A stretch of 64,000 nucleotides of DNA from Nocardiopsis potens DSM 45234 (GTDB lineage Bacteria > Actinomycetota > Actinomycetes > Streptosporangiales > Streptosporangiaceae). The number at the start of each line of letters is the position of its first letter. Position 1 is the stretch's first letter. Location: NCBI RefSeq assembly GCF_000341105.1, contig NZ_ANBB01000001.1, forward strand, positions 1 through 64,000, in the 5' to 3' direction. Position numbers and translations under genes: made by a program. Shown here piece by piece: positions 1 through 64,000 of this stretch. The notes under the pieces are model-generated. The model made no database searches. It was not told the origin of the DNA and saw only the letters and a program-made list of their open reading frames with translations.

Positions 1-858
1 CGGGGCCGGCTACCCGTGAAACCGCTGCCCCCCTCTGACCTCGGTGAATACGCAGGGTGATGGTGGTGCGGGGTGCCCTGCGCACCGCGAGAGCACCCCG
101 GTGATTCCCGGGCGCGCATCCCGGCCCGGAACAGGCCTCTAGAGGCCCGATTGGGGCCGTTCGGGCCGGTGTTGGGGGGTTCGAGCCGCCCGCAAGGCCG
201 CAGAGCAGGGGGCCGGAACCCGGGCAGGGGCGGGGCGGGGGCGAGATGTCGCTTTTGCCCTGCCAGGAGGGCCCACCTTGGCCACTCCGGGTAACCGGAG
301 AGGGGGCAGTGGGGGCTTCGGGGCTACTACTCGCTGGTAGATGTAATCGGGGTGCTGCGGAGGTGCGCAGGGCACCCCCGCCCCTGCCCGATCCTCGCCG
401 CAAACCAGGCATATAGGGATAAGGCCACCCCCGGCGGGGGCACGTGCCGAGCCGGGCCGGTGAACGCGGCACCCCGCCCCCTCCCGCCCTCGCCGCCCGT
501 CTTGACCTTCGCTCCGCGATGCGCCGCACCCGACCGACCAGCCGGTCCCCCTCCCTGCCTTCGCCGCCCGCTTGAACCCCGGCCCCGTGGGGCGCCGCGC
601 CCGGGTGAGACGCCCGGCCCCGCCCCTACCGCCGCCGTCGCCGCCCGTCTTGACCTTCGCTCCGCGATGCGCCGCGCCTGACCGACCGGCCGGCCGGTGC
701 CCCTCCCTGCCGTCGCCGCTGCTTGAACCTTCGCTCTGCGGGACGCCGCGCCCGACCGACCGGCCGCTCCTCCTCCCCTCCTGCCCTCTGGTGTGCGGTG
801 TTGCAGCGGACGCTGGAAACCAGCCCGCGTTGTTCGGGTCGCAGCGTCAAGATCATCG
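1..858. repeat. half copy of a composite non-coding repeat element
   Basis: The stretch has no credible gene. It is an inverted, diverged copy (about four in five bases alike by eye) of 53504-54510. In order it holds a flank running to the window edge, a 305-bp core with 28-bp inverted ends (72-376), and four short repeat units whose CTTGAMC starts lie at 501, 571, 649 and 722. It closes with an outer end motif at 838-858 that matches the ends of the other copy in 17 of 21 bases. The segment GTGTTGCAGCGGAC near 797 is also shared. Position 1 cuts the element, so its second arm may lie outside the window. Confidence 0.8.
72..376. mobile_element. 305-bp MITE-like core with 28-bp terminal inverted repeats
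   Basis: The arms are 72-99 and 349-376. Both read inward from GGTGCCCTGCGCACC, and the inner third of one arm is diverged. The related core at 54146-54451 is 306 bp, in opposite orientation, with 27 of 28 arm positions paired. Internal blocks are kept in both copies, for example GGCGAGATGTCGCTTTTGCC and CTACTCGCTGGTAGATGT. No transposase is encoded. It could be a non-autonomous transposon or a structured RNA or DNA element. Confidence 0.6.
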
Positions 859-960
859 AGGGGGCGGGCGGAGGCCGGGGTCCGGGACTGTAGGGAGCGT
901 TTACCGGGCGTTGGCGCTTCGGGCTCGATTTCGGAGCGTGACCGGTGTGATGCTCTCGGT

Positions 961-2034
961 ATGGAAATGAAGGGTGGGTTCACACGGAGCCGGCCGCGCC
1001 GGCGGCCCGGTGCGCTGGCCGCCTGCGGGGCCGCGGGGGCGCTCGCACTGGCGGGGCTGTGCGCGGGGGCCGAAGCGGCGGAGTCCCGGAGCGACCGGCC
1101 CGGATGTCGGGCCGAGTCCTGCGGCGGCGACTCCTCGCAGAAGGGGAGCCACCCCGTCGCGATCCAGGACGACGGGGTCAACGTGTTCGTCGGCGGTGAC
1201 TTCCGGGTGCGCGAGGGCGCGGCCGGGGCCGAGGGCAAGGTGATCGTCCTCGGCGGCTTCGACATGGACAAGCAGGGCGAGGCCTACCGGGACGCCTACC
1301 GGGTGGGCGGGGCCGGGCCGAACTCGCGGTACCGGCCCGAGGCCGGATCGGACTTCATGACCGTCGGCGCCGACATCGCGGTCGCCGACGGGCAGCGCCT
1401 CCTCGCCGAGCAGGACGACGTGCGCGGCGTGGTGCGCTACGCCGGCGCGCTGGCCGGCGCGGTCTCGCCGAGCGCGGTGCACGACCCGGAGGCCGCCGCC
1501 CCGTTCCGCGGGCTCCTGGAGCGGGTGGAGGAGGCCAGCGCCTGCTACGCCTACCCGGAGGGACGGCTGCGCGAGCCGACCGGGACCGCGCTGGACGCCG
1601 GGGCGGCCACGGTCTTCACCGGCGACGGGGCCTCCCGGCTGCAGGTCTTCACCGTCGACTTCGACCTCGCCGACAGCGGCGGGCGCCCGCAGCGCCTCGT
1701 GTTCCGGGAGATCCCGCAGGAGGCGACCGTCCTGGTCAACGTGGTCGGCGAGGACCCGGTCGTGGACACCTACAGCGGCTCGCTCCCCGACGGCCTGCGC
1801 GGCAGGCTGCTGTGGAACTTCCCGGACGCCTCGGCGCTCCGGCTCAAGGGCAGCGGGCAGTTCCAGGGGAGCGTGATGGTCGGCGAGCGGGACAGCGTCA
1901 CCCGGCTCTCCCTCCCCGGCACCAGCGGCCGGCTGTTCACCGCGGGGTCCCTGGTCCACGCCTCCGAGGGGGGAGGCGGCGGGCAGCGCATCCACGCCCA
2001 CCCGTTCGAGGGCGACCTGCCCGACTGCGGCTGA
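961..2034 (+). CDS. secreted choice-of-anchor A family protein
   Basis: The predicted 357-residue exported protein opens with Arg-rich residues and a hydrophobic, Ala/Leu/Gly-rich signal segment ending near AEAAES. The body matches the choice-of-anchor A family. An early NVFVGGDFRVREG segment and a GKVIVLGGFDM segment are followed late by NVVGEDPVV, LLWNFPDASAL and FQGSVMVGE, and it ends in HPFEGDLPDCG. This family is found in surface or secreted proteins, and its biochemical role is unknown. No C-terminal sorting signal or membrane helix is seen. ATG 961 was chosen because it begins just before the signal peptide; ATG 967 is equally possible, and neither has a clear Shine-Dalgarno sequence. 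A GC-rich hairpin follows the stop. Family call firm, function unknown. Confidence 0.8.
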   Translation: MEMKGGFTRSRPRRRPGALAACGAAGALALAGLCAGAEAAESRSDRPGCRAESCGGDSSQKGSHPVAIQDDGVNVFVGGDFRVREGAAGAEGKVIVLGGFDMDKQGEAYRDAYRVGGAGPNSRYRPEAGSDFMTVGADIAVADGQRLLAEQDDVRGVVRYAGALAGAVSPSAVHDPEAAAPFRGLLERVEEASACYAYPEGRLREPTGTALDAGAATVFTGDGASRLQVFTVDFDLADSGGRPQRLVFREIPQEATVLVNVVGEDPVVDTYSGSLPDGLRGRLLWNFPDASALRLKGSGQFQGSVMVGERDSVTRLSLPGTSGRLFTAGSLVHASEGGGGGQRIHAHPFEGDLPDCG

Positions 2035-2038
2035 GCCC

Positions 2039-2069
2039 CGCCGGCCCCGGCCTCCGGCCGGGGCCGGCG
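2039..2069 (+). terminator. hairpin terminator after the anchor-A gene
   Basis: A perfect 13-bp stem (2040-2052 with 2056-2068) and 3-base loop start 5 bases after the stop codon at 2034. There is no T-tract, as is common for actinomycete terminators. Confidence 0.6.
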
Positions 2070-2692
2070 CGGCCTTTCGGACGGGCGCCCGGCACGACCC
2101 CCCGTCCGTCCCCCCGCCCCCCCGCGCCCGGGCCTCCGCGCCCGCGGCCTTCTCCGTCCTCCGGTCGGGAGGCATATCGGAGCGGCCCCCGTGATTCCGC
2201 CGAGACCCCCGCTGAGCGGCCTCTTCCTAAAATGCTTAGTAGGAAATGCGGGCCCCCGGCCCGGTTTCCCCGGCGGGCGGGAGCGGCGTTCCGGGAAAAC
2301 CGGGCATTCTTCTCTGTTTTCCCTCTGGTCCCCGCTGGCCTGGGGTTTTGCAAGGTTCCACTGAATTCGTCGTTTTTCCTGAGCGGCGATTGCCGCTTTG
2401 CTAGTGTGGGCCATCGAATCGGTGGAACATCGACGGTTCGACCGAAACGCCGAGTTCACCGTGCCGAAAGAAGCCCATGTGATCGGAGGCTTTATTCCCG
2501 CCCGGGGTGAGCGGTGAACCCCAGAAAGGGGCGCCGGGACCACAGGCCGCGCAGACCCCTGAGAAGCAGGACGGGGCCGGCGGAGGATCCGCGCCGGAGC
2601 GCGGGTTCCGGCCGGAGTACCGGGCGCGCTCGCGCTCCGGTGGCCGGAACCGAGGTCGCCGTCCGCCCCCCACCCGATCAAGGAGACGTGTT
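2070..2692. other. intergenic region upstream of the conservon
   Basis: No gene is seen here. The middle (about 2340-2480) is less G+C-rich and is a likely promoter region for the conservon; TAGTGT at 2402-2407 would serve as a -10 box, but no convincing -35 box sits at the right distance. Reading frames that extend the following gene upstream to 2507 lack a ribosome binding site and have atypical composition. Confidence 0.4.
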
Positions 2693-2695
2693 GTG
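2680..2695 (+). promoter_or_regulatory. ribosome binding site fixing the conservon kinase start
   Basis: AAGGAGA (2680-2686) lies 6 bases before an in-frame GTG at 2693. This supports 2693 over the upstream in-frame start at 2507 and over the internal ATG pair at 2744 and 2747. Confidence 0.7.
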
Positions 2696-4162
2696 GCACA
2701 CGCGCCGTCACCGCCAGGTCGCGATGGAAGCCCGTTAGCGCACATGATGACGAACGAGAACGCACGCCACCGGCAGCCCGGAAGACTCCGGCGAATGATG
2801 TCCCGGATCGGTCTCGCCCGCAGGAGCCCGGAGACCGCCCAACGAACCCCCGCCCCCCAGGAGCAGGAGCCCGCTCCGCACGGCCCGGAGGGGCACGGCA
2901 GGGACCCCCGGCCGCAGGGCGACCGCACCGCCGAGCCCGCGGCCCCCGGCCGCGATCCGCACGGCCCGCAGCACGGCCCGCCCCCGGAGGGAGCGGGGCA
3001 GGCGCCGGCCTCCCCGGCGCAGCCCTCCCCCTACGCCCGCCCGCAGTCCCCGCCGCACCACTCCGCCCGGCCCGAGGCCCGGACCGCCGCGCAGCAGCCC
3101 GGCGCGCCGGGCGGCGAGGCCCCGCGCCGCCAGGACCGGGTGCTGATGACCGACGTCGTGGCCGGAATGGCCATGCGCGACCTCAACCTGGTCGACGCCC
3201 TGCTGGGCACGGTCGAGGAGCTGGAGGACAGCGCGGACGACCCGGCCCTGATGGACAAGCTCTTCGAGATCGACAACCTGGCCACCCGGATGCGGCGGCA
3301 CAGCGAGAACCTGCTGCTGCTCACCGAGCAGAGCGCCACCGACCCGGACGAGGAGCCGGTGCCGGTGCTCGACGTGGCCCGCGCGGCGATCTCCGAGATC
3401 AAGGACTACGCCCGGATCCAGGTGGGTCGGCTGCCCAACGGGTACGTGCTCGGCACCGCGGCCGACGACATCAGCCACCTCCTCGCCGAGCTGCTGGACA
3501 ACGCCACCGAGCACTCCCCGGAGCACGCCCAGGTGGTGATCAGCGCCCAGCCGATGGCCGACGGCGGCCTGCTCTACGTGGTGGAGGACGAGGGGATCGG
3601 CATTCCCCGGGAGGAGATCGCCGACCTCAACGCCCGGCTCAGCGGCCCGCCCGTGCTCGACCAGCGCGCGCTCCGGCACATGGGGCTCTACGTGGCCAGC
3701 CGGATCGCCTACCGGCACGGGCTGACCGTGCAGCTGGAGGCGCGGGCCTTCCGCGGGGTGAGCGCCTACGCGGTGGTCCCGGCCCGGCTGCTCACCGACC
3801 GCGGGCCGCGGCCGGAGCGCGGGCGCGGGGGCATGTCCGCGAGCCGGAACACCCCGTCGCTGCCGCCCAAGCCGATGCACCCGCCGGCGCCGCTCGTCCC
3901 GCCCCCGTCGGCGCCGCTCTCCCCGGGGTCGGCGGTCACCGCGGCGGGGCTGCCCCGGCGCAGCGCCCACCGGGACCCGGCGAAGGCGGCCCTGCTCGCC
4001 CAGATCAGCCAGGACCTGGCCGCGGAGGACGAGGCCCGGTCCGGCCGGGGCCGCCGCGCCCCGGAGGCGAACGGCCCGGTCGAGGACCGGGCCGCCATGA
4101 TCCGCGACGAACTCGGCGGCTTCCTCGAGGGCGAGCGGGCCGCCGGCCGGGAGTTCGAGTGA
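2693..4162 (+). CDS. cvnA: conservon histidine-kinase-like ATP-binding protein (CvnA-type, soluble)
   Basis: A 489-residue first component of a conservon. The N-terminal 150 residues are basic and then Pro/Ala/Gly-rich and disordered, with no membrane helix. A DHp-like helical stretch follows (ATRMRRHSENLLLLT), then a HATPase_c domain with N-box ELLDNATEHSP (from about residue 266), G1 box EDEGIGIP and G2 box HMGLYVASRIAYRHG. The C-terminal tail is again Pro-rich. In Streptomyces conservons CvnA is a membrane sensor with an extracellular domain, usually much longer; here that input module is missing. It probably works with the three downstream proteins in a membrane-associated GTPase switch. 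Autokinase activity is not proven for the family. Confidence 0.85.
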   Translation: MAHAPSPPGRDGSPLAHMMTNENARHRQPGRLRRMMSRIGLARRSPETAQRTPAPQEQEPAPHGPEGHGRDPRPQGDRTAEPAAPGRDPHGPQHGPPPEGAGQAPASPAQPSPYARPQSPPHHSARPEARTAAQQPGAPGGEAPRRQDRVLMTDVVAGMAMRDLNLVDALLGTVEELEDSADDPALMDKLFEIDNLATRMRRHSENLLLLTEQSATDPDEEPVPVLDVARAAISEIKDYARIQVGRLPNGYVLGTAADDISHLLAELLDNATEHSPEHAQVVISAQPMADGGLLYVVEDEGIGIPREEIADLNARLSGPPVLDQRALRHMGLYVASRIAYRHGLTVQLEARAFRGVSAYAVVPARLLTDRGPRPERGRGGMSASRNTPSLPPKPMHPPAPLVPPPSAPLSPGSAVTAAGLPRRSAHRDPAKAALLAQISQDLAAEDEARSGRGRRAPEANGPVEDRAAMIRDELGGFLEGERAAGREFE

Positions 4163-4268
4163 AGGGGCGGGTGCCCGCGGGGCACGCACCGCCCAGGGCT
4201 TCGGCCCCCGGCGGCCCGCCCGCGCAGGACCTCCCCCACACCACGGCTAGCAAGAGGCTGGTACATCC

Positions 4269-4694
4269 ATGAACGAGCAGTTGAATGTGACCGCCGATGA
4301 TTTCTCCTGGCTCGTCTCCAACTTCGTCCGGGACGTGCACGGAGCCGAGCACGCGATCGTCGTGTCATCGGACGGGTTGCTGCTGACCGCCTCCCGGGAC
4401 TTCCCCGAGGAGCACGCCGAACAGCTCGCGGCCATCGCCAGCGGCCTGCAGAGCCTCGCGCTGGGCGGCGCGAAGCTGTTCGGCAAGGGCGAATGCCAGT
4501 CGCTCATCATCCGGATGCGCCAGGGGCACCTCATCGTCATGGCGATCAGCGACGGGTCCTCCCTCGCCGTGCTGAGCGACAAGCGGGCCGACATGAAGGT
4601 CGTCGCCTACGAGATGACCCGCCTGGTGGAGCGCGTCGCGCACGCTCTCACCCCGCAGCTCCGGTCCGAGCTGCGCGAGGTGATCGGGAAGTGA
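4269..4694 (+). CDS. cvnB: Roadblock/LC7 protein of the conservon (CvnB)
   Basis: A 141-residue single-domain Roadblock/LC7 protein. It has the family pattern of an N-terminal helix (DDFSWLVSNFVRDVHG), a beta hairpin with HAIVVSSDGLLLTAS, a helix rich in EQLAAIASGLQSLA, and later strands. In conservons this protein binds the kinase-like and GTPase partners and is thought to act as GTPase regulator or scaffold. It lies 106 bp after cvnA and is preceded by AAGAGGC about 12 bases before the ATG. Another Roadblock protein of similar size is encoded at 29709-30140. Confidence 0.9.
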   Translation: MNEQLNVTADDFSWLVSNFVRDVHGAEHAIVVSSDGLLLTASRDFPEEHAEQLAAIASGLQSLALGGAKLFGKGECQSLIIRMRQGHLIVMAISDGSSLAVLSDKRADMKVVAYEMTRLVERVAHALTPQLRSELREVIGK

Positions 4695-4728
4695 TCCCGC
4701 GATCCGCCCCGCTCCGGCCCGGGTCGAC

Positions 4729-4760
4729 CGGATCATTCGGATCATCCGAGTCATTCGGAT
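4729..4760. repeat. short direct and inverted repeats between cvnB and cvnC
   Basis: GGATCATTC, GGATCATCC and CATTCGGAT lie in series, and ATCCGA-GTCA-TTCGGAT can form a small stem. The stretch stands out as the only A+T-rich part of the operon; its role is unknown. Confidence 0.4.
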
Positions 4761-4781
4761 AGTGAAGAGGACGCCACAGTT

Positions 4782-5144
4782 ATGAGCTACCGCAGGCGCA
4801 GGAGCAGCACGCGTATCCGGTCCTTCACCTTCACCGGTGGGCGCACCCGGTCGCGGCACCCGCTCATGGTGCAGACCCTGGTCTCCACCGCGGACCCGGG
4901 CCACGACCCGCCCGAGAACCTGATGCCGGAGTCCCAGGACATCTACCTGCTGTGCCGCGAGACGCGCTCCGTCGCCGAGGTCTCCGCCGAGCTGAAGATC
5001 CCGCTGGGGGTCACCCAGGTGCTGCTCAGCGACCTGGCCGAGCTGGGCCTCGTCTACATCCACCCGACCATCACGGGTAACAGCCCGTCGGAAAACCAGG
5101 TTCTGGAGAGGGCTCTTCGTGGTCTCGAACGACTTTTCCAGTGA
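4782..5144 (+). CDS. cvnC: DUF742 protein of the conservon (CvnC)
   Basis: A 120-residue DUF742 protein, the third conservon component. The N-terminus is basic with a TGGRTRSRHPLMVQTLV segment typical of the family, and the C-terminal half (YLLCRETRSVAEVSAELKIP then VLLSDLAELGLVYIHP) resembles a winged-helix domain. Family members have been proposed to link the complex to DNA or to the GTPase. The stop lies 26 bp inside the next gene, so the two are translationally coupled. An AAGAGGA motif 11 bases before the ATG supports the start. Confidence 0.9.
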   Translation: MSYRRRRSSTRIRSFTFTGGRTRSRHPLMVQTLVSTADPGHDPPENLMPESQDIYLLCRETRSVAEVSAELKIPLGVTQVLLSDLAELGLVYIHPTITGNSPSENQVLERALRGLERLFQ

Positions 5145-5715
5145 CGCCCAGACGAAGATGTCGACCAAGATCGTCGTGGCCGGCGGTTTCGGCGCGGGAA
5201 AGACGACCCTGGTCGGCGCCGTCAGCGAGATCCCGCCGGTGACCACCGAGGCGGTGATGACCGAGGCCAGCCTCCCGCACGACGACACCAGCGTGACGCC
5301 GACCAAGGTCACCACCACCGTGGCCATGGACTTCGGCCGCATCACCGTGGATCAGCAGCTGGTCATGTACATGTTCGGGACCCCCGGGCAGTCCCGGTTC
5401 TGGTTCATGTGGGACGACCTGATCCGCGGCGCGGTGGGCGCCGTGGTCGTGGTCGACTGCCGGCGGCTCGCGGACAGCTTCGACGCCGTCGACTACTTCG
5501 AGACGAACCGGAGGATCCCCTACATCGTCGCGCTGAACCGGTTCGACGGCCGGCTGGAGTACACCTCCGAGCAGGTGCGCGAGGCGCTGGAGGTCGGCGC
5601 GACGGTGCCGATCATCGACTTCGACGCCCGGGACCGCACCTCAGGCGGAACGGTGCTCAAGACGCTGCTCCGCTACTCCCTGCAGGCCGGGGCCGAGGCC
5701 GAGCCGGTCGGCTGA
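5119..5715 (+). CDS. cvnD: small GTP-binding protein of the conservon (CvnD)
   Basis: A 198-residue Ras-like GTPase of the conservon type. The Walker A/G1 motif is GGFGAGKTT (residues 22-30, Lys28). G3 is replaced by the family's FGTPGQSRFWFMW, and ALNRFDG corresponds to G4 (NKxD changed to NRFD). It starts at GTG 5119 inside cvnC, with GGAGAGG 8 bases upstream. Conservon GTPases cycle at the inner membrane with CvnA-C. The last genes of such operons often encode redox enzymes, as here. Confidence 0.92.
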   Translation: MVSNDFSSDAQTKMSTKIVVAGGFGAGKTTLVGAVSEIPPVTTEAVMTEASLPHDDTSVTPTKVTTTVAMDFGRITVDQQLVMYMFGTPGQSRFWFMWDDLIRGAVGAVVVVDCRRLADSFDAVDYFETNRRIPYIVALNRFDGRLEYTSEQVREALEVGATVPIIDFDARDRTSGGTVLKTLLRYSLQAGAEAEPVG

Positions 5716-5799
5716 CGGCGGTCCGGGCCGGCGCTCCGCCCGCCGAGCCGGCGGCGCGGGCGCCGGGCCCGCCGACCTTTCGAGAAGGAAACACTTCAG

Positions 5800-7053
5800 A
5801 TGCGCAAGATCCTCATCGTAGGAGCGGGGCACTCGGGTCTCCAGCTCGCCCACGGCCTGCTGAACAACGGCTACGACGTCACCGTGATCACCGGCCAGAC
5901 GTCCATCGAGATCCGCACCAACCGGCCCGCCATCACCCAGCTCACCATGCCCACCGCCCTGGAGCTCGAACGCGAGCTGCACCTGGACTTCTGGAGCGCC
6001 CAGGCGCCCAGGATCGAGAAGTTCAAGATCGGGCTGTTCCCGCCCGGAGCGTCGCCGACCATCATGGCGAGCAGCTTCGAGAACGGCGGCTACGGCATCG
6101 CGATCGATCGCCGGGTGAAGATCGCCGACTGGCTGGAGTACTTCGAGGACTGCGGCGGCAAGGTGGTCATCCACGGGGTCACCGTCAGCGACCTCGACTA
6201 CTTCTCGCGCATGTTCGACCTCATCGTCATCGCGGTGGGCCACGGCGAGCTGGGGGCGCTGTTCGACCACGACACCAGCCGGTTCAGCGCGGCGCGCAAG
6301 CGGGCGCTGGCCCAGGCCAACATCTTCGACGTCGCGGTCGACCCGGGGGAGAAGGACAGCGTGGGCTGGGCCGGGACCTCCCCCGAGCTGGGCTGCTTCT
6401 TCCTGGTCCCGTTCCTCACCCGGGAGGGGCCCTGCCACGCGCTGTTCATGAGCGACCGGCCGGGCGGCTCGATGGGGGCCTGGCCGGCCCGGCCGCGCCC
6501 GGACGACCAGTTCGCCTGGATGCAGGAGCTGCTCCGCAAGTACGCGCCGCCCTACTACGAGCGGGTGAAGGACGCCGAACTGGTCGACGGGCGGAGCACC
6601 ATCGCCGGGATGCTCCAGCCGCAGGTGCGCAATCCGGTCGGGGTGCTGCCCTCCGGCGGGCTGGTTCTGGGCATCTCCGACGTGGTCATCTCGATGGACC
6701 CTTACGTCCTGCAGGGATGGAACCACTCCGCACGGTGTGCGAAGAGCTACCTGGAGAGCATCCTGGCGCACGGGGACAAGCCCTTCGACCGGGACTTCCT
6801 GGAGCGGACCTTCGAGGAGTTCTGGGAGTACGGGCACACCGCGCAGCACTGGTCGGAATGGGTCTCCACGATGTGGGAGCAGCGGCTGCCGGACTGGGTG
6901 CAGGAGATCTTCGGGCTGATGGCGGAGGTCCCCGGGGTCGGAGACCGGCTGCTCAAGGGGTGGAATTACCCGCCTGACTTCTTCACCTGGCTCTACGACG
7001 AGCAGGGCGGAAAGAAGTGGTTGGAAGAACTGAAGGCGGCCCGCGGCCGCTGA
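5800..7053 (+). CDS. StyA-type FAD-dependent styrene/indole monooxygenase
   Basis: A 417-residue flavoprotein of the styrene monooxygenase StyA/indole monooxygenase family. The Rossmann motif GAGHSGLQLAHGLL starts at residue 8, then ITGQTSIEIRTNRPAITQL and a C-terminal SMDPYVLQGWNHSARCAKSY segment. StyA enzymes use FADH2 from a separate reductase (StyB) to epoxidise vinyl-arenes or hydroxylate indole; no reductase gene is in the window. AAGGAA lies 10 bases before the ATG, and the gene follows cvnD after 84 bp, so it is probably the conservon's output enzyme. Its substrate is unknown. A role in modifying the neighbouring polyketide is possible but unsupported, since a terminator separates them. 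Confidence 0.85.
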   Translation: MRKILIVGAGHSGLQLAHGLLNNGYDVTVITGQTSIEIRTNRPAITQLTMPTALELERELHLDFWSAQAPRIEKFKIGLFPPGASPTIMASSFENGGYGIAIDRRVKIADWLEYFEDCGGKVVIHGVTVSDLDYFSRMFDLIVIAVGHGELGALFDHDTSRFSAARKRALAQANIFDVAVDPGEKDSVGWAGTSPELGCFFLVPFLTREGPCHALFMSDRPGGSMGAWPARPRPDDQFAWMQELLRKYAPPYYERVKDAELVDGRSTIAGMLQPQVRNPVGVLPSGGLVLGISDVVISMDPYVLQGWNHSARCAKSYLESILAHGDKPFDRDFLERTFEEFWEYGHTAQHWSEWVSTMWEQRLPDWVQEIFGLMAEVPGVGDRLLKGWNYPPDFFTWLYDEQGGKKWLEELKAARGR

Positions 7054-7115
7054 CCGAGGGGCCGGCGCAGAGGGCGGCGCGCACCGGGAAAATACGCAAA
7101 ACGGATGGTGTGGGG

Positions 7116-7151
7116 CCCGGATGTCGAAACGGTCGACATCCGGGCTTTTTT
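7116..7151 (+). terminator. strong rho-independent terminator after the conservon operon
   Basis: A perfect 12-bp stem (7116-7127 with 7133-7144) and 5-base loop are followed by CTTTTTT. It separates the conservon from the PKS genes. Confidence 0.92.
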
Positions 7152-7240
7152 CGTTCCCGGTGAAGAACCGGTGGTGTGCGGGGCTCGTGTTGTCCGTGTT
7201 CTTATGGGAAGAAGGTGTAGGTCCGAAACGAACCTGCATA

Positions 7241-7269
7241 TTGCCGTGCTTATGCATGGGAGTTAGGAT
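7241..7269 (+). promoter_or_regulatory. predicted vegetative promoter of the PKS genes
   Basis: TTGCCG (7241-7246), 17 bases, TAGGAT (7264-7269) fit a housekeeping sigma-factor promoter in an unusually A+T-rich 200 bp. Transcription would begin near 7276, giving an untranslated leader of about 128 bases before the PKS start at 7404. Confidence 0.55.
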
Positions 7270-7403
7270 CGCCGCACGTCGTCACGAGGGGGGCAATTGT
7301 GTCGATTCATGTCGAATGGGCTTTTTAACCGGAACCTTTCCGGTCCTCTCCCGCCTTGAACGACTGATCAGCGACGGACGGCGCGATCCTGGAGTGATTC
7401 CCG

Positions 7404-14780
<7,377 letters not shown>

Positions 14781-14893
14781 CCCCGCGCTCCGGAACACCC
14801 GCGGTGCCGCTCCCGGGAACCGGAACGGGGCCCGACCGCAGGGCCCGCTCGGCACCATCGCCGGACAGTCGCCCCCCTGACAGAGAGGCCGTG

Positions 14894-17800
14894 ATGGCGG
14901 ACGACCGGAAACTCCTCGACTACCTCAAACGCACCACCGCCGACCTGCGCCGGACACGCGCCCGGCTGCGGGAGGCCGAGGCCGCCCGCCGGGAGCCGGT
15001 CGCCATCGTGGCGATGGGCTGCCGGTTCCCCGGCGGCGCGGACACCCCGGACCGGCTCTGGGAGCTGCTCGCCTCGGAGACCGACGCGGTCTCCGGGTGG
15101 CCGACCGACCGGGGCTGGGACACCGAGCGCCTCTACCACCCCGAGCGCGGCCGGGCCGGCACCTCCTCCACCCGGGAGGGCGGCTTCCTGTACGGCGCCG
15201 CGGACTTCGACGCCGGCTTCTTCGGGATCTCCCCCCGCGAGGCGGCCGCCATGGACCCCCAGCAGCGGATCCTGCTGGAACTGGCCTGGGAGACCGCGGA
15301 ACGGGCCGGGATCGACCCGGCCGCGCTGGCCGGCACCCGCACCGGGGTGTTCGCCGGGATCGGCAACCACGACTACGCGGCCGACGCGCTCGACGCCACC
15401 GAGGAGGCCGGCGGGTTCTGGACCACCGGCACCTCCGGCGCCGTCGCCTCCGGCCGGATCGCCTACGCCCTGGGCCTGCGCGGCCCGGCCGTCACGGTCG
15501 ACACCGCCTGCTCCTCCTCCCTGGTCGCGCTGCACCTGGCGGTGCGCAGCCTGCGCGGCGGCGAATGCACGCTCGCGCTGGCCGGCGGGGCCGCGGTGAT
15601 GGCCACCCCCGCCCTGTTCGTCGAGTTCTCCCGGCAGCAGGGGCTCTCCTCCGACGGCCGGTGCCGGGCGTTCGACGCCGGCGCCGACGGCACCGGCTTC
15701 GCCGAAGGGGCGGGCCTGCTGCTGCTGGAGCGGCTGGAGGACGCGCGGCGCAACGGCCACCCGGTGCTGGCGGTGATCCGCGGGTCGGCGGTCAACTCCG
15801 ACGGGGCCTCCAACGGGCTGACCGCGCCCAGCGGCCCGGCGCAGCAGGCGGTGATCCGCGCGGCGCTGGCCGACGCCGGGCTGGAACCCGGAGACGTGGA
15901 CGCCGTGGAGGCGCACGGCACCGGCACCCGGCTGGGCGACCCGATCGAGGCCGAGGCGCTGAGCGCGGTCTACGGCGCGGACCGGGACCGGCCGCTGCCG
16001 ATCGGCTCGGTCAAGTCCAACATCGGCCACACCCAGGCCGCGGCGGGGGTGGCCGGGGTGATCAAGACCGTGCTCGCGCTCCGGCACCGGCTGCTCCCCG
16101 CGTCGCTGCACATCACCCGGCCGACCCCGCACGTCGACTGGGACGGCTCGGCGCTCCGGCCGCTCAGCGCCGCCGAACCCTGGACGCCGGGGGAGCGGCC
16201 GCGCCGGGCCGGCGTCTCCTCGTTCGGGATCAGCGGCACCAACGCCCACCTCGTCCTGGAGGAGCCGTCCGCCGCCGGACCGGCCGCGGACGGCGCCCCG
16301 GAGGCCCCCGCCGAGGGGCGGACCGCACCGGCCGAGCGCCCCTTCGCCCCCGGCGGGCCGGTGCCCTGGACCGTCGCCGGGCGCACCCCGGAGGACGTCC
16401 CGGCGCAGGCCCGCGCGCTCGCGGAGTACCTGGACGCCCACGCCGCCGAACCGGGCCTGCCGGAGGGCGCCGGGCACCTGCTGGCCGGGCCCCGCGCCCG
16501 GCTGGAGCACCGCGGAGCGGTGCTGGCCCGCACCCCCGGCGGCCTCGCCGACGGGCTGCGCCGCCTCGCCGGAGGACGCGCCGGCGCCGCGCACGGGCCG
16601 GCCGACCGGGTGCGGACCGTCCCGCCCCGGCGCACCCGCCCGCCGGAGCAGACCGTGTTCGTCTTCCCCGGGCAGGGCTCCCAGTGGGCGGGCATGGGCG
16701 CCGCGCTGCTGGAGGAGTCCCCGGTGTTCGCGGCGCGGGCGGCCGAGTGCGAGGCGGCGCTGCGGCCGCACGTCGACTGGTCCCTGACCGACGTGCTGCG
16801 CGGCCGCGGCGGCCCCGGCGCGGACCGGGTCGACGTGGTGCAGCCGGCGCTGTTCGCGATGATGGTGTCGCTGGCCGCCGTCTGGCAGGCCTGCGGGGTC
16901 CGGCCCACCGCGGTGGTCGGCCACTCCCAGGGCGAGATCGCCGCGGCCGCGGTGGCCGGAGCGCTCACCCTGGACGACGCGGCCCGGCTGGTCGCGGTGC
17001 GCAGCAGGGCCGCGCTGCCGCTGGTCGGCCGGGGCGCCCTGGTCTCGGTCGGGGCGCCGGCCGACCGGCTGGACGCCTGGCTGGCCGGCGCGGACCGGGG
17101 CCTCACCGTCGCCGCCCGCAACGGCCCGGCCGCGGCGGTGGTCGCCGGAGACCCCGCCGCACTGGCCGTACTGGAGGCCTGGTGCGCGGCCGAGGGGTAC
17201 CCGGCGCGGCGGGTGTCGGTGTCCTACCCCGCGCACAGCCCCGCCGTCGACGGGATCCGCACGGACTTCCTGGCCGCGGCGGGCACCGTGCACCCCGGGC
17301 CGGAGCAGGTCCCGATCCACTCGACGGTCACCGGGGCCCCGGTGCGCGGCACCGCGCTGGACGCCGGGTACTGGTTCGCCAACCTGCGCAGGCCGGTGCT
17401 GTTCGAACCGGTCATCCGCGATCTGGCGAAACGCGGCCGCACCGCGTTCATCGAGGTCAGCCCGCACCCGGTGGTCGCGGACGGGATCGAGGCGACGCTG
17501 GAGGCCGCGGTCGGCGCTCCCGCCGACCCGGGCGGCGCCGTGCTGTCCACCCTGCACCGGGGCGACGGCGGGCGGGACCGCTTCACCGAGGCGCTCGCCG
17601 AGGCGCACGCCTCCGGCGTCGCCTACGACCGGGACCTGCTCTTCGGCCCCGGCGCCGCCCACCCGGCGGACCCGCCGGTCTACGCCTTCCAGCGGGAGCG
17701 GTACTGGCTCGCCCCCCGCCGCCGCACCGGCGGCGACGCGCCCGCCGCCGCCCACCCGCTGCTCGGCGCGGAGCTCCCCCGGCCGGACGGCGCGGGGCCG

Positions 17801-20800
17801 CTGCTCACCGGGCGGCTCTCCCTGGCCGAGGAGCCCTGGCTGGCCGACCACGCGACCGACTCCACCGCCCTGCTCGCCGGGACCGCCCTGCTCGACCTGG
17901 CACTGCACGCGGGGGCCCGCTGCGGCCGCCCCGTCCTGGAAGGGCTGGAGATGCTCGCCCCGCTGGAGCTCCCCCCGGACCGGGACCTCCGGATCCAGCT
18001 CACCGTGGACGCCCCCGGGCCGGGCGGCGGCCGCGCGCTGCGCATCCACTCCCGCCCGGCCGAACCGCGCGGGGCGCGCCCGGAGCACACCGGCGGCGGG
18101 TGGACCCTGCACGCGGAGGGGGTGCTGGCCGAGCCCGGCCCCGCCGGGGAGCCGGCCGGGCCGCGCGCATGGCCGCCCCCGGGCGCCGAACCGGTCCCGC
18201 TGGACGGCGTCTACCGGCGCCTGGCCGACCGGGGCTACCGGTACGGGCCGGCGTTCCAGGGGCTGCGCGCGGCATGGCGCACCGCGGACGCGGTCCACGC
18301 CGAGGTGGAGCTGCCCGAGGAGAGCCCGGGCGGCGGGTTCGGCCTCCACCCGGCGCTGCTCGACGCCGCCCTGCACGCGATGCTCGTCGACGGCGCCGGG
18401 GAGCCCCGGCCCGGGCTGCGGATGGCCTTCGCCTGGGAGGGGGTGCGGCTGCACCGCGCGGGCGCGTCCCGGCTGCGGGTCTCCCTCACCCGGACCGGCG
18501 GCGCGGAAGAGGAGGTCTACCGGGTCGAGGCGGCCCTGCCCGACGGCGCCCCGGTGCTCACCGCCGACGCGCTCACCGTGCGCGAGGCCGCCGGGCCCGG
18601 GGGCGGAGGGGCGGGCCGGTCGCTGTACCGGCTCGACTGGGTGCAGACCGGTCCGCGGCCGTCCGGCCCGCCGCCGGCCGGCCGGTGGGCGCTGCTCGGC
18701 GCCGACCCCGCCGCCGGGGCCCTCGCCGCCCTCCCCGCCCACCCCTCCCCGGCCGGGCTGGCCGAGGCGGTGGCGGCGGGCGCCCCCGCCCCCGGACTCG
18801 CGGTCGCCGCGGCGCCCGGTGCCGGGGAGGGCACCGGGCCCGAGGCCGCCCGGGAGGCGGTCCGCGCCGCCCTGGACCTGGTGCAGCGCTGGCTCGCCGA
18901 GGACCGGTTGGACGGCACCCGGCTGGTGCTGGTCACCCGCGGGGCGGTGGCGACCCGGGCCGGGGAGGGCGTCGCCGACCCGGCCGGCGCCGCGGTGTGG
19001 GGGCTGCTGCGGTCGGTGCAGACCGAGCACCCGGGGCGGTTCCGCATCGTCGACCTGGGCCCGGGCGAGGAGCACCTGCTGCCGTGGGCGCTGGCCTCGG
19101 ACGAGCCCCAGGCGGCGGTCCGGCACGGCGAACCGCTCGCCCCGCGGCTGGTCCCCGAGCGCGCCGACCCCGGGGCGCTCACCGACCGGGGCTGGCGGCT
19201 GGAACCGGACGGCAGCGGCCGCATCGACGGCCTGGCCCGGGTACCGCACCCGGACGCCTCCCGGCCGCTGGGCGAGGGGGAGGTCCGGGTGGAGGTGCGG
19301 GCGGTCGGCCTGAACTTCCGGGACCTGCTGCTCACCCTCGGCGCCTACCCGGGGACCGCGAGGGTCGGCTCCGAGGCCGCCGGGGTGGTCACCGAGACCG
19401 GCCCGGGGGTGCACGGCCTGGCCCCGGGCGACCGGGTGATGGGCCTGCTCAGCGCGGCCGTCGGCCCGGTCGGGGTGGCCGACCGGCGGCTGCTGGCGCC
19501 GATCCCGCCGGGCTGGGGCTTCGCCCGGGCGGCCACCGCCACCGGCGTCTACCTCACCGCCTACCGGGCCCTGGTGGACGTCGCCGGGCTGCGCCCCGGG
19601 GAGCGGCTGCTGGTGCACGCCGGAACCGGCGGGGTGGGGATGGCCGCCGTGCACCTGGCCCGGCACCTGGGGGCGGAGGTCTTCGCCACGGCCAGCCGGG
19701 AGAAGCGCCCGGTGCTGCTCGGGATGGGGCTGCCCGCGGAGAACGTCTCCGACTCCCGCTCCGCCGCCTTCGAGGACGACGTGCTGCGCGCCACCGGCGG
19801 CACCGGCGTCGACGTGGTGCTCAACTCGCTGACCGGCCCGCTGGTCGACGCCTCGCTGCGGCTGCTGGTGCGCGGCGGCCGGTTCGTCGAGCTCGGCAAG
19901 ACCGACCAGCGCGACCCGGACCGGGTCGCCGCGGAGCACCCCGGCGCCGTCTACCACCCGTTCGAGCTCCAGCAGGCCGGGCCGGACCGGACCGCCGAGA
20001 TGCTCACCGAGATCACGGCCCTGTTCGACAAGGGGATACTGCCCCTGCCGCCGCTCTCCTGCCTGCCGGTGCGGGCGGCCGGGGAAGGGCTGCACCGGCT
20101 CCAGCGCGGCCGCAACACCGGGAAGATCGCGCTGACCGTGCCCCGACCCCTGGACCCCGGCGGCACCGTGCTGATCACCGGCGGCACCGGCGCGCTCGGC
20201 GGCCGGCTCGCCCGGCACCTGGCCGCCGAGCACGGGGTGCGCAGCCTGCTGCTGCTGAGCCGGCAGGGCCCCCGGACCCCGGGCGCCGGCCGGCTCCGCG
20301 CCGACCTGGCCGCGCTGGGCGCCGAGGCCGCCGTCCTGGCCTGCGACGTCTCCGACCCGGAGGACCTGGACCGGGCGCTGCGGGCGGTCCCCGAGGACCG
20401 GCCGCTGACCGCGGTGGTGCACGCGGCCGCCGTCATCGACGACGGGACGGCCGCCTCGCTCACCGCCGAGCGGGTCGACGCGGTGATGCGGGCCAAGGCG
20501 GACGCCGCCTGGGCGCTGCACGAGCGGACCCTCGACGCCGACCTGGCGGCGTTCGTGCTGTTCTCCTCGGCGGCGGGCGTGCTGGGCACGGCCGGCCAGG
20601 CCGGGTACGCGGCGGCCAACGCCTACCTGGACGCGCTCGCCGAGCACCGCGCCGCCCTCGGACTGCCCGCCGCCTCGCTCTCCTGGGGGCTGTGGGAGGT
20701 CCGCGGCGCCGCGGCGCAGGAGCTGACCGGGACAGACCTGGCCCGGATGGGCCGGGCCGGGCTGCGCGCCATGCCGGTCCGGCTGGGCCTGGAGCTGTTC

Positions 20801-22339
20801 GACGCGGCCCTGGCCTCCGGCCGCCCGCACCTGGTGCCGGCCGCGCTCGACCTGCCGGGCCTGCGCGCCGCGGACGCCGGCGACACCGCGCCGGTGCTGC
20901 GCGGCCTGGCCGGCGCCCCGGGCCGGGGCGGGCGCGCCCCCGCCGCCGAGGTCGACCGGTCCGACCTGCTCACCCTGGTCCGCACCCGGGCCGCCGAGGT
21001 CCTCGGGCACAGCGGGGCGGGGGCGGTCCCGCCCGACGCCTCCTTCCTGGAGCTGGGCTTCGACTCGCTCACCGCGGTCGAGCTCCGCAACCGCCTCGGC
21101 ACCGACCTCGGCACCCGCCTCGCCTCCGGCGCGGTCTTCGCCCATCCCACCCCGCGCCGCCTGGCCGGACACCTGGAGACCGCGGCGCCCGCCGCCCCGG
21201 CGGCGGGCACGGAGCCGTCCTCCGCCCTGCCCTCCACCGCCTCCGAGGCGCCCGCCGCACCGGGCACGGAGGCGGGAACCGCTCCGGCGGCCCCGCCTTC
21301 CACCGCCCCCGAAGGGCCTGCCGCCCCGGTCGGCACCGGGACGGCCACCGGGGGAGCGGCCCCCGCACCGGAGGCCGGGGCGCCCGCCTCCGGCGCGGCC
21401 GCGCCCTCCGCTCCGCCCTCCACCGCGCCCGACCCCGCGGACGGCGGCCTGGTCGGCCTCTTCCTGGAGGCCTGCCGCACCGGAAGGGCCGCGGAGGGGG
21501 CCGCCATGCTGCGCACGGCGTCCGTGCTGCGGCCGGTGTTCAGGTCGGCCGAAGAGCGCGGGGAGCCGGTGCGCCCGGTCCGGCTGGCCCAGGGCGCACC
21601 GGCGGACGGGCGGGCCCTGCTCATCTGCTTCCCCTCCCTGGTGATGGCCGCCGGGCCGCACGAGTACGCCCGGTTCGCCGCGGCGCTGCGCGGGAAGCGG
21701 GACGTCGCGGCCCTTCCGCACCCGGGATTCGAGCACGGGGAGGCGCTGCCGGCGGGCCTGGGGGCGCTGGCCGAGGTGCACGCGCGCGCGGTCCTGGAGT
21801 ACGCGGCGGGGCGGCCGTTCGCCCTGCTCGGCCGCTCCTCCGGCGGGTGGGCGGCGCACGCGGCCGCCCGGCGCCTCGAAGAGCGGGAAGCGCGCCCCGA
21901 GGCGCTCTTCCTGCTGGACACCCCGGCCCCCGGGGACGACCGGACGCTGGACGTGGTGGGCGCCGGGATCGCCGCGCGCGAGGCGGACCTCGGCCTGGTC
22001 GACCCGGTCCGCGCCACGGCCGGCGGCGGCTACCTGCGGCTCTTCTGGGAGTGGACGCCGCCGGAGGTGGCCGCGCCCGCGGTCTTCCTCCGCCCGCAGG
22101 AGCCCCTGCCGGGCCTGGACGGGGAGCCGATGCCCGCGGAGGCGTGCCGGTTCGACTGGCCGCTCCCGCACACCGAGGAGCGGGTCCCCGGCGACCACCT
22201 CACCATGCTGGAGGAGCACGCCGGGGCGGCGGCGCGGGCGGTGCACGCCCGGCTGGCCGACACGGAGTCCGCCCGCCCCGCCGCCCCGGTCCCGGCCCAG
22301 TGCAGGGGGGGAGTGGGAGCACGCCTGACCGTTGAGTGA
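14894..22339 (+). CDS. type I modular PKS: KS-AT-DH-ER-KR-ACP-TE
   Basis: A 2481-residue terminal module. It has an N-terminal docking coil ([20 protein letters not shown]), a KS (Cys206), and an AT (Ser678 in [17 protein letters not shown], but YPAH from residue 778 instead of YASH). The DH (His986 in LADHATDS; Asp in [18 protein letters not shown]) is followed by an ER (about 1430-1750, [11 protein letters not shown]), a B-type KR ([11 protein letters not shown]) and an ACP (Ser2058). After an Ala/Pro linker comes a thioesterase (Ser2315 in GRSSGG, late GDHLTML histidine). All reductive domains look usable, so the last extension should be fully reduced and the chain released by TE. The ATG at 14894 with AGAGAGG upstream begins the docking coil; an upstream in-frame ATG at 14804 lacks both. 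The stop lies inside the tnpB element's left end. Confidence 0.95.
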
Positions 22340-22409
22340 ATCTCAGCGTTCCTCTCGCTGAGTCTTCCTCCCGCTTCACCGACCGCCGCCGACTCCGAAG
22401 AGCGAGGTC
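22329..22409. repeat. left inverted end of the tnpB element
   Basis: It is the reverse complement of 24322-24401 with scattered mismatches. It contains a 7-bp-stem hairpin at 22342-22362. Confidence 0.75.
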
Positions 22410-22438
22410 GACCGGGGCCGCATCCCGCGGCCCCGGTC
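22410..22438 (+). terminator. hairpin terminator after the PKS operon
   Basis: A perfect 12-bp G+C-rich stem (22410-22421 with 22427-22438) and 5-base loop lie 70 bp after the PKS stop. There is no T-tract. Confidence 0.55.
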
Positions 22439-22953
22439 TCCTGCACTCCTGCGGGCGGTCAGGTCTTGCGGGGGAGGCGGAGGGGCGGTGGGCCCGGAGG
22501 CGGCCGGTCCGGTCGCAGGCGGCCCCGGTCTCCGCCGGCCCCGCCTCTCATCGGTTGCTCGCCGTCGGCGGTCTGGAGCGGCGAGCGGCCGACCCGTCAG
22601 GCGGTGACCTCGGCGTCCTCCATGATCTCGGCCAGACTCGGGGCTGAATTCTGCCGACCGATTCATCGGCGTTGATCAGTGTTCCTCTGCCATGGTCTTC
22701 ACGTGCGGCTCAGCGATCGGGCATGCATGCAGGGCGGTCACCATCAGAGCGCCTGAAAGCGGGGCAAGAAGGCGGGACGGCCGTGCCGGTGGTCGAAGAC
22801 GCCGGCGGGCCGGTTTCCCGTCCCCCCTCTGGAGACAGGGCGCCCGCGGTCGGCCCGCCCGGTCCGGACCGCATCGAGTCTTTACTGTCAGTGCGGGACC
22901 GTACCCTGCGGGTCATGGACGAAGGCGAAGCCTCCGAGGAGGGGGCGTGTGCC
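22439..22953. other. non-coding 5' part of the tnpB element
   Basis: No TnpA or other known protein could be read in any frame. A short reverse-strand open frame ending at 22599 (SLAEIMEDAEVTA) looks like the tail of a lost gene, but it has a stop close upstream. TTTACT near 22883 and TACCCT near 22902 could be part of a promoter for the two following frames. Confidence 0.3.
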
Positions 22954-23043
22954 ATGACCGATGCAGTGGCACTGTTCTCCGCCCGTCTGCTGTGCAGGCG
23001 GACGGGGAAGGCACTCGCCGTCGTACAGGAGGGCTGCGCGTGA
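22954..23043 (+). CDS. 29-residue ORF translationally coupled to tnpB
   Basis: A tiny frame (MTDAVALFSARLLCRRTGKA then LAVVQEGCA) begins at ATG 22954, 8 bases after a near-ideal AGGAGGGGG (22937-22945). It ends in GTGA overlapping the GTG start of tnpB. The strong Shine-Dalgarno sequence and 4-bp overlap suggest real translation, perhaps as a leader that sets TnpB level. The peptide resembles nothing I recognise. Confidence 0.45.
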   Translation: MTDAVALFSARLLCRRTGKALAVVQEGCA

Positions 23044-24260
23044 GCCATAAGCAGGGGCTGCGCTGCGAGCTGGCCCCCACCGGCGAGCAAGCGGTCGCCA
23101 TGGGCCGCCACTGCGGGCTGTCGCGGGTGGTGGAGAACTTCTGCCTGGAGACGGTGCGGAAGAAGTACGCCCAGCGCAAGGCCGAGGAGAGCTACGGCAT
23201 CACCGGCGAGGACCTGACCAAGGTGCCGTGGTCGGCCCCGGCGTTGGAAAGGGAGTGGCGCGCCGCTCACCCGGAGCGCTACCCCTGGTTCTCCCAGGGC
23301 GGGCTGTCCTCCCGGGTGCCCAAGGAGGCGTGCCGGGTGCGGGCGGCGGGTCTGAAGAACTACTTCGCCTCCCGGGACGGCAAACGCAAGGGGACCCGGG
23401 TGGGCTGGCCGAGGTGGCGCAGGCGCAAGCACGGCTCCCGGTTCCGCTACGACGCCGACCGCGCCAGACCGCTCAACACCCGCACCGTGCGCCTCCCGGG
23501 GATCGGGGACGTGGCGGTGCATGAGGACATGTCGTGGCTGACCGGCCGGACGGCCACCGGCTCCGCCCGGATCCTTGGCGCCACCGTCCGCGAGCGGGCC
23601 GGACGGTGGTGGGTCTCCTTCCAGATCGAAGTGGACCGCGACGACCTCAACAAGCGCCGCCGGGTGCCCGATGGTGCTCCCGCCTGCGGGATCGACCTCG
23701 GTTTGAAGACCTTCGCGGTCATTGCCAACAGTGACGGCACCACCGAGGAGATCCACGCCCCGAAACCGCTCAAGGCCGCACAACGCGCCCTCAAGCGCGC
23801 CGGGCGCAGGCTCTCCCGCTCGGCTGAGGATTCCAAGAACCGGGAAAAGGCCCGGCGCCGCGTCGGGCGGCTGCACCTGCGGGTGGCCGACCGGCGGCGG
23901 GACTTCCTGCACCAGACCACCACCAGGCTGGCGAGAACCAAGTCGGCCGTCGCCGTGGAAACCCTGCACGTCAAGGGCATGGCCAGGAACCGCAGGCTGT
24001 CCCGCGCCGTCTCCGATGCCGGGTTCGCCGAGTTCGTCCGCCAGTTGGAGTACAAGGCCGACTGGTACGACTCCACGGTGTGGAAGGCCGACCGCTGGTT
24101 CCCCTCATCCAAGACCTGCGGCCACTGCAAGCGGGTCAACCGCGCCTTGGCGCTGGCCGACCGCACCTGGGCCTGCCCCGGCTGCGGCGCCGTCCACGAC
24201 CGGGACGCCAACGCAGCGGGCAATCTCCTCGCCAGGATGCTCGAAGAAAGCGCCGCTTGA
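23040..24260 (+). CDS. tnpB: TnpB, RNA-guided endonuclease of IS605/IS1341-type elements
   Basis: A 406-residue TnpB with an intact RuvC-like active site: Asp219 (CGIDLGLKTFAV), Glu307 (VAVETLHVKGM) and Asp389 (HDRDANAAGN). A four-cysteine zinc ribbon (TCGHCKRVN, then WACPGCGAVH) is inserted before the last motif. The N-terminal helix-turn-helix part is basic. TnpB proteins cut DNA under the guidance of an RNA made from the element's right end and help element retention. GTG 23040 follows AGGAGGG (23027-23033) and overlaps the preceding small frame by 4 bp. With all catalytic residues kept it is probably functional, although transposition would need a TnpA from elsewhere. Confidence 0.93.
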   Translation: MSHKQGLRCELAPTGEQAVAMGRHCGLSRVVENFCLETVRKKYAQRKAEESYGITGEDLTKVPWSAPALEREWRAAHPERYPWFSQGGLSSRVPKEACRVRAAGLKNYFASRDGKRKGTRVGWPRWRRRKHGSRFRYDADRARPLNTRTVRLPGIGDVAVHEDMSWLTGRTATGSARILGATVRERAGRWWVSFQIEVDRDDLNKRRRVPDGAPACGIDLGLKTFAVIANSDGTTEEIHAPKPLKAAQRALKRAGRRLSRSAEDSKNREKARRRVGRLHLRVADRRRDFLHQTTTRLARTKSAVAVETLHVKGMARNRRLSRAVSDAGFAEFVRQLEYKADWYDSTVWKADRWFPSSKTCGHCKRVNRALALADRTWACPGCGAVHDRDANAAGNLLARMLEESAA

Positions 24261-24401
24261 CATCGGACCCCTCGCCGGGAAGTTGCCCGGAGAGGAAAAA
24301 CGCCTCGCGGAGACCGCGTGAGACCTCGCTCTTCGGAGCCGGCGGCGGTCGGTGAAGCAGGAAGAAGACCAGCGAGACGATCGCTGAGATTCAAGCAACG
24401 G
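24130..24401 (+). ncRNA. probable guide (omega) RNA region of the tnpB element
   Basis: By analogy with studied TnpB systems, the guide RNA scaffold spans the end of tnpB and the right element end, with the guide taken from DNA just beyond 24401. The stretch 24261-24401 is non-coding and contains the conserved inverted end. Exact limits cannot be read from sequence alone. Confidence 0.35.
24322..24401. repeat. right inverted end of the tnpB element
   Basis: It mirrors 22329-22409. Its outer hairpin is CAGCGA-GACGA-TCGCTG. The bases just beyond read into the kinase remnant. Confidence 0.75.
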
Positions 24402-24647
24402 GTGGATCACTTTGACCGCGACCCGCTCGCCGCGCCCGCCGAGCGCCCCGTAGACCGCGCCCATGCCGCCCGCGCCGATCCGGCCCACCAGCTGGAACGG
24501 GCCGATCACCCGCGGGTCGCCGGGGCGCAGCGGGGCGAATCCCCCGGGGAGCCGCGGACCGCCGGAGGGGGCAGGGGCTGCTGCATCGGGATCCTTCCCG
24601 GGGGGAGGAGGGCGGGGAGCCGGGCGGGACACCGACCAGCGTGGCAC
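24399..24647 (-). pseudogene. 5' remnant of a bacterial Ser/Thr protein kinase gene
   Basis: Only the first part of a PknB-type kinase remains: DPRVIGPFQLVGRIGAGGMG, then AVYGALGGRGERVAVKVIHP, that is the glycine-rich loop and the VAVK lysine. The frame then enters the tnpB element's right end. The rest of the kinase is absent from the other side of the element, so more than a simple insertion happened. GTG 24647 opens the kinase frame; an ATG near 24586 with AAGGAT upstream is in another frame, so the start itself may also be damaged. Confidence 0.75.
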
Positions 24648-24854
24648 CGGCCCGGGACGCGGACAAGGGGGCGGCGGCCGGCCCGGGCGGCCGGTTCGTG
24701 CCGTTCCGCGCCGATCGGGTCCGCGCCGCCGTCCACAGATCGGAGCGCGGGTCGGCGCGGCCCGGCGGCGCCGGTGTATGTTGCGTTCTGATCACGGGTG
24801 GCCGCACACGGTGACCGTTTCCGGGGCCGCCACCGCCGAGTGACGGAGGAGCAC

Positions 24855-26141
24855 ATGCGCATCCCAGCACGGATCGGTGCGGCGGCCCTGGCCGCCGCGG
24901 TCGCCTGCACGGGGCCCGGGGCCGCCGCGGCGGAGGCCGGCCGGGCCGCGGACGGCCGCTGCCCGACCCTCTCGGAGGATCTGGAGTGGTACGGCGGCAA
25001 CCGCGCCGAACTGCAGCGGGTCATCGACGAACTGGGCGTCTGCGGTGAGGACGGCGGGGGCGGCGGGCGCGGCGGCGACCGGCCGGTGGCCGCGTTCGAC
25101 TGGGACGACACGGTCACCAAGAACGACGTCACCGACGCGACGCTGGTCTGGGCGCTGCAGCACGACGAGATCCTCCGCCCCGCCGACTGGAGCGGCGTCA
25201 GCCCGTGGCTGACCCCGGCGGCCGACCGGGCGCTGACCGAGGCCTGCGGCACGGAGGTGCCGGTCGACGAACCGCTGCCCACCTCCACCGAGGCCGGCTG
25301 CGCCGACGAGATCCTCTCCATCCGCGGCGAGGCGCGGACGATGAGCGGCGAGCGCGCCTTCGAAGGCCGGTGGAACCACCGCCGCACGGTCCCGGAGTAC
25401 GCCTGGGTCCCGCAGCTGTTCGCCGGGCGCACCCCGGAGGAGGTCCGCGAGATCGCCCGGAAGGCGCGCAGGCGCGCGCTGGCCGCCCCGGTCGGCGCCG
25501 TGCAGCGGGTCGGTACGCACACCGTCCCCGGCTACGTCCGCTACTACCCGCAGCAGCGCGACCTGATCCGCACCCTGCGCCGGGCCGGGTTCGACGTCCA
25601 CATCGTCTCGGCCGGCTTCGAGCCGATCGCCGAGGTCTGGGCGGCCGGCGTCGGCGTCCCGCCGTCGCGCACCATCGCGATCCGCAGCGTCCTGGACGGC
25701 GGCCGGATCACCACCCGCAACGAAGGGTGCGGCGGCACCGAGGGCGGCCGGGGCGAGGTCATCCCCTACATCGAGGGCAAGCGCTGCTGGGTCAACCAGG
25801 AGATCTTCGGCGTCGACGGCCCCGACGCCTGGGAGCGGCAGGACGCCGGCCGCCGCATCGCACTGGGCTCCGGCGACTCCGACACCGACGTCTCCTTCGT
25901 CTCCGACGCGACCCATGCCCGCCTGGTCGTCAACCGCAACCAGGACGAGATCATGTGCCGCGCCTACGACGACGCCGACGGCGCCTGGCTGGTCAACCCG
26001 ATGTTCATCGACCCCCTCCCGCAGCGGACCGACCCCTACCCCTGCTCCACCACCGGCTACACCCGCCCCAACGGCGGCACCGCCCCGGTCCTCCGCGACG
26101 ACGGCACCGCCATCCCGGACCAGCAGGACACCGCCCACTGA
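24855..26141 (+). CDS. secreted HAD-superfamily phosphatase
   Basis: A 428-residue exported hydrolase. A signal peptide (MRIPARIGAAALAAAVACTG, cleavage near AAAAEA) precedes a HAD fold with motif I FDWDDTVTKNDVTD (nucleophile Asp82, acid Asp84), motif II around HIVSAGFEPIAEV, and motif IV LGSGDSDTDVSF. The large cap between motifs I and II and the overall size recall secreted phosphorylcholine phosphatases and related enzymes. It probably releases phosphate from small phosphoesters outside the cell. Several paired cysteines (in TEACGTEV, EAGCADEI, NEGCGG and GKRCWV) fit an extracytoplasmic protein. GGAGGA (24845-24850) precedes the ATG. Substrate not known. Confidence 0.8.
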   Translation: MRIPARIGAAALAAAVACTGPGAAAAEAGRAADGRCPTLSEDLEWYGGNRAELQRVIDELGVCGEDGGGGGRGGDRPVAAFDWDDTVTKNDVTDATLVWALQHDEILRPADWSGVSPWLTPAADRALTEACGTEVPVDEPLPTSTEAGCADEILSIRGEARTMSGERAFEGRWNHRRTVPEYAWVPQLFAGRTPEEVREIARKARRRALAAPVGAVQRVGTHTVPGYVRYYPQQRDLIRTLRRAGFDVHIVSAGFEPIAEVWAAGVGVPPSRTIAIRSVLDGGRITTRNEGCGGTEGGRGEVIPYIEGKRCWVNQEIFGVDGPDAWERQDAGRRIALGSGDSDTDVSFVSDATHARLVVNRNQDEIMCRAYDDADGAWLVNPMFIDPLPQRTDPYPCSTTGYTRPNGGTAPVLRDDGTAIPDQQDTAH

Positions 26142-26264
26142 CCCGGGCCGCCCCGGCCGCCTTCCGCCGCCGCCCCGCACCGCGTTCGGCGCCCGCGGCA
26201 GAGCGGAGAGGGCATGTCCTCCGGACCCGCGGCCGCCGCGGTGCCGGCGGCGGGCCGGCCGGGG

Positions 26265-27641
26265 TCAGGCGGCCGCCGGGTCCGCGAGGTGGCCGTCCGG
26301 GCGGACGAGGCCGGCTTCGGTGCGGACGTGCCCGCCGCCGCGCAGCCGCTCGAACAGGGTGCCGCCGTCCTCCAGGCGCAGGTTGCGGACGCGTCCGCCG
26401 GTCGCGTAGGCGACGTTCAGCCCCGAGAGGCGCTCGGCCAGCTCCCGGGACATGTCCGGGGACGTCGCGATCAGTCCGCTCACCACTGCGCGCAGCGCCT
26501 GGCCCTCAGCGGAGTACGCCGTCATCAGCGCGGTCTGGGCGCGGGTGTGTTCGAGCAGGTCGGCGCCGACCGGGTGGCGTTCCTCGTGGTAGGTGTCGAG
26601 CAGCGGCCCGTCGGCGCGGCCGGTGGCGACGGCGGCGAGCTTCCAGCCGAGGTTGTGCGCGTCCTGGATGCCGACGTTCATGCCGACGCCGCCGGTCGGG
26701 AAGTGCATGTGGGCCGCGTCCCCGGCCAGCAGCACGTTGCCCGCGCGGTAGGCCGCGGCCTGCCGGGTCGCGTTGCCGAAGCGCGACAGCCACACCGGGT
26801 CGCGCATGCCGAAGTCGGTGCCGGTGATGCGCCGGACCGTCGCCCGCAGTTCGTCGAGGGTGAGATCGCCGGGCCACTCCGGCCGGTCGGTGAGCGGGTC
26901 GCTGCCGGCGAGGCGGTGGATCCCGCCCGGCAGCGGCACGACCAGCAGGCCGCCCCCGGTGCCGGAGAAGGAGGCGGCGCCGCGCTCCGGCGGGGCGTCG
27001 AGCACCACGTCGCCGAGCCAGCCCCACGTCGTGGCGTCGGTACCGGGGAAGTCGATGCCCGCGGCCGTCCGGACCGTGCTGCGGGTCCCGTCGCAGCCGA
27101 CGACGTAGCGTGCCGGGACGACCTCCCCGTCCGCGAGCACGACGCCGCCCGCCGCCCCGGCGCCGTCGCGGGCGAGGCCCGCGACCCGGCAGCCCCGGCG
27201 GACGGCGGCGCCCATCCGCCGGGCCCGGGCTTCGAGGATCTCCTCGGACCGGGCCTGCAGCAGCGCGAGGGTGAAGGGGTACGGGGTGTCCAGCACCGAG
27301 AAGTCCATCCGGTCCGGCAGTCCGCCGAAGTGCCCGTCGGGAATGCGCACCCCCTCCGCCAGGAACGGCTCCGCGATGCCGCGGCTGTCGAAGATCTCGA
27401 TGGTGCGGGGGTGGATGGTGAGCGCCTTCGAATGGGGGTCCCGTTCCCGTCGGCTCTCCAGGACCGTCACGGACGCCCCGCCCAGCCGCAGTTCCCCGGC
27501 GAGCCACAGCCCGGTCGGCCCGGCCCCCACGATGACGACGTCGTCCACCGCTCCGCCGCGCCCGTCCGGTACCGGCGCCGCGCCTGCCGCACCCGCGTCT
27601 CCCACGTCTCCCACACCCTCCGCATGAGCGTTCTTGGTCAC
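26265..27641 (-). CDS. class A FAD monooxygenase, rifampicin-monooxygenase-like
   Basis: A 458-residue group A flavoprotein hydroxylase. FAD motifs are in order: GxGxxG in VIVGAGPTGLWLAG (about residues 36-49), the DG motif GCDGTRSTVR, and the GD motif LLAGDAAHMHFPTGGVGMNVG. Its closest recognisable group is the Rox/PheA-TfdB-type enzymes, which hydroxylate aromatic substrates, including antibiotics. Those usually run on after LVRPDGH with a short terminal helix; here the protein ends 6 residues after that motif, so the C-terminus is slightly short. It is transcribed divergently from a TetR gene with two shared operators, which suggests drug- or aromatic-inducible expression. Confidence 0.85.
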   Translation of the reverse strand: MTKNAHAEGVGDVGDAGAAGAAPVPDGRGGAVDDVVIVGAGPTGLWLAGELRLGGASVTVLESRRERDPHSKALTIHPRTIEIFDSRGIAEPFLAEGVRIPDGHFGGLPDRMDFSVLDTPYPFTLALLQARSEEILEARARRMGAAVRRGCRVAGLARDGAGAAGGVVLADGEVVPARYVVGCDGTRSTVRTAAGIDFPGTDATTWGWLGDVVLDAPPERGAASFSGTGGGLLVVPLPGGIHRLAGSDPLTDRPEWPGDLTLDELRATVRRITGTDFGMRDPVWLSRFGNATRQAAAYRAGNVLLAGDAAHMHFPTGGVGMNVGIQDAHNLGWKLAAVATGRADGPLLDTYHEERHPVGADLLEHTRAQTALMTAYSAEGQALRAVVSGLIATSPDMSRELAERLSGLNVAYATGGRVRNLRLEDGGTLFERLRGGGHVRTEAGLVRPDGHLADPAAA

Positions 27642-27648
27642 TGACCAA
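27634..27648. promoter_or_regulatory. operator O1 of the TetR/monooxygenase pair
   Basis: TTGGTCACTGACCAA is a perfect 15-bp palindrome (one central base). It sits just before the monooxygenase start (27641) on the reverse strand and overlaps its first codons. Confidence 0.75.
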
Positions 27649-27668
27649 CATGTGGTGACGAGTACACT
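27641..27668 (+). promoter_or_regulatory. promoter of the TetR gene, probably leaderless
   Basis: CTGACC (27641-27646), 16 bases, TACACT (27663-27668) place the start of transcription at or next to the GTG at 27675. No ribosome binding site fits between. Confidence 0.5.
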
Positions 27669-27669
27669 A

Positions 27670-27680
27670 GGTCAGTGACC
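27670..27680. promoter_or_regulatory. operator O2 overlapping the TetR start codon
   Basis: GGTCAGTGACC is a perfect palindrome sharing GGTCA/TGACC arms with O1; the centres are 34 bp apart. It covers the GTG at 27675, so repressor binding would block its own transcription. Confidence 0.7.
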
Positions 27681-28250
27681 AAGAGTCAAGCGGATGTGGT
27701 GCGGACGGCCCTGGACGTCCTCGACGAGCGCGGCGCGGCCGCCGTCTCCCTGCGCGCCATCGCGCAGCGGCTCGGAGTGCGGATGAACACCGTCCTCTGG
27801 CACGCGAAGAGCAAGGCCAGGCTGGAGGAGCTGATGGCCGACGCGATCGTCGCGGGCGTCCCGCTCGACGGCCTGCCGGAGCACTGGCGCGACCGCGCGG
27901 CCGAGATCGCGCGCCGCTACCGCCGCGCCCTGCTGGCCCACCGCGACGGCGCGGCCGTCGTGGCCGGCACCTACGCGGCCGAACCGGCCACCCTGGACGT
28001 CGCCGAGGCGCTCGTCGCGGCCCTGCTCGACGGCGGCATGTCCGACCGCGAGGCCGCCTGGACGAGTTGGAGCCTCGTCTACTTCGTCCTCGGACTGACC
28101 CAGGAGGAGCAGGCCCTGCCCGACCGGGCGATCCGCACCCGCGACGTGGGTCCGCGCCCCGCGCTGAAGCGGGTGTTCCCCCTGCTGGCCGAGGAGTCCT
28201 TCGAGGAGCGGTTCGAGTTCGGCGTCGCCAGGCTCCTGGCCGACCACTGA
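27675..28250 (+). CDS. TetR-family repressor of the adjacent monooxygenase
   Basis: A 191-residue repressor with an N-terminal helix-turn-helix (AVSLRAIAQRLGVRMNTVLWH, residues about 25-45) and a C-terminal ligand domain like that of tetracycline-repressor-class proteins. Its start overlaps operator O2, and the divergent gene start overlaps O1, so it most likely represses both genes and is released by the monooxygenase substrate. The start is assigned to GTG 27675 from the helix-turn-helix spacing; translation seems to be leaderless. Confidence 0.88.
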   Translation: MTKSQADVVRTALDVLDERGAAAVSLRAIAQRLGVRMNTVLWHAKSKARLEELMADAIVAGVPLDGLPEHWRDRAAEIARRYRRALLAHRDGAAVVAGTYAAEPATLDVAEALVAALLDGGMSDREAAWTSWSLVYFVLGLTQEEQALPDRAIRTRDVGPRPALKRVFPLLAEESFEERFEFGVARLLADH

Positions 28251-28295
28251 ACGGCCCCCGGTCCTGCCGCCTCCGGCGCGCCGGCCCCCGCGGCC

Positions 28296-29060
28296 TCAGC
28301 GGTGCGGGCGGAGGGCTTCGCGGATGCGGGGGGCGTGGCGGCGGATGTGGGCGATGTCGCGGCGGTAGAGGTCCGCGTGGCCCTGCCGGACGTCCTCGGT
28401 GAACTTGGGGTCGCCTGCGGCGGCGCGGGCGAGCATGAGGTCGACCAGGGCCTGGAGGCGGTCGGCGATCTCCCCGGGGAGGCGTTCGCGGGCGTCGGGG
28501 GCCAGGCCGTAGGCGTCGCAGAACAGGCGGGCGCGGCGGGCCCGCTCGGCAGGGGAGCCGAAGCCGTCAGGGTTGCCGGGGGCGGTGAAGGGGGCGAAGC
28601 GGTAGAGGGCGTAGGCGATGTCCCAGCTGCGCGGTCCCGGGTGGGCGGCCTCGAAGTCGATGACCGCGACCGCCTTGCCGCCGCGGAAGACGCAGTTGTA
28701 CGGGGCGAAGTCGCCGTGGCAGACCGTCTCGGCGGGGGACCGCGGGGGGAGCATCCAGGTGCCGCCGCGGTGGTCGAAGCCGGCCGCGGCGTCGTGCAGG
28801 GCGCGCAGCAGCCCGGCCGCGCCGGCCAGCGCCCCCTCGGAGCGGACCGCCGTCTTGAGCGGGTAGTTCCCCGCCTCGCCCTCGATGTACTCGACCGCCT
28901 CCGTGCCGCCTTCCAGGGAGAGCGGGGCGGGGGCCCCGGTGAAGCCCGCGGCGCGGAGGTGGCGGAGCAGGCGGTGGACGGTGGGCGTCCAGGGGCCCGC
29001 GGCGCGCAGGACCCGGCCTCCGGCGATCTCGACGTGTCCGATCTCCGCCTCCTCCGCAGG
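28296..29060 (-). CDS. aminoglycoside-phosphotransferase-fold kinase, start missing
   Basis: The frame encodes a PF01636-type kinase: GPWTPTVHRLLRHLRAAGF, then EYIEGEAGNYPL, the Brenner motif CHGDFAPYNCVF (catalytic Asp) and VIDFEAAHPGPRSWDIAYAL (metal-binding DFE). The C-terminal half is complete. The 5' end is odd: the frame stays open to the tRNA-Val terminator, but no ATG, GTG or TTG occurs in it before the conserved region, and the only good early GTG (MARRPCGGG) is in another frame. Either a frameshift lies near codon 15 or the 5' end was replaced when the gene came to lie beside the tRNA cluster. Related proteins phosphorylate small molecules; substrate unknown. Confidence 0.65.
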   Translation of the reverse strand, partial: PAEEAEIGHVEIAGGRVLRAAGPWTPTVHRLLRHLRAAGFTGAPAPLSLEGGTEAVEYIEGEAGNYPLKTAVRSEGALAGAAGLLRALHDAAAGFDHRGGTWMLPPRSPAETVCHGDFAPYNCVFRGGKAVAVIDFEAAHPGPRSWDIAYALYRFAPFTAPGNPDGFGSPAERARRARLFCDAYGLAPDARERLPGEIADRLQALVDLMLARAAAGDPKFTEDVRQGHADLYRRDIAHIRRHAPRIREALRPHR

Positions 29061-29100
29061 GCCGCCGCGCCACCCGGGCCCGGGGGCCGGGGAACGCGAA

Positions 29101-29130
29101 CGGCAGGCCAGAGCATTCTCTGACCTGCCG
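29101..29130 (-). terminator. terminator of the tRNA cluster
   Basis: A 13-bp stem (29101-29113 with 29118-29130, one G-T pair) with a 4-base loop lies 6 bp after the tRNA-Val CCA end. Confidence 0.75.
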
Positions 29131-29136
29131 TCGAGG

Positions 29137-29213
29137 TGGTGGGCGATACAGGATTCGAACCTGTGACCTCTACCGTGTCAAGGTAGCGCTCTAACCAACT
29201 GAGCTAACCGCCC
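29137..29213 (-). tRNA. tRNA-Val (GAC)
   Basis: A cloverleaf reads on the reverse strand: acceptor GGGCGGT/ATCGCCC, anticodon stem CTACC/GGTAG around TTGACAC (anticodon GAC), T-arm ACAGG-TTCGAAT-CCTGT. The 3' CCA is encoded. Confidence 0.95.
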
Positions 29214-29234
29214 GGGTTTCCCCGGAACAAGGGG

Positions 29235-29309
29235 TGGAGGCGGAGACGGGAATCGAACCCGTGTACAGGGATTTGCAGTCCCTTGCCTAAGCCACTCGGC
29301 CACTCCGCC
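29235..29309 (-). tRNA. tRNA-Cys (GCA)
   Basis: Acceptor GGCGGAG/CTCCGCC, anticodon stem AGGGA/TCCCT around CTGCAAA (anticodon GCA), T-arm ACGGG-TTCGATT-CCCGT, discriminator U and encoded CCA, all as expected for bacterial tRNA-Cys. Confidence 0.95.
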
Positions 29310-29342
29310 GCGAGCACGTGGCCTCGCGAGTGCCTCTCTCCG

Positions 29343-29415
29343 AGCGGACGACGGGATTCGAACCCGCGACCCTCACCTTGGCAAGGTGATGCTCTACCAG
29401 CTGAGCCACGTCCGC
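29343..29415 (-). tRNA. tRNA-Gly (GCC), copy 1
   Basis: Acceptor GCGGACG/CGTCCGC, anticodon arm CACCTTGCCAAGGTG with GCC, T-arm GCGGG-TTCGAAT-CCCGT, discriminator U. CCA is not encoded. Identical to the copy at 29476-29548. Confidence 0.95.
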
Positions 29416-29475
29416 GTGATACGCGGGGGCGAACCCCCCGTACCCTGTTTTGTTGCGAGCCGCCAGGCGGCTCAG

Positions 29476-29548
29476 AGCGGACGACGGGATTCGAACCCGC
29501 GACCCTCACCTTGGCAAGGTGATGCTCTACCAGCTGAGCCACGTCCGC
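29476..29548 (-). tRNA. tRNA-Gly (GCC), copy 2
   Basis: Same 73 bases as copy 1. It is the first gene of the cluster, which reads Gly-Gly-Cys-Val. Confidence 0.95.
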
Positions 29549-29607
29549 ATCGCTCTGGGGGTGCCTCCCGGGTCCTCCCGGTCGCCGCCCTCGCTGCGAT
29601 GTGTTGA

Positions 29608-29613
29608 ACTCTA
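29608..29613 (-). promoter_or_regulatory. -10 element of the tRNA cluster promoter
   Basis: On the reverse strand CGCTAGAGTT precedes the tRNA-Gly by about 60 bp; the same ten bases precede tRNA-Val(CAC) at 32471-32480. A -35 box is not clear. Confidence 0.5.
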
Positions 29614-29708
29614 GCGGACTTTCGGCGCGAGCGCGAAATCGAATCGCCAGAGGGGGTGCCGAGCGGGGGGCGGGCCGCCGCCGCTCGGGCGGGCCGGCCC
29701 GGCCGGCC

Positions 29709-30140
29709 TCACCGCTCGACGCGTGTCGGGGAGACCGGCATGTCCGGCCGGGGAGGGGCGGACAGGTACTGGCCGACCCGCTGGATCACCTTGTTCATCT
29801 CGTAGGCGATCAGGCCGACGTCGCTGTCGGTGTCGGAGAGCAGCGCCATGCACGCCCCCTCGCCCGCCGCGGCCACGAAGAGGAAGGCCCCGTCCATCTC
29901 GATGATGCTCTGCCGGATCTCTCCGGCGTTGAACTGCCGGCTGGCGCCGCCGGCCAGGCTGTGCAGGCCGGAGGCGATCGCGGCGAGGTGCTCCGCGGCG
30001 GACCGGTCCAGCCGGCTGGACGAGGCCATCAGCAGGCCGTCGGTGGACAGCACGATGGCGTGCCGTGTTCCTTGAGCCCGGGTGAGGAGGTCGTCCAGCA
30101 GCCAGCTCAGTTCGCCAGGGGCGGTGCTCCGAATGGTCAT
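29709..30140 (-). CDS. stand-alone Roadblock/LC7 protein
   Basis: A 143-residue Roadblock/LC7 domain protein, clearly related to CvnB of this window: both share HAIVxSxDGLLxxxS, a helix with AEHLAAIASGLHSLAGG, and the MALLSD and AYEMNK regions near the end. It has no conservon partners beside it, so it may join another GTPase complex or act as an extra regulator of such a switch. ATG 30140 starts the domain with only a weak GAGAG upstream. A moderately A+T-rich stretch at 30215-30260 is the likely promoter region. Confidence 0.85.
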   Translation of the reverse strand: MTIRSTAPGELSWLLDDLLTRAQGTRHAIVLSTDGLLMASSSRLDRSAAEHLAAIASGLHSLAGGASRQFNAGEIRQSIIEMDGAFLFVAAAGEGACMALLSDTDSDVGLIAYEMNKVIQRVGQYLSAPPRPDMPVSPTRVER

Positions 30141-30593
30141 GACTCTCAAGATCTGTCGTGGGGTGGGGCGGGATCGATCGTCTGGCACGGGCGTCCGCGC
30201 CGGAGGGGGCGATCCCCGTAAGCGTTGCCCAGATGATAGCCATTCGTAACCCATGTAGCCGGATTTCCGGCCTGTGTCGCGGCCGCGGACGGGTGTCCGG
30301 AGCCCGCCGGGACGTCGGTCACCTGTGCATACGGTGGCCGGAAAGACGGCCGGAAAGCGCGGCGCGGCCACTGCCGGACACGGGGCTTGCGCGGCGCGCG
30401 GCGCACCCCTAGGCCCCCTCGCGGGCCGCCCCGGGGCCGCCGGAGGAGGGGCGGGGCGCCCGGCGCCGCCCCGGCCGCGGTGCGGCCGCCGTCCCGGAAC
30501 CGTCCGGGCGGCGGGGCCGGTCGGCCCGCGCGGCGGCGGTCCGCGTGGCAGGATCGGTCCCGATCGGAACCGTCGAATGATGAGGTGAGAGCG
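30141..30593. other. divergent intergenic region, no gene seen
   Basis: It separates the Roadblock gene (reverse) from the aminotransferase gene (forward). Nothing protein-like was found. The forward-strand frame extending the aminotransferase upstream to 30387 is low-complexity Arg/Pro/Gly and is not credible. Confidence 0.4.
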
Positions 30594-31436
30594 ATGCGGG
30601 TGTGGATCGCGGGGGCAGGGTACGGCCGCGGGGCGGTCGTGGACGCCGCGGAGGCCCGGATCCCGGCCCTGGACCACGGGATCACCGTGGGCGACGGGGT
30701 CTTCGAGACCGTCAAGGGGGTCGGCGGCCAGCCCTTCGCGCTCTCCCGGCACCTGCGCCGGCTCGCCCGCTCGGCGGCCGGCATCGGCCTGCCCGAGCCC
30801 GACCTGGAGCTGCTCGCCGACGGGGTGCGCCGCGCCCTGGACGCCGCCCCCGAGGCCCAGGCGGCGCGGATCCGGATCACCATGACCGGCGGCCTCGGCC
30901 CGCTCGGCTCCGAGCGCGGCGACGCGGAGCCGACCTACATCGTCGCGGTCGCCCCGATGCCGCCGATGGCGCCGTCCACCAAGGTCGCCGTGGTGCCCTG
31001 GACGCGGAACGAGAACGGCGACCTGGCCGGGCTGAAGACGACCTCCTACGCTGGCAACGTGCGGGCGCTCGCCTACGCCAAGGAGCGGGGCGGCAGCGAG
31101 GCGATCTTCGCCAACACCGCGGGGAACCTCTGCGAGGGCACCGGCAGTAACATCTTCCTGGTGGTGCGGGGGCACCTGGTGACCCCGCCGCTGTCCGCCG
31201 GGCCGCTGGCCGGCATCACCCGCGAGCTGGTGCTGGAGTGGGCCGGGGGCGAGGAGACCGACCTGCCGATGTCGGCGCTGGAGGAGGCCTCCGAGGCCTT
31301 CCTCACCTCCACCGGCCGCGACGTGCAGCCGATCAGCGCGGTCGACGGCCGCGTGCTGCCCGCCGCACCGGGTCCGGTGACCCGCAAGACGATGGAGGTG
31401 TTCGCGGAGCGCTCCGCCTCCGACATGGACCCCTGA
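30594..31436 (+). CDS. class IV aminotransferase (aminodeoxychorismate lyase-like)
   Basis: A 280-residue PLP enzyme of fold type IV. The N-terminal DHGITVGDGVFETVK motif, the PLP-binding Lys148 in GLKTTSYAGNVRAL, and the EGTGSNIFLVVRGHLVTPPL segment are diagnostic. The group covers 4-amino-4-deoxychorismate lyase (PabC, folate or PABA synthesis) and branched-chain or D-amino-acid transaminases; length and motif details fit PabC best, but no pab gene is nearby to confirm it. ATG 30594 is preceded by GAGGTGAG. A strong hairpin ends the gene. Confidence 0.82.
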   Translation: MRVWIAGAGYGRGAVVDAAEARIPALDHGITVGDGVFETVKGVGGQPFALSRHLRRLARSAAGIGLPEPDLELLADGVRRALDAAPEAQAARIRITMTGGLGPLGSERGDAEPTYIVAVAPMPPMAPSTKVAVVPWTRNENGDLAGLKTTSYAGNVRALAYAKERGGSEAIFANTAGNLCEGTGSNIFLVVRGHLVTPPLSAGPLAGITRELVLEWAGGEETDLPMSALEEASEAFLTSTGRDVQPISAVDGRVLPAAPGPVTRKTMEVFAERSASDMDP

Positions 31437-31471
31437 TCCAGGCGCCCGGTCCGCCGGGGCCCGGGATACGG

Positions 31472-31506
31472 CGAGTGCCGCGACTCGACCGGAGTCGCGG
31501 CACTCG
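31472..31506. terminator. bidirectional terminator between aminotransferase and ssgB
   Basis: A perfect 15-bp stem (31472-31486 with 31492-31506) and 5-base loop lie between convergent genes. Confidence 0.85.
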
Positions 31507-31664
31507 TCCGTTTGCCGAGAGGCCGGGGGATATGTCGCTGATGCGGTTTGTGTCGTGGAGTGCCGGGGTAAACCACGGGTGGTCCGTGCGTGCTCGGCCG
31601 TTCCAGGCCGCGCGGCGGTGCGCCGGGGCCGCTCCCGTAGGCCCCGTGCCGGCGCGCGGGCGGA

Positions 31665-32081
31665 TCAGGAGAGGTGGCGCTCGATCTCGCTGTCCAGATC
31701 GATGTGGTCGGCCTCTTCGCCGGCCGGGACGATCTCGTAGGTGCGGTGCAGGAACTCGGCGAGCGGCGCCACCGGCGCGTCGAACTGGGCCTGGCCGAAC
31801 GGCGAGGAGAGCGCGATGTTGACGGTGCGCTCGTCGCCGCTCTTGGAGGGCCACACCTGGACGTCGCCCTCGCCGACCGGGCGGACGATGCCGACGGTCA
31901 GCAGCTCGCGGGCGAAGATCCACTCGACCGGCTCGTCCTCGCCGGTGTGGAAGGCGACCTTGATCGCGTAGGGGTCGTCAGCGGTGTAGTCGAGCCGCGC
32001 GACCAGGGGGACCGAGGTGCGCTCCGGGACCAGGAGCTGCAGGCCCAGCTCGGCGCTGGCAGTGGTGCCGCTACTGTTCAT
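31665..32081 (-). CDS. ssgB: SsgB-type sporulation and cell-division regulator
   Basis: A 138-residue SsgA-like protein. Family marks include a start with SxELGLQLLVPE, DYTADDPYAIKVAFHTG, EPVEWIFARELLTVGIVRPVGEGDVQVWP and LSSPFGQAQFDAP. SsgB marks septum sites and recruits FtsZ during sporulation-specific division in Streptomyces. It is restricted to morphologically complex actinomycetes, so it bears on the identity of the host. ATG 32081 has AAGG 11 bases upstream; a TTG three codons earlier is possible. It stands alone, convergent with the aminotransferase gene. Confidence 0.92.
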   Translation of the reverse strand: MNSSGTTASAELGLQLLVPERTSVPLVARLDYTADDPYAIKVAFHTGEDEPVEWIFARELLTVGIVRPVGEGDVQVWPSKSGDERTVNIALSSPFGQAQFDAPVAPLAEFLHRTYEIVPAGEEADHIDLDSEIERHLS

Positions 32082-32518
32082 GTTCGCCAAACCTTTTCTC
32101 GTCCGGCCCCGCGGCGCGGAACCGTATGCCGTCTCACCCGCTCCAACGCGGCCGTCCGCGATCTATGACGCGATGATCGCGGGACTTTTCGCTACCGGAT
32201 CGCCAAGGGGTGTCCAAGTACGGCCTCTGCGATCCTCGGTCACTGTAATGAGCTGCGGAAACCAGGAATTTCCGGATCATGTGTGTGCCCCGTCACCCAC
32301 GCGCGGGGGCTCCGGTGGCCTCGCCGCCGCCCGCCGTTCACATCCCCTTTGCCGAGGGGCTTTCACGTTTTACGCGCCTTTGAACGAGCGGAGCCGGTCC
32401 GGTCTGAGACCTCGGTCACACCCTGTGCGGTCCTCCGGGGACGCGGGTTGCACGAGCACCCCGACGGATGCGCTAGAGTTTTCATTGTTCGCCCCGCCGA
32501 GCAGGCGGGAAGACACCA
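32082..32518. other. intergenic region before tRNA-Val(CAC)
   Basis: No gene is seen. It should contain the ssgB promoter (about 32090-32280, a lower-G+C stretch) and the tRNA promoter with TAGAGT at 32474-32479 and possible TTGCAC at 32448-32453, a rather long 20-base spacing. Confidence 0.45.
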
Positions 32519-32592
32519 GGGCGATTAGCTCAGTTGGCTAGAGCGCGTCGTTCACACCGACGAGGTCACTGGTTCGAGTCCAGTATCGCCCA
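32519..32592 (+). tRNA. tRNA-Val (CAC)
   Basis: Acceptor GGGCGAT/ATCGCCC, anticodon stem CGTCG/CGACG around TTCACAC (anticodon CAC), T-arm ACTGG-TTCGAGT-CCAGT, discriminator A. CCA is not encoded. Confidence 0.95.
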
Positions 32593-32604
32593 CCTCTCGA
32601 CAAG

Positions 32605-32636
32605 GTCGGCTCCGATCAACCGGAGTCGGCTTTTTT
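32605..32636 (+). terminator. rho-independent terminator after tRNA-Val
   Basis: A 10-bp stem with a 6-base loop (GTCGGCTCCG pairs CGGAGTCGGC) is followed by TTTTTTCTTTT. Confidence 0.88.
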
Positions 32637-32889
32637 CTTTTGGGGTTTCGGCCGGGCCCCGGTGCCGCCGCGGCGCCCCGTCCGGGAGCGGCGCCGTGCA
32701 CCGTCTGGCCGGAGCGCCCCGCTTTCTCCCCGTCCACCCTCTCGGACCAGCCCGGAAGCCGGAAGGTTCGAGCGGGCCGGGGTGAGCTGCGCGACACCGC
32801 CGGACGGCCGGGCCCGCCCATTCAGGGCGCGGTGCGACCGGAAAGAGGCGGTCCGATACGGGGACGCCGGTCCGAGCGGCCCCCGGGGG

Positions 32890-33285
32890 TCAGCGCCGGC
32901 CGGCCTTCTTCCGCCGCCGGCGCTCGCGCCGCCGCCGCTCCGCGGCGAGCGCGGACTCCTTGGCCCGCACCGCGTGCGTCCGGGCCCGGCGGAGCAGCCC
33001 GTTCGCCCAGCCGAACTCGCTGGACAGGATCGCCAGGCCGAGAACGATCCCGGCGATCCCCGGTCCGGGGGTGACGCACATGATGAGGCCCACGGTGAGC
33101 ACGGCACCGCCGACCACGCCGACCACCGTCCGCCAGGTGACGTGGAGGAGCGGATGGGAGCGCATCTTCATCCGCCATATGCGCATGCGGACCCGGATGC
33201 GGCGCCAGTACCGCTTGTGCGCGGGCGTGGCTCTGGATCCCGCCGGGTCCGGCTCTTCGGTGCCGGTCAGTGGGGTCTGAGTCAT
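32890..33285 (-). CDS. PGPGW-motif transmembrane protein (TIGR02611 type)
   Basis: A 131-residue membrane protein. A basic N-terminal part (YWRRIRVRMRIWRMKMR) leads into two close hydrophobic segments (VVGVVGGAVLTVGLIMCV and GIAGIVLGLAILSSEFGW) joined by TPGPG, the signature of this family. The tail is extremely Arg/Lys-rich. The function of the family is unknown. ATG 33285 and GTG 33294 are both possible starts; neither has a good ribosome binding site. It is a single gene, placed between tRNA-Val(CAC) and a flavin monooxygenase. Confidence 0.8.
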   Translation of the reverse strand: MTQTPLTGTEEPDPAGSRATPAHKRYWRRIRVRMRIWRMKMRSHPLLHVTWRTVVGVVGGAVLTVGLIMCVTPGPGIAGIVLGLAILSSEFGWANGLLRRARTHAVRAKESALAAERRRRERRRRKKAGRR

Positions 33286-33381
33286 GGTGCACACAATATC
33301 GGGCGGATCAAGGTCGGGTATACGGGCGGAAACAGGGACGTCAATCCCCGGTCCGGGCGCGTTCCGGCACCGGCCCCCGGG

Positions 33382-34572
33382 TCACCGGGGACGGCGCGGC
33401 CCGCGGATCCGGCGCGCCGCGTCCGCACCGGCGTCGTGCCCGAAGATCCACTCGCTCTCGGCCCGCTCCAGATCGCCCAGGAGCAGGGGGCGGTCCTCCG
33501 GGGCGCCCTCGGCGTGCGGGGTGAACGCGCGCAGCGCCCGGCGCCCCAGCGCGTGGATCCGCTCGGTGCGCTCCCGGCGGGCCTCGGCGTACCCGGCCAG
33601 CGCCCGCCCGACGCTGAGCGCGTCGGCGTGTCGGAGGAACTCGGCCAGCACCACCGCGTCCTCCACCGCCTGGTCGGCCCCCTGGGCGAAGTAGGGCAGC
33701 ATCGGGTGCGCGGCGTCCCCGACGAGGACCACCCGGCCGGTGGTCCAGGGAGGGACCGGGTCGTGCTCGTTCAGCTCCCACAGGCCGACCCACTCGGCCC
33801 TGGGGACCTCCGCGAGCAGCCGCGGGTCCCAGCCGGTGAAGGCGCTCCCCAGGGCGGCGATCCGCCCCTCGGTGGTCCACGCCCCGGAACCGGGGGGAGC
33901 GATGGGCAGGGTCGCCGAGAAGCTGAGCCGGCCGCCCGACACCGGGTAGTCGGTGAAGTTCCGGTCGCCGCCCACCCAGATCCGGATGCGCGGCTCGGCC
34001 TCGGCCTCGGGGCGCCGGTCCGCGGGCACCACCCCGCGGTAGACCGCCTGCCCCGAGGTGCGGTACCGCCCGGGGCGGAGCAGGGCGCGCAGCGAGGAGT
34101 GCACGCCGTCGGCGCCGACCGCGACGTCGCCGTGGAACTCCCGGCCGTCGGAGCAGCGCAGCGTCACCTCGTCGCTGTTCTCCAGCACGTCGGTGACGTA
34201 GCGCCCGGGGAGCACGGTCCCCTCGGGCACCGCGTCCAGCAGGATGCGGTGCAGGTCGGAGCGGAGCAGGGTGAGCAGCGGGGCGCCGTACCGCTTCTCC
34301 GCCTCCCCGCCCAGCGGGGTGCTGTGCAGCAGGCGGCCGTCGTCCCAGCGCAGGATGTCGCGGCGGAGCGGCCGGGAGGAGGCCTCGGCGAGTGCCGGAC
34401 CCAGGCCCAGGCCGGTGAGCAGGCGGGTCGCGTTGGGGGCGAGGCGGATGCCGGAGCCGACCGGGGAGAAGTCCTGGGCCTGCTCGACGATGACGCACCG
34501 GCGCCCCGCCCCGGCCAGCGCCGCGGCCAGGGTCAGCCCGGCGATCCCCGCCCCCACGATCACGATCCGCAC
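33382..34572 (-). CDS. FAD-dependent monooxygenase (salicylate hydroxylase-like)
   Basis: A 396-residue group A flavoprotein monooxygenase. It begins at once with the dinucleotide fold MRIVIVGAGIAGLTLAAAL, has the DG motif GADGVHSSLRALLRPG near residue 150, and the GD motif VVLVGDAAHPMLPYFAQGA with QAVEDAVVLAEFL near 285. The closest named relatives are salicylate and 3-hydroxybenzoate hydroxylase-like enzymes. The aromatic or polyketide-like substrate is unknown. It starts with GTG 34572 and is divergent from thrS with a 221-bp gap; no dedicated regulator is adjacent. Confidence 0.83.
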   Translation of the reverse strand: MRIVIVGAGIAGLTLAAALAGAGRRCVIVEQAQDFSPVGSGIRLAPNATRLLTGLGLGPALAEASSRPLRRDILRWDDGRLLHSTPLGGEAEKRYGAPLLTLLRSDLHRILLDAVPEGTVLPGRYVTDVLENSDEVTLRCSDGREFHGDVAVGADGVHSSLRALLRPGRYRTSGQAVYRGVVPADRRPEAEAEPRIRIWVGGDRNFTDYPVSGGRLSFSATLPIAPPGSGAWTTEGRIAALGSAFTGWDPRLLAEVPRAEWVGLWELNEHDPVPPWTTGRVVLVGDAAHPMLPYFAQGADQAVEDAVVLAEFLRHADALSVGRALAGYAEARRERTERIHALGRRALRAFTPHAEGAPEDRPLLLGDLERAESEWIFGHDAGADAARRIRGPRRPR

Positions 34573-34793
34573 GTGCAGCCTCCGTGTCCTCGCCGCGTCC
34601 GGCCCCCGCGTTGTGCATACCCGTGTGGCCGAACGGTACCCGGCGGGCGGGGGAGGCCGGGGGCGCTCCGGGAGACCCGCTCACCCGATAGCATCGGTGC
34701 AGGGAGGCCCGCCCGCCGCACGGTCCGCCGGAGCGCGGACGCCCGCGGGGCGGTGTCCTCCGGACGATCCCGGAGAAGATTTGAGGAGTCACC

Positions 34794-36764
34794 GTGTCCG
34801 CCCAGCCTGAGCTGCACATCACCGTCGCAGGAACCGAGCGCGCGGTGGCGGCCGGCACTACGGCGGGCCAGGCGCTGGAGGCCGACGGCCGCACGACCGT
34901 CGCCGCGAGGGTCAACGGGGAGCTGCGCGACCTGTACCGGGAGCTGGCCGACGGCGACGCCGTGGAGCCGGTCGAGATCGGCTCCGAGGACGGCCGCGCC
35001 ATCCTGCGCCACTCCACCGCGCACATCCTGGCCCAGGCGGTCCAGGAGCTGTTCCCCGAGGCCAAGCTGGGCATCGGCCCGCCGGTGGAGAACGGCTTCT
35101 ACTACGACTTCGACGTCACCGAGCCGTTCACCCCCGCCGATCTCAAGGCCATCGAGAAGAAGATGCAGGAGATCGTCAAGCAGGGGCAGCGCTTCCAGCG
35201 CCGCGACGTCTCCGACGAGGACGCCCGCGCCGAGCTCGCCACCGAGCCCTACAAGCTGGAGCTGATCGGGCTGAAGGGCGGCGCCTCCGACGCCGAGGGC
35301 GCCTCGGTCGAGGTCGGCGCCGGCGGCCTGACCGTCTACGACAACATCCACCCGCGCACCGGCGAGCTGTGCTGGAAGGACCTCTGCCGCGGCCCGCACC
35401 TGCCCACCACCAAGGCCGTCCCGGCGTTCAAGCTGATGCGCACCGCCGCGGCCTACTGGCGCGGCAAGGAGACCAACCCGCAGCTGCAGCGGATCTACGG
35501 CACCGCCTGGGAGACCAAGGACGCGCTCAAGGAGTACCTGGCGTTCCTGGAGGAGGCGGAGAAGCGCGACCACCGCAGGCTCGGCGCGGAGCTGGACCTG
35601 TTCTCCATCCCGGACGAGATCGGCTCCGGGCTGGCGGTCTTCCACCCCAAGGGCGGCGTCGTCCGGCGGGAGATGGAGGAGTACTCGCGCCGGCGGCACG
35701 AGGAGGCGGGGTACGAGTTCGTCTACACCCCGCACGCCACCAAGGGGAAGCTGTTCGAGAAGTCGGGCCACCTCGACTGGTACGCGGACGGCATGTACCC
35801 GCCCATGCAGCTGGACGGCGGCATCGACTACTACCTCAAGCCGATGAACTGCCCGATGCACAACCTGGTCTTCGGCGCGCGCGGCCGGTCCTACCGGGAG
35901 CTGCCGCTGCGCATGTTCGAGTTCGGCACCGTGTACCGGTACGAGAAGTCCGGCGTGGTGCACGGCCTGACCCGGGCCCGCGGCTTCACCCAGGACGACG
36001 CGCACATCTACTGCACCAAGGAGCAGATGGCCGATGAGCTCGACTCGCTGCTCACCTTCGTGCTGGACCTGCTCCGCGACTACGGCCTGAACGACTTCTA
36101 CCTGGAGCTGTCCACCAAGGACCCGGAGAAGTCGATCGGCTCCGACGAGGTGTGGGCCGAGGCCACCGAGACGCTCCGCCAGGCGGCGGAGAAGCAGGGC
36201 CTGGAACTGGTCATGGACCCGGGCGGCGCGGCCTTCTACGGGCCGAAGATCTCGGTGCAGGCCCGGGACGCCATCGGCCGCACCTGGCAGATGTCCACCA
36301 TCCAGGTCGACTTCAACCTGCCGGAGCGCTTCGACCTGGAGTACACCGCCGCGGACGGCACCCGGCAGCGCCCGGTGATGATCCACCGCGCGCTGTTCGG
36401 CTCGATCGAGCGGTTCTTCGCGGTGCTGCTGGAGCACTACGCGGGCGCGTTCCCGGCGTGGCTGGCCCCGGTGCAGGCGGTGGGCATCCCGATCGCCGCC
36501 GAGCACGTCCCGCACCTGGACGGGGTCGCGCGGCGGCTGCGCGCCGAGGGCATCCGGGTCGAGGTGGACGCCGGCGACGACCGGATGCAGAAGAAGATCC
36601 GCAACGCGCAGAAGCAGAAGGTCCCGTTCATGCTGCTGGCCGGGGACGACGACGTGAGCAAGGGCGCCGTCTCCTTCCGGTACCGCGACGGGTCGCAGAA
36701 CAACGGCGTTCCGATCGACGAGGCCGTGCGCGAGATCGTCGAAGCGGTGCGCGAGAGGAAGTAG
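34794..36764 (+). CDS. thrS: threonyl-tRNA synthetase
   Basis: A 656-residue class II synthetase of full length. Domains in order: an N-terminal TGS domain (1-60), the editing SAD domain with [11 protein letters not shown] (His73, His77) and a second histidine/cysteine region later, the catalytic core with the zinc ligand Cys353 (MNCPMH), motif 2 [15 protein letters not shown], motif 3 with [16 protein letters not shown], and the anticodon-binding domain. It charges tRNA-Thr in the cytoplasm. GTG 34794 follows GAGGAG by 6 bases. A hairpin terminator follows. I looked for a T-box leader and did not find one. Confidence 0.97.
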
Positions 36765-36800
36765 CCCCGCACCCGGCTCCGGGCCGGCACCGGCCCCCGC

Positions 36801-36835
36801 CCGCGTCCCCCTCCGCCCCGCGGAGGGGGACGCGG
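36801..36835 (+). terminator. terminator of thrS
   Basis: A perfect 15-bp stem (36801-36815 with 36821-36835) and 5-base loop lie 36 bp after the stop, without a T-tract. Confidence 0.75.
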
Positions 36836-36928
36836 CGTGTCGCACCGTACGGCGCCGGGGGCGCGCGGAGGGTAGCGTGGGGGGCCGCCCGGCACGGGCC
36901 GGGCGGTCCGCGGACCGGAGACGACGGA

Positions 36929-38167
36929 ATGCTTCGAAGAACGACCATCATCACCGCCGTCAAGCGCCTGATCATCGGCCTTTTCACCGCTCAGGCGGCC
37001 GCGATCATCGGCCTGATCGGCATCGACCTGTGGCGCAAGCGGGTCCGCCCCAAGCGCGCCCGCTTCCCGCGGACCGCGCCCAAGGAGCTGCCGGTCGGCG
37101 AGAACCTCGTCACCACCTACACCTACGGCGAGGACCTGTTCTCCGACATGCTGGACGCGATCCGGGGGGCGCGCCGGCGCATCCTGTTCGAGTCCTACAT
37201 CGTCAAGGGCGACCAGACCGGGCGCGAGTTCAAGCGCGAGCTGATCGCCGCCGCCGAGCGCGGCGTGGAGGTCCACGTCGTCTACGACGGCTTCGCCAAC
37301 CTGGTGGTGCCGCGCTCCTTCTTCCGCTTCCCGCCCTCGGTGAACGTGCTGCGCTTCCCGGTGGTGCACCCGGGGGTGCTGCTGCTGGACGTCCGCAAGA
37401 TCGGCCGGGACCACCGCAAGATCCTCACCGTGGACGGCGAGACCGGCTTCGTCGGCGGCTACAACGTCGGCAAGGCCTACGCCACCGAGTGGCGCGACAC
37501 CCACCTGGGCATCTCCGGCCCGGCGGTGTGGGAGCTGGAGAACGCCTTCTGCGAGTTCTGGAACCGGCACCGCCGGGCGGGCCAGCCCCGGCTCACCGCG
37601 ATCGGCGAGGCCCAGTGGACGCCCGCGATCAAGGCCCAGCGCAACGTGCCGGACCTGCTCGTCTACCCGATCCGCGGGATGTACCTGGACGCGATCGACC
37701 GGGCCCGGGAGCACATCTACATCACCCAGGCCTACTTCATCCCGGACCGGGAGATCGTCGACGCGCTGGTGGCCGCCGCCCAGCGCGGGGTGGACGTGCG
37801 GGTACTGGTGCCGGCCGACTCCAACCACATCGTCGCGGACTGGATGTCGCGCGGGCTGTACGGCGCGCTGCTGCGCGGCGGGGTGACCCTGTGGCGGTTC
37901 CGCGGGGCGATGGTGCACGCCAAGACCGCCACCATCGACGGCCGCTGGTCCACCGTGGGCACCGCCAACGTGGACCGGCTCAGCCTCACCGGGAACTACG
38001 AGATCAACGTCGAGATCTACGACGACGGCGTCGCCGCCCACCTGGAGGAGGTCTTCGCCAACGACAGCACCAACGCGGTGCCGCTGACCGAGGCCGAGTG
38101 GCGCGGCAGGCCGCTGCTGGCCAAGCTCACCGAGCGCATCATCGGGCCGCTCCGGCCGCTGTTCTGA
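36929..38167 (+). CDS. phospholipase D-family (cardiolipin synthase-like) membrane enzyme
   Basis: A 412-residue protein with one N-terminal membrane helix (about residues 9-33), followed by two phospholipase D domains. Each has an HKD motif: HRKILTVDG with His162 and HAKTATIDG with His330. The arrangement matches bacterial cardiolipin synthases, which join two phosphatidylglycerols or transfer phosphatidyl groups at the membrane; such enzymes typically have two helices, here one is clear. Other phospholipid transfer or hydrolysis reactions cannot be excluded. ATG 36929 has GGAG 9 bases upstream and begins just before the helix. Confidence 0.85.
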   Translation: MLRRTTIITAVKRLIIGLFTAQAAAIIGLIGIDLWRKRVRPKRARFPRTAPKELPVGENLVTTYTYGEDLFSDMLDAIRGARRRILFESYIVKGDQTGREFKRELIAAAERGVEVHVVYDGFANLVVPRSFFRFPPSVNVLRFPVVHPGVLLLDVRKIGRDHRKILTVDGETGFVGGYNVGKAYATEWRDTHLGISGPAVWELENAFCEFWNRHRRAGQPRLTAIGEAQWTPAIKAQRNVPDLLVYPIRGMYLDAIDRAREHIYITQAYFIPDREIVDALVAAAQRGVDVRVLVPADSNHIVADWMSRGLYGALLRGGVTLWRFRGAMVHAKTATIDGRWSTVGTANVDRLSLTGNYEINVEIYDDGVAAHLEEVFANDSTNAVPLTEAEWRGRPLLAKLTERIIGPLRPLF

Positions 38168-38210
38168 GCCGCCGGCCGCGCGGCCGGCGCGGTTCCGGGC
38201 CCTTACGTTC

Positions 38211-38226
38211 CGCCCAAGCGTTTGTT
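38211..38226. promoter_or_regulatory. possible TetR-type operator before the SDR gene
   Basis: CCAAGCGTTTGTTAG is an imperfect CAAG-N2-CTTG-like palindrome in a short A+T-rich stretch upstream of the SDR gene. Similar sites control lipid and sterol genes in actinobacteria, but the match has one arm mismatch. Confidence 0.3.
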
Positions 38227-38324
38227 AGAAAAAGGGGATACCGGGCGGGCCCGGTGCGCGGCCGGTGCGGGACGGGCCCGGCCGCGGCCGGGCCCCCGAG
38301 CGCGCGGGCCGACCGGGAGGCGGA

Positions 38325-39233
38325 ATGGGCGGGATCTGCGAGGGCCGGGTGGCGCTGGTGACCGGCGCCGGCCGGGGGCTGGGCCGGGCCCACGCCCTGG
38401 AGTTCGCCCGGCAGGGCGCCCGGGTGGTGGTCAACGACGTCGGCGTGGGCCTGGACGGCGCCGGCGGCTCCGCGGCCCCCGCCGAGGAGGTCGCGGCGGA
38501 GATCCGCGCGGCCGGCGGCGAGGCGGTCACCGCCACCGGCGACATCGCCACCGCCGCCGGCGCGGCCGAGGCGGTGGACACCGCGCTGCGGGCCTTCGGG
38601 CGGCTGGACACCCTGGTGAACAACGCCGGGTTCCTGCGCGACCGGATGCTGGTCAACATCTCCGAGGAGGAGTGGGACGCGGTGCTGCGGGTGCACCTCA
38701 AGGGGCACTTCCTGGTGCTGAGGCAGGCCGGCGCGCACTGGCGGGCGGAGGCCAAGGCGGGCCGGACGCCGGTGGCGCGGGTGGTCAACACCTCCTCGGG
38801 GGCGGGGCTGCTGGGCAGCGTGGGCCAGGCCAACTACTCCGCGGCCAAGGCGGGGATCATCGGACTCACCCTGGTCGCCGCGGCCGAACTGGGCCGGTAC
38901 GGGGCGGCGGTGAACGCGATCGCCCCGGCGGCGCGCACCCGGATGACCGAGGGGGCGTTCGCGGCGGAGATGGCCCGCCCCGGCGGCGGCGCGTTCGACG
39001 CCATGGACCCGGCCAACGTCTCGCCCCTGGTGGTCTGGCTGGGCTCGGCGGAGTGCACGGGGGTCACCGGCAGGGTCTTCGAGGCCGAGGGCGGCCGGAT
39101 CTGCCTGATGGACGGCTTCCGGCACGGACCCGCCGCCGACCGCGGGGCCCGCTGGGACCCGGCCGACGTCGGCGCCGCCGTGCGCGGCCTGATCCGCGAC
39201 GCCCCGGAACCCGAACCGGCCTACGGGGCCTGA
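38325..39233 (+). CDS. short-chain dehydrogenase/reductase
   Basis: A 302-residue classical SDR. The cofactor motif is TGAGRGLGRAHALEFARQGA (from about residue 13), then NNAGFLRDRML, the catalytic Ser in VVNTSSGAGLLG and YSAAK (Tyr and Lys). The inserted GVGLDGAGGS after strand 2 and the C-terminal AMDPANVSPLVVWLGSAECTGVTG are typical of 3-hydroxyacyl-CoA or multifunctional beta-oxidation type SDRs. It probably oxidises a hydroxyacyl or steroid-like substrate with NAD. GGGAGG (38315-38320) supports ATG 38325. It lies alone, ahead of a large palindrome. Confidence 0.85.
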   Translation: MGGICEGRVALVTGAGRGLGRAHALEFARQGARVVVNDVGVGLDGAGGSAAPAEEVAAEIRAAGGEAVTATGDIATAAGAAEAVDTALRAFGRLDTLVNNAGFLRDRMLVNISEEEWDAVLRVHLKGHFLVLRQAGAHWRAEAKAGRTPVARVVNTSSGAGLLGSVGQANYSAAKAGIIGLTLVAAAELGRYGAAVNAIAPAARTRMTEGAFAAEMARPGGGAFDAMDPANVSPLVVWLGSAECTGVTGRVFEAEGGRICLMDGFRHGPAADRGARWDPADVGAAVRGLIRDAPEPEPAYGA

Positions 39234-39248
39234 GCCGGCCCTCCTCTC

Positions 39249-39314
39249 CGATGGTCTTGACGTTGCGGGGGTATTCCGAGCGCTCGGAATACCCCCGCAA
39301 CGTCAAGACCATCG
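39249..39314. repeat. perfect 66-bp palindrome
   Basis: Arms 39249-39281 and 39282-39314 are exact reverse complements with no spacer. The centre is CCGAGCGCTCGG. It lies 15 bp after the SDR stop and could end transcription from either side, but it has no T-tract and is far longer than other terminator stems here (12-15 bp). Confidence 0.97.
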
Positions 39315-39475
39315 CCCGGGGCGGGACACGCGTACACCTTCCCGTCGCCGGATTCCTCACCTCCCGTCCGGAAGAAGTACCCTCGCGTCACCGACGCGTG
39401 ATGCCATTGCGCCTTCGACCGCCGGGCCCGCACCCCGGTCGCGGCGGAACGATCCCGAAACGGAAGAACCGAGCG

Positions 39476-40261
39476 ATGCCGAAGAAGACGACCGCCTCGT
39501 TGAACGCGAACCGCTCCTCGCTGCCGCACAAGGTGCGCTACGCGCTGCGCAACCCCGGGAGGATCCTGCCCTACGTGCAGCGCTCCGCACGGGACCTGAG
39601 GTTCCGCCTCCTCCACCGGGACCACGTCTCCTACTACCGGGCGGTGATGGCCTCCGACGCGGCGCGGGACCCCAAGGCGGCGGTCGGCAGCCGGAACGAG
39701 AAGCGGTGGCTCGCGCTCGGCAAGATGCAGTTCGACTACCTGGTCGAGCACGGGCTCAAACCGGACCAGCGGATGCTCGACATCGGCTGCGGCAACCTGC
39801 GGGCCGGCTGGCGCTTCATCGACTACCTGGACGAGGGCAACTACTACGGCATCGACATCTCCCCGGACATCCTGATCGCCGCCAAGAAGGTGCTGGCCGA
39901 GCGCGGCCTGCAGGAGAAGCTGCCGCACCTGACCATCACCCAGGACCTCACCTTCGACTTCCTGCCGGACGGCCGGTTCGACGTGGTGCACGCGCACAGC
40001 GTCTTCTCGCACTCGCCCATCGAGGTCATCGACGAGTGCCTGGCGCACGTGGGCCGGATCCTGGCCCCCGGCGGCTTCTTCGACTTCACCTTCGACCGGA
40101 CCGAGGGCGCCGAGCACCAGGTGCTGCGCGAGGACTTCTACTACCGGACCGGGACGCTCATCGCCCTCGCCGAGAAGCACGGCCTGCAGGCGCGGTTCAT
40201 GGACGACTGGGAGAAGCGCCCGCACGGCCAGTCCAAGATCCGGGTCACCGCGGGGCCGTGA
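39476..40261 (+). CDS. class I SAM-dependent methyltransferase
   Basis: A 261-residue methyltransferase. After a basic 75-residue lead, motif I is MLDIGCGNLRAGWRFIDYL (about residues 100-118), the acidic end of strand 2 is YYGIDISPDIL, motif post-I/II is FDVVHAHSVFSHSP, and motif III is ILAPGGFFDFTF. The acceptor is unknown; the GCGNLRAG variant occurs in many actinobacterial proteins of unknown substrate. ATG 39476 has GGAAG 10 bases upstream. It is monocistronic as far as can be seen, between the palindrome and an amidohydrolase gene. Confidence 0.82.
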   Translation: MPKKTTASLNANRSSLPHKVRYALRNPGRILPYVQRSARDLRFRLLHRDHVSYYRAVMASDAARDPKAAVGSRNEKRWLALGKMQFDYLVEHGLKPDQRMLDIGCGNLRAGWRFIDYLDEGNYYGIDISPDILIAAKKVLAERGLQEKLPHLTITQDLTFDFLPDGRFDVVHAHSVFSHSPIEVIDECLAHVGRILAPGGFFDFTFDRTEGAEHQVLREDFYYRTGTLIALAEKHGLQARFMDDWEKRPHGQSKIRVTAGP

Positions 40262-40443
40262 CGCCCCCGCCGCGCCGGCCGCCGCCCGGCCCGGAGCCCG
40301 CCGCAGGCGGGCGCGGGCCCCGGAGGGCCGGGCGGGCACTGTTCCGGCGCGGCGGACCCCGGTAGCCTGAGCGGCCGTTCGGAGAACGTCGGCGGCGGGG
40401 CGCCGGGCACCACCGGCGCCCCGCTTCGGTGCGGGAGGCGGCT

Positions 40444-42051
40444 GTGCGGGATGTGACGGTCTGGACCGGGGGAACCGTGTGGACCGGCGAGGGGGACGCC
40501 GGCGCGCTCGCCGCGGCGCAGGGGCGGATCGTCGCCGCCGGCGCCGAGGCCGAAGCGCTCGCCGGGACGGCCGCCGACGTCGTCGACCTGGACGGCGGCC
40601 TGCTCATGCCGGCCTTCGGCGACGGCCACGCCCACCCGCTCTTCGGCGGGCTGGAGGCGCAGGGCCCGCCCGTCCGCGACCTGGCCGACCCGGAGCGGGT
40701 GGCGGCCGCCGTGGGCCGCTGGGCCGCCGAGAACCCCGGGGCCGAGTGGATCGTCGGCGGCAGCTACGACCCCGCGATCGCGCCGCGCGGCGAGTTCGAC
40801 GCCCGGGTGCTCGACGCCGCCGTGCCCGACCGCCCGGTCGTGCTGCACGCCTACGACTACCACACCGTCTGGGTCAACTCCGAGGCGCTGCGCCGGGCCG
40901 GCATCACCGCCGGCACCCCCGACCCCGGCGACGGCGCCATCGTCCGCCGCGCCGACGGCACCCCCATGGGCACGCTGCGCGAATGGGGCGCCGTCGACCT
41001 GGTCCTGGACCTGGTCCCGGAGGAGGCCGCCGGCGACCGGGTGCGCGCCCTCGCCGACGCCGGGCGGCGCTACCTGCGCTCGGGCATCACCTGGTACCAG
41101 GACGCCTGGGTCGACCCGGCCACGGTCGGCGCCTACCTGGAGGCCGCCCGGCGCGGCTCCCTGCTCACCCGGGCCGACCTGGCCCTGCGCGCCGACCCCG
41201 GCGAGTGGCGCGACCAGCTGTCCGCCTTCCCGGAGCTGCGCGAGGAGGTCCGCGCCGAACCCGCCGCGGCCGGGCTGCTCACCGCGCGCACCGTCAAGTT
41301 CTTCGCCGACGGGGTGATCGAGGGCGGCACGGCCGCCCTGCTGGAGCCCTACACCGACCGCCCGCACTCGCACGGCATGCCGGTGTGGCCCGGGGCGGCG
41401 CTGGCCGAGGCGGTGGCCGCCTTCGACCGGCTCGGCTTCGAGGTGCACGTCCATGCCATCGGCGACGCCGGCGTCCGCAACGCCCTGGACGCGCTGGAGC
41501 GGACGGCCCGCACCAACCCGCCCCGGCCGCGCCGCCCGGTCATCGCGCACACCCAGCTCGTCGACCCGGCCGACCTGGAGCGGTTCGCCCGGGTCGGGGC
41601 GGTCGCCAACTTCGAGCCGTACTGGGCCCAGCTCGACCCGCTCCAGGTCGACCTGACCATCCCGCGCCTGGGCGAGGGCCGCGCCGCGCTGCAGTACCCG
41701 ATGGCGACCCTGCTCCGCGGCGGCACCCGGCTGAGCTTCGGCAGCGACTGGCCGGTCAGCACCGAGCGCCCGCTGGACGGGATCCAGGTGGCGGTCACCC
41801 GCCGCACCTTCGCGGGCGACCCCGCCGGGGGCTGGATCCCCGAGGAGCGGCTCACCGCGGAGCAGGCCCTCACCGCCTACACCACCGGCACCGCCTACCA
41901 GGCCGGTGCCGAGCACCGCCGCGGCACCCTCCGCCCCGGCGCCGACGCCGACCTGGTCTGGCTGGACCGCGACCCGCGCGCCGTCGACCCGATGGAGATC
42001 GCCTCGATCACCGAACGCGGCACCTGGCTGGCCGGCCGGCGCGCGGCCTGA
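40444..42051 (+). CDS. amidohydrolase family protein (YtcJ-like, Amidohydro_3)
   Basis: A 535-residue metal-dependent hydrolase. The metal-binding GDGHAHPLFGG follows a small N-terminal beta domain (TVWTGEGDAGALAAAQGRIVAAG). Later come a WYQDAWVDP segment, VHVHAIGDAGVRNALDA, VIAHTQLVDP and the last aspartate in FGSDWPVS, the order seen in YtcJ-type amidohydrolases. These hydrolyse amide or related bonds in small molecules; substrate unknown. GTG 40444 with GGAGG 6 bases upstream is preferred over GTG 40429, which has no ribosome binding site. Confidence 0.85.
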   Translation: MRDVTVWTGGTVWTGEGDAGALAAAQGRIVAAGAEAEALAGTAADVVDLDGGLLMPAFGDGHAHPLFGGLEAQGPPVRDLADPERVAAAVGRWAAENPGAEWIVGGSYDPAIAPRGEFDARVLDAAVPDRPVVLHAYDYHTVWVNSEALRRAGITAGTPDPGDGAIVRRADGTPMGTLREWGAVDLVLDLVPEEAAGDRVRALADAGRRYLRSGITWYQDAWVDPATVGAYLEAARRGSLLTRADLALRADPGEWRDQLSAFPELREEVRAEPAAAGLLTARTVKFFADGVIEGGTAALLEPYTDRPHSHGMPVWPGAALAEAVAAFDRLGFEVHVHAIGDAGVRNALDALERTARTNPPRPRRPVIAHTQLVDPADLERFARVGAVANFEPYWAQLDPLQVDLTIPRLGEGRAALQYPMATLLRGGTRLSFGSDWPVSTERPLDGIQVAVTRRTFAGDPAGGWIPEERLTAEQALTAYTTGTAYQAGAEHRRGTLRPGADADLVWLDRDPRAVDPMEIASITERGTWLAGRRAA

Positions 42052-42197
42052 CCCTCACGCGGCGGTGCGGGGCGGCGCCCGGCAGGGGCGGAGCAGGGGA
42101 AAACGGGTTGCCGCTCCTCCTCCCGCTCCGGCAATCTGGGCGGAAACGGACACAGCGCCCCTGCGCGCGCGTCCCCCGACACCGAAGGAGCCGTTGC

Positions 42198-43259
42198 GTG
42201 CAGGCAGCCGTCGCCGTGACCCCCGCCCGCGTCCCCGAGCTGCTGCTCGGGCTGGCCACCGTCCGCCCCGTCTTCCTCTGGGGCGCGCCCGGGATCGGGA
42301 AGTCGTCGCTGGTGCGGCGGTTCGCGGAGTCACTGGGGCTGGAGTGCGTGAGCCTGCTGGGCACCCAGCTCGCCCCCGAGGACCTCATCGGGGTGCCGCA
42401 GATCCGCGACGGCCGGTCGGTGTTCTGCCCGCCGGAGGCCATCGCCCGGGACGAGCCGTACTGCCTCTTCCTGGACGAGCTCAACGCCGCCTCCCCGGAC
42501 GTGCAGAAGGCGTTCTACTCGCTCATCCTGGACCGCCGCATCGGCGGCTACGAACTCCCCGCGGGCAGCATCGTGATCGGCGCGGGCAACCGCGCCACCG
42601 ACAACGCGCTCGCCCGGCCCATCGCGTCCGCGCTGGTCAACCGGCTCACCCACGTGCACCTGCAGGCGTCGGCCACCGACTGGCTCGCCTGGGCCGCCGA
42701 CAGCGGCATCCACCCCTGGGTCACCGACTACATCACCGACCGGCCCGACCACCTCTGGTCGGCGCCGCCCAAGACCGAGGAGCCGTTCTCCACGCCGCGC
42801 TCCTGGCACATGCTCTCCGACGCGCTGCACTCCTTCGGTTCCGACGTGGACGAGGAGACCCTCGCCGTCATCGCGCACGGCACCCTCACCCCGGCGCACG
42901 CCACCGCCTTCTGCGGCTACGCCAAGGTGGTGCGCAGCCGGTACGGCCTGGAGGCCGTCATCAAGGGCGACGCCCGCTGGCCGCACCGCCCCGAGGACCG
43001 CGACCTGCTCTACTTCCTCGCCGACGCGTTCCGCGGCCGCCTGGTCAAGGAGCTCCCCGCGAACAAGGAGCACGCCTCCCCGGCGGTGCGCCAGACCGTG
43101 CACCGCTCCAAGGCGCTGCTGGTCCAGCTCGCCGAGGTCTCGGTGGAGGTGGCGCGCTCGGTCATCGCCGACGGCCCCGACGGCGAACCGGTGCTGCCCT
43201 CCTGGTTCCTGGTCGAGGCGGCCCGGGACATGCCCCGGCTGGTCGAGGCGCGCCGGTGA
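42198..43259 (+). CDS. MoxR-type AAA+ ATPase
   Basis: A 353-residue AAA+ ATPase. Walker A is WGAPGIGKSS (around residue 28), Walker B CLFLDELNAASPDVQKAFYSL, and the GAGNRATDNALARPIASALVNR region gives sensor 1 and the arginine finger. The C-terminal helical part ends at residue 353. MoxR ATPases work as chaperone-like remodelling factors with VWA-domain partners. The next gene encodes such a partner and overlaps by 4 bp (GTGA), so the two form one unit. GAAGGAG (42184-42190) precedes GTG 42198. Confidence 0.9.
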   Translation: MQAAVAVTPARVPELLLGLATVRPVFLWGAPGIGKSSLVRRFAESLGLECVSLLGTQLAPEDLIGVPQIRDGRSVFCPPEAIARDEPYCLFLDELNAASPDVQKAFYSLILDRRIGGYELPAGSIVIGAGNRATDNALARPIASALVNRLTHVHLQASATDWLAWAADSGIHPWVTDYITDRPDHLWSAPPKTEEPFSTPRSWHMLSDALHSFGSDVDEETLAVIAHGTLTPAHATAFCGYAKVVRSRYGLEAVIKGDARWPHRPEDRDLLYFLADAFRGRLVKELPANKEHASPAVRQTVHRSKALLVQLAEVSVEVARSVIADGPDGEPVLPSWFLVEAARDMPRLVEARR

Positions 43260-45058
43260 GCCGGGGCGGTAGGCGCGGCAAGGGCGGGCGCCCCGACCCG
43301 GCCCGGGAGGCCTTCCGGGCCGGGGCCGCCGCCGCCGCGGCCCACCCGGTGCTCTCCGCCATCGAGGTGGCCTACTGCGAGACGGGCTGCACGCACGTCG
43401 CGCCGGGCGGGATGGCCGCGGTCGACTCCAACGGCGTCGTGCACGTGAACGCCTCCCGGCGGGCCGAGCCGGCCGAGTGGACGTGGGCCATCGCGCACTG
43501 CGTGCTCCACCTGGGCTTCGGCCACGTGCCCGCGGCCACCGGGGAACCGGAGCAGCCGGACGCCGCTCTGGCCGCGGCCAGGTGCGCCGCGGTCGCCCGG
43601 TTCCAGTCCACCCTCGGCGGGACCGGGACCCCGCCCGCCCACGTCCCGCTCGACTTCCCCGGATCCGACGAGGAGGCCCTCGCCGAGCGGTGGCGCCGCG
43701 ACGGCGTCCCCGAGGAGTACGCCCGCTGCGGCCCCGGCGGGGCCGGCCCCGACCACCGGCCGCTCCGCTGGCTGGGCCACCGGCAGCGGCCGGACTGGCA
43801 GCGGGCGTTCGCGCACGGGCTGACCCGGACCATGTCCGCGGCGATGGAGCAGGCCGGCGGCAGGCCCCTGGGACCGGACGGCCGCATCCGGGACCGGCGC
43901 CCCTGGGAGCGGGCGATGGACTGGTTCATCTCCTCCTACCCGCTGCTCGGCGGCATCGCCGCCGGGATGGAGCTGGTCGCCGACGCCGACCTGGCCCGGG
44001 CGCACGGCATCGCGATCGCCGCGGTGGACGCCTCGGCCGGCGAGATCTACCTCAACCCGTTCGCCTCGCACACCGACGAGGAGTGGCGGTTCATCCTCGC
44101 CCACGAGATGCTGCACGCCGCGCTCCGCCACGGGGACCGGCGCGGCCCGCGCGATCCCTACCTGTTCAACGTCGCCGCCGACTACGTGGTCAACGGGTGG
44201 CTGCGCGAGATGGAGGTGGGCGCCATGCCGCACGGGGTGCTGCACGACCCGCGGCTGGCCGGCCTCTCCGCGGAGGAGGTCTACGACCGCATCGCCGCGG
44301 ACGCGCGCCGGATCCGCCGGCTGTCCACCCTGCGCGGCAAAGGGGCCGGCGACGTCCTCGGCGAGCCCCTGCCCCGGCCGCCCAAGGACTACGTCGACCT
44401 GGACGAGTTCTACCGGCGCGGCCTGGTCCGCGGCCTGGAGCTGCACGACCGCGGCGAGCGCGGGCTGCTCCCGGCCGGCCTGGTGGAGGAGATCCGGGCG
44501 CTGGCCCACCCGCCGCCGCCCTGGGACGTCCGGCTGGCCCGCTGGTTCGACGAGTTCGTGCCCCGCCCGCAGGCGGTCCGCTCCTACGCGCGCCCGTCCC
44601 GCCGCCAGGCGTCCACCCCGGGCATTCCGCGGGCCGGCCGGTACTTCCCGCCGGAGGAGGTGGAGCGGTGCACCTTCGGGGTGGTGCTGGACACCTCCGG
44701 GTCGATGGACGCCCGGCTGCTCGGCAAGGCGCTGGGCGCCATCGCCTCCTACGCCGAGGCCCGCGACGTCCCCGCCGCCCGGGTGGTCTTCTGCGACGCC
44801 GCCCCCTACGACGCCGGCTACCTCGCCCCCGCCGAGGTCGCCGACCGGGTGCGGGTCCGCGGCCGCGGCGGAACGGTGCTCCAGCCCGGCATCGACCTGC
44901 TGCACCGCGCCGACGACTTCCCGCACACGGCGCCGCTGCTGGTCATCACCGACGGCTGGTGCGACACCCTGCGCGTCCGCCGCGAGCACGCCTACCTCCT
45001 GCCGCGCGGCGGCCGGCTCCCGTTCCGCCCCGCCGGCCCGGTCTTCGAGGTCCACTGA
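43256..45058 (+). CDS. VWA-like protein with tandem metallopeptidase-like domains (DUF2201 type)
   Basis: A 600-residue partner of the MoxR ATPase. The middle part is a predicted zinc metallopeptidase with HEMLHAALRH (His283, Glu284). The C-terminal part is a VWA-like domain with the MIDAS start VVLDTSGSM and TDGW. The N-terminal 150 residues look like a dead copy of the peptidase domain: AAVDSNGVVHVN...EWTWAIAHCVLHLGFGH parallels AAVDASAGEIYLN...EWRFILAHEMLHAALRH, with Cys in place of the catalytic Glu (His81-Cys82). MoxR plus VWA-metallopeptidase pairs are widespread and thought to mature or process protein complexes. The target is unknown here. Confidence 0.85.
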   Translation: MSRGGRRGKGGRPDPAREAFRAGAAAAAAHPVLSAIEVAYCETGCTHVAPGGMAAVDSNGVVHVNASRRAEPAEWTWAIAHCVLHLGFGHVPAATGEPEQPDAALAAARCAAVARFQSTLGGTGTPPAHVPLDFPGSDEEALAERWRRDGVPEEYARCGPGGAGPDHRPLRWLGHRQRPDWQRAFAHGLTRTMSAAMEQAGGRPLGPDGRIRDRRPWERAMDWFISSYPLLGGIAAGMELVADADLARAHGIAIAAVDASAGEIYLNPFASHTDEEWRFILAHEMLHAALRHGDRRGPRDPYLFNVAADYVVNGWLREMEVGAMPHGVLHDPRLAGLSAEEVYDRIAADARRIRRLSTLRGKGAGDVLGEPLPRPPKDYVDLDEFYRRGLVRGLELHDRGERGLLPAGLVEEIRALAHPPPPWDVRLARWFDEFVPRPQAVRSYARPSRRQASTPGIPRAGRYFPPEEVERCTFGVVLDTSGSMDARLLGKALGAIASYAEARDVPAARVVFCDAAPYDAGYLAPAEVADRVRVRGRGGTVLQPGIDLLHRADDFPHTAPLLVITDGWCDTLRVRREHAYLLPRGGRLPFRPAGPVFEVH

Positions 45059-45107
45059 CCCCGGCCCCGGGAGGGAGGCCGCCACCGGCGGGTGCTCGAA
45101 TGGGGCC

Positions 45108-45647
45108 ATGATCGTTCGAGACATGCTCCCGGAGGAGGCCGCCGAGGTCGGAGAGCTGCGGGTCGCCGCGTACCGGGCCGAGGACCTGCTCTCCGTGCAC
45201 CCGCCCTACACCGAGGTGCTGCGCCGCCTCGGATCGGGCGGCAAGGGTGAGATCCTGGTGGCCGCCCACGCCGCCGGGGACGCCTCCGACGTCGACGCCG
45301 CCGCCGATCCCGGTGGCGGGCCCGGAACGGCGCCCGCGCTGCTCGGCACCGTCATGATCGAGCCCTGGACGCCGAACAGCGAGGTCGCCCGCGGAGCGCA
45401 CGAGACGGAGGTCCGCGCCCTGGCGGTCGCCCCGCAGGCCCGCGGCCGCGGCGTGGCACGGGCCCTGATGGCCGAGGTGGAGCGGCGCGCCGCCGCCCGC
45501 GGCGCCGACCGGATCGTCCTCTCCACCCAGCCCGCCATGGCGGCGGCCCAGCGCCTCTACACCTCCCGCGGCTTCACCCGCCTCCCGGACCGCGACTGGA
45601 GTCCGATCCCCGGCTTCACCCTGCTCGCCTACGGCAAGGACCTCTGA
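45108..45647 (+). CDS. GNAT-family N-acetyltransferase
   Basis: A 179-residue acetyltransferase of the GNAT fold. The acetyl-CoA pyrophosphate loop is RALAVAPQARGRGVARALM (Q/R-x-x-G-x-G/A), followed by VLSTQPAMAAAQRLYTSRGF, which is the usual motif B. A low-complexity Ala/Asp/Gly insertion (about residues 52-72) is unusual. The substrate (amine of a small molecule or protein) cannot be told. ATG 45108 has no clear ribosome binding site; the gene follows the MoxR/VWA pair after 49 bp and might be transcribed with it. Confidence 0.85.
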   Translation: MIVRDMLPEEAAEVGELRVAAYRAEDLLSVHPPYTEVLRRLGSGGKGEILVAAHAAGDASDVDAAADPGGGPGTAPALLGTVMIEPWTPNSEVARGAHETEVRALAVAPQARGRGVARALMAEVERRAAARGADRIVLSTQPAMAAAQRLYTSRGFTRLPDRDWSPIPGFTLLAYGKDL

Positions 45648-45689
45648 CCGCCCCGGAGCGGAGTCCCGGGGCGGCCGGAGCCGGGTGGA

Positions 45690-46556
45690 TCAGTCGAACA
45701 GTTCGTCCACAGCGGCGACGGTGGCGGCCTTGCGGATCCAGGTCTCCAGGGTTCCGCGGTCGGTGCAGGAGGTGATGCGTTCGCGCGCCTGCTCGCTGAC
45801 GGGGATGCCGCGCGCCTTGAGGAATTCGATGATGGCGAGTGCTTCGCCTTTGGTCAGGCCTTCGGAGAGGCCTTTTCCGTGGTGCCTGCGGGCGAATTCG
45901 GTCTTGAGGGCGCTTCCGCTCTCTGCCATCAGTGCCTCCCAGTGGATTCGGGCCGCCGCTGAGAACTCGGCGACCACGTGGTCATGATAAAGGGCGAAGC
46001 GGTCGTCGGACACGGAGCGCAGCGCCTCGGCGAATGCCCGGAGAGTCTTCTCTTGCTCGGAGCCGTGTGCGAGGGCCGACAGCGCGGCCAGTTCCGGGTC
46101 GGCGCGGGCGTCCTCGGCCGAAGTGACGACCGGTATCTCGGCGGGGCCGAGGACGATGGGGTGCAGCACCCGGTCCGGGTGCCCGATGTCGATCGGATCG
46201 CGGGCCCAGCAGGCGGTCCGCTCGCTCCAGCAGACCACCAGGAGCAGCGCCGGGCATTCCAGCCGGGCCCGCACCGTGGCGAGGTAGACCGGCCAGCTGA
46301 ACCGCTTGCGCTCGTCCCGGCCGCGCTGGACCTCCACCACGATGCCGAACCGGTTCCTCCCGGAGCCGTCGGTGAGGGCGACCACGGTGTCGGCCCGGTA
46401 CTCCTTCGGCTGGAGGTCGTTGCAGTCGGTGGGGGCGGCTCTGGCGGAGGCGTACTCCGGCAGCAGGTGGTCGAATACGGATTCGAGGAGGAAGGGGGCG
46501 AGTTCCGGCCGGTTCCGAAAGAACTCGGTCCGGATCTCGTGCTCGGGGCTGGGCAT
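45690..46556 (-). CDS. putative PD-(D/E)XK nuclease-like protein
   Basis: A 288-residue protein of a group common in actinomycetes and annotated as hypothetical. The segment YRADTVVALTDGSGR then GIVVEVQRGRDERKRFSWPVYL fits a D-x(n)-E-x-Q active site of the PD-(D/E)XK superfamily, comparable with Rpn-type recombination-promoting nucleases. The C-terminal part is helical and contains GKGLSEGLTKGEALAIIEFLKARG, a pattern also seen at the end of Rpn-like proteins. Codon and G+C usage are lower than in its neighbours, consistent with later arrival. Function is inference from motifs. Confidence 0.6.
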   Translation of the reverse strand: MPSPEHEIRTEFFRNRPELAPFLLESVFDHLLPEYASARAAPTDCNDLQPKEYRADTVVALTDGSGRNRFGIVVEVQRGRDERKRFSWPVYLATVRARLECPALLLVVCWSERTACWARDPIDIGHPDRVLHPIVLGPAEIPVVTSAEDARADPELAALSALAHGSEQEKTLRAFAEALRSVSDDRFALYHDHVVAEFSAAARIHWEALMAESGSALKTEFARRHHGKGLSEGLTKGEALAIIEFLKARGIPVSEQARERITSCTDRGTLETWIRKAATVAAVDELFD

Positions 46557-46650
46557 GTCGGGACGGTAGCGGCGGTGCCGTGGCGAAGCCGTCGGAAGTG
46601 GAGAAGAACCGGGAAATCCGCCTCTGCTGGAATTCCAGGACGCGGGCGGG

Positions 46651-47517
46651 TCAGCCGGCCGCCAGGTGTTCGGCGGTGGAGACGGTGCGGGCGATCTCGG
46701 CGGCGACCAGGTGCGGGGCGTCGGCCATCGGGATGTGGCCGCAGCCGAGCAGGGTGACCAGGCGGGCGTGCGGGATGCGGCGCAGGGCGCGCGGCGCCCC
46801 CGACGGCGGCAGGAGCCGGTCCCGGTCGCCCCAGGCGATGGTCACCGGGCAGGGGACCGGGGAGGCGAACCGGTAGGAGGCGATCCGCGGGACCAGGCGG
46901 ACGAACGGGGAGTCCGCGCCGACCAGGGTCGCGTCGAAGGCGAGGTGCGCGGCGGCGGGGGAGGCCGGGTCGCCGCGCAGCACCCGGCGGGCGATCGCGC
47001 GGGCCGGCGGGCTGGTCGCGGCGGCCACCCGGACCGGCTCGGGGACCCGGCCGGCCGCGCGGGCACCCGCGGCCAGCAGCCGCAGCCCCGCGTGCGTGGC
47101 GGCCGGGGCGAACCCGGCGGGGGAGAAGGCGGTGACCGAGGCGGCGAACCCGCGCGCGCCCAGCTCCAGCGCGAGCGCTCCGCCCAACGAGTTCCCGGCC
47201 AGGTGCGGCCGCTCCAGGCCGAGCTCGGAGCACATCCGCTGCACCGTGTCGGCCAGCGAGGCGACGTCGTAGCGGGCGCCGGGCGGCGGGGCGTCGGAGG
47301 CGCCGAAGCCGGGCAGGTCCGGGGCGAGCAGGCGGTGCGCGCCGGCCAGCTCCCGCATCACCGGGTACCAGGTCTGCCGCCGGTGGCCCAGGCCGTGCAG
47401 CAGCACCACCGGGGTGCCCGAGCCGGCGAGGTCGTAGACGACGGCCCCGCGGCCCTCCGGTGCGGGGGCGGACCCCCTTCTCCGCCGCCGGCGGCGGGTC
47501 GGCACGGGCGCGCTCAC
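46651..47517 (-). CDS. alpha/beta hydrolase
   Basis: A 288-residue alpha/beta-hydrolase-fold enzyme. The oxyanion-hole motif LLHGLGHRRQTW is followed by the nucleophile elbow GNSLGGALALELGA, an acid in WGDRDRLLPP and a late histidine in LLGCGHIPMADAP, so the triad is complete. The N-terminus is very Arg-rich. Substrate unknown; esterase, lactonase or C-C hydrolase roles are all possible. GTG 47517 is chosen because AGGAGG lies 6 bases upstream; a longer frame to 47598 has no such signal. It is on the same strand as the acyl-CoA operon but 190 bp beyond it. Confidence 0.82.
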   Translation of the reverse strand: MSAPVPTRRRRRRRGSAPAPEGRGAVVYDLAGSGTPVVLLHGLGHRRQTWYPVMRELAGAHRLLAPDLPGFGASDAPPPGARYDVASLADTVQRMCSELGLERPHLAGNSLGGALALELGARGFAASVTAFSPAGFAPAATHAGLRLLAAGARAAGRVPEPVRVAAATSPPARAIARRVLRGDPASPAAAHLAFDATLVGADSPFVRLVPRIASYRFASPVPCPVTIAWGDRDRLLPPSGAPRALRRIPHARLVTLLGCGHIPMADAPHLVAAEIARTVSTAEHLAAG

Positions 47518-47709
47518 CTCGGTCCTCCTCAGGGGTCGCGGTCCGGGCGGAAGGGCGGCGGCGCGGGCGCCCCGCCGGGTACGGCCCGGTCGGGACAACG
47601 GTACCGGCCGCCCGGGAGGCGTCCGCGCCCGGAGGCGCCTCGCCGGAGCGGTCGACGGGAGGGGCGTCCGGCCCGGCGCCGCATCGATGCCGGGCCGGGC
47701 CGGGGCGGG

Positions 47710-48879
47710 TCAGGCGGGGAGGCCCAGTTCCCGGGCGATGAGCATCTTCTGCACCTCGGAGGTGCCCTCGCCGATCTCCAGGATCTTGGCGTCCCGGTAG
47801 AACCGGCCGACCGGGTACTCGTTCATGAACCCGTAGCCGCCGAAGACCTGGGTGGCGTCCCGGCTGTTGTCCATGGCGGCGTTGGACGCCACCAGCTTGG
47901 CGATGGCCGCCTCCTTCTTGAACGGCTCCCCGGCCAGCATCCGGGCGGCCGCGTCGTAGTAGGCCAGCCGGGCGGTGTGCGTGCGGGCCTCCATCTCCGC
48001 GATCTTGAACTGGATGGCCTGGTAGCCGCCGATCGCGGAGCCGAACGCCTCGCGCTCGGCGGCGTAGCGCAGGCTCTCGTCCACGCAGCCCTGGGCCAGG
48101 CCGACGGAGAGCGCGGCGATGGCGATCCGGCCCTCGTCCAGGATGCGCAGGAACTGGGCGTAGCCGCGGCCGCGCTCGCCGACCAGGTTGGCCTCGGGCA
48201 CCCGGACGCCGTCGAAGGCGAGCTCGCGGGTGTCCGAGGCGTTCCAGCCGACCTTGGAGTACTTCCTGCCGACGGTGAAGCCGGGGGTGCCGGAGGGGAT
48301 GAGGATCGCGGAGATCTCCGGGCGGCCGTCCGGCCGCTCCCCGGTCACCGCGGTCACCGTCACCAGCGCGGTGATGTCGGTCCCGGAGTTGGTGATGAAG
48401 CACTTCGACCCGTTCACCACCCACTCGCCGCCCTCCAGCCGGGCGGTGGTCCGGGTGGCGCCCGCGTCGGAGCCGCCGCCCGGCTCGGTCAGGCCGAAGG
48501 CGCCCAGCGCCTCGCCCGAGCAGAGCCGGGGCAGCCAGGTCTTCTTCTGCTGCTCCGAACCGAACCGGTGGATCGGCATGGCGCCCAGAGACACCCCGGC
48601 CTCCAGGGTGATCGCCACCGAGGAGTCGACCCGGGCCAGCTCCTCCAGGGCCAGGCAGAGCGCGAAGTAGTCGCCGCCCATGCCGCCGTGCTCCTCCGGG
48701 AACGGCAGCCCGAACAGGCCCATCCGGCCCATCTTGGCGACGATGTCGTAGGGGAACTCCCCGCGCTCGTAGAGGTCGCCGATGACCGGCGCCACCTCCT
48801 CGCGGGCGAACGCCTCGACGGTGGCCCGCAGCTCCTCGTGCTCGGCGGACAGGGCGGTGGGTCGGGTCATCGCGGTCAT
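47710..48879 (-). CDS. acyl-CoA dehydrogenase
   Basis: A 389-residue flavoenzyme of standard length. The N-terminal helical part (EEVAPVIGDLYERGEFP) is followed by FGLTEPGGGSDAG (FAD contact), and the C-terminal domain carries the catalytic base region QVFGGYGFMNEYPVGRFYRDAKILEIGEGTSE, where the glutamate of the EIGEGTSE segment is close to the flavin. Its start (ATGA) overlaps the stop of the carboxylase alpha gene. In this operon a dehydrogenase for isovaleryl-CoA or another branched acyl-CoA is the natural reading; the exact chain cannot be fixed. Confidence 0.9.
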   Translation of the reverse strand: MTAMTRPTALSAEHEELRATVEAFAREEVAPVIGDLYERGEFPYDIVAKMGRMGLFGLPFPEEHGGMGGDYFALCLALEELARVDSSVAITLEAGVSLGAMPIHRFGSEQQKKTWLPRLCSGEALGAFGLTEPGGGSDAGATRTTARLEGGEWVVNGSKCFITNSGTDITALVTVTAVTGERPDGRPEISAILIPSGTPGFTVGRKYSKVGWNASDTRELAFDGVRVPEANLVGERGRGYAQFLRILDEGRIAIAALSVGLAQGCVDESLRYAAEREAFGSAIGGYQAIQFKIAEMEARTHTARLAYYDAAARMLAGEPFKKEAAIAKLVASNAAMDNSRDATQVFGGYGFMNEYPVGRFYRDAKILEIGEGTSEVQKMLIARELGLPA

Positions 48880-51077
48880 TCCTGCTCCTCGGCGGGTTCG
48901 TCCGGTGCGGGCTGGTCGGGGGCGGCGGGTCCGGCGCCGCCCGGCGGGGCCGGGGCGGGGCCGTCCGCGCCGGCGGGGGCGATGGTGGCCAGGACCGCGT
49001 CCATGGCCACCGCGTCTCCGGGGCGCACCGCCAGGTGGGCGACGGTCCCGTCGACGGGGGAGGCGACCGAGTGCTCCATCTTCATCGCCTCGACGACGAC
49101 GACCGGCGCCCCGGCCCGGACCTCGTCGCCGACCGCGACCGGCACCGCGAGCACGGTCCCGGGCATCGGGCTGCGCAGCGGCCCGTCGTCGGCGGCGGCC
49201 GGGTCGCGCATCGGCGCCACCGAGGGGGCGTCGGAGAACGACCAGGCCGCGCCGGCGCGGCCGAGCCACAGCTCGCCGTCGCGGGCGGCCCGGGCGTACC
49301 GCTCGGTGCGCCCGGCCAGGGCCACGGTCAGGGTGCGGCCGTCGGCGGAGCGCGACGCGGCGGCCTCGGCCGGCTCCGCGCCCGCGACCCGCACCCGGTA
49401 GCGGCGGGCGCCGCCGCCGGCCGCACCGGGTTCGGCGGGGCCGATCCGGTGCACGTCCACCGCGACCGGGTCCCGGCCCGGCGCCCGCAGCCGCCAGGTG
49501 GTCCACTCCCGGCCGCCGACCCGCCACCCGCTGGGCACCTCGAACGGGTCGGCCCCGGCGCCCTCCGGCTCCAGGCCCAGCTGGTGGTCGAGGGCGGCCG
49601 CGGCGTACACCTCCTCGGGGACCGCGCGCTCGGGGGAGGGCACCAGCTCGGGCCGGACCTGCTCGGTCAGGTCGGTGCTCAGGTCGCCGGCGGCGACCGC
49701 CGGGTGCGCCAGCAGCCGGCGCAGGAACGCGACGTTGGTGCCGCAGCCGAGCAGGGTGTAGCCGGCCAGCGCGGCCGAGGCGCGGTGCAGCGCGGAGGCC
49801 CGGTCCGGCGCCCAGGCGACCACCTTGGCGAGCATCGGGTCGTAGGCGGAGGTGACCTCGGTGCCCTCGTCCAGCCCGGAGTCGACCCGGACGTGCTCGC
49901 CGGCCGGCTCGTCCAGGCGCAGCACGGTCCCGCCGGTGGGCAGGAATTCGCGGGCGGGGTCCTCGGCGTAGACCCGGCACTCCACCGCGTGCCCGGACAG
50001 CCCCACGTCGGCCTGGTCGAACGGCAGCGGCTCGCCCTGCGCCACCCGCAGCTGGAGCTCGACCAGGTCGATGCCGCGCCGCCCGCGGATCGCGACGGCC
50101 TCCTCGGTGACCGGGTGCTCGACCTGGAGCCGGGTGTTCATCTCCAGGAACGCGTACTCCGGGGCGGAGCCGCCGGGCCCGCCCTGCACGATGAACTCCA
50201 CCGTGCCCGCGCCCACGTACCCGCAGGCCTTGGCGGCGGCGACCGCGGCCTCGCCCATCGCGGCGCGCAGCGCGGGGTCGACCAGCGGGGACGGCGCCTC
50301 CTCCACGATCTTCTGGTGCCGGCGCTGCAGGCTGCACTCGCGCTCGCCCAGGTGCAGCACGGTGCCGTGGCCGTCCGCCAGGACCTGCACCTCGATGTGG
50401 CGGGGCCGCTCGACGTACCGCTCGACCAGCAGCGTCGCGTCGCCGAAGGCGGCCAGGGCCTCGCGGCGCGCGGCCGCGGCGGCGGCGGCCAGCTCCTCGG
50501 GGGCGCGGACCAGCCGCATGCCCTTGCCGCCGCCGCCCGCCGACGGCTTGATCAGCAGCGGGTACCCGGCCCGCTCGGCGGCCGCGGCCAGTTCGGCGTC
50601 GCCCAGCGGCGCGCCGGGCTCCTCGGCGAAGCCGGGCAGCAGCGGCACCCCGGCCGCGGCGACCGCGGCCTTGGCGCGGATCTTGTCGCCCATGGCCTCG
50701 ATGGCCTCCGGCGGCGGGCCGACGAACACCAGGCCCGCGGCGGCGCACTCGCGGGCGAACCCGGCGTTCTCGGAGAGGAACCCGTAGCCGGGGTGGACCA
50801 TGGCGGCGCCGGCGGCGCGCGCGGCGCGGACGATCGCCGGCCCGTTCAGGTAGCTGTCGGCCAGCGCTGCGCCGCCGAGGCGGACGGCGGTGTCGGCCTC
50901 CCGGACGTGCCGGGCGCCGGCGTCGCCGTCGCCGTGGACCGCCACCGACCGCATGCCGAGCCGACGCAGCGTGCGCATGATCCGCACCGCGATCTCGCCC
51001 CGGTTGGCGACCAGCACCGCGGGGGGCTCGCCGGGGCGGCAGCCGGTGGCCTGCTCTCGGGGGCCCGTCGTCGTCAT
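48876..51077 (-). CDS. acyl-CoA carboxylase alpha subunit (biotin carboxylase plus BCCP)
   Basis: A 733-residue biotin-dependent carboxylase subunit. The biotin carboxylase part has KPSAGGGGKGMRLV, the ATP-grasp EVQVLADGHG, HQKIVEEAPSP and EMNTRLQVEHPVTE. A BT-like linker domain follows, and the C-terminal biotinyl domain has VVVEAMKMEHSV with the biotinylated lysine. The tail is Pro/Ala-rich. Together with the beta subunit it carboxylates an acyl-CoA, probably methylcrotonyl-CoA in leucine breakdown, given the dehydrogenase in the same operon. ATG 51077 follows AGAGG at 6 bases; the upstream GTG 51098 is less likely. Confidence 0.92.
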   Translation of the reverse strand: MTTTGPREQATGCRPGEPPAVLVANRGEIAVRIMRTLRRLGMRSVAVHGDGDAGARHVREADTAVRLGGAALADSYLNGPAIVRAARAAGAAMVHPGYGFLSENAGFARECAAAGLVFVGPPPEAIEAMGDKIRAKAAVAAAGVPLLPGFAEEPGAPLGDAELAAAAERAGYPLLIKPSAGGGGKGMRLVRAPEELAAAAAAARREALAAFGDATLLVERYVERPRHIEVQVLADGHGTVLHLGERECSLQRRHQKIVEEAPSPLVDPALRAAMGEAAVAAAKACGYVGAGTVEFIVQGGPGGSAPEYAFLEMNTRLQVEHPVTEEAVAIRGRRGIDLVELQLRVAQGEPLPFDQADVGLSGHAVECRVYAEDPAREFLPTGGTVLRLDEPAGEHVRVDSGLDEGTEVTSAYDPMLAKVVAWAPDRASALHRASAALAGYTLLGCGTNVAFLRRLLAHPAVAAGDLSTDLTEQVRPELVPSPERAVPEEVYAAAALDHQLGLEPEGAGADPFEVPSGWRVGGREWTTWRLRAPGRDPVAVDVHRIGPAEPGAAGGGARRYRVRVAGAEPAEAAASRSADGRTLTVALAGRTERYARAARDGELWLGRAGAAWSFSDAPSVAPMRDPAAADDGPLRSPMPGTVLAVPVAVGDEVRAGAPVVVVEAMKMEHSVASPVDGTVAHLAVRPGDAVAMDAVLATIAPAGADGPAPAPPGGAGPAAPDQPAPDEPAEEQE

Positions 51078-51104
51078 CGTCAACCTCTCATCCGGCACGG
51101 TGGC

Positions 51105-52730
51105 TCACATCCTGAAGACGCCGTAGCCCACGGGCTCCAGCGGTGCGCGGCGGGCGGCCGACAGGCCCAGGCCGAGCACGGTGCGGGTGTCCGCGGGGTC
51201 GATCACGCCGTCGTCCCACAGCCGGGCGGTGGAGTAGTAGGGCTCGCCCTGCTCCTCGTACTGCTCGCGGATGGGCGCCTTGAAGCCCTCCTCCGCCTCG
51301 GCGGGCCACTCCTCACCGCGGGCGGCCATCTGGTCGCGGCGCACCGTGGACAGCACCGAGGCGGCCTGCTCGCCGCCCATCACCGAGATCCGGGCGTTGG
51401 GCCACATCCACAGGAACCGGGGCGAGTAGGCGCGGCCGCACATGCTGTAGTTGCCGGCGCCGAACGAGCCGCCGATGACCACGGTGAACTTGGGGACCCG
51501 GGCGCAGGAGACGGCGGTGACCATCTTCGCGCCGTGCTTGGCGATGCCGCCGGCCTCGTAGTCGCGGCCGACCATGAACCCGGAGATGTTCTGCAGGAAC
51601 ACCAGCGGGATGGAGCGGCGGTCGCACAGCTCGATGAAGTGCGCGCCCTTCATCGCCGACTCGGCGAACAGGATGCCGTTGTTGGCGACGATGCCGACCG
51701 GGTGGCCGTGCAGGTGCGCGAAGCCGGTCACCAGGGTGGAGCCGTACTCGGCCTTGAACTCGGTGAACTCGCTGGCGTCGACGATGCGGCCGATCACCTC
51801 GCGCACGTCGTAGGGGGTGCGGGTGTCGGTCGGCACGATGCCGTACAGCTCGCCGGGGTCGAGCGCGGGCGGACGGGACTCGCGCCGCTCCCAGGCGGGC
51901 TCGGGGCGCGGGCCCAGGGTGCCGGCGATGCCGCGGACGATGGACAGCGCGTGCGCGTCGTCGTCGGCGAGGTGGTCGGTGACCCCGGAGACGCGCGAGT
52001 GCAGGTCGCCGCCGCCCAGCTCCTCGGCGGTGACCACCTCGCCGGTGGCGGCCTTCACCAGCGGCGGCCCGCCGAGGAAGATGGTGCCCTGCTCGCGGAC
52101 GATGACCGCCTCGTCGCTCATCGCCGGGACGTAGGCGCCGCCGGCGGTGCACGAGCCCAGCACCGCGGCCAGCTGCGGGATGCCCAGCCGGGACATGGTG
52201 GCCTGGTTGTAGAAGATCCGGCCGAAGTGCTCGCGGTCCGGGAACACCTCGTCCTGCATGGGCAGGAACGCGCCGCCGGAGTCCACCAGGTAGACGCAGG
52301 GCAGCCGGTTGTGCAGCGCCACCTCCTGGGCGCGCAGGTGCTTCTTCACCGTCATCGGGTAGTAGGTGCCGCCCTTGACGGTGGCGTCGTTGGCGACGAT
52401 GACGGCCTCGCGCCCGGCGATCCGGCCCACGCCGGTGATGATGCCCGCGGCGGGGGCGTCGCCGCCGTCCTCGCCGTACAGGCCCCAGGCGGCGAGCGGG
52501 GACAGCTCCAGGAACGGCGACCCGGGGTCGAGGACGGCCCGGACCCGGTCCCGGGGGAGGAGCTTGCCGCGTTCGACGTGGCGGATGCGGGTCTTCTCCG
52601 GGCCGCCGAGCGAGGTCTCGGCGATCCGCTCCCGGAGCCGGGCGGCGAGGGCCCTGTTGGCCTCGGCGTTCGCGGCGAACGCGGCGGAGCCGGTGTCGAC
52701 CGCGGAGGAGAGCGCGGGTGCCCTGCTCAT
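51105..52730 (-). CDS. acyl-CoA carboxylase beta subunit (methylcrotonyl-CoA carboxylase type)
   Basis: A 541-residue carboxyltransferase and first gene of the operon. Both crotonase-like halves are present: [43 protein letters not shown] and [16 protein letters not shown], then [23 protein letters not shown] and [39 protein letters not shown]. The last segment, with Met-Trp-Pro-Asn, is typical for methylcrotonyl-CoA or geranyl-CoA carboxylases rather than acetyl- or propionyl-CoA carboxylases. ATG 52730 has AAGAGGGG upstream. The promoter region holds two TetR-type operators. Confidence 0.92.
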
Positions 52731-52743
52731 CGATTCCCCTCTT

Positions 52744-52761
52744 GGTTAATGACCGCTAACA
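52744..52761. promoter_or_regulatory. operator 1 of the acyl-CoA operon (TetR type)
   Basis: GGTTAATGACCGCTAACA shares the half-site TGTTA/ATTAAC pattern with operator 2 and lies just upstream of the beta-subunit start. It is less symmetric than operator 2. Confidence 0.6.
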
Positions 52762-52768
52762 TGGCTGA

Positions 52769-52786
52769 TGTTAATGATGATTAACA
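52769..52786. promoter_or_regulatory. operator 2 of the acyl-CoA operon (TetR type)
   Basis: TGTTAATGATGATTAACA is a near-perfect palindrome (arms extend to GATGTTAAT/ATTAACATC at 52767-52788). It is centred 25 bp from operator 1, between the divergent operon and TetR gene. Confidence 0.75.
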
Positions 52787-52888
52787 TCGGTGTCCAGGGT
52801 CACACCGGCCGGCGGCGGTACGATTCCGCCCCGGTGCCCCTGGCCGGGGCGGGACCGGCGGAGGCCGGGGAGGACGAGGGGAGCGCCG

Positions 52889-53479
52889 ATGGCCAACCGG
52901 GTCGCCGGAGCGCGCCGCGCGGAGATCCTGCGCGCGGCGGCCGAACTGTTCGCGGCGCGCGGCTACCACGGCGCCTCGATCGAGGACCTGGGGCGCGCGG
53001 TGGGCACCAGCGGCCCCGCGCTCTACCGGCACTTCCCGGGCAAGGAGGCGCTGCTCGGCGCGATGCTGCTGGACATCAGCGAGCGGCTGGCCGCGCAGGG
53101 CGCCGAGCTGGCCGCCGCGGCCGCCGGGCCCGGCGCCGCGCTGGACGCCCTGCTCCGCGGGCACATCGACTTCGCGCTGAACGAGCCGGCCCTGATCACC
53201 GTGCACGACCGCGAACTCGGCAACGTCCCCGATCCGGACCGCCGCCGGATCCGCAGCCTGCAGCGCGGCTACACCGAGCGGTGGGTCGCGGTCCTGGCGG
53301 AGCTGCGCCCCGGCGTCCCCGCGGAGACCCTGCGGGCCGGCGTGCACGCGGTCTTCGGGCTGCTCAACTCCACCCCGCACAGCGCGGGCCGGCTCGCCCC
53401 GGAGCGGATGTCGGCGCTGCTGTTCCGGATGGGCCGGGCCGCCCTGCTCTCCGCCGCGGAGGACGCGCCCGCCGGCTGA
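52889..53479 (+). CDS. TetR-family regulator divergent from the acyl-CoA operon
   Basis: A 196-residue repressor with an N-terminal helix-turn-helix (ARGYHGASIEDLGRAVGTSGPALYRHF, about residues 21-47) and an AcrR-type ligand domain. Position and the two palindromes in the intergenic gap indicate that it controls the carboxylase/dehydrogenase operon and possibly itself, probably in response to an acyl-CoA. GAGGGG 7 bases before ATG 52889 fixes the start; a longer frame from 52790 would run through the operator region and is unlikely. Confidence 0.88.
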   Translation: MANRVAGARRAEILRAAAELFAARGYHGASIEDLGRAVGTSGPALYRHFPGKEALLGAMLLDISERLAAQGAELAAAAAGPGAALDALLRGHIDFALNEPALITVHDRELGNVPDPDRRRIRSLQRGYTERWVAVLAELRPGVPAETLRAGVHAVFGLLNSTPHSAGRLAPERMSALLFRMGRAALLSAAEDAPAG

Positions 53480-53503
53480 GCACTCCCGCCCCGCCCCCGA
53501 CCC

Positions 53504-55081
53504 CGATGACCTCGGCGCTGCGGCCCTATCGGAGGCCCTATCGGAGCGGGTGGTTTCCAGTGTCCGCTGCAACACCGCCCACCAGAGGATCAGAGGGGAG
53601 GGGGACCGGCCGGTCGGTCGGGCGCGGCGCATCGCGGAGCGAAGGTTCAAGACGGGCGGCGACGGCGGAGGTAGGGGCGGGGCGGAGGCGATCGCCCGGG
53701 CGCGGCGTTCCACGGGGCGGGGGTTCAAGCGGGCGGCGAGGGCGGGAGGGGGACCGGCCGGTCGGGCGCGGCGCATCGCGGAGCGAAGGTCCAGACGGGC
53801 GGCGACGGCGGCGGTAGGGGCGGGGCCGGGCGCCTCACCCGGGCGCGGCGCCCCACGGGGCCGGGGTTCAGGCAGGCGGCGACGGCGGCAGCGAGGGGAC
53901 CGGCCGGCCGGTCGGGCGCGGCGCCCCGCAGAGCGAAGGTCCAGACGGGCGGCGACGGCAGCGGTAGGGACGGGGCCGGGCGCCTCACCCGGGCGCGGCG
54001 CCTCACGGGGCGGGGGTTCAAGCGGACGGCGGGGGCGGGGAGGGGGCCGGGCGCCGCGTTCACCGGCCAGCTTCGGCACGTGCTCCCACCGGGGGTGGTC
54101 ATATCCCGTATGCCGGGTTTTCGGCGAGGGTCGGGCAGGGGTGGGGGCGCCCTGCGCACTGCGAGAGCACCCCGATGACATCTACCAGCGAGTAGTAATC
54201 CCTGAGGCCCCCGTCGCCCTCTCCCTGGTCACCCAGAGTGGCCAAGGCGGGCCCTCCTGGCAGGGCAAAAGCGACATCTCGCCCCCGTACCGCCCCTTCC
54301 CGGGTTCCGGCCCCCTGCATCCCGATCTTCCGGGCGGCTCGAACCCCCGAACACCGGCCCGATCAGGGCGATTCAGGCCTCCCGGGGGCCGATCCGGGCC
54401 GGGATGCGCGCCCGGGAATCCCCGGGGTGCTCTCGCGGTGCGCAGGGCGCCCTACCCTGCCATCACCCTCCGTATTCACCCAGGTCAGGGAGGTGCGGTG
54501 GTTGCCCGGCAGCCGGCCCCGGCGCCCGAGGCAACGCGGGAACGGCGAACCCGCCACCCCGGCCCACCCCGACCGCCCCCACCCGCTCTGCCGCACCCGA
54601 CCGACCGGCCGGTGCCCACCACCGCCCTCGCCGCCTGCTTGAACCCTCACCTCGTGGAGCTCGCGCCCGGCCGGAGCGCCCGGCCACGCCCCTACCGCTG
54701 CCGTCGCCGCCCGTCTTGACCTCCGCTCCGCGAGACGCCGCACTCGACCGACCGGCCGGTCCCCACCGCCGCCGTCGCCGCCGGTCTGAACCTTCGCTCC
54801 GCGAGGCGCCGCGCCCGGGCGACCGCCTCCGCCCCGCCCCCACCGCTGCCGTCGCCGCTGCTTGAACCTTCGCTCCGCGATGCGCCGCGCCCGACCGACC
54901 GGCCGGTCCCCCTCCCGCCCTCGCCGCCCGCTTGAACCTCCGCCCCGTGGGGCGTCGCGCTCGGGTGAGGCGCTCGGTCGGGGCACTTCCGGCCCCTCAC
55001 CCCTCGCCCCTCCCGGGTTCCTCGTTACAACGGCCACTTGACGGCAAGCGCTCTGACCGGGCCGCAGCGCCGAGGTCATCG
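53504..55081. repeat. complete 1.58-kb concentric inverted repeat element
   Basis: The two ends, 53504-53524 and 55061-55081, are perfect 21-bp inverted repeats. Inside lie six repeat units in reverse orientation (53645 to 54015, spacing 66-78 bp), the 306-bp core (54146-54451), and five units in forward orientation (54638, 54715, 54786, 54861, 54931). The centre of the whole (54292) and of the core (54298) nearly coincide. All reading frames are low-complexity Arg/Ala/Pro/Gly, differ between copies and lack ribosome binding sites, so it is taken as non-coding. It sits exactly between the TetR stop (53479) and the next gene's stop (55164). Confidence 0.85.
54146..54451. mobile_element. 306-bp MITE-like core, second copy
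   Basis: Arms 54146-54173 and 54424-54451 pair in 27 of 28 positions. It is the reverse-oriented relative of 72-376. The better arm pairing suggests a younger or maintained copy. Confidence 0.65.
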
Positions 55082-55163
55082 CGTGCTGGGGCGCGGGGGG
55101 CCGAGGAAAGGGAAAAGGCCGGCGGCCGGCCCGCGGAGCGCGAGCCGGCCGCCGGTTCCCGGT

Positions 55164-55667
55164 TCAGCCCCGACCGGGAGCCGCCGGGGCGGACTCCACG
55201 TCCAGGAGCTTCTTCTCCGCGGCCAGGTCGCAGAGGCGCTCGACCTCGGCGTCCACGCTCGCGGCCGGGGCCGCCTGCGGGCTGCCGGGCGGAACCTCGG
55301 AGGTCTCGCCGGGAGCCCCGGGCAGCGGCGCCCCCTCTTCCGCGGGGACCTCCGCAGGGACTTCCGCGGGCGCCTCGCCGGGGCCTTCGGGGAGCTCCGC
55401 GGGGGCCTCCCCGGGGGCCTCGGGCAGCTGCCCCTCCGGGGGCTTCGGCTCGGGGTCCTGGGCTCCGGCCACCGGGTTCTCCGGCGGGCTCGCCGCGGAC
55501 CCGGTGCTCTCCTGGGCGCCGCTCCCGGCGGCCGCGCAGACCGCGGCGATGGCTTCGCGCAGTTCGGGGTCGGGCGGCGCGGCGGCCGCCGCGGAGGAGG
55601 CGAACCCCGCTCCGACGAGACCACCGGTCATGAGGACGACGGCCGCCGCCTTGCTGGCACGGTGCAT
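55164..55667 (-). CDS. secreted Pro/Ala/Glu-rich protein
   Basis: A 167-residue predicted exported protein. The signal peptide (MHRASKAAAVVLMTGGLVGA then GFASSAAAAAP) is clear. The mature part begins with a short helix carrying one cysteine (IAAVCAAAG), continues as a low-complexity stretch with repeated PGEAPAE and VPAEVPAEE, and ends with a second helix with one cysteine (ASVDAEVERLCDLAAEKKLL). The layout suggests an extended spacer between two small helical ends that could be joined by a disulfide. I do not recognise the family. GGAAGGAAAG before ATG 55667 supports the start. It is divergent from the NDH-2 gene. Confidence 0.7.
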   Translation of the reverse strand: MHRASKAAAVVLMTGGLVGAGFASSAAAAAPPDPELREAIAAVCAAAGSGAQESTGSAASPPENPVAGAQDPEPKPPEGQLPEAPGEAPAELPEGPGEAPAEVPAEVPAEEGAPLPGAPGETSEVPPGSPQAAPAASVDAEVERLCDLAAEKKLLDVESAPAAPGRG

Positions 55668-56022
55668 GGTCTTTCCTTCCTCGGGTCGACGACGTCTCGC
55701 CCGGTCTCGGGGCCCGGCGTTCACGGGGACGACGGGATCCCGAGCCGTCGATCACGCTCTGGTGCACAAGCCTAACTATCTGTGATTTCTCTCAGGGTCA
55801 GCGCCACACGGGCGCCGGATATCGGAATCCGGGCGGAAGGCAAATCCCCGGCCAAAGGAGGGCCTGGTCCGGGCGCGTCCCCGGGGCGCCGGCCCCGCCC
55901 GGGGCTACGTTTGGGGCAAGGCGGACCGGGCAGCCCGTCCCTGAGACGGGGCCGCCGCGTCGGCGCCTGCCGCCGGGCGGACGCCGGGGCGGTGCCGGGC
56001 GGCCGAAGGGGGAGGTACGACC
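55668..56022. other. divergent intergenic region before NDH-2
   Basis: No gene is seen. A short A+T-rich run at 55770-55800 (CCTAACTATCTGTGATTTCT) is the probable promoter zone for one or both divergent genes. Confidence 0.4.
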
Positions 56023-57390
56023 ATGGCACGTCCCAGTACGGCACGTCCGAGGATCGTGGTGATCGGCGCCGGGTTCGCCGGCCTGCACACGCTGCGCAGG
56101 CTGGAGCGGCGCGTCCCGCGCGGAGCGGCCGAGATCGTCCTCGTCGCTCCCAACGACTACATGCTCTACAGCCCGCTGCTCCCGCAGGTGGCGTCCGGGC
56201 TGCTCACGCCGCAGTCGGTGGCGGTGTCGCTGAACCGGGTGCTGCGCCGCACCCGGATGGTGCCCGGAACCGCGGTGGGGGTGGACACCGAGGAGCGGGT
56301 GGTGGTGATCGAGAAGATCAACGGCGAGTTCACCCACCAGCGCTACGACCGCCTGGTGCTGGCGCCCGGCAGCCTCACCCGGGCCTTCGACATCCCGGGG
56401 CTCCGCGACCACGCCTTCGGCAACAAGAACCTCGCCGAGGCGGTGGTCCTCCGCGACCACGTGCTGGCCCAGCTGGAGCTGGCCAACGCCAGCCACGACC
56501 CGGTGGAGCGGGAGGAGCGCTGCCGGTTCATCGTGGTGGGCGGCGGCTACAGCGGCACCGAGACGGCGGCCGCGCTGGAGCGGCTCACCCAGGACATGGC
56601 GCGCCGCTACCCGGAGCTGCGCCCGCTGATCAGCTGGCACCTGGTCGACGTCGCCCCGCACATCCTGCCCGAGCTCGGCCCCAAGCTCGGCGACGAGGCG
56701 CTGGACCTGCTGCGCGGCATGGGCATCGAGGTCAAGCTGGGGGTCTCGGTCAAGGAGGTCACCGAGACCCGGGTGACGCTGACCGACGGCCGGGTGCTGC
56801 CCTGCCGCACCCTCATCTGGACCGCGGGGACCACGCCCAGTCCGCTGATGGGCGGGCTCGGCGGCGAGGTGGACCGGGGTCGGCTGGTGGTCGGCCCGGA
56901 CATGGCCGCGCCGGGTCTGCCCGGGGTCTTCGCGCTGGGCGACGGGGCGGCCGTCCCCGACCTGTCCAGGGAGGAGGGGCGGTACTGCCCGCCCACCGCG
57001 CAGTACGCGCAGCGGCAGGGGGCGGTCGCCGCGGACAACGTCGTCTCCTCGCTGCTCGGCCGCCCGCTGCACGAGTTCCACCACAAGGACCTGGGGCTCG
57101 TCGTCGACCTGAGCGGCAAGGACGCGCTGGCCCGGCCGCTGGGCTACGAGCTGACCGGGCTGCCGGCGCTCGGCGTGACCCGCGCCTACCACCTGATGGC
57201 GGTCCCCTCGGCGCCGTCCCGGGCCCGGGTGCTGGCCAACTGGGCGATCGACACCCTGCTCGGCGGGGAGGTCGCCCGCCTCGGCTTCCACCACGGCAAG
57301 CCGTCGGCCTTCGTCGACATCGAACAGGACCACTACCTGGCGGCCGACGCGGTCAAGAAGGAGGCCGCCCGGCTGACCCGGGGCGAGTGA
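56023..57390 (+). CDS. ndh: type II NADH dehydrogenase (NDH-2)
   Basis: A 455-residue FAD/NAD(H) flavoprotein. The first dinucleotide motif is VVIGAGFAGLHTLRRLE (FAD, from residue 12), the second VVGGGYSGTETAAALE (NADH, from about residue 169). YMLYSPLLPQVASG and the late FALGDGAAVPD with CPPTAQYAQRQG are typical of NDH-2. It passes electrons from NADH to menaquinone at the inner face of the membrane without pumping protons. Membrane attachment by a C-terminal amphipathic part is usual; here the segment GVTRAYHLMAVPSAPSRARVL fits. GGGGAGG precedes ATG 56023. Confidence 0.9.
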   Translation: MARPSTARPRIVVIGAGFAGLHTLRRLERRVPRGAAEIVLVAPNDYMLYSPLLPQVASGLLTPQSVAVSLNRVLRRTRMVPGTAVGVDTEERVVVIEKINGEFTHQRYDRLVLAPGSLTRAFDIPGLRDHAFGNKNLAEAVVLRDHVLAQLELANASHDPVEREERCRFIVVGGGYSGTETAAALERLTQDMARRYPELRPLISWHLVDVAPHILPELGPKLGDEALDLLRGMGIEVKLGVSVKEVTETRVTLTDGRVLPCRTLIWTAGTTPSPLMGGLGGEVDRGRLVVGPDMAAPGLPGVFALGDGAAVPDLSREEGRYCPPTAQYAQRQGAVAADNVVSSLLGRPLHEFHHKDLGLVVDLSGKDALARPLGYELTGLPALGVTRAYHLMAVPSAPSRARVLANWAIDTLLGGEVARLGFHHGKPSAFVDIEQDHYLAADAVKKEAARLTRGE

Positions 57391-57534
57391 AAGCCCGGCG
57401 GGAAGGCGGTGCCCGAGGCCGCCCCCCGACCGGAGGCCGGCTCCGCGCTGCCGCACGGACTATGGGTCCCCGTCCGCACCGGAGCCGGCCCTGAGAGGGA
57501 CCCGTGCGCCTGCTCCGCGCGGGCGGGAACGGAG

Positions 57535-57559
57535 GAGGGAGGGGCCCCGCCCCTCCCTC
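57535..57559. terminator. bidirectional terminator between ndh and copZ
   Basis: A perfect 10-bp purine/pyrimidine stem (57535-57544 with 57550-57559) and 5-base loop lie between convergent genes. Confidence 0.65.
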
Positions 57560-57583
57560 TCTCCCACTTCCCTGCTGCGGGAC

Positions 57584-57790
57584 TCAGCCGGCGATCTCGT
57601 AGCCGGCCTCGTCGATCGCGGCCTTGAGCCGCTCGTCCGGGATCGGCTCGCTGCTCGCGATGTCCACCCGGCCGCTGCCGAGGTCGACCTCGACGGAGGT
57701 GACCCCGGGGATCTCCGAGACCTCCTCCTTCACCGAGCGGACGCAGTGCTCGCAGGTCATGCCGGTGACCGTGATGGTGGTGGCTGCCAC
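57584..57790 (-). CDS. copZ: CopZ-like copper chaperone (heavy-metal-associated domain)
   Basis: A 68-residue single HMA domain protein with the metal site GMTCEHC (Cys13, Cys16) and the beta-alpha-beta pattern (TITVTGM, VRSVKEEVSEIPGVTSVEVDL, ERLKAAIDEAGYEIAG). Such proteins bind Cu(I) in the cytosol and hand it to an exporting P-type ATPase. No such ATPase gene is in the window. GTG 57790 follows GGAGG at 6 bases. It lies 49 bp behind the CsoR gene on the same strand, so the two are probably one copper-responsive unit. Confidence 0.9.
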   Translation of the reverse strand: MAATTITVTGMTCEHCVRSVKEEVSEIPGVTSVEVDLGSGRVDIASSEPIPDERLKAAIDEAGYEIAG

Positions 57791-57839
57791 TGGCGGCCTC
57801 CCTTTCCGTTGCCGTCTGCCTGGTATCGGGGCCCTTCGA

Positions 57840-58127
57840 TCAGGAGCGCACCAGGCGCGCGATCGCCTCGGAGGCCTCGCGCACCTTCTCATCGGCCTCC
57901 TCGCCGCCGCTGGCGACGGCGTGCCCGACACAGTGCTTGAGGTGCTCGTCGAGCATGGAGAGGGCGAAAGAGCGCAGCGCCTTGTTCACCGCGGCGGTCT
58001 GGGTGAGGATGTCGATGCAGTACTCGTCCTCCTCGACCATCCGCTGCAAGCCCCGGACCTGGCCTTCGATCCTGCGCAGCCGGTTGATGTGGCTCTGCTT
58101 GTCGTCGTGGTAGCCGTAGGTCGCCAT
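57840..58127 (-). CDS. csoR: CsoR-family copper-sensing repressor
   Basis: A 95-residue all-helical repressor. The Cu(I) ligands are Cys37 (EDEYCIDIL), His62 and Cys66 (DEHLKHCVGH), the exact C-H-C set of CsoR, and RRIEGQVRGLQRM is the family hallmark. Copper binding releases it from its operator and allows expression of the copper genes. ATG 58127 is chosen since GGGGAG lies 7 bases upstream; the longer frames from 58163 or 58166 would make the start overlap the operator. The next gene, copZ, would be co-regulated. Confidence 0.92.
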   Translation of the reverse strand: MATYGYHDDKQSHINRLRRIEGQVRGLQRMVEEDEYCIDILTQTAAVNKALRSFALSMLDEHLKHCVGHAVASGGEEADEKVREASEAIARLVRS

Positions 58128-58165
58128 CCGGGTGCTCCCCTGGTCTTCTGGTTCCGCAGCCATCA

Positions 58166-58188
58166 ATATACCCCCTGCCGGTATATAA
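58166..58188. promoter_or_regulatory. CsoR operator
   Basis: TATACC-CCCTGCC-GGTATA is an inverted repeat with the C-run/TA-rich layout of CsoR sites, directly upstream of csoR. Confidence 0.75.
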
Positions 58189-58317
58189 CCACCGGCGGTT
58201 CGCCGGGATTCCCGGCGGCGCCCGCCGGGGACGCGGACGAGGGGCGCCCCGCGGACGGGGCACCCCTCGAGTATCGGGGCAGAACGGGCCGGGTGGAACA
58301 GAGCCGCCGCGCGGCCG

Positions 58318-58977
58318 CTACCGCTCCGGCGGCCGCTGGCCGTAGCCGCCGATCCGCGCGCCCACCTCGGCCATCTCCTCGGCGGACAGCGCCCGGAAGG
58401 GGCGGCCCGCGCCCAGCACCCGCAGCGAGACCTCGCACAGCCACTCCAGGTGCCGCGCGCGCTCCAGGGCCTGGCCCAGGTCGGCGCCGACGGTCACCGC
58501 GCCGTGGTTGCCCAGCAGGCAGCCGCCGGCCCCCTCCAGCGCGTCGGCCGCGGCCCCGGCCAGCTCGGCGGAGCCGTAGGGGGCGTAGCCGACCACCGGC
58601 ACCCGGCCGCCGAACAGCGCCAGGTAGTAGTGGACCGGCGGGACCTCCTCCACCAGGACCGACAGCGCCGCGGCCGAGGGGGAGTGGGTGTGCACCACCG
58701 CGCGGGCCCCGGTCCGGGCGTAGACCTCCAGGTGCATGCCCATCTCGCTGGTCGGCGCCAGCGGCGCGTCCACCGCCGTCCCGTCCTGCCGGTGCAGCCC
58801 GACCAGGTCCGGGGTCATCGCCGCGTAGTCCAGGCCGCTGGGGGTGACGGCGACCAGCGCGTCCTCCCCGGCGCCGGTGCGCACGCTCACGTTGCCCGCG
58901 GTCCCGACCACCAGCCCTTCGGCCACCAGTGTCCGGGCCGCGTCCACCACCGCCCGCCGCTCCTGCTCGCAGCGCAT
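58318..58977 (-). CDS. class II aldolase, L-fuculose-phosphate aldolase-like
   Basis: A 219-residue zinc-dependent aldolase. Conserved points are GTAGNVSVR and TPSGLDYAAM (phosphate binding), the catalytic glutamate in PTSEMGMHLEVY, the zinc histidines in VVHTHSPSA and the third in LLGNHGAVTVG. It should cleave a ketose 1-phosphate into dihydroxyacetone phosphate and an aldehyde (lactaldehyde or glycolaldehyde). The adjoining FGGY kinase (66 bp upstream in the same direction) would supply that phosphate ester. GGAGG 5 bases before ATG 58977 fixes the start. Confidence 0.88.
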   Translation of the reverse strand: MRCEQERRAVVDAARTLVAEGLVVGTAGNVSVRTGAGEDALVAVTPSGLDYAAMTPDLVGLHRQDGTAVDAPLAPTSEMGMHLEVYARTGARAVVHTHSPSAAALSVLVEEVPPVHYYLALFGGRVPVVGYAPYGSAELAGAAADALEGAGGCLLGNHGAVTVGADLGQALERARHLEWLCEVSLRVLGAGRPFRALSAEEMAEVGARIGGYGQRPPER

Positions 58978-59042
58978 CGGCGCCTCCGTCCTCTCCGCCG
59001 CGGCGCCCGCGCGCCGGGCCGCTCGTCCTGTTCCGGTCCCGC

Positions 59043-60488
59043 TCACCGGGCGCCCCCGGCCCACAGCGGGCGCACCGCGTCCAGGTGGTCGCGGTAGCGG
59101 AGGTAGCCCTCCTGGTACAGCCGGACCGACTCCGGGTCGGGGGCGGCCGAGCGCGGCGTCCGGGTCCAGGCCTCCTCGTCGGCCGGCTCGCCGACGGCGG
59201 CCAGCCCGGCCAGCACCGCGCCGCGCGCCCCCACCTGCGCGCCGGCCTTCACCGTCACCGGCACGCCCATCACCCCGGAGAACACCTCGACCCACTGCGG
59301 GCTGCGCGATCCGCCGCCGCACAGCACCAGCTCGCCGTCGAGCCCGGCCGCCTCCAGGCAGTGCCGGGCGGCGTAGGCGATGCCCTCGCACAGCGCCCGC
59401 ACCACGTCGGCGGGCCCGTGGTGCAGGCTGAGCCCGCCGATCTCGCCCCGGGCGAACGGGTCCACGAACGGGGCCCGCTCGCCGGAGGGCGCCAGGTAGG
59501 GCAGCATGTGCACGCCCCGGGCCCCCGGCGGGGACCCGGCCAGCAGCTCCTCCAGGTCGCCGATGCTCCGCCCGGTGGTGCGCAGCGCCCAGTCCAGGCC
59601 GGCGGTGCCGACCATCGCGGGCATCGCCCGCAGGTGGGCGCCGCCGCCGGTGGCCAGGGACATGCCCGAGGGCTCCCCGGTGGTCTGCGCCTTCTCCCGG
59701 GCCACCTGGCAGGCCAGGGTGGTGCCGATGATGACCATCCCGTCGCCGGGCCGCCGCACGCCGGAGCCGCGGGCGCAGGCCGGCAGGTCGAACGGGCCGG
59801 AGGTGACCGGGGTGCCCGCGGGCAGACCGACGGCCTCGGCGCCGGCCGCGGTCAGCGGGGCGGCGGGCGGCCCGTCGTGCACCGGGGCGAGCAGGCCGGC
59901 CCGGTGCTCCAGGCCGGTGGCGCGCAGCGCCGCGGAGCTGTAGCCGTCCGGTCCGCCGCCGAACGGGAGCGAGGCGTCGGAGGGGTCGGTGGCGCGCACC
60001 CCGGTGAGCCGCTGGAAGACCATGTCCTTGCAGTAGCCGGCGGTCGCCGCCCGGTCCAGTTCGCCGGGGTCCTCGGCGTCCAGCCAGGCCAGTAGGGCGG
60101 CCGGGGCGCCGGGGAAGAGGGTGTTGCCGGTGGCGCGGAACACCTCGTCCGGGACGCCGGCGGCCTCCCAGCGCCGGATCAGGTCGGCGGCCCGGCCGTC
60201 CATCCAGGACAGCGCGGTGCGGGTGGGGCGCCCCCGGTCGTCCAGCAGCCACAGCCCGTCGCCCTGCCCGGTCAGCGCGAGCAGCAGGACCGGCTCGCTC
60301 AGCCGGGCGGCGAGCCGCCCGACCACGGTGCCGACCGAGGCGAACACCTCGTCGGGGTCCTGCTCCACCCGCCCGGGGCCGGGGTGCAGCAGCCGGGTGG
60401 AGACCGATTCGGTGCCGGCCTCGCGCCCCTCGGCGTCGAAGGCGACCGCCTTGGTCAGGGAGGTGCCGATGTCCACTCCGATGTACAT
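59043..60488 (-). CDS. FGGY-family carbohydrate kinase (first)
   Basis: A 481-residue sugar kinase. The phosphate-1 motif YIGVDIGTSLTKAVAFD is at the N-terminus, GLWLLDDRGRPTRTALSWMDGRA follows, and the C-terminal domain has IIGTTLACQV and ELVLCGGGSRSPQWVEVF. FGGY kinases phosphorylate ketoses or polyols; next to a fuculose-phosphate-type aldolase the product is probably a ketose 1-phosphate. It differs strongly from the second kinase of the cluster, so the two should have different substrates. The upstream gap carries an A+T-rich control region (60680-60730). Confidence 0.88.
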   Translation of the reverse strand: MYIGVDIGTSLTKAVAFDAEGREAGTESVSTRLLHPGPGRVEQDPDEVFASVGTVVGRLAARLSEPVLLLALTGQGDGLWLLDDRGRPTRTALSWMDGRAADLIRRWEAAGVPDEVFRATGNTLFPGAPAALLAWLDAEDPGELDRAATAGYCKDMVFQRLTGVRATDPSDASLPFGGGPDGYSSAALRATGLEHRAGLLAPVHDGPPAAPLTAAGAEAVGLPAGTPVTSGPFDLPACARGSGVRRPGDGMVIIGTTLACQVAREKAQTTGEPSGMSLATGGGAHLRAMPAMVGTAGLDWALRTTGRSIGDLEELLAGSPPGARGVHMLPYLAPSGERAPFVDPFARGEIGGLSLHHGPADVVRALCEGIAYAARHCLEAAGLDGELVLCGGGSRSPQWVEVFSGVMGVPVTVKAGAQVGARGAVLAGLAAVGEPADEEAWTRTPRSAAPDPESVRLYQEGYLRYRDHLDAVRPLWAGGAR

Positions 60489-60800
60489 GCGCCGCGCCCC
60501 GCTCTCAGGCCGGCCGGCCGGAGCGGCCGCGGGGGAGCGGGGGGACGGGGGTCCGGGGGTGCGCCATCGAGCCTCCTCAGCCTCCCGCCGGGCCGGCGGC
60601 TACCCGGCGGGCGGCTCGGCGGAGCGCCCGCGGGACGCGCGGAACAGTGGGGAGGCGGCATGGGAAACCACGCGGGAGCGTGGATTTAACATCTGAGAAT
60701 GTTTTCTTATCATTTTTTACGGTTATATGTCATGCCCCGTCAAGGGGGCGAGGGGAGCGGCCCCGGCCGGACCGCCGCGCGGCCCGGCCGGGGCGCCCGG
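60489..60800. promoter_or_regulatory. A+T-rich control region before the first FGGY kinase
   Basis: Around 60688-60730 G+C falls sharply. AACAT-CTGAG-AATGTT is an inverted repeat, and AGAATGTTTTCTT closely matches AGAATGTTAACTT upstream of the second kinase (62947-62959). Both lie in the same orientation relative to their genes, so one regulator may bind both. No regulator gene is in the window. Confidence 0.55.
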
Positions 60801-61433
60801 TCAGCCCGCCGGCGGCGCGGCCAGCTCCTCGTTGAAGGAGAGCAGGCCGACGTCGCCGTCCCCGCGCCAGCGCAGCCGGGCGCCGCGGCAGTTGCCCACC
60901 TTCGGGAACGCGCGGCGGTACCGGCCCAGGTCGATGCCGAGCAGCGAGCACAGGGCCAGCCGGATCAGCGTCCCGTGCGCCACCACCAGCACCCTGCCGC
61001 CCGCCCCGGCCAGGGCGGCGTCGGCCAGCGCGGCCCGGGCCCGCCCGACCACCTCCACCGGGTCCTCGGAACCGGGGAGGGGGTTGCGGAACGGGTCCGT
61101 CTCGAACCGCTCCCGCGCGCCGTCCAGCCGCTCGCGCATCTCCTGCGCGGTCAGCCCCTCGCCGTCGCCGAAGTCCTGCTCCACCAGGCGCGGGTCGGCG
61201 GTGACCGGCAGGCCCGCCGCCCGCCCCGCCGGCCCGGCGGTGCGCTCGGCCCGGGACAGGGTGGAGCAGTGCACCGCGCTCAGCCCGGCCCCGGCGGCCC
61301 AGCGGGCCAGCGCGGCGGCCTGCTCCTCGCCGGCCGGGGTCAGCGCGATGTCGCTGGACCCCGCGTACCGGTTCTCCGCGTGCCACACCGTCTCGCCGTG
61401 GCGCACCACGATCAGCTCGGCCGCCTCCGTCAT
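60801..61433 (-). CDS. histidine phosphatase family protein
   Basis: A 210-residue phosphatase of the phosphoglycerate-mutase-like superfamily. The phosphohistidine motif VVRHGETVWHAENRYAG is at the start, the second arginine site is in STLSRAERTAGP, and the second catalytic histidine is in VLVVAHGTLIRLAL. Its ATG overlaps the stop of the second FGGY kinase (ATGA), so both are made together; it may remove phosphate from a by-product or dead-end sugar phosphate. It belongs to the small-molecule phosphatase branch by size. Confidence 0.88.
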   Translation of the reverse strand: MTEAAELIVVRHGETVWHAENRYAGSSDIALTPAGEEQAAALARWAAGAGLSAVHCSTLSRAERTAGPAGRAAGLPVTADPRLVEQDFGDGEGLTAQEMRERLDGARERFETDPFRNPLPGSEDPVEVVGRARAALADAALAGAGGRVLVVAHGTLIRLALCSLLGIDLGRYRRAFPKVGNCRGARLRWRGDGDVGLLSFNEELAAPPAG

Positions 61434-62926
61434 CGGACACCCCTCCCGTTCGCCGTCCGCACCGCCGCGGGCTCCCCGGCCCCGGCGGTCCACCCCCGCT
61501 CCGCCAGCTCCCGCACCAGGCGCCGGTAGGAGCCCAGCAGGCGCTCGCCCACCTCCGGGCGCGGTTCCACTCTGGACCGGACGCGCACCATCCGCGCCAC
61601 CGCCTCGGAGAGCGGTGTGTCGGAGGCGGCGGCCAGCACCGCCATGCCGAACGCCGGCTCGGCGCTCTCCGGGACCTCCAGCGGCCGGCCGAGCACGTCG
61701 GCGCGGAGCCGGGTCCAGGCCGGGCTGGCGACCGCGCCGCCGGTCACCCGCAGCGCGCCGCGCACCTCGGCGCCGAGCCCGGCCAGCCGCTCCAGGCAGA
61801 GCCGCTCCAGGAACGCCACGCCCTGCAGGGTCGCGGCGTACCGGTCGGCCTCGTCGCGCGGCGCGCCGAGGGTGAACCCGGCCGCGTCCGGCGCGGTGAA
61901 GGGGAACCGCTCGCCCCGCCCCGGCAGCGGGTAGACCACCGCGGAGGCCGGGCGCTCCAGGTCCGCGGCGGCGTCCATGGCGGCCAGGTCGGCGCCGGGG
62001 AAGGCGGCGGTGAGCACGCCCGCGCCGGAGCTGGACGCGCCCCCGGGCCACCACCGGCCGTCCGGGGAGCGGTGGCTGTAGACGCCGGCCGCCGGGTCGG
62101 CGATCCGGTGCTCGGAGGCGCCCTTGAGGACCAGCGTGGTGCCGAGCACCGAGTTCCACCGGCCCGGTTCGAGCGCGCCGGCCGCCAGCTGGGCGGCGCA
62201 CCCGTCGGTCATCCCCGCGACGATCGGGGTGCCCTCCGGGATGCCGGTGTGCCCGGCGGCCGCGGCGCAGACCGAGCCGATCACGGTGCCCGGGGCGACC
62301 AGCTCGGGCAGGGCGCCCGGCGGGGCGCCGAGGGCCGCGGCGACCCGGCCCGGCCAGGCCGCGGCCAGCGGGTCCGCGCCGGACTTCAGCGCGTGGCTGG
62401 TGTCGGCGGCCACCGGGCCGCCGTTGAGCCGGCCGTTGACGAAGTCGGACTGGTGCAGCACCAGATCGCCCCGCCCCGGGCGGAGGACGGTGCGCACCAG
62501 GTGGGCGATGCGGGCGAACGCCCAGTGCGGCTGGGGGCGGGAGCCGACCCGCTCCCAGGTCGCGTCGTCCACGGCTGCGGCCAGGGCCGGGGCGGCGCCG
62601 GCGGCGCGCGCGTCGTCGTACATCAGCGCCGGCCCGACCGGGTCCAGCCGGGCGTCCGCGACCAGCGCGGTGCCCGAGGTGGCGCAGACCGCGACCGCCC
62701 CGACCCGGCGCGGACCGGCGGCCCCGGCCATCGCCTCGCGCGCGGCCCGGCCCGCGGCGGCCCACCACTCCTCGGGGTCCTGCTCGTGCCGGCCGTCACC
62801 GCGCGAGCTGCGCAGCGGCGCCGATCCGCGGCCGGCCACGCCGCCGTCGGACGCGGCGGCGACCGCCTTGACCCCCTGGGTCCCGATGTCGATCCCGACC
62901 CACAGCGGGTCCGCTGCACCGGACAT
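61430..62926 (-). CDS. FGGY-family carbohydrate kinase (second)
   Basis: A 498-residue sugar kinase of the xylulokinase-like branch. LWVGIDIGTQGVKAVAAASDGG opens the protein, RHEQDPEEWWAA and GMTDGCAAQLAAGA follow, and the C-terminal half has SVLGTTLVLKG and LRVTGGAVASPAWTRLRADVLG. It should phosphorylate a pentulose, polyol or similar sugar. It leads a two-gene unit with the histidine phosphatase. ATG 62926 follows AAGGGGG at 5 bases; GTG 62932 lies within that site. The promoter zone shares a motif with the first kinase gene. Confidence 0.87.
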   Translation of the reverse strand: MSGAADPLWVGIDIGTQGVKAVAAASDGGVAGRGSAPLRSSRGDGRHEQDPEEWWAAAGRAAREAMAGAAGPRRVGAVAVCATSGTALVADARLDPVGPALMYDDARAAGAAPALAAAVDDATWERVGSRPQPHWAFARIAHLVRTVLRPGRGDLVLHQSDFVNGRLNGGPVAADTSHALKSGADPLAAAWPGRVAAALGAPPGALPELVAPGTVIGSVCAAAAGHTGIPEGTPIVAGMTDGCAAQLAAGALEPGRWNSVLGTTLVLKGASEHRIADPAAGVYSHRSPDGRWWPGGASSSGAGVLTAAFPGADLAAMDAAADLERPASAVVYPLPGRGERFPFTAPDAAGFTLGAPRDEADRYAATLQGVAFLERLCLERLAGLGAEVRGALRVTGGAVASPAWTRLRADVLGRPLEVPESAEPAFGMAVLAAASDTPLSEAVARMVRVRSRVEPRPEVGERLLGSYRRLVRELAERGWTAGAGEPAAVRTANGRGVR

Positions 62927-62939
62927 GCCCACCCCCTTG

Positions 62940-62970
62940 TGTTATGAAGAATGTTAACTTCTCATTGTCG
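62940..62970. promoter_or_regulatory. control region of the second FGGY kinase
   Basis: A short A+T-rich run contains AGAATGTTAACTT (62947-62959), matching 11 of 13 bases with AGAATGTTTTCTT before the first kinase. Confidence 0.5.
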
Positions 62971-63142
62971 ATGGTTCGAGGCGACCCTACTCGGCGCCCC
63001 GGAGGGCGGCGCAACACGGGCGGCGGCCGCGCCCGCGGCGCTTTCGGGAACCCCGCGGCGGGCCCGGCGGAACCCCGCCGACCTGCGCGGACACCGGTGG
63101 GGTCACTTGCCGCTCCGCAGCGGCCCGCCGATCATGGGACCC

Positions 63143-63397
63143 ATGAACGACGACAAGCGGGCGGAGAAGGACATCTTCGGCCGGATCAGCGAACTCGTCC
63201 AGGAGGAGAGGGCTCTGCGCGAGCAGAGCGAGCACCGCCTCACCGCCGATGAGCGGGCCCGGATGCGCGAGGTCGCCACCGAACTCGACCAGTGCTGGGA
63301 CCTCCTCCGGCAGCGCCGCGCCCGGGAGGAGTACGGAGAGGCGGCCCCGGAACCGAGGGTCCGCTCCGCCCAGGAGGTCGAAGGCTACTTGAGCTGA
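63143..63397 (+). CDS. DUF2630 family protein
   Basis: An 84-residue protein that fits DUF2630 in length and pattern (DIFGRISELVQEERALREQ, a central LTADERARM, LDQCWDLLRQRRAREEYG). It is almost entirely helical, probably coiled coil, with many charged residues. The family is actinobacterial and without known function. ATG 63143 begins the conserved part; the longer frame from 62951 runs through the divergent kinase's promoter and is not used. Confidence 0.82.
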   Translation: MNDDKRAEKDIFGRISELVQEERALREQSEHRLTADERARMREVATELDQCWDLLRQRRAREEYGEAAPEPRVRSAQEVEGYLS

Positions 63398-64000
63398 CCG
63401 CCCCGTCCCGGGCCGGCCGATGCCCCGCCCTCCGCGACCGCGCACGCGCCGGGACCGGTCCCGGGGAGCGGCCCGGAGACCGGGGAGGGCGAGCCGCGGG
63501 ACCGAACGGAGCCCCTCGAGCCGTCGGCGGCCTTCCCCGCCGGCGGCCCGGGGCCGCTGTCCGCACGCGGCCGACCTGCTCGACCCGCACCCGCGCCCGG
63601 ACCGCCCGTACCGGGAAAGCTCCGCGCGCGGCCGGCGCACAGGGCGGCGTCCGCGCAGGTCGATCGGGGAGGCGTCCGGCGTCCGGTGGCAAGGCCGGAT
63701 GAGGGGACCGCCGGGGACGGGCGGGCCGCCGGCGGCCCCGGGCGGCCGGGGGCGGCCTGCGGCGGGTCCGGAAGGGGCGCGGGGTCTGCGGATCGGGCGG
63801 CGCCGTGGAGGAGGAACGGGCCGCCAGGGCCGGGGCCGGGGTGCGAGGAGCGCCCGGCCGGGCCGGGCTCCGGCGGAGCGGTCCCGGCGGCGGGAAACGG
63901 GGGCGCCGCTCCGCGGCCGCCTGTGGCCACCGCGGGCGGGCCGTCCGGGACGGTGCCGGTCGGCGGGTTCCCGTAACCTCTCCCTGCGCGCCCGCCGGGC
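63398..64000. other. 600 bp at the window end without a recognisable gene
   Basis: Frames on both strands are open but low-complexity (Gly/Arg/Pro/Ala) and show no motif or ribosome binding site. A gene might begin beyond the edge. Confidence 0.4.

Follow-up and report, generated by a model that had tools for sequence, protein, structure and literature searches.

A dispersed, gene-free repeat family with inverted arrays and IS30-like termini in Nocardiopsis potens and a sister species

Here we report that a 1.6-kb segment of the Nocardiopsis potens DSM 45234 genome, lying inside the window (the whole 64,000-nucleotide stretch that was analysed, which is contig 1 from base 1), is one member of a large dispersed family that is probably an IS30-derived, high-copy, non-coding mobile element of the foldback type, homogenised by recombination. 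In its plan, an asymmetric core is followed on either side by an outward array, a terminus (T1 on one side, T2 on the other) and a palindrome arm. The copies are dispersed at gene 3' ends, with arrays of variable length and with the core in either orientation relative to the termini. The element is ~1.3-1.6 kb long and its more than 100 copies account for some 2% of the genome, a size and number that are unusual for a bacterial repeat without genes. Below, G000 is the N. potens genome, G004 that of a sister species and G002 that of another congener, while L numbers denote sampled loci.

Architecture of the element

Re-measurement bears out the nested plan of 53504-55081. The features are as follows.

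53504..53548, + strand: left arm of the target palindrome (CGATGACCTCGGCGCTGCGGCC...GAGCG); its last 2 bp, CG, would be one copy of a putative 2-bp duplication
53549..53588, + strand: terminus T1 (GGTGGTTTCCAGTGTCCGCTGCAACACCGC...), an IS30-like inverted repeat
53596..54053, - strand: left array, ~6 units (A and B types, ~74 nt), directed away from the core
54040..54560, + strand: conserved centre, used as query, which recurs in dispersed copies over nearly its whole length
54146..54174, + strand: left inverted repeat of the core
54175..54423, + strand: interior of the core, asymmetric and containing strongly conserved blocks such as ACATCTACCAGCGAGTAGTA, CACCCAGAGTGGCC and GCGACATCTCGCC
54424..54452, - strand: right inverted repeat of the core, which hardly varies among G000 copies
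54590..54977, + strand: right array, ~5-6 units, in orientation opposite to the left array
55012..55048, - strand: terminus T2 (reverse complement CTTGCCGTCAAGTGGCCGTTGTAACGAGGAACCCGGG), IS30-like
55049..55081, - strand: right arm of the target palindrome; its first bases, CG, would be the second copy of the putative duplication
1..858, - strand: second copy of the element, with core, one array, T1 (785-820) and palindrome arm (837-858)
39250..39313, no strand: bare target palindrome of 64 bp in the same window, with no element inside

The outer arms (53505-53525 and 55060-55080) are perfect inverted repeats of 21 bp, and a 12-bp tandem duplication lies within the left palindrome arm (53504-53548) at 53522-53545. 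The two arrays (~53596-54053 and 54590-54977) are opposed, show a 74/148-nt periodicity and form long mutual inverted repeats. The long arm-to-arm inverted matches, among them one of 56 nt at 100% identity and one of 103 nt at 86%, far exceed chance. Between them lies a core of ~306 bp whose inverted ends differ by 1 mismatch in ~29 positions.

The sequence-only reading of this DNA had described a concentric structure in which opposed arrays surround a core with inverted ends of its own, and this plan is common to 131 copies in two genomes. The same reading had taken the perfect 21-bp repeats to be the ends of the element; the inverted repeats are real, but they are the arms of a separate 64-bp palindrome family and not the termini. 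Likewise, what it saw at 1-858 as a diverged half copy is indeed a second copy, but a normal one cut by the start of the contig. Several G000 contigs start or end within element copies (e.g., C1:1, C27:10, C28:269), where the assembly is broken because the element repeats.

Copy number, distribution and conservation

A 521-bp query from the centre of the element found near full-length matches across the N. potens genome, and a 28-nt core pattern allowing up to 3 mismatches matched it 124 times (reversed control, 0). The segment is thus not single-copy, and the core recurs as a unit, on which the sequence-only reading had staked its case. The same pattern had 5 matches in G004 and none in four other congeners, while the exact pattern had no match in the genome_contigs collection, from which records close to N. 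potens may be absent. A core sequence profile (305 positions, without structure) recovered 58 copies in G004, all across essentially the whole profile. This family-wide profile search covered 81 genomes, and it found 0 copies in the 79 others (~67 further genera and one congener).

The arrays point consistently outward: among 111 copies, 1174 of 1182 units are directed away from the core and 8 are reversed. Unit numbers reach a maximum of 13 per side and are weakly correlated between left and right (r 0.26), which fits the earlier suggestion of an element that collects repeat units. The core, by comparison, is kept whole in 102 of 105 copies away from contig edges. Positions at least 99% conserved in G000 show 93% identity in the diverged copies of G004, where the least conserved positions show 42%. 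A pattern lying within the core served to retrieve ~60 of the G000 copies, which inflates the apparent conservation of one 28-nt block; the first 40 copies (from the 521-bp query) and the G004 profile copies are unbiased there.

Since conserved sequence blocks have been kept, the core may be needed in cis by the element or be useful to the host; this conservation is higher than a plain passenger needs and counts against our preferred explanation. An unlikely alternative, though one that this conservation favours, is a REP- or BIME-like host element for chromosome organisation or transcription ends, in which the core would bind a cellular protein, selection would maintain the copies and the IS30 ends would merely record the route by which some of them arrived. 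The retention of the core just described, which extends to 58 of 58 sister-species matches, and the occurrence of the same conserved blocks in different subfamilies are in its favour, as is the even spread of copies along the large G004 chromosome (KS p 0.69). Because the core stays intact in nearly every copy, the chromosome-structure site suggested in the sequence-only reading also keeps some probability. Against any general role of this kind stands the absence of the element from four other congeners and from the remaining genomes of the family covered by the search.

Target palindrome and termini

The outer repeat GATGATCTTGACGYTGCGGCC also stands alone, as the arms of a 64-bp palindrome. 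G000 and G004 each carry dozens of these palindromes and other congeners next to none, and the examples examined have the centre ...CTGTCGGAGCGCTCCGACAG.... This palindrome makes up a separate dispersed family resembling REPs, and its two arms tend to vary together. Element copies with preserved ends sit inside it, reading ...GAGCG, then T1 (GGTGGTTTCCAGTGTCCGYTGCAACACCGC) or T2 (CTTGTCGTCAAGTGGCCGTTGCAACGAGGAAC), with CGCTC... opposite. The arms thus read GAG-CG ... CG-CTC around the element as against GAGCGCTC in the bare palindrome, which is consistent with a 2-bp CG target duplication, although the symmetry of the palindrome limits proof of it.

Within the tolerance of our search, two recognisable ends were present in 22 of the 111 copies, one in 20 and none in 69. 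For those 69 we infer transposition and do not see it, because no T1 or T2 falls within that tolerance. Nearly all two-ended copies (20 of 22) have one T1 and one T2, the other 2 having two T1, and the core lies in both orders relative to T1 and T2 (12:8). All 50 of the 50 well-matched termini that were checked adjoin palindrome arms or clear variants of them.

By alignment, the two unequal termini resemble the IS30 inverted repeats of the genus. T1 agrees with the IS30-family repeats of G002 and G004 at 21-24 of ~36 positions; its 24/36 match to the G002 ends was reached by 0 of 2000 shuffles, and its weakest comparison by 4 of 2000. T2 reaches up to 23/36, is weaker against some IS30 ends and is similar to only some of them. 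IS30 genes and relics were found in the sister species and in G002, and at L126 in G004 an IS30-family transposase gene, split by another insertion sequence, starts just inside a palindrome arm. A C-terminal relic of an IS30 transposase runs into T2 and a palindrome arm at L130 in G004, and likewise, by eye, at L035 in G000. No IS30 transposase was found in the N. potens genome at E<=0.001, and a search with HTH_38 returned mostly long unrelated reading frames.

The IS30 genes at L126 (G004 C1:1271400-1274600) and L127 (G004 C1:4734800-4738200) are each split by an insertion sequence (96% identical); its reading frame contains TVGIDPHKHVHVAVAVDDEG and looks by eye like an IS110-type transposase.

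IS30 forms circles, has junctions spaced by 2 bp and targets nearly palindromic hot spots (PMC9333248). Insertion sequences are known to target REP palindromes (PMC1525189). Based on these observations, we suggest that an IS30-family transposase acting in trans would copy the cassette by way of T1 and T2, and that each insertion would duplicate 2 bp at the central CG of a REP-like palindrome. The dispersed copies, the unoccupied orthologous site described below, the IS30-like termini, the palindromic target and the lack of any open reading frame under selection agree with the earlier proposal of a non-autonomous mobile element.

Site occupancy and gene context

In the sister species the window site is unoccupied: a ~300-nt unrelated spacer replaces the 1.6-kb element (L195 6978-7276 against window 53473-55110) between flanks that are 87-96% identical (left ~95%, right 87-92%). 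Either insertion in the N. potens lineage or loss in the sister species would account for this difference, and loss could still be the event because the unoccupied site is an unrelated spacer and not an intact bare palindrome. That the genes are ~95% identical and the spacer unrelated suggests, as far as this alignment goes, a fast turnover of spacers in the species pair.

Other sites are shared. About 10 of 33 G004 copies occupy the same site as one of 98 sampled G000 copies (flanks 85-97% identical), and at three or more shared sites (at least 3) the core is inverted between the species. Such sharing might reflect coincidences of target choice, with independent insertions from a diverse pool hitting the same palindromes again and no gene conversion at all, an account that we regard as improbable. 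The restriction of targets to a limited number of palindromes and the high diversity of the copies would suit it, as would the junctions at some shared sites, which are indistinct (e.g., L070/L137 and L213/L178). At L062/L154, L048/L031 and L220/L182, on the other hand, flank identity reaches the same array edge, without palindrome or termini, and junctions elsewhere are less clear.

Copies lie between 43 convergent, 41 tandem and 5 divergent gene pairs (p about 1e-8, convergent vs divergent), at a median distance of 93 nt from stop codons as placed by a simple codon-model gene caller. This placement at gene 3' ends is also what a host element acting at such ends would show, but the palindrome target would give the same placement, and occupancy of sites differs between the sister species. 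Placement can be explained by the palindrome target or by selection against promoter disruption.

Recombination between copies

At the nine shared sites that allowed comparison, the similarity of the orthologous core ranks between 47th and 96th among 98, no higher than that of random G000 copies. Linkage between variable core sites decays from an r2 of 0.15 for sites 1-3 nt apart to one of 0.017 for sites 41-60 nt apart, close to the null of 0.010. Some G004 copies have cores that are 99-100% identical, outer arrays that are often 65-95% identical and unrelated flanks; these pairs were chosen for similar cores, and the centring on the core is partly due to that choice. In both genomes, copies that are otherwise ~80% identical share stretches of 150-800 nt, in register, with 96-100% identity, and among such near-identical tracts, from pairs not chosen by core, 113 overlap the core and 31 lie in an arm only, shorter arrays being harder to match in register.

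As judged from these alignments, the copies are mosaics of one another, and the locus identity of the core has evidently been erased between the sister species. Taken together, these results are strong evidence of gene conversion between copies. The short range of linkage within the core and the tracts centred on it while outer arrays diverged both argue against repeated insertion from a diverse pool.

For the preferred IS30-derived element, we propose that inserted copies would recombine by homology with one another, and that the inverted arrays of a single copy would do likewise, so that cores are converted and flipped. Such conversion is probably promoted by the length and inversion of the arrays, by way of foldback or cruciform formation, breakage and repair. 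It is conceivable, if on balance rather doubtful, that the core is itself an active recombination-promoting DNA site, and that inverted arrays and core together make each copy a hot spot of breakage and conversion. If so, more than 100 dispersed sites would evolve as one recombining population, and the core would be kept by its recombination activity and not by transposition or benefit to the host.

Coding and RNA readings

A coding function for the core was considered and rejected: all three codon phases vary to almost the same degree, and the lengths do not keep a reading frame, not being divisible by three. Plasmid or phage origin was likewise set aside, with no match found, and 15-mer matches in viral contigs occur in the number expected by chance for so short a pattern.

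The earlier suggestion of a large structured RNA, here taken as a family of non-coding RNA genes built on the core, has folding in its favour, since on either strand the core folds more stably than shuffles do (z -4.4 and -3.9), an effect due mostly to its inverted ends. On neither strand, however, are compensatory changes more frequent than in shuffles, no long-range paired covariation was seen in the core, no Rfam match exceeds the gathering score, and there is no tRNA-like structure in the segment. We consider the suggestion very improbable and do not uphold it.

Comparison with known systems

The element is like IS30 insertion sequences, their passengers and MITEs in its termini, which resemble those of the same genus, in its palindromic target and, putatively, in a pattern of 2-bp duplication. 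Unlike them, it has no transposase, consists of a 1.3-kb non-coding cassette with opposed arrays and a conserved core, and is present in very high copy number. A miniature form was seen at L093 (G000 C9:76200-76742, positions 229-400), where T2 and T1 lie ~160 bp apart with one array unit and without a core.

The Drosophila FB element is a foldback element in which inverted arms of variable-number tandem units surround a middle, and most of its copies are non-autonomous. The foldback element Galileo has the same long inverted arms around a middle and is also mostly non-autonomous (PMC4168063). The present element shares long inverted arms with variable tandem units, but the arms are not its extreme termini, as T1, T2 and the palindrome arms lie outside the arrays wherever ends are preserved. 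It also differs from foldback elements in being bacterial, in having short IS30-like termini and in its asymmetric conserved core that flips.

With REP, REPIN and BIME sequences (PMC3116915, PMC2817692; PMC1525189) the target has in common that it is palindromic, extragenic and dispersed, lies at the ends of genes and draws in insertion sequences. The element itself is ~20 times longer than a REP, carries arrays and a core, and is not a short (20-100 bp) palindromic unit; only its target palindrome is REP-like. A literature search confined to open-licence papers turned up no bacterial repeat family of this kind. The element combines IS30-type targeting, foldback architecture and clear concerted evolution of dispersed sites, and offers a natural test of the rate of conversion between dispersed repeats in bacterial genomes and of the survival of long inverted arrays in a chromosome. 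Satellite-like arrays in animal mobile elements (e.g., in the Pacific oyster, PMC7492417) are comparable as tandem arrays within a dispersed non-autonomous element, from which the present one differs in its two inverted arrays, its bacterial host and its IS30 context.
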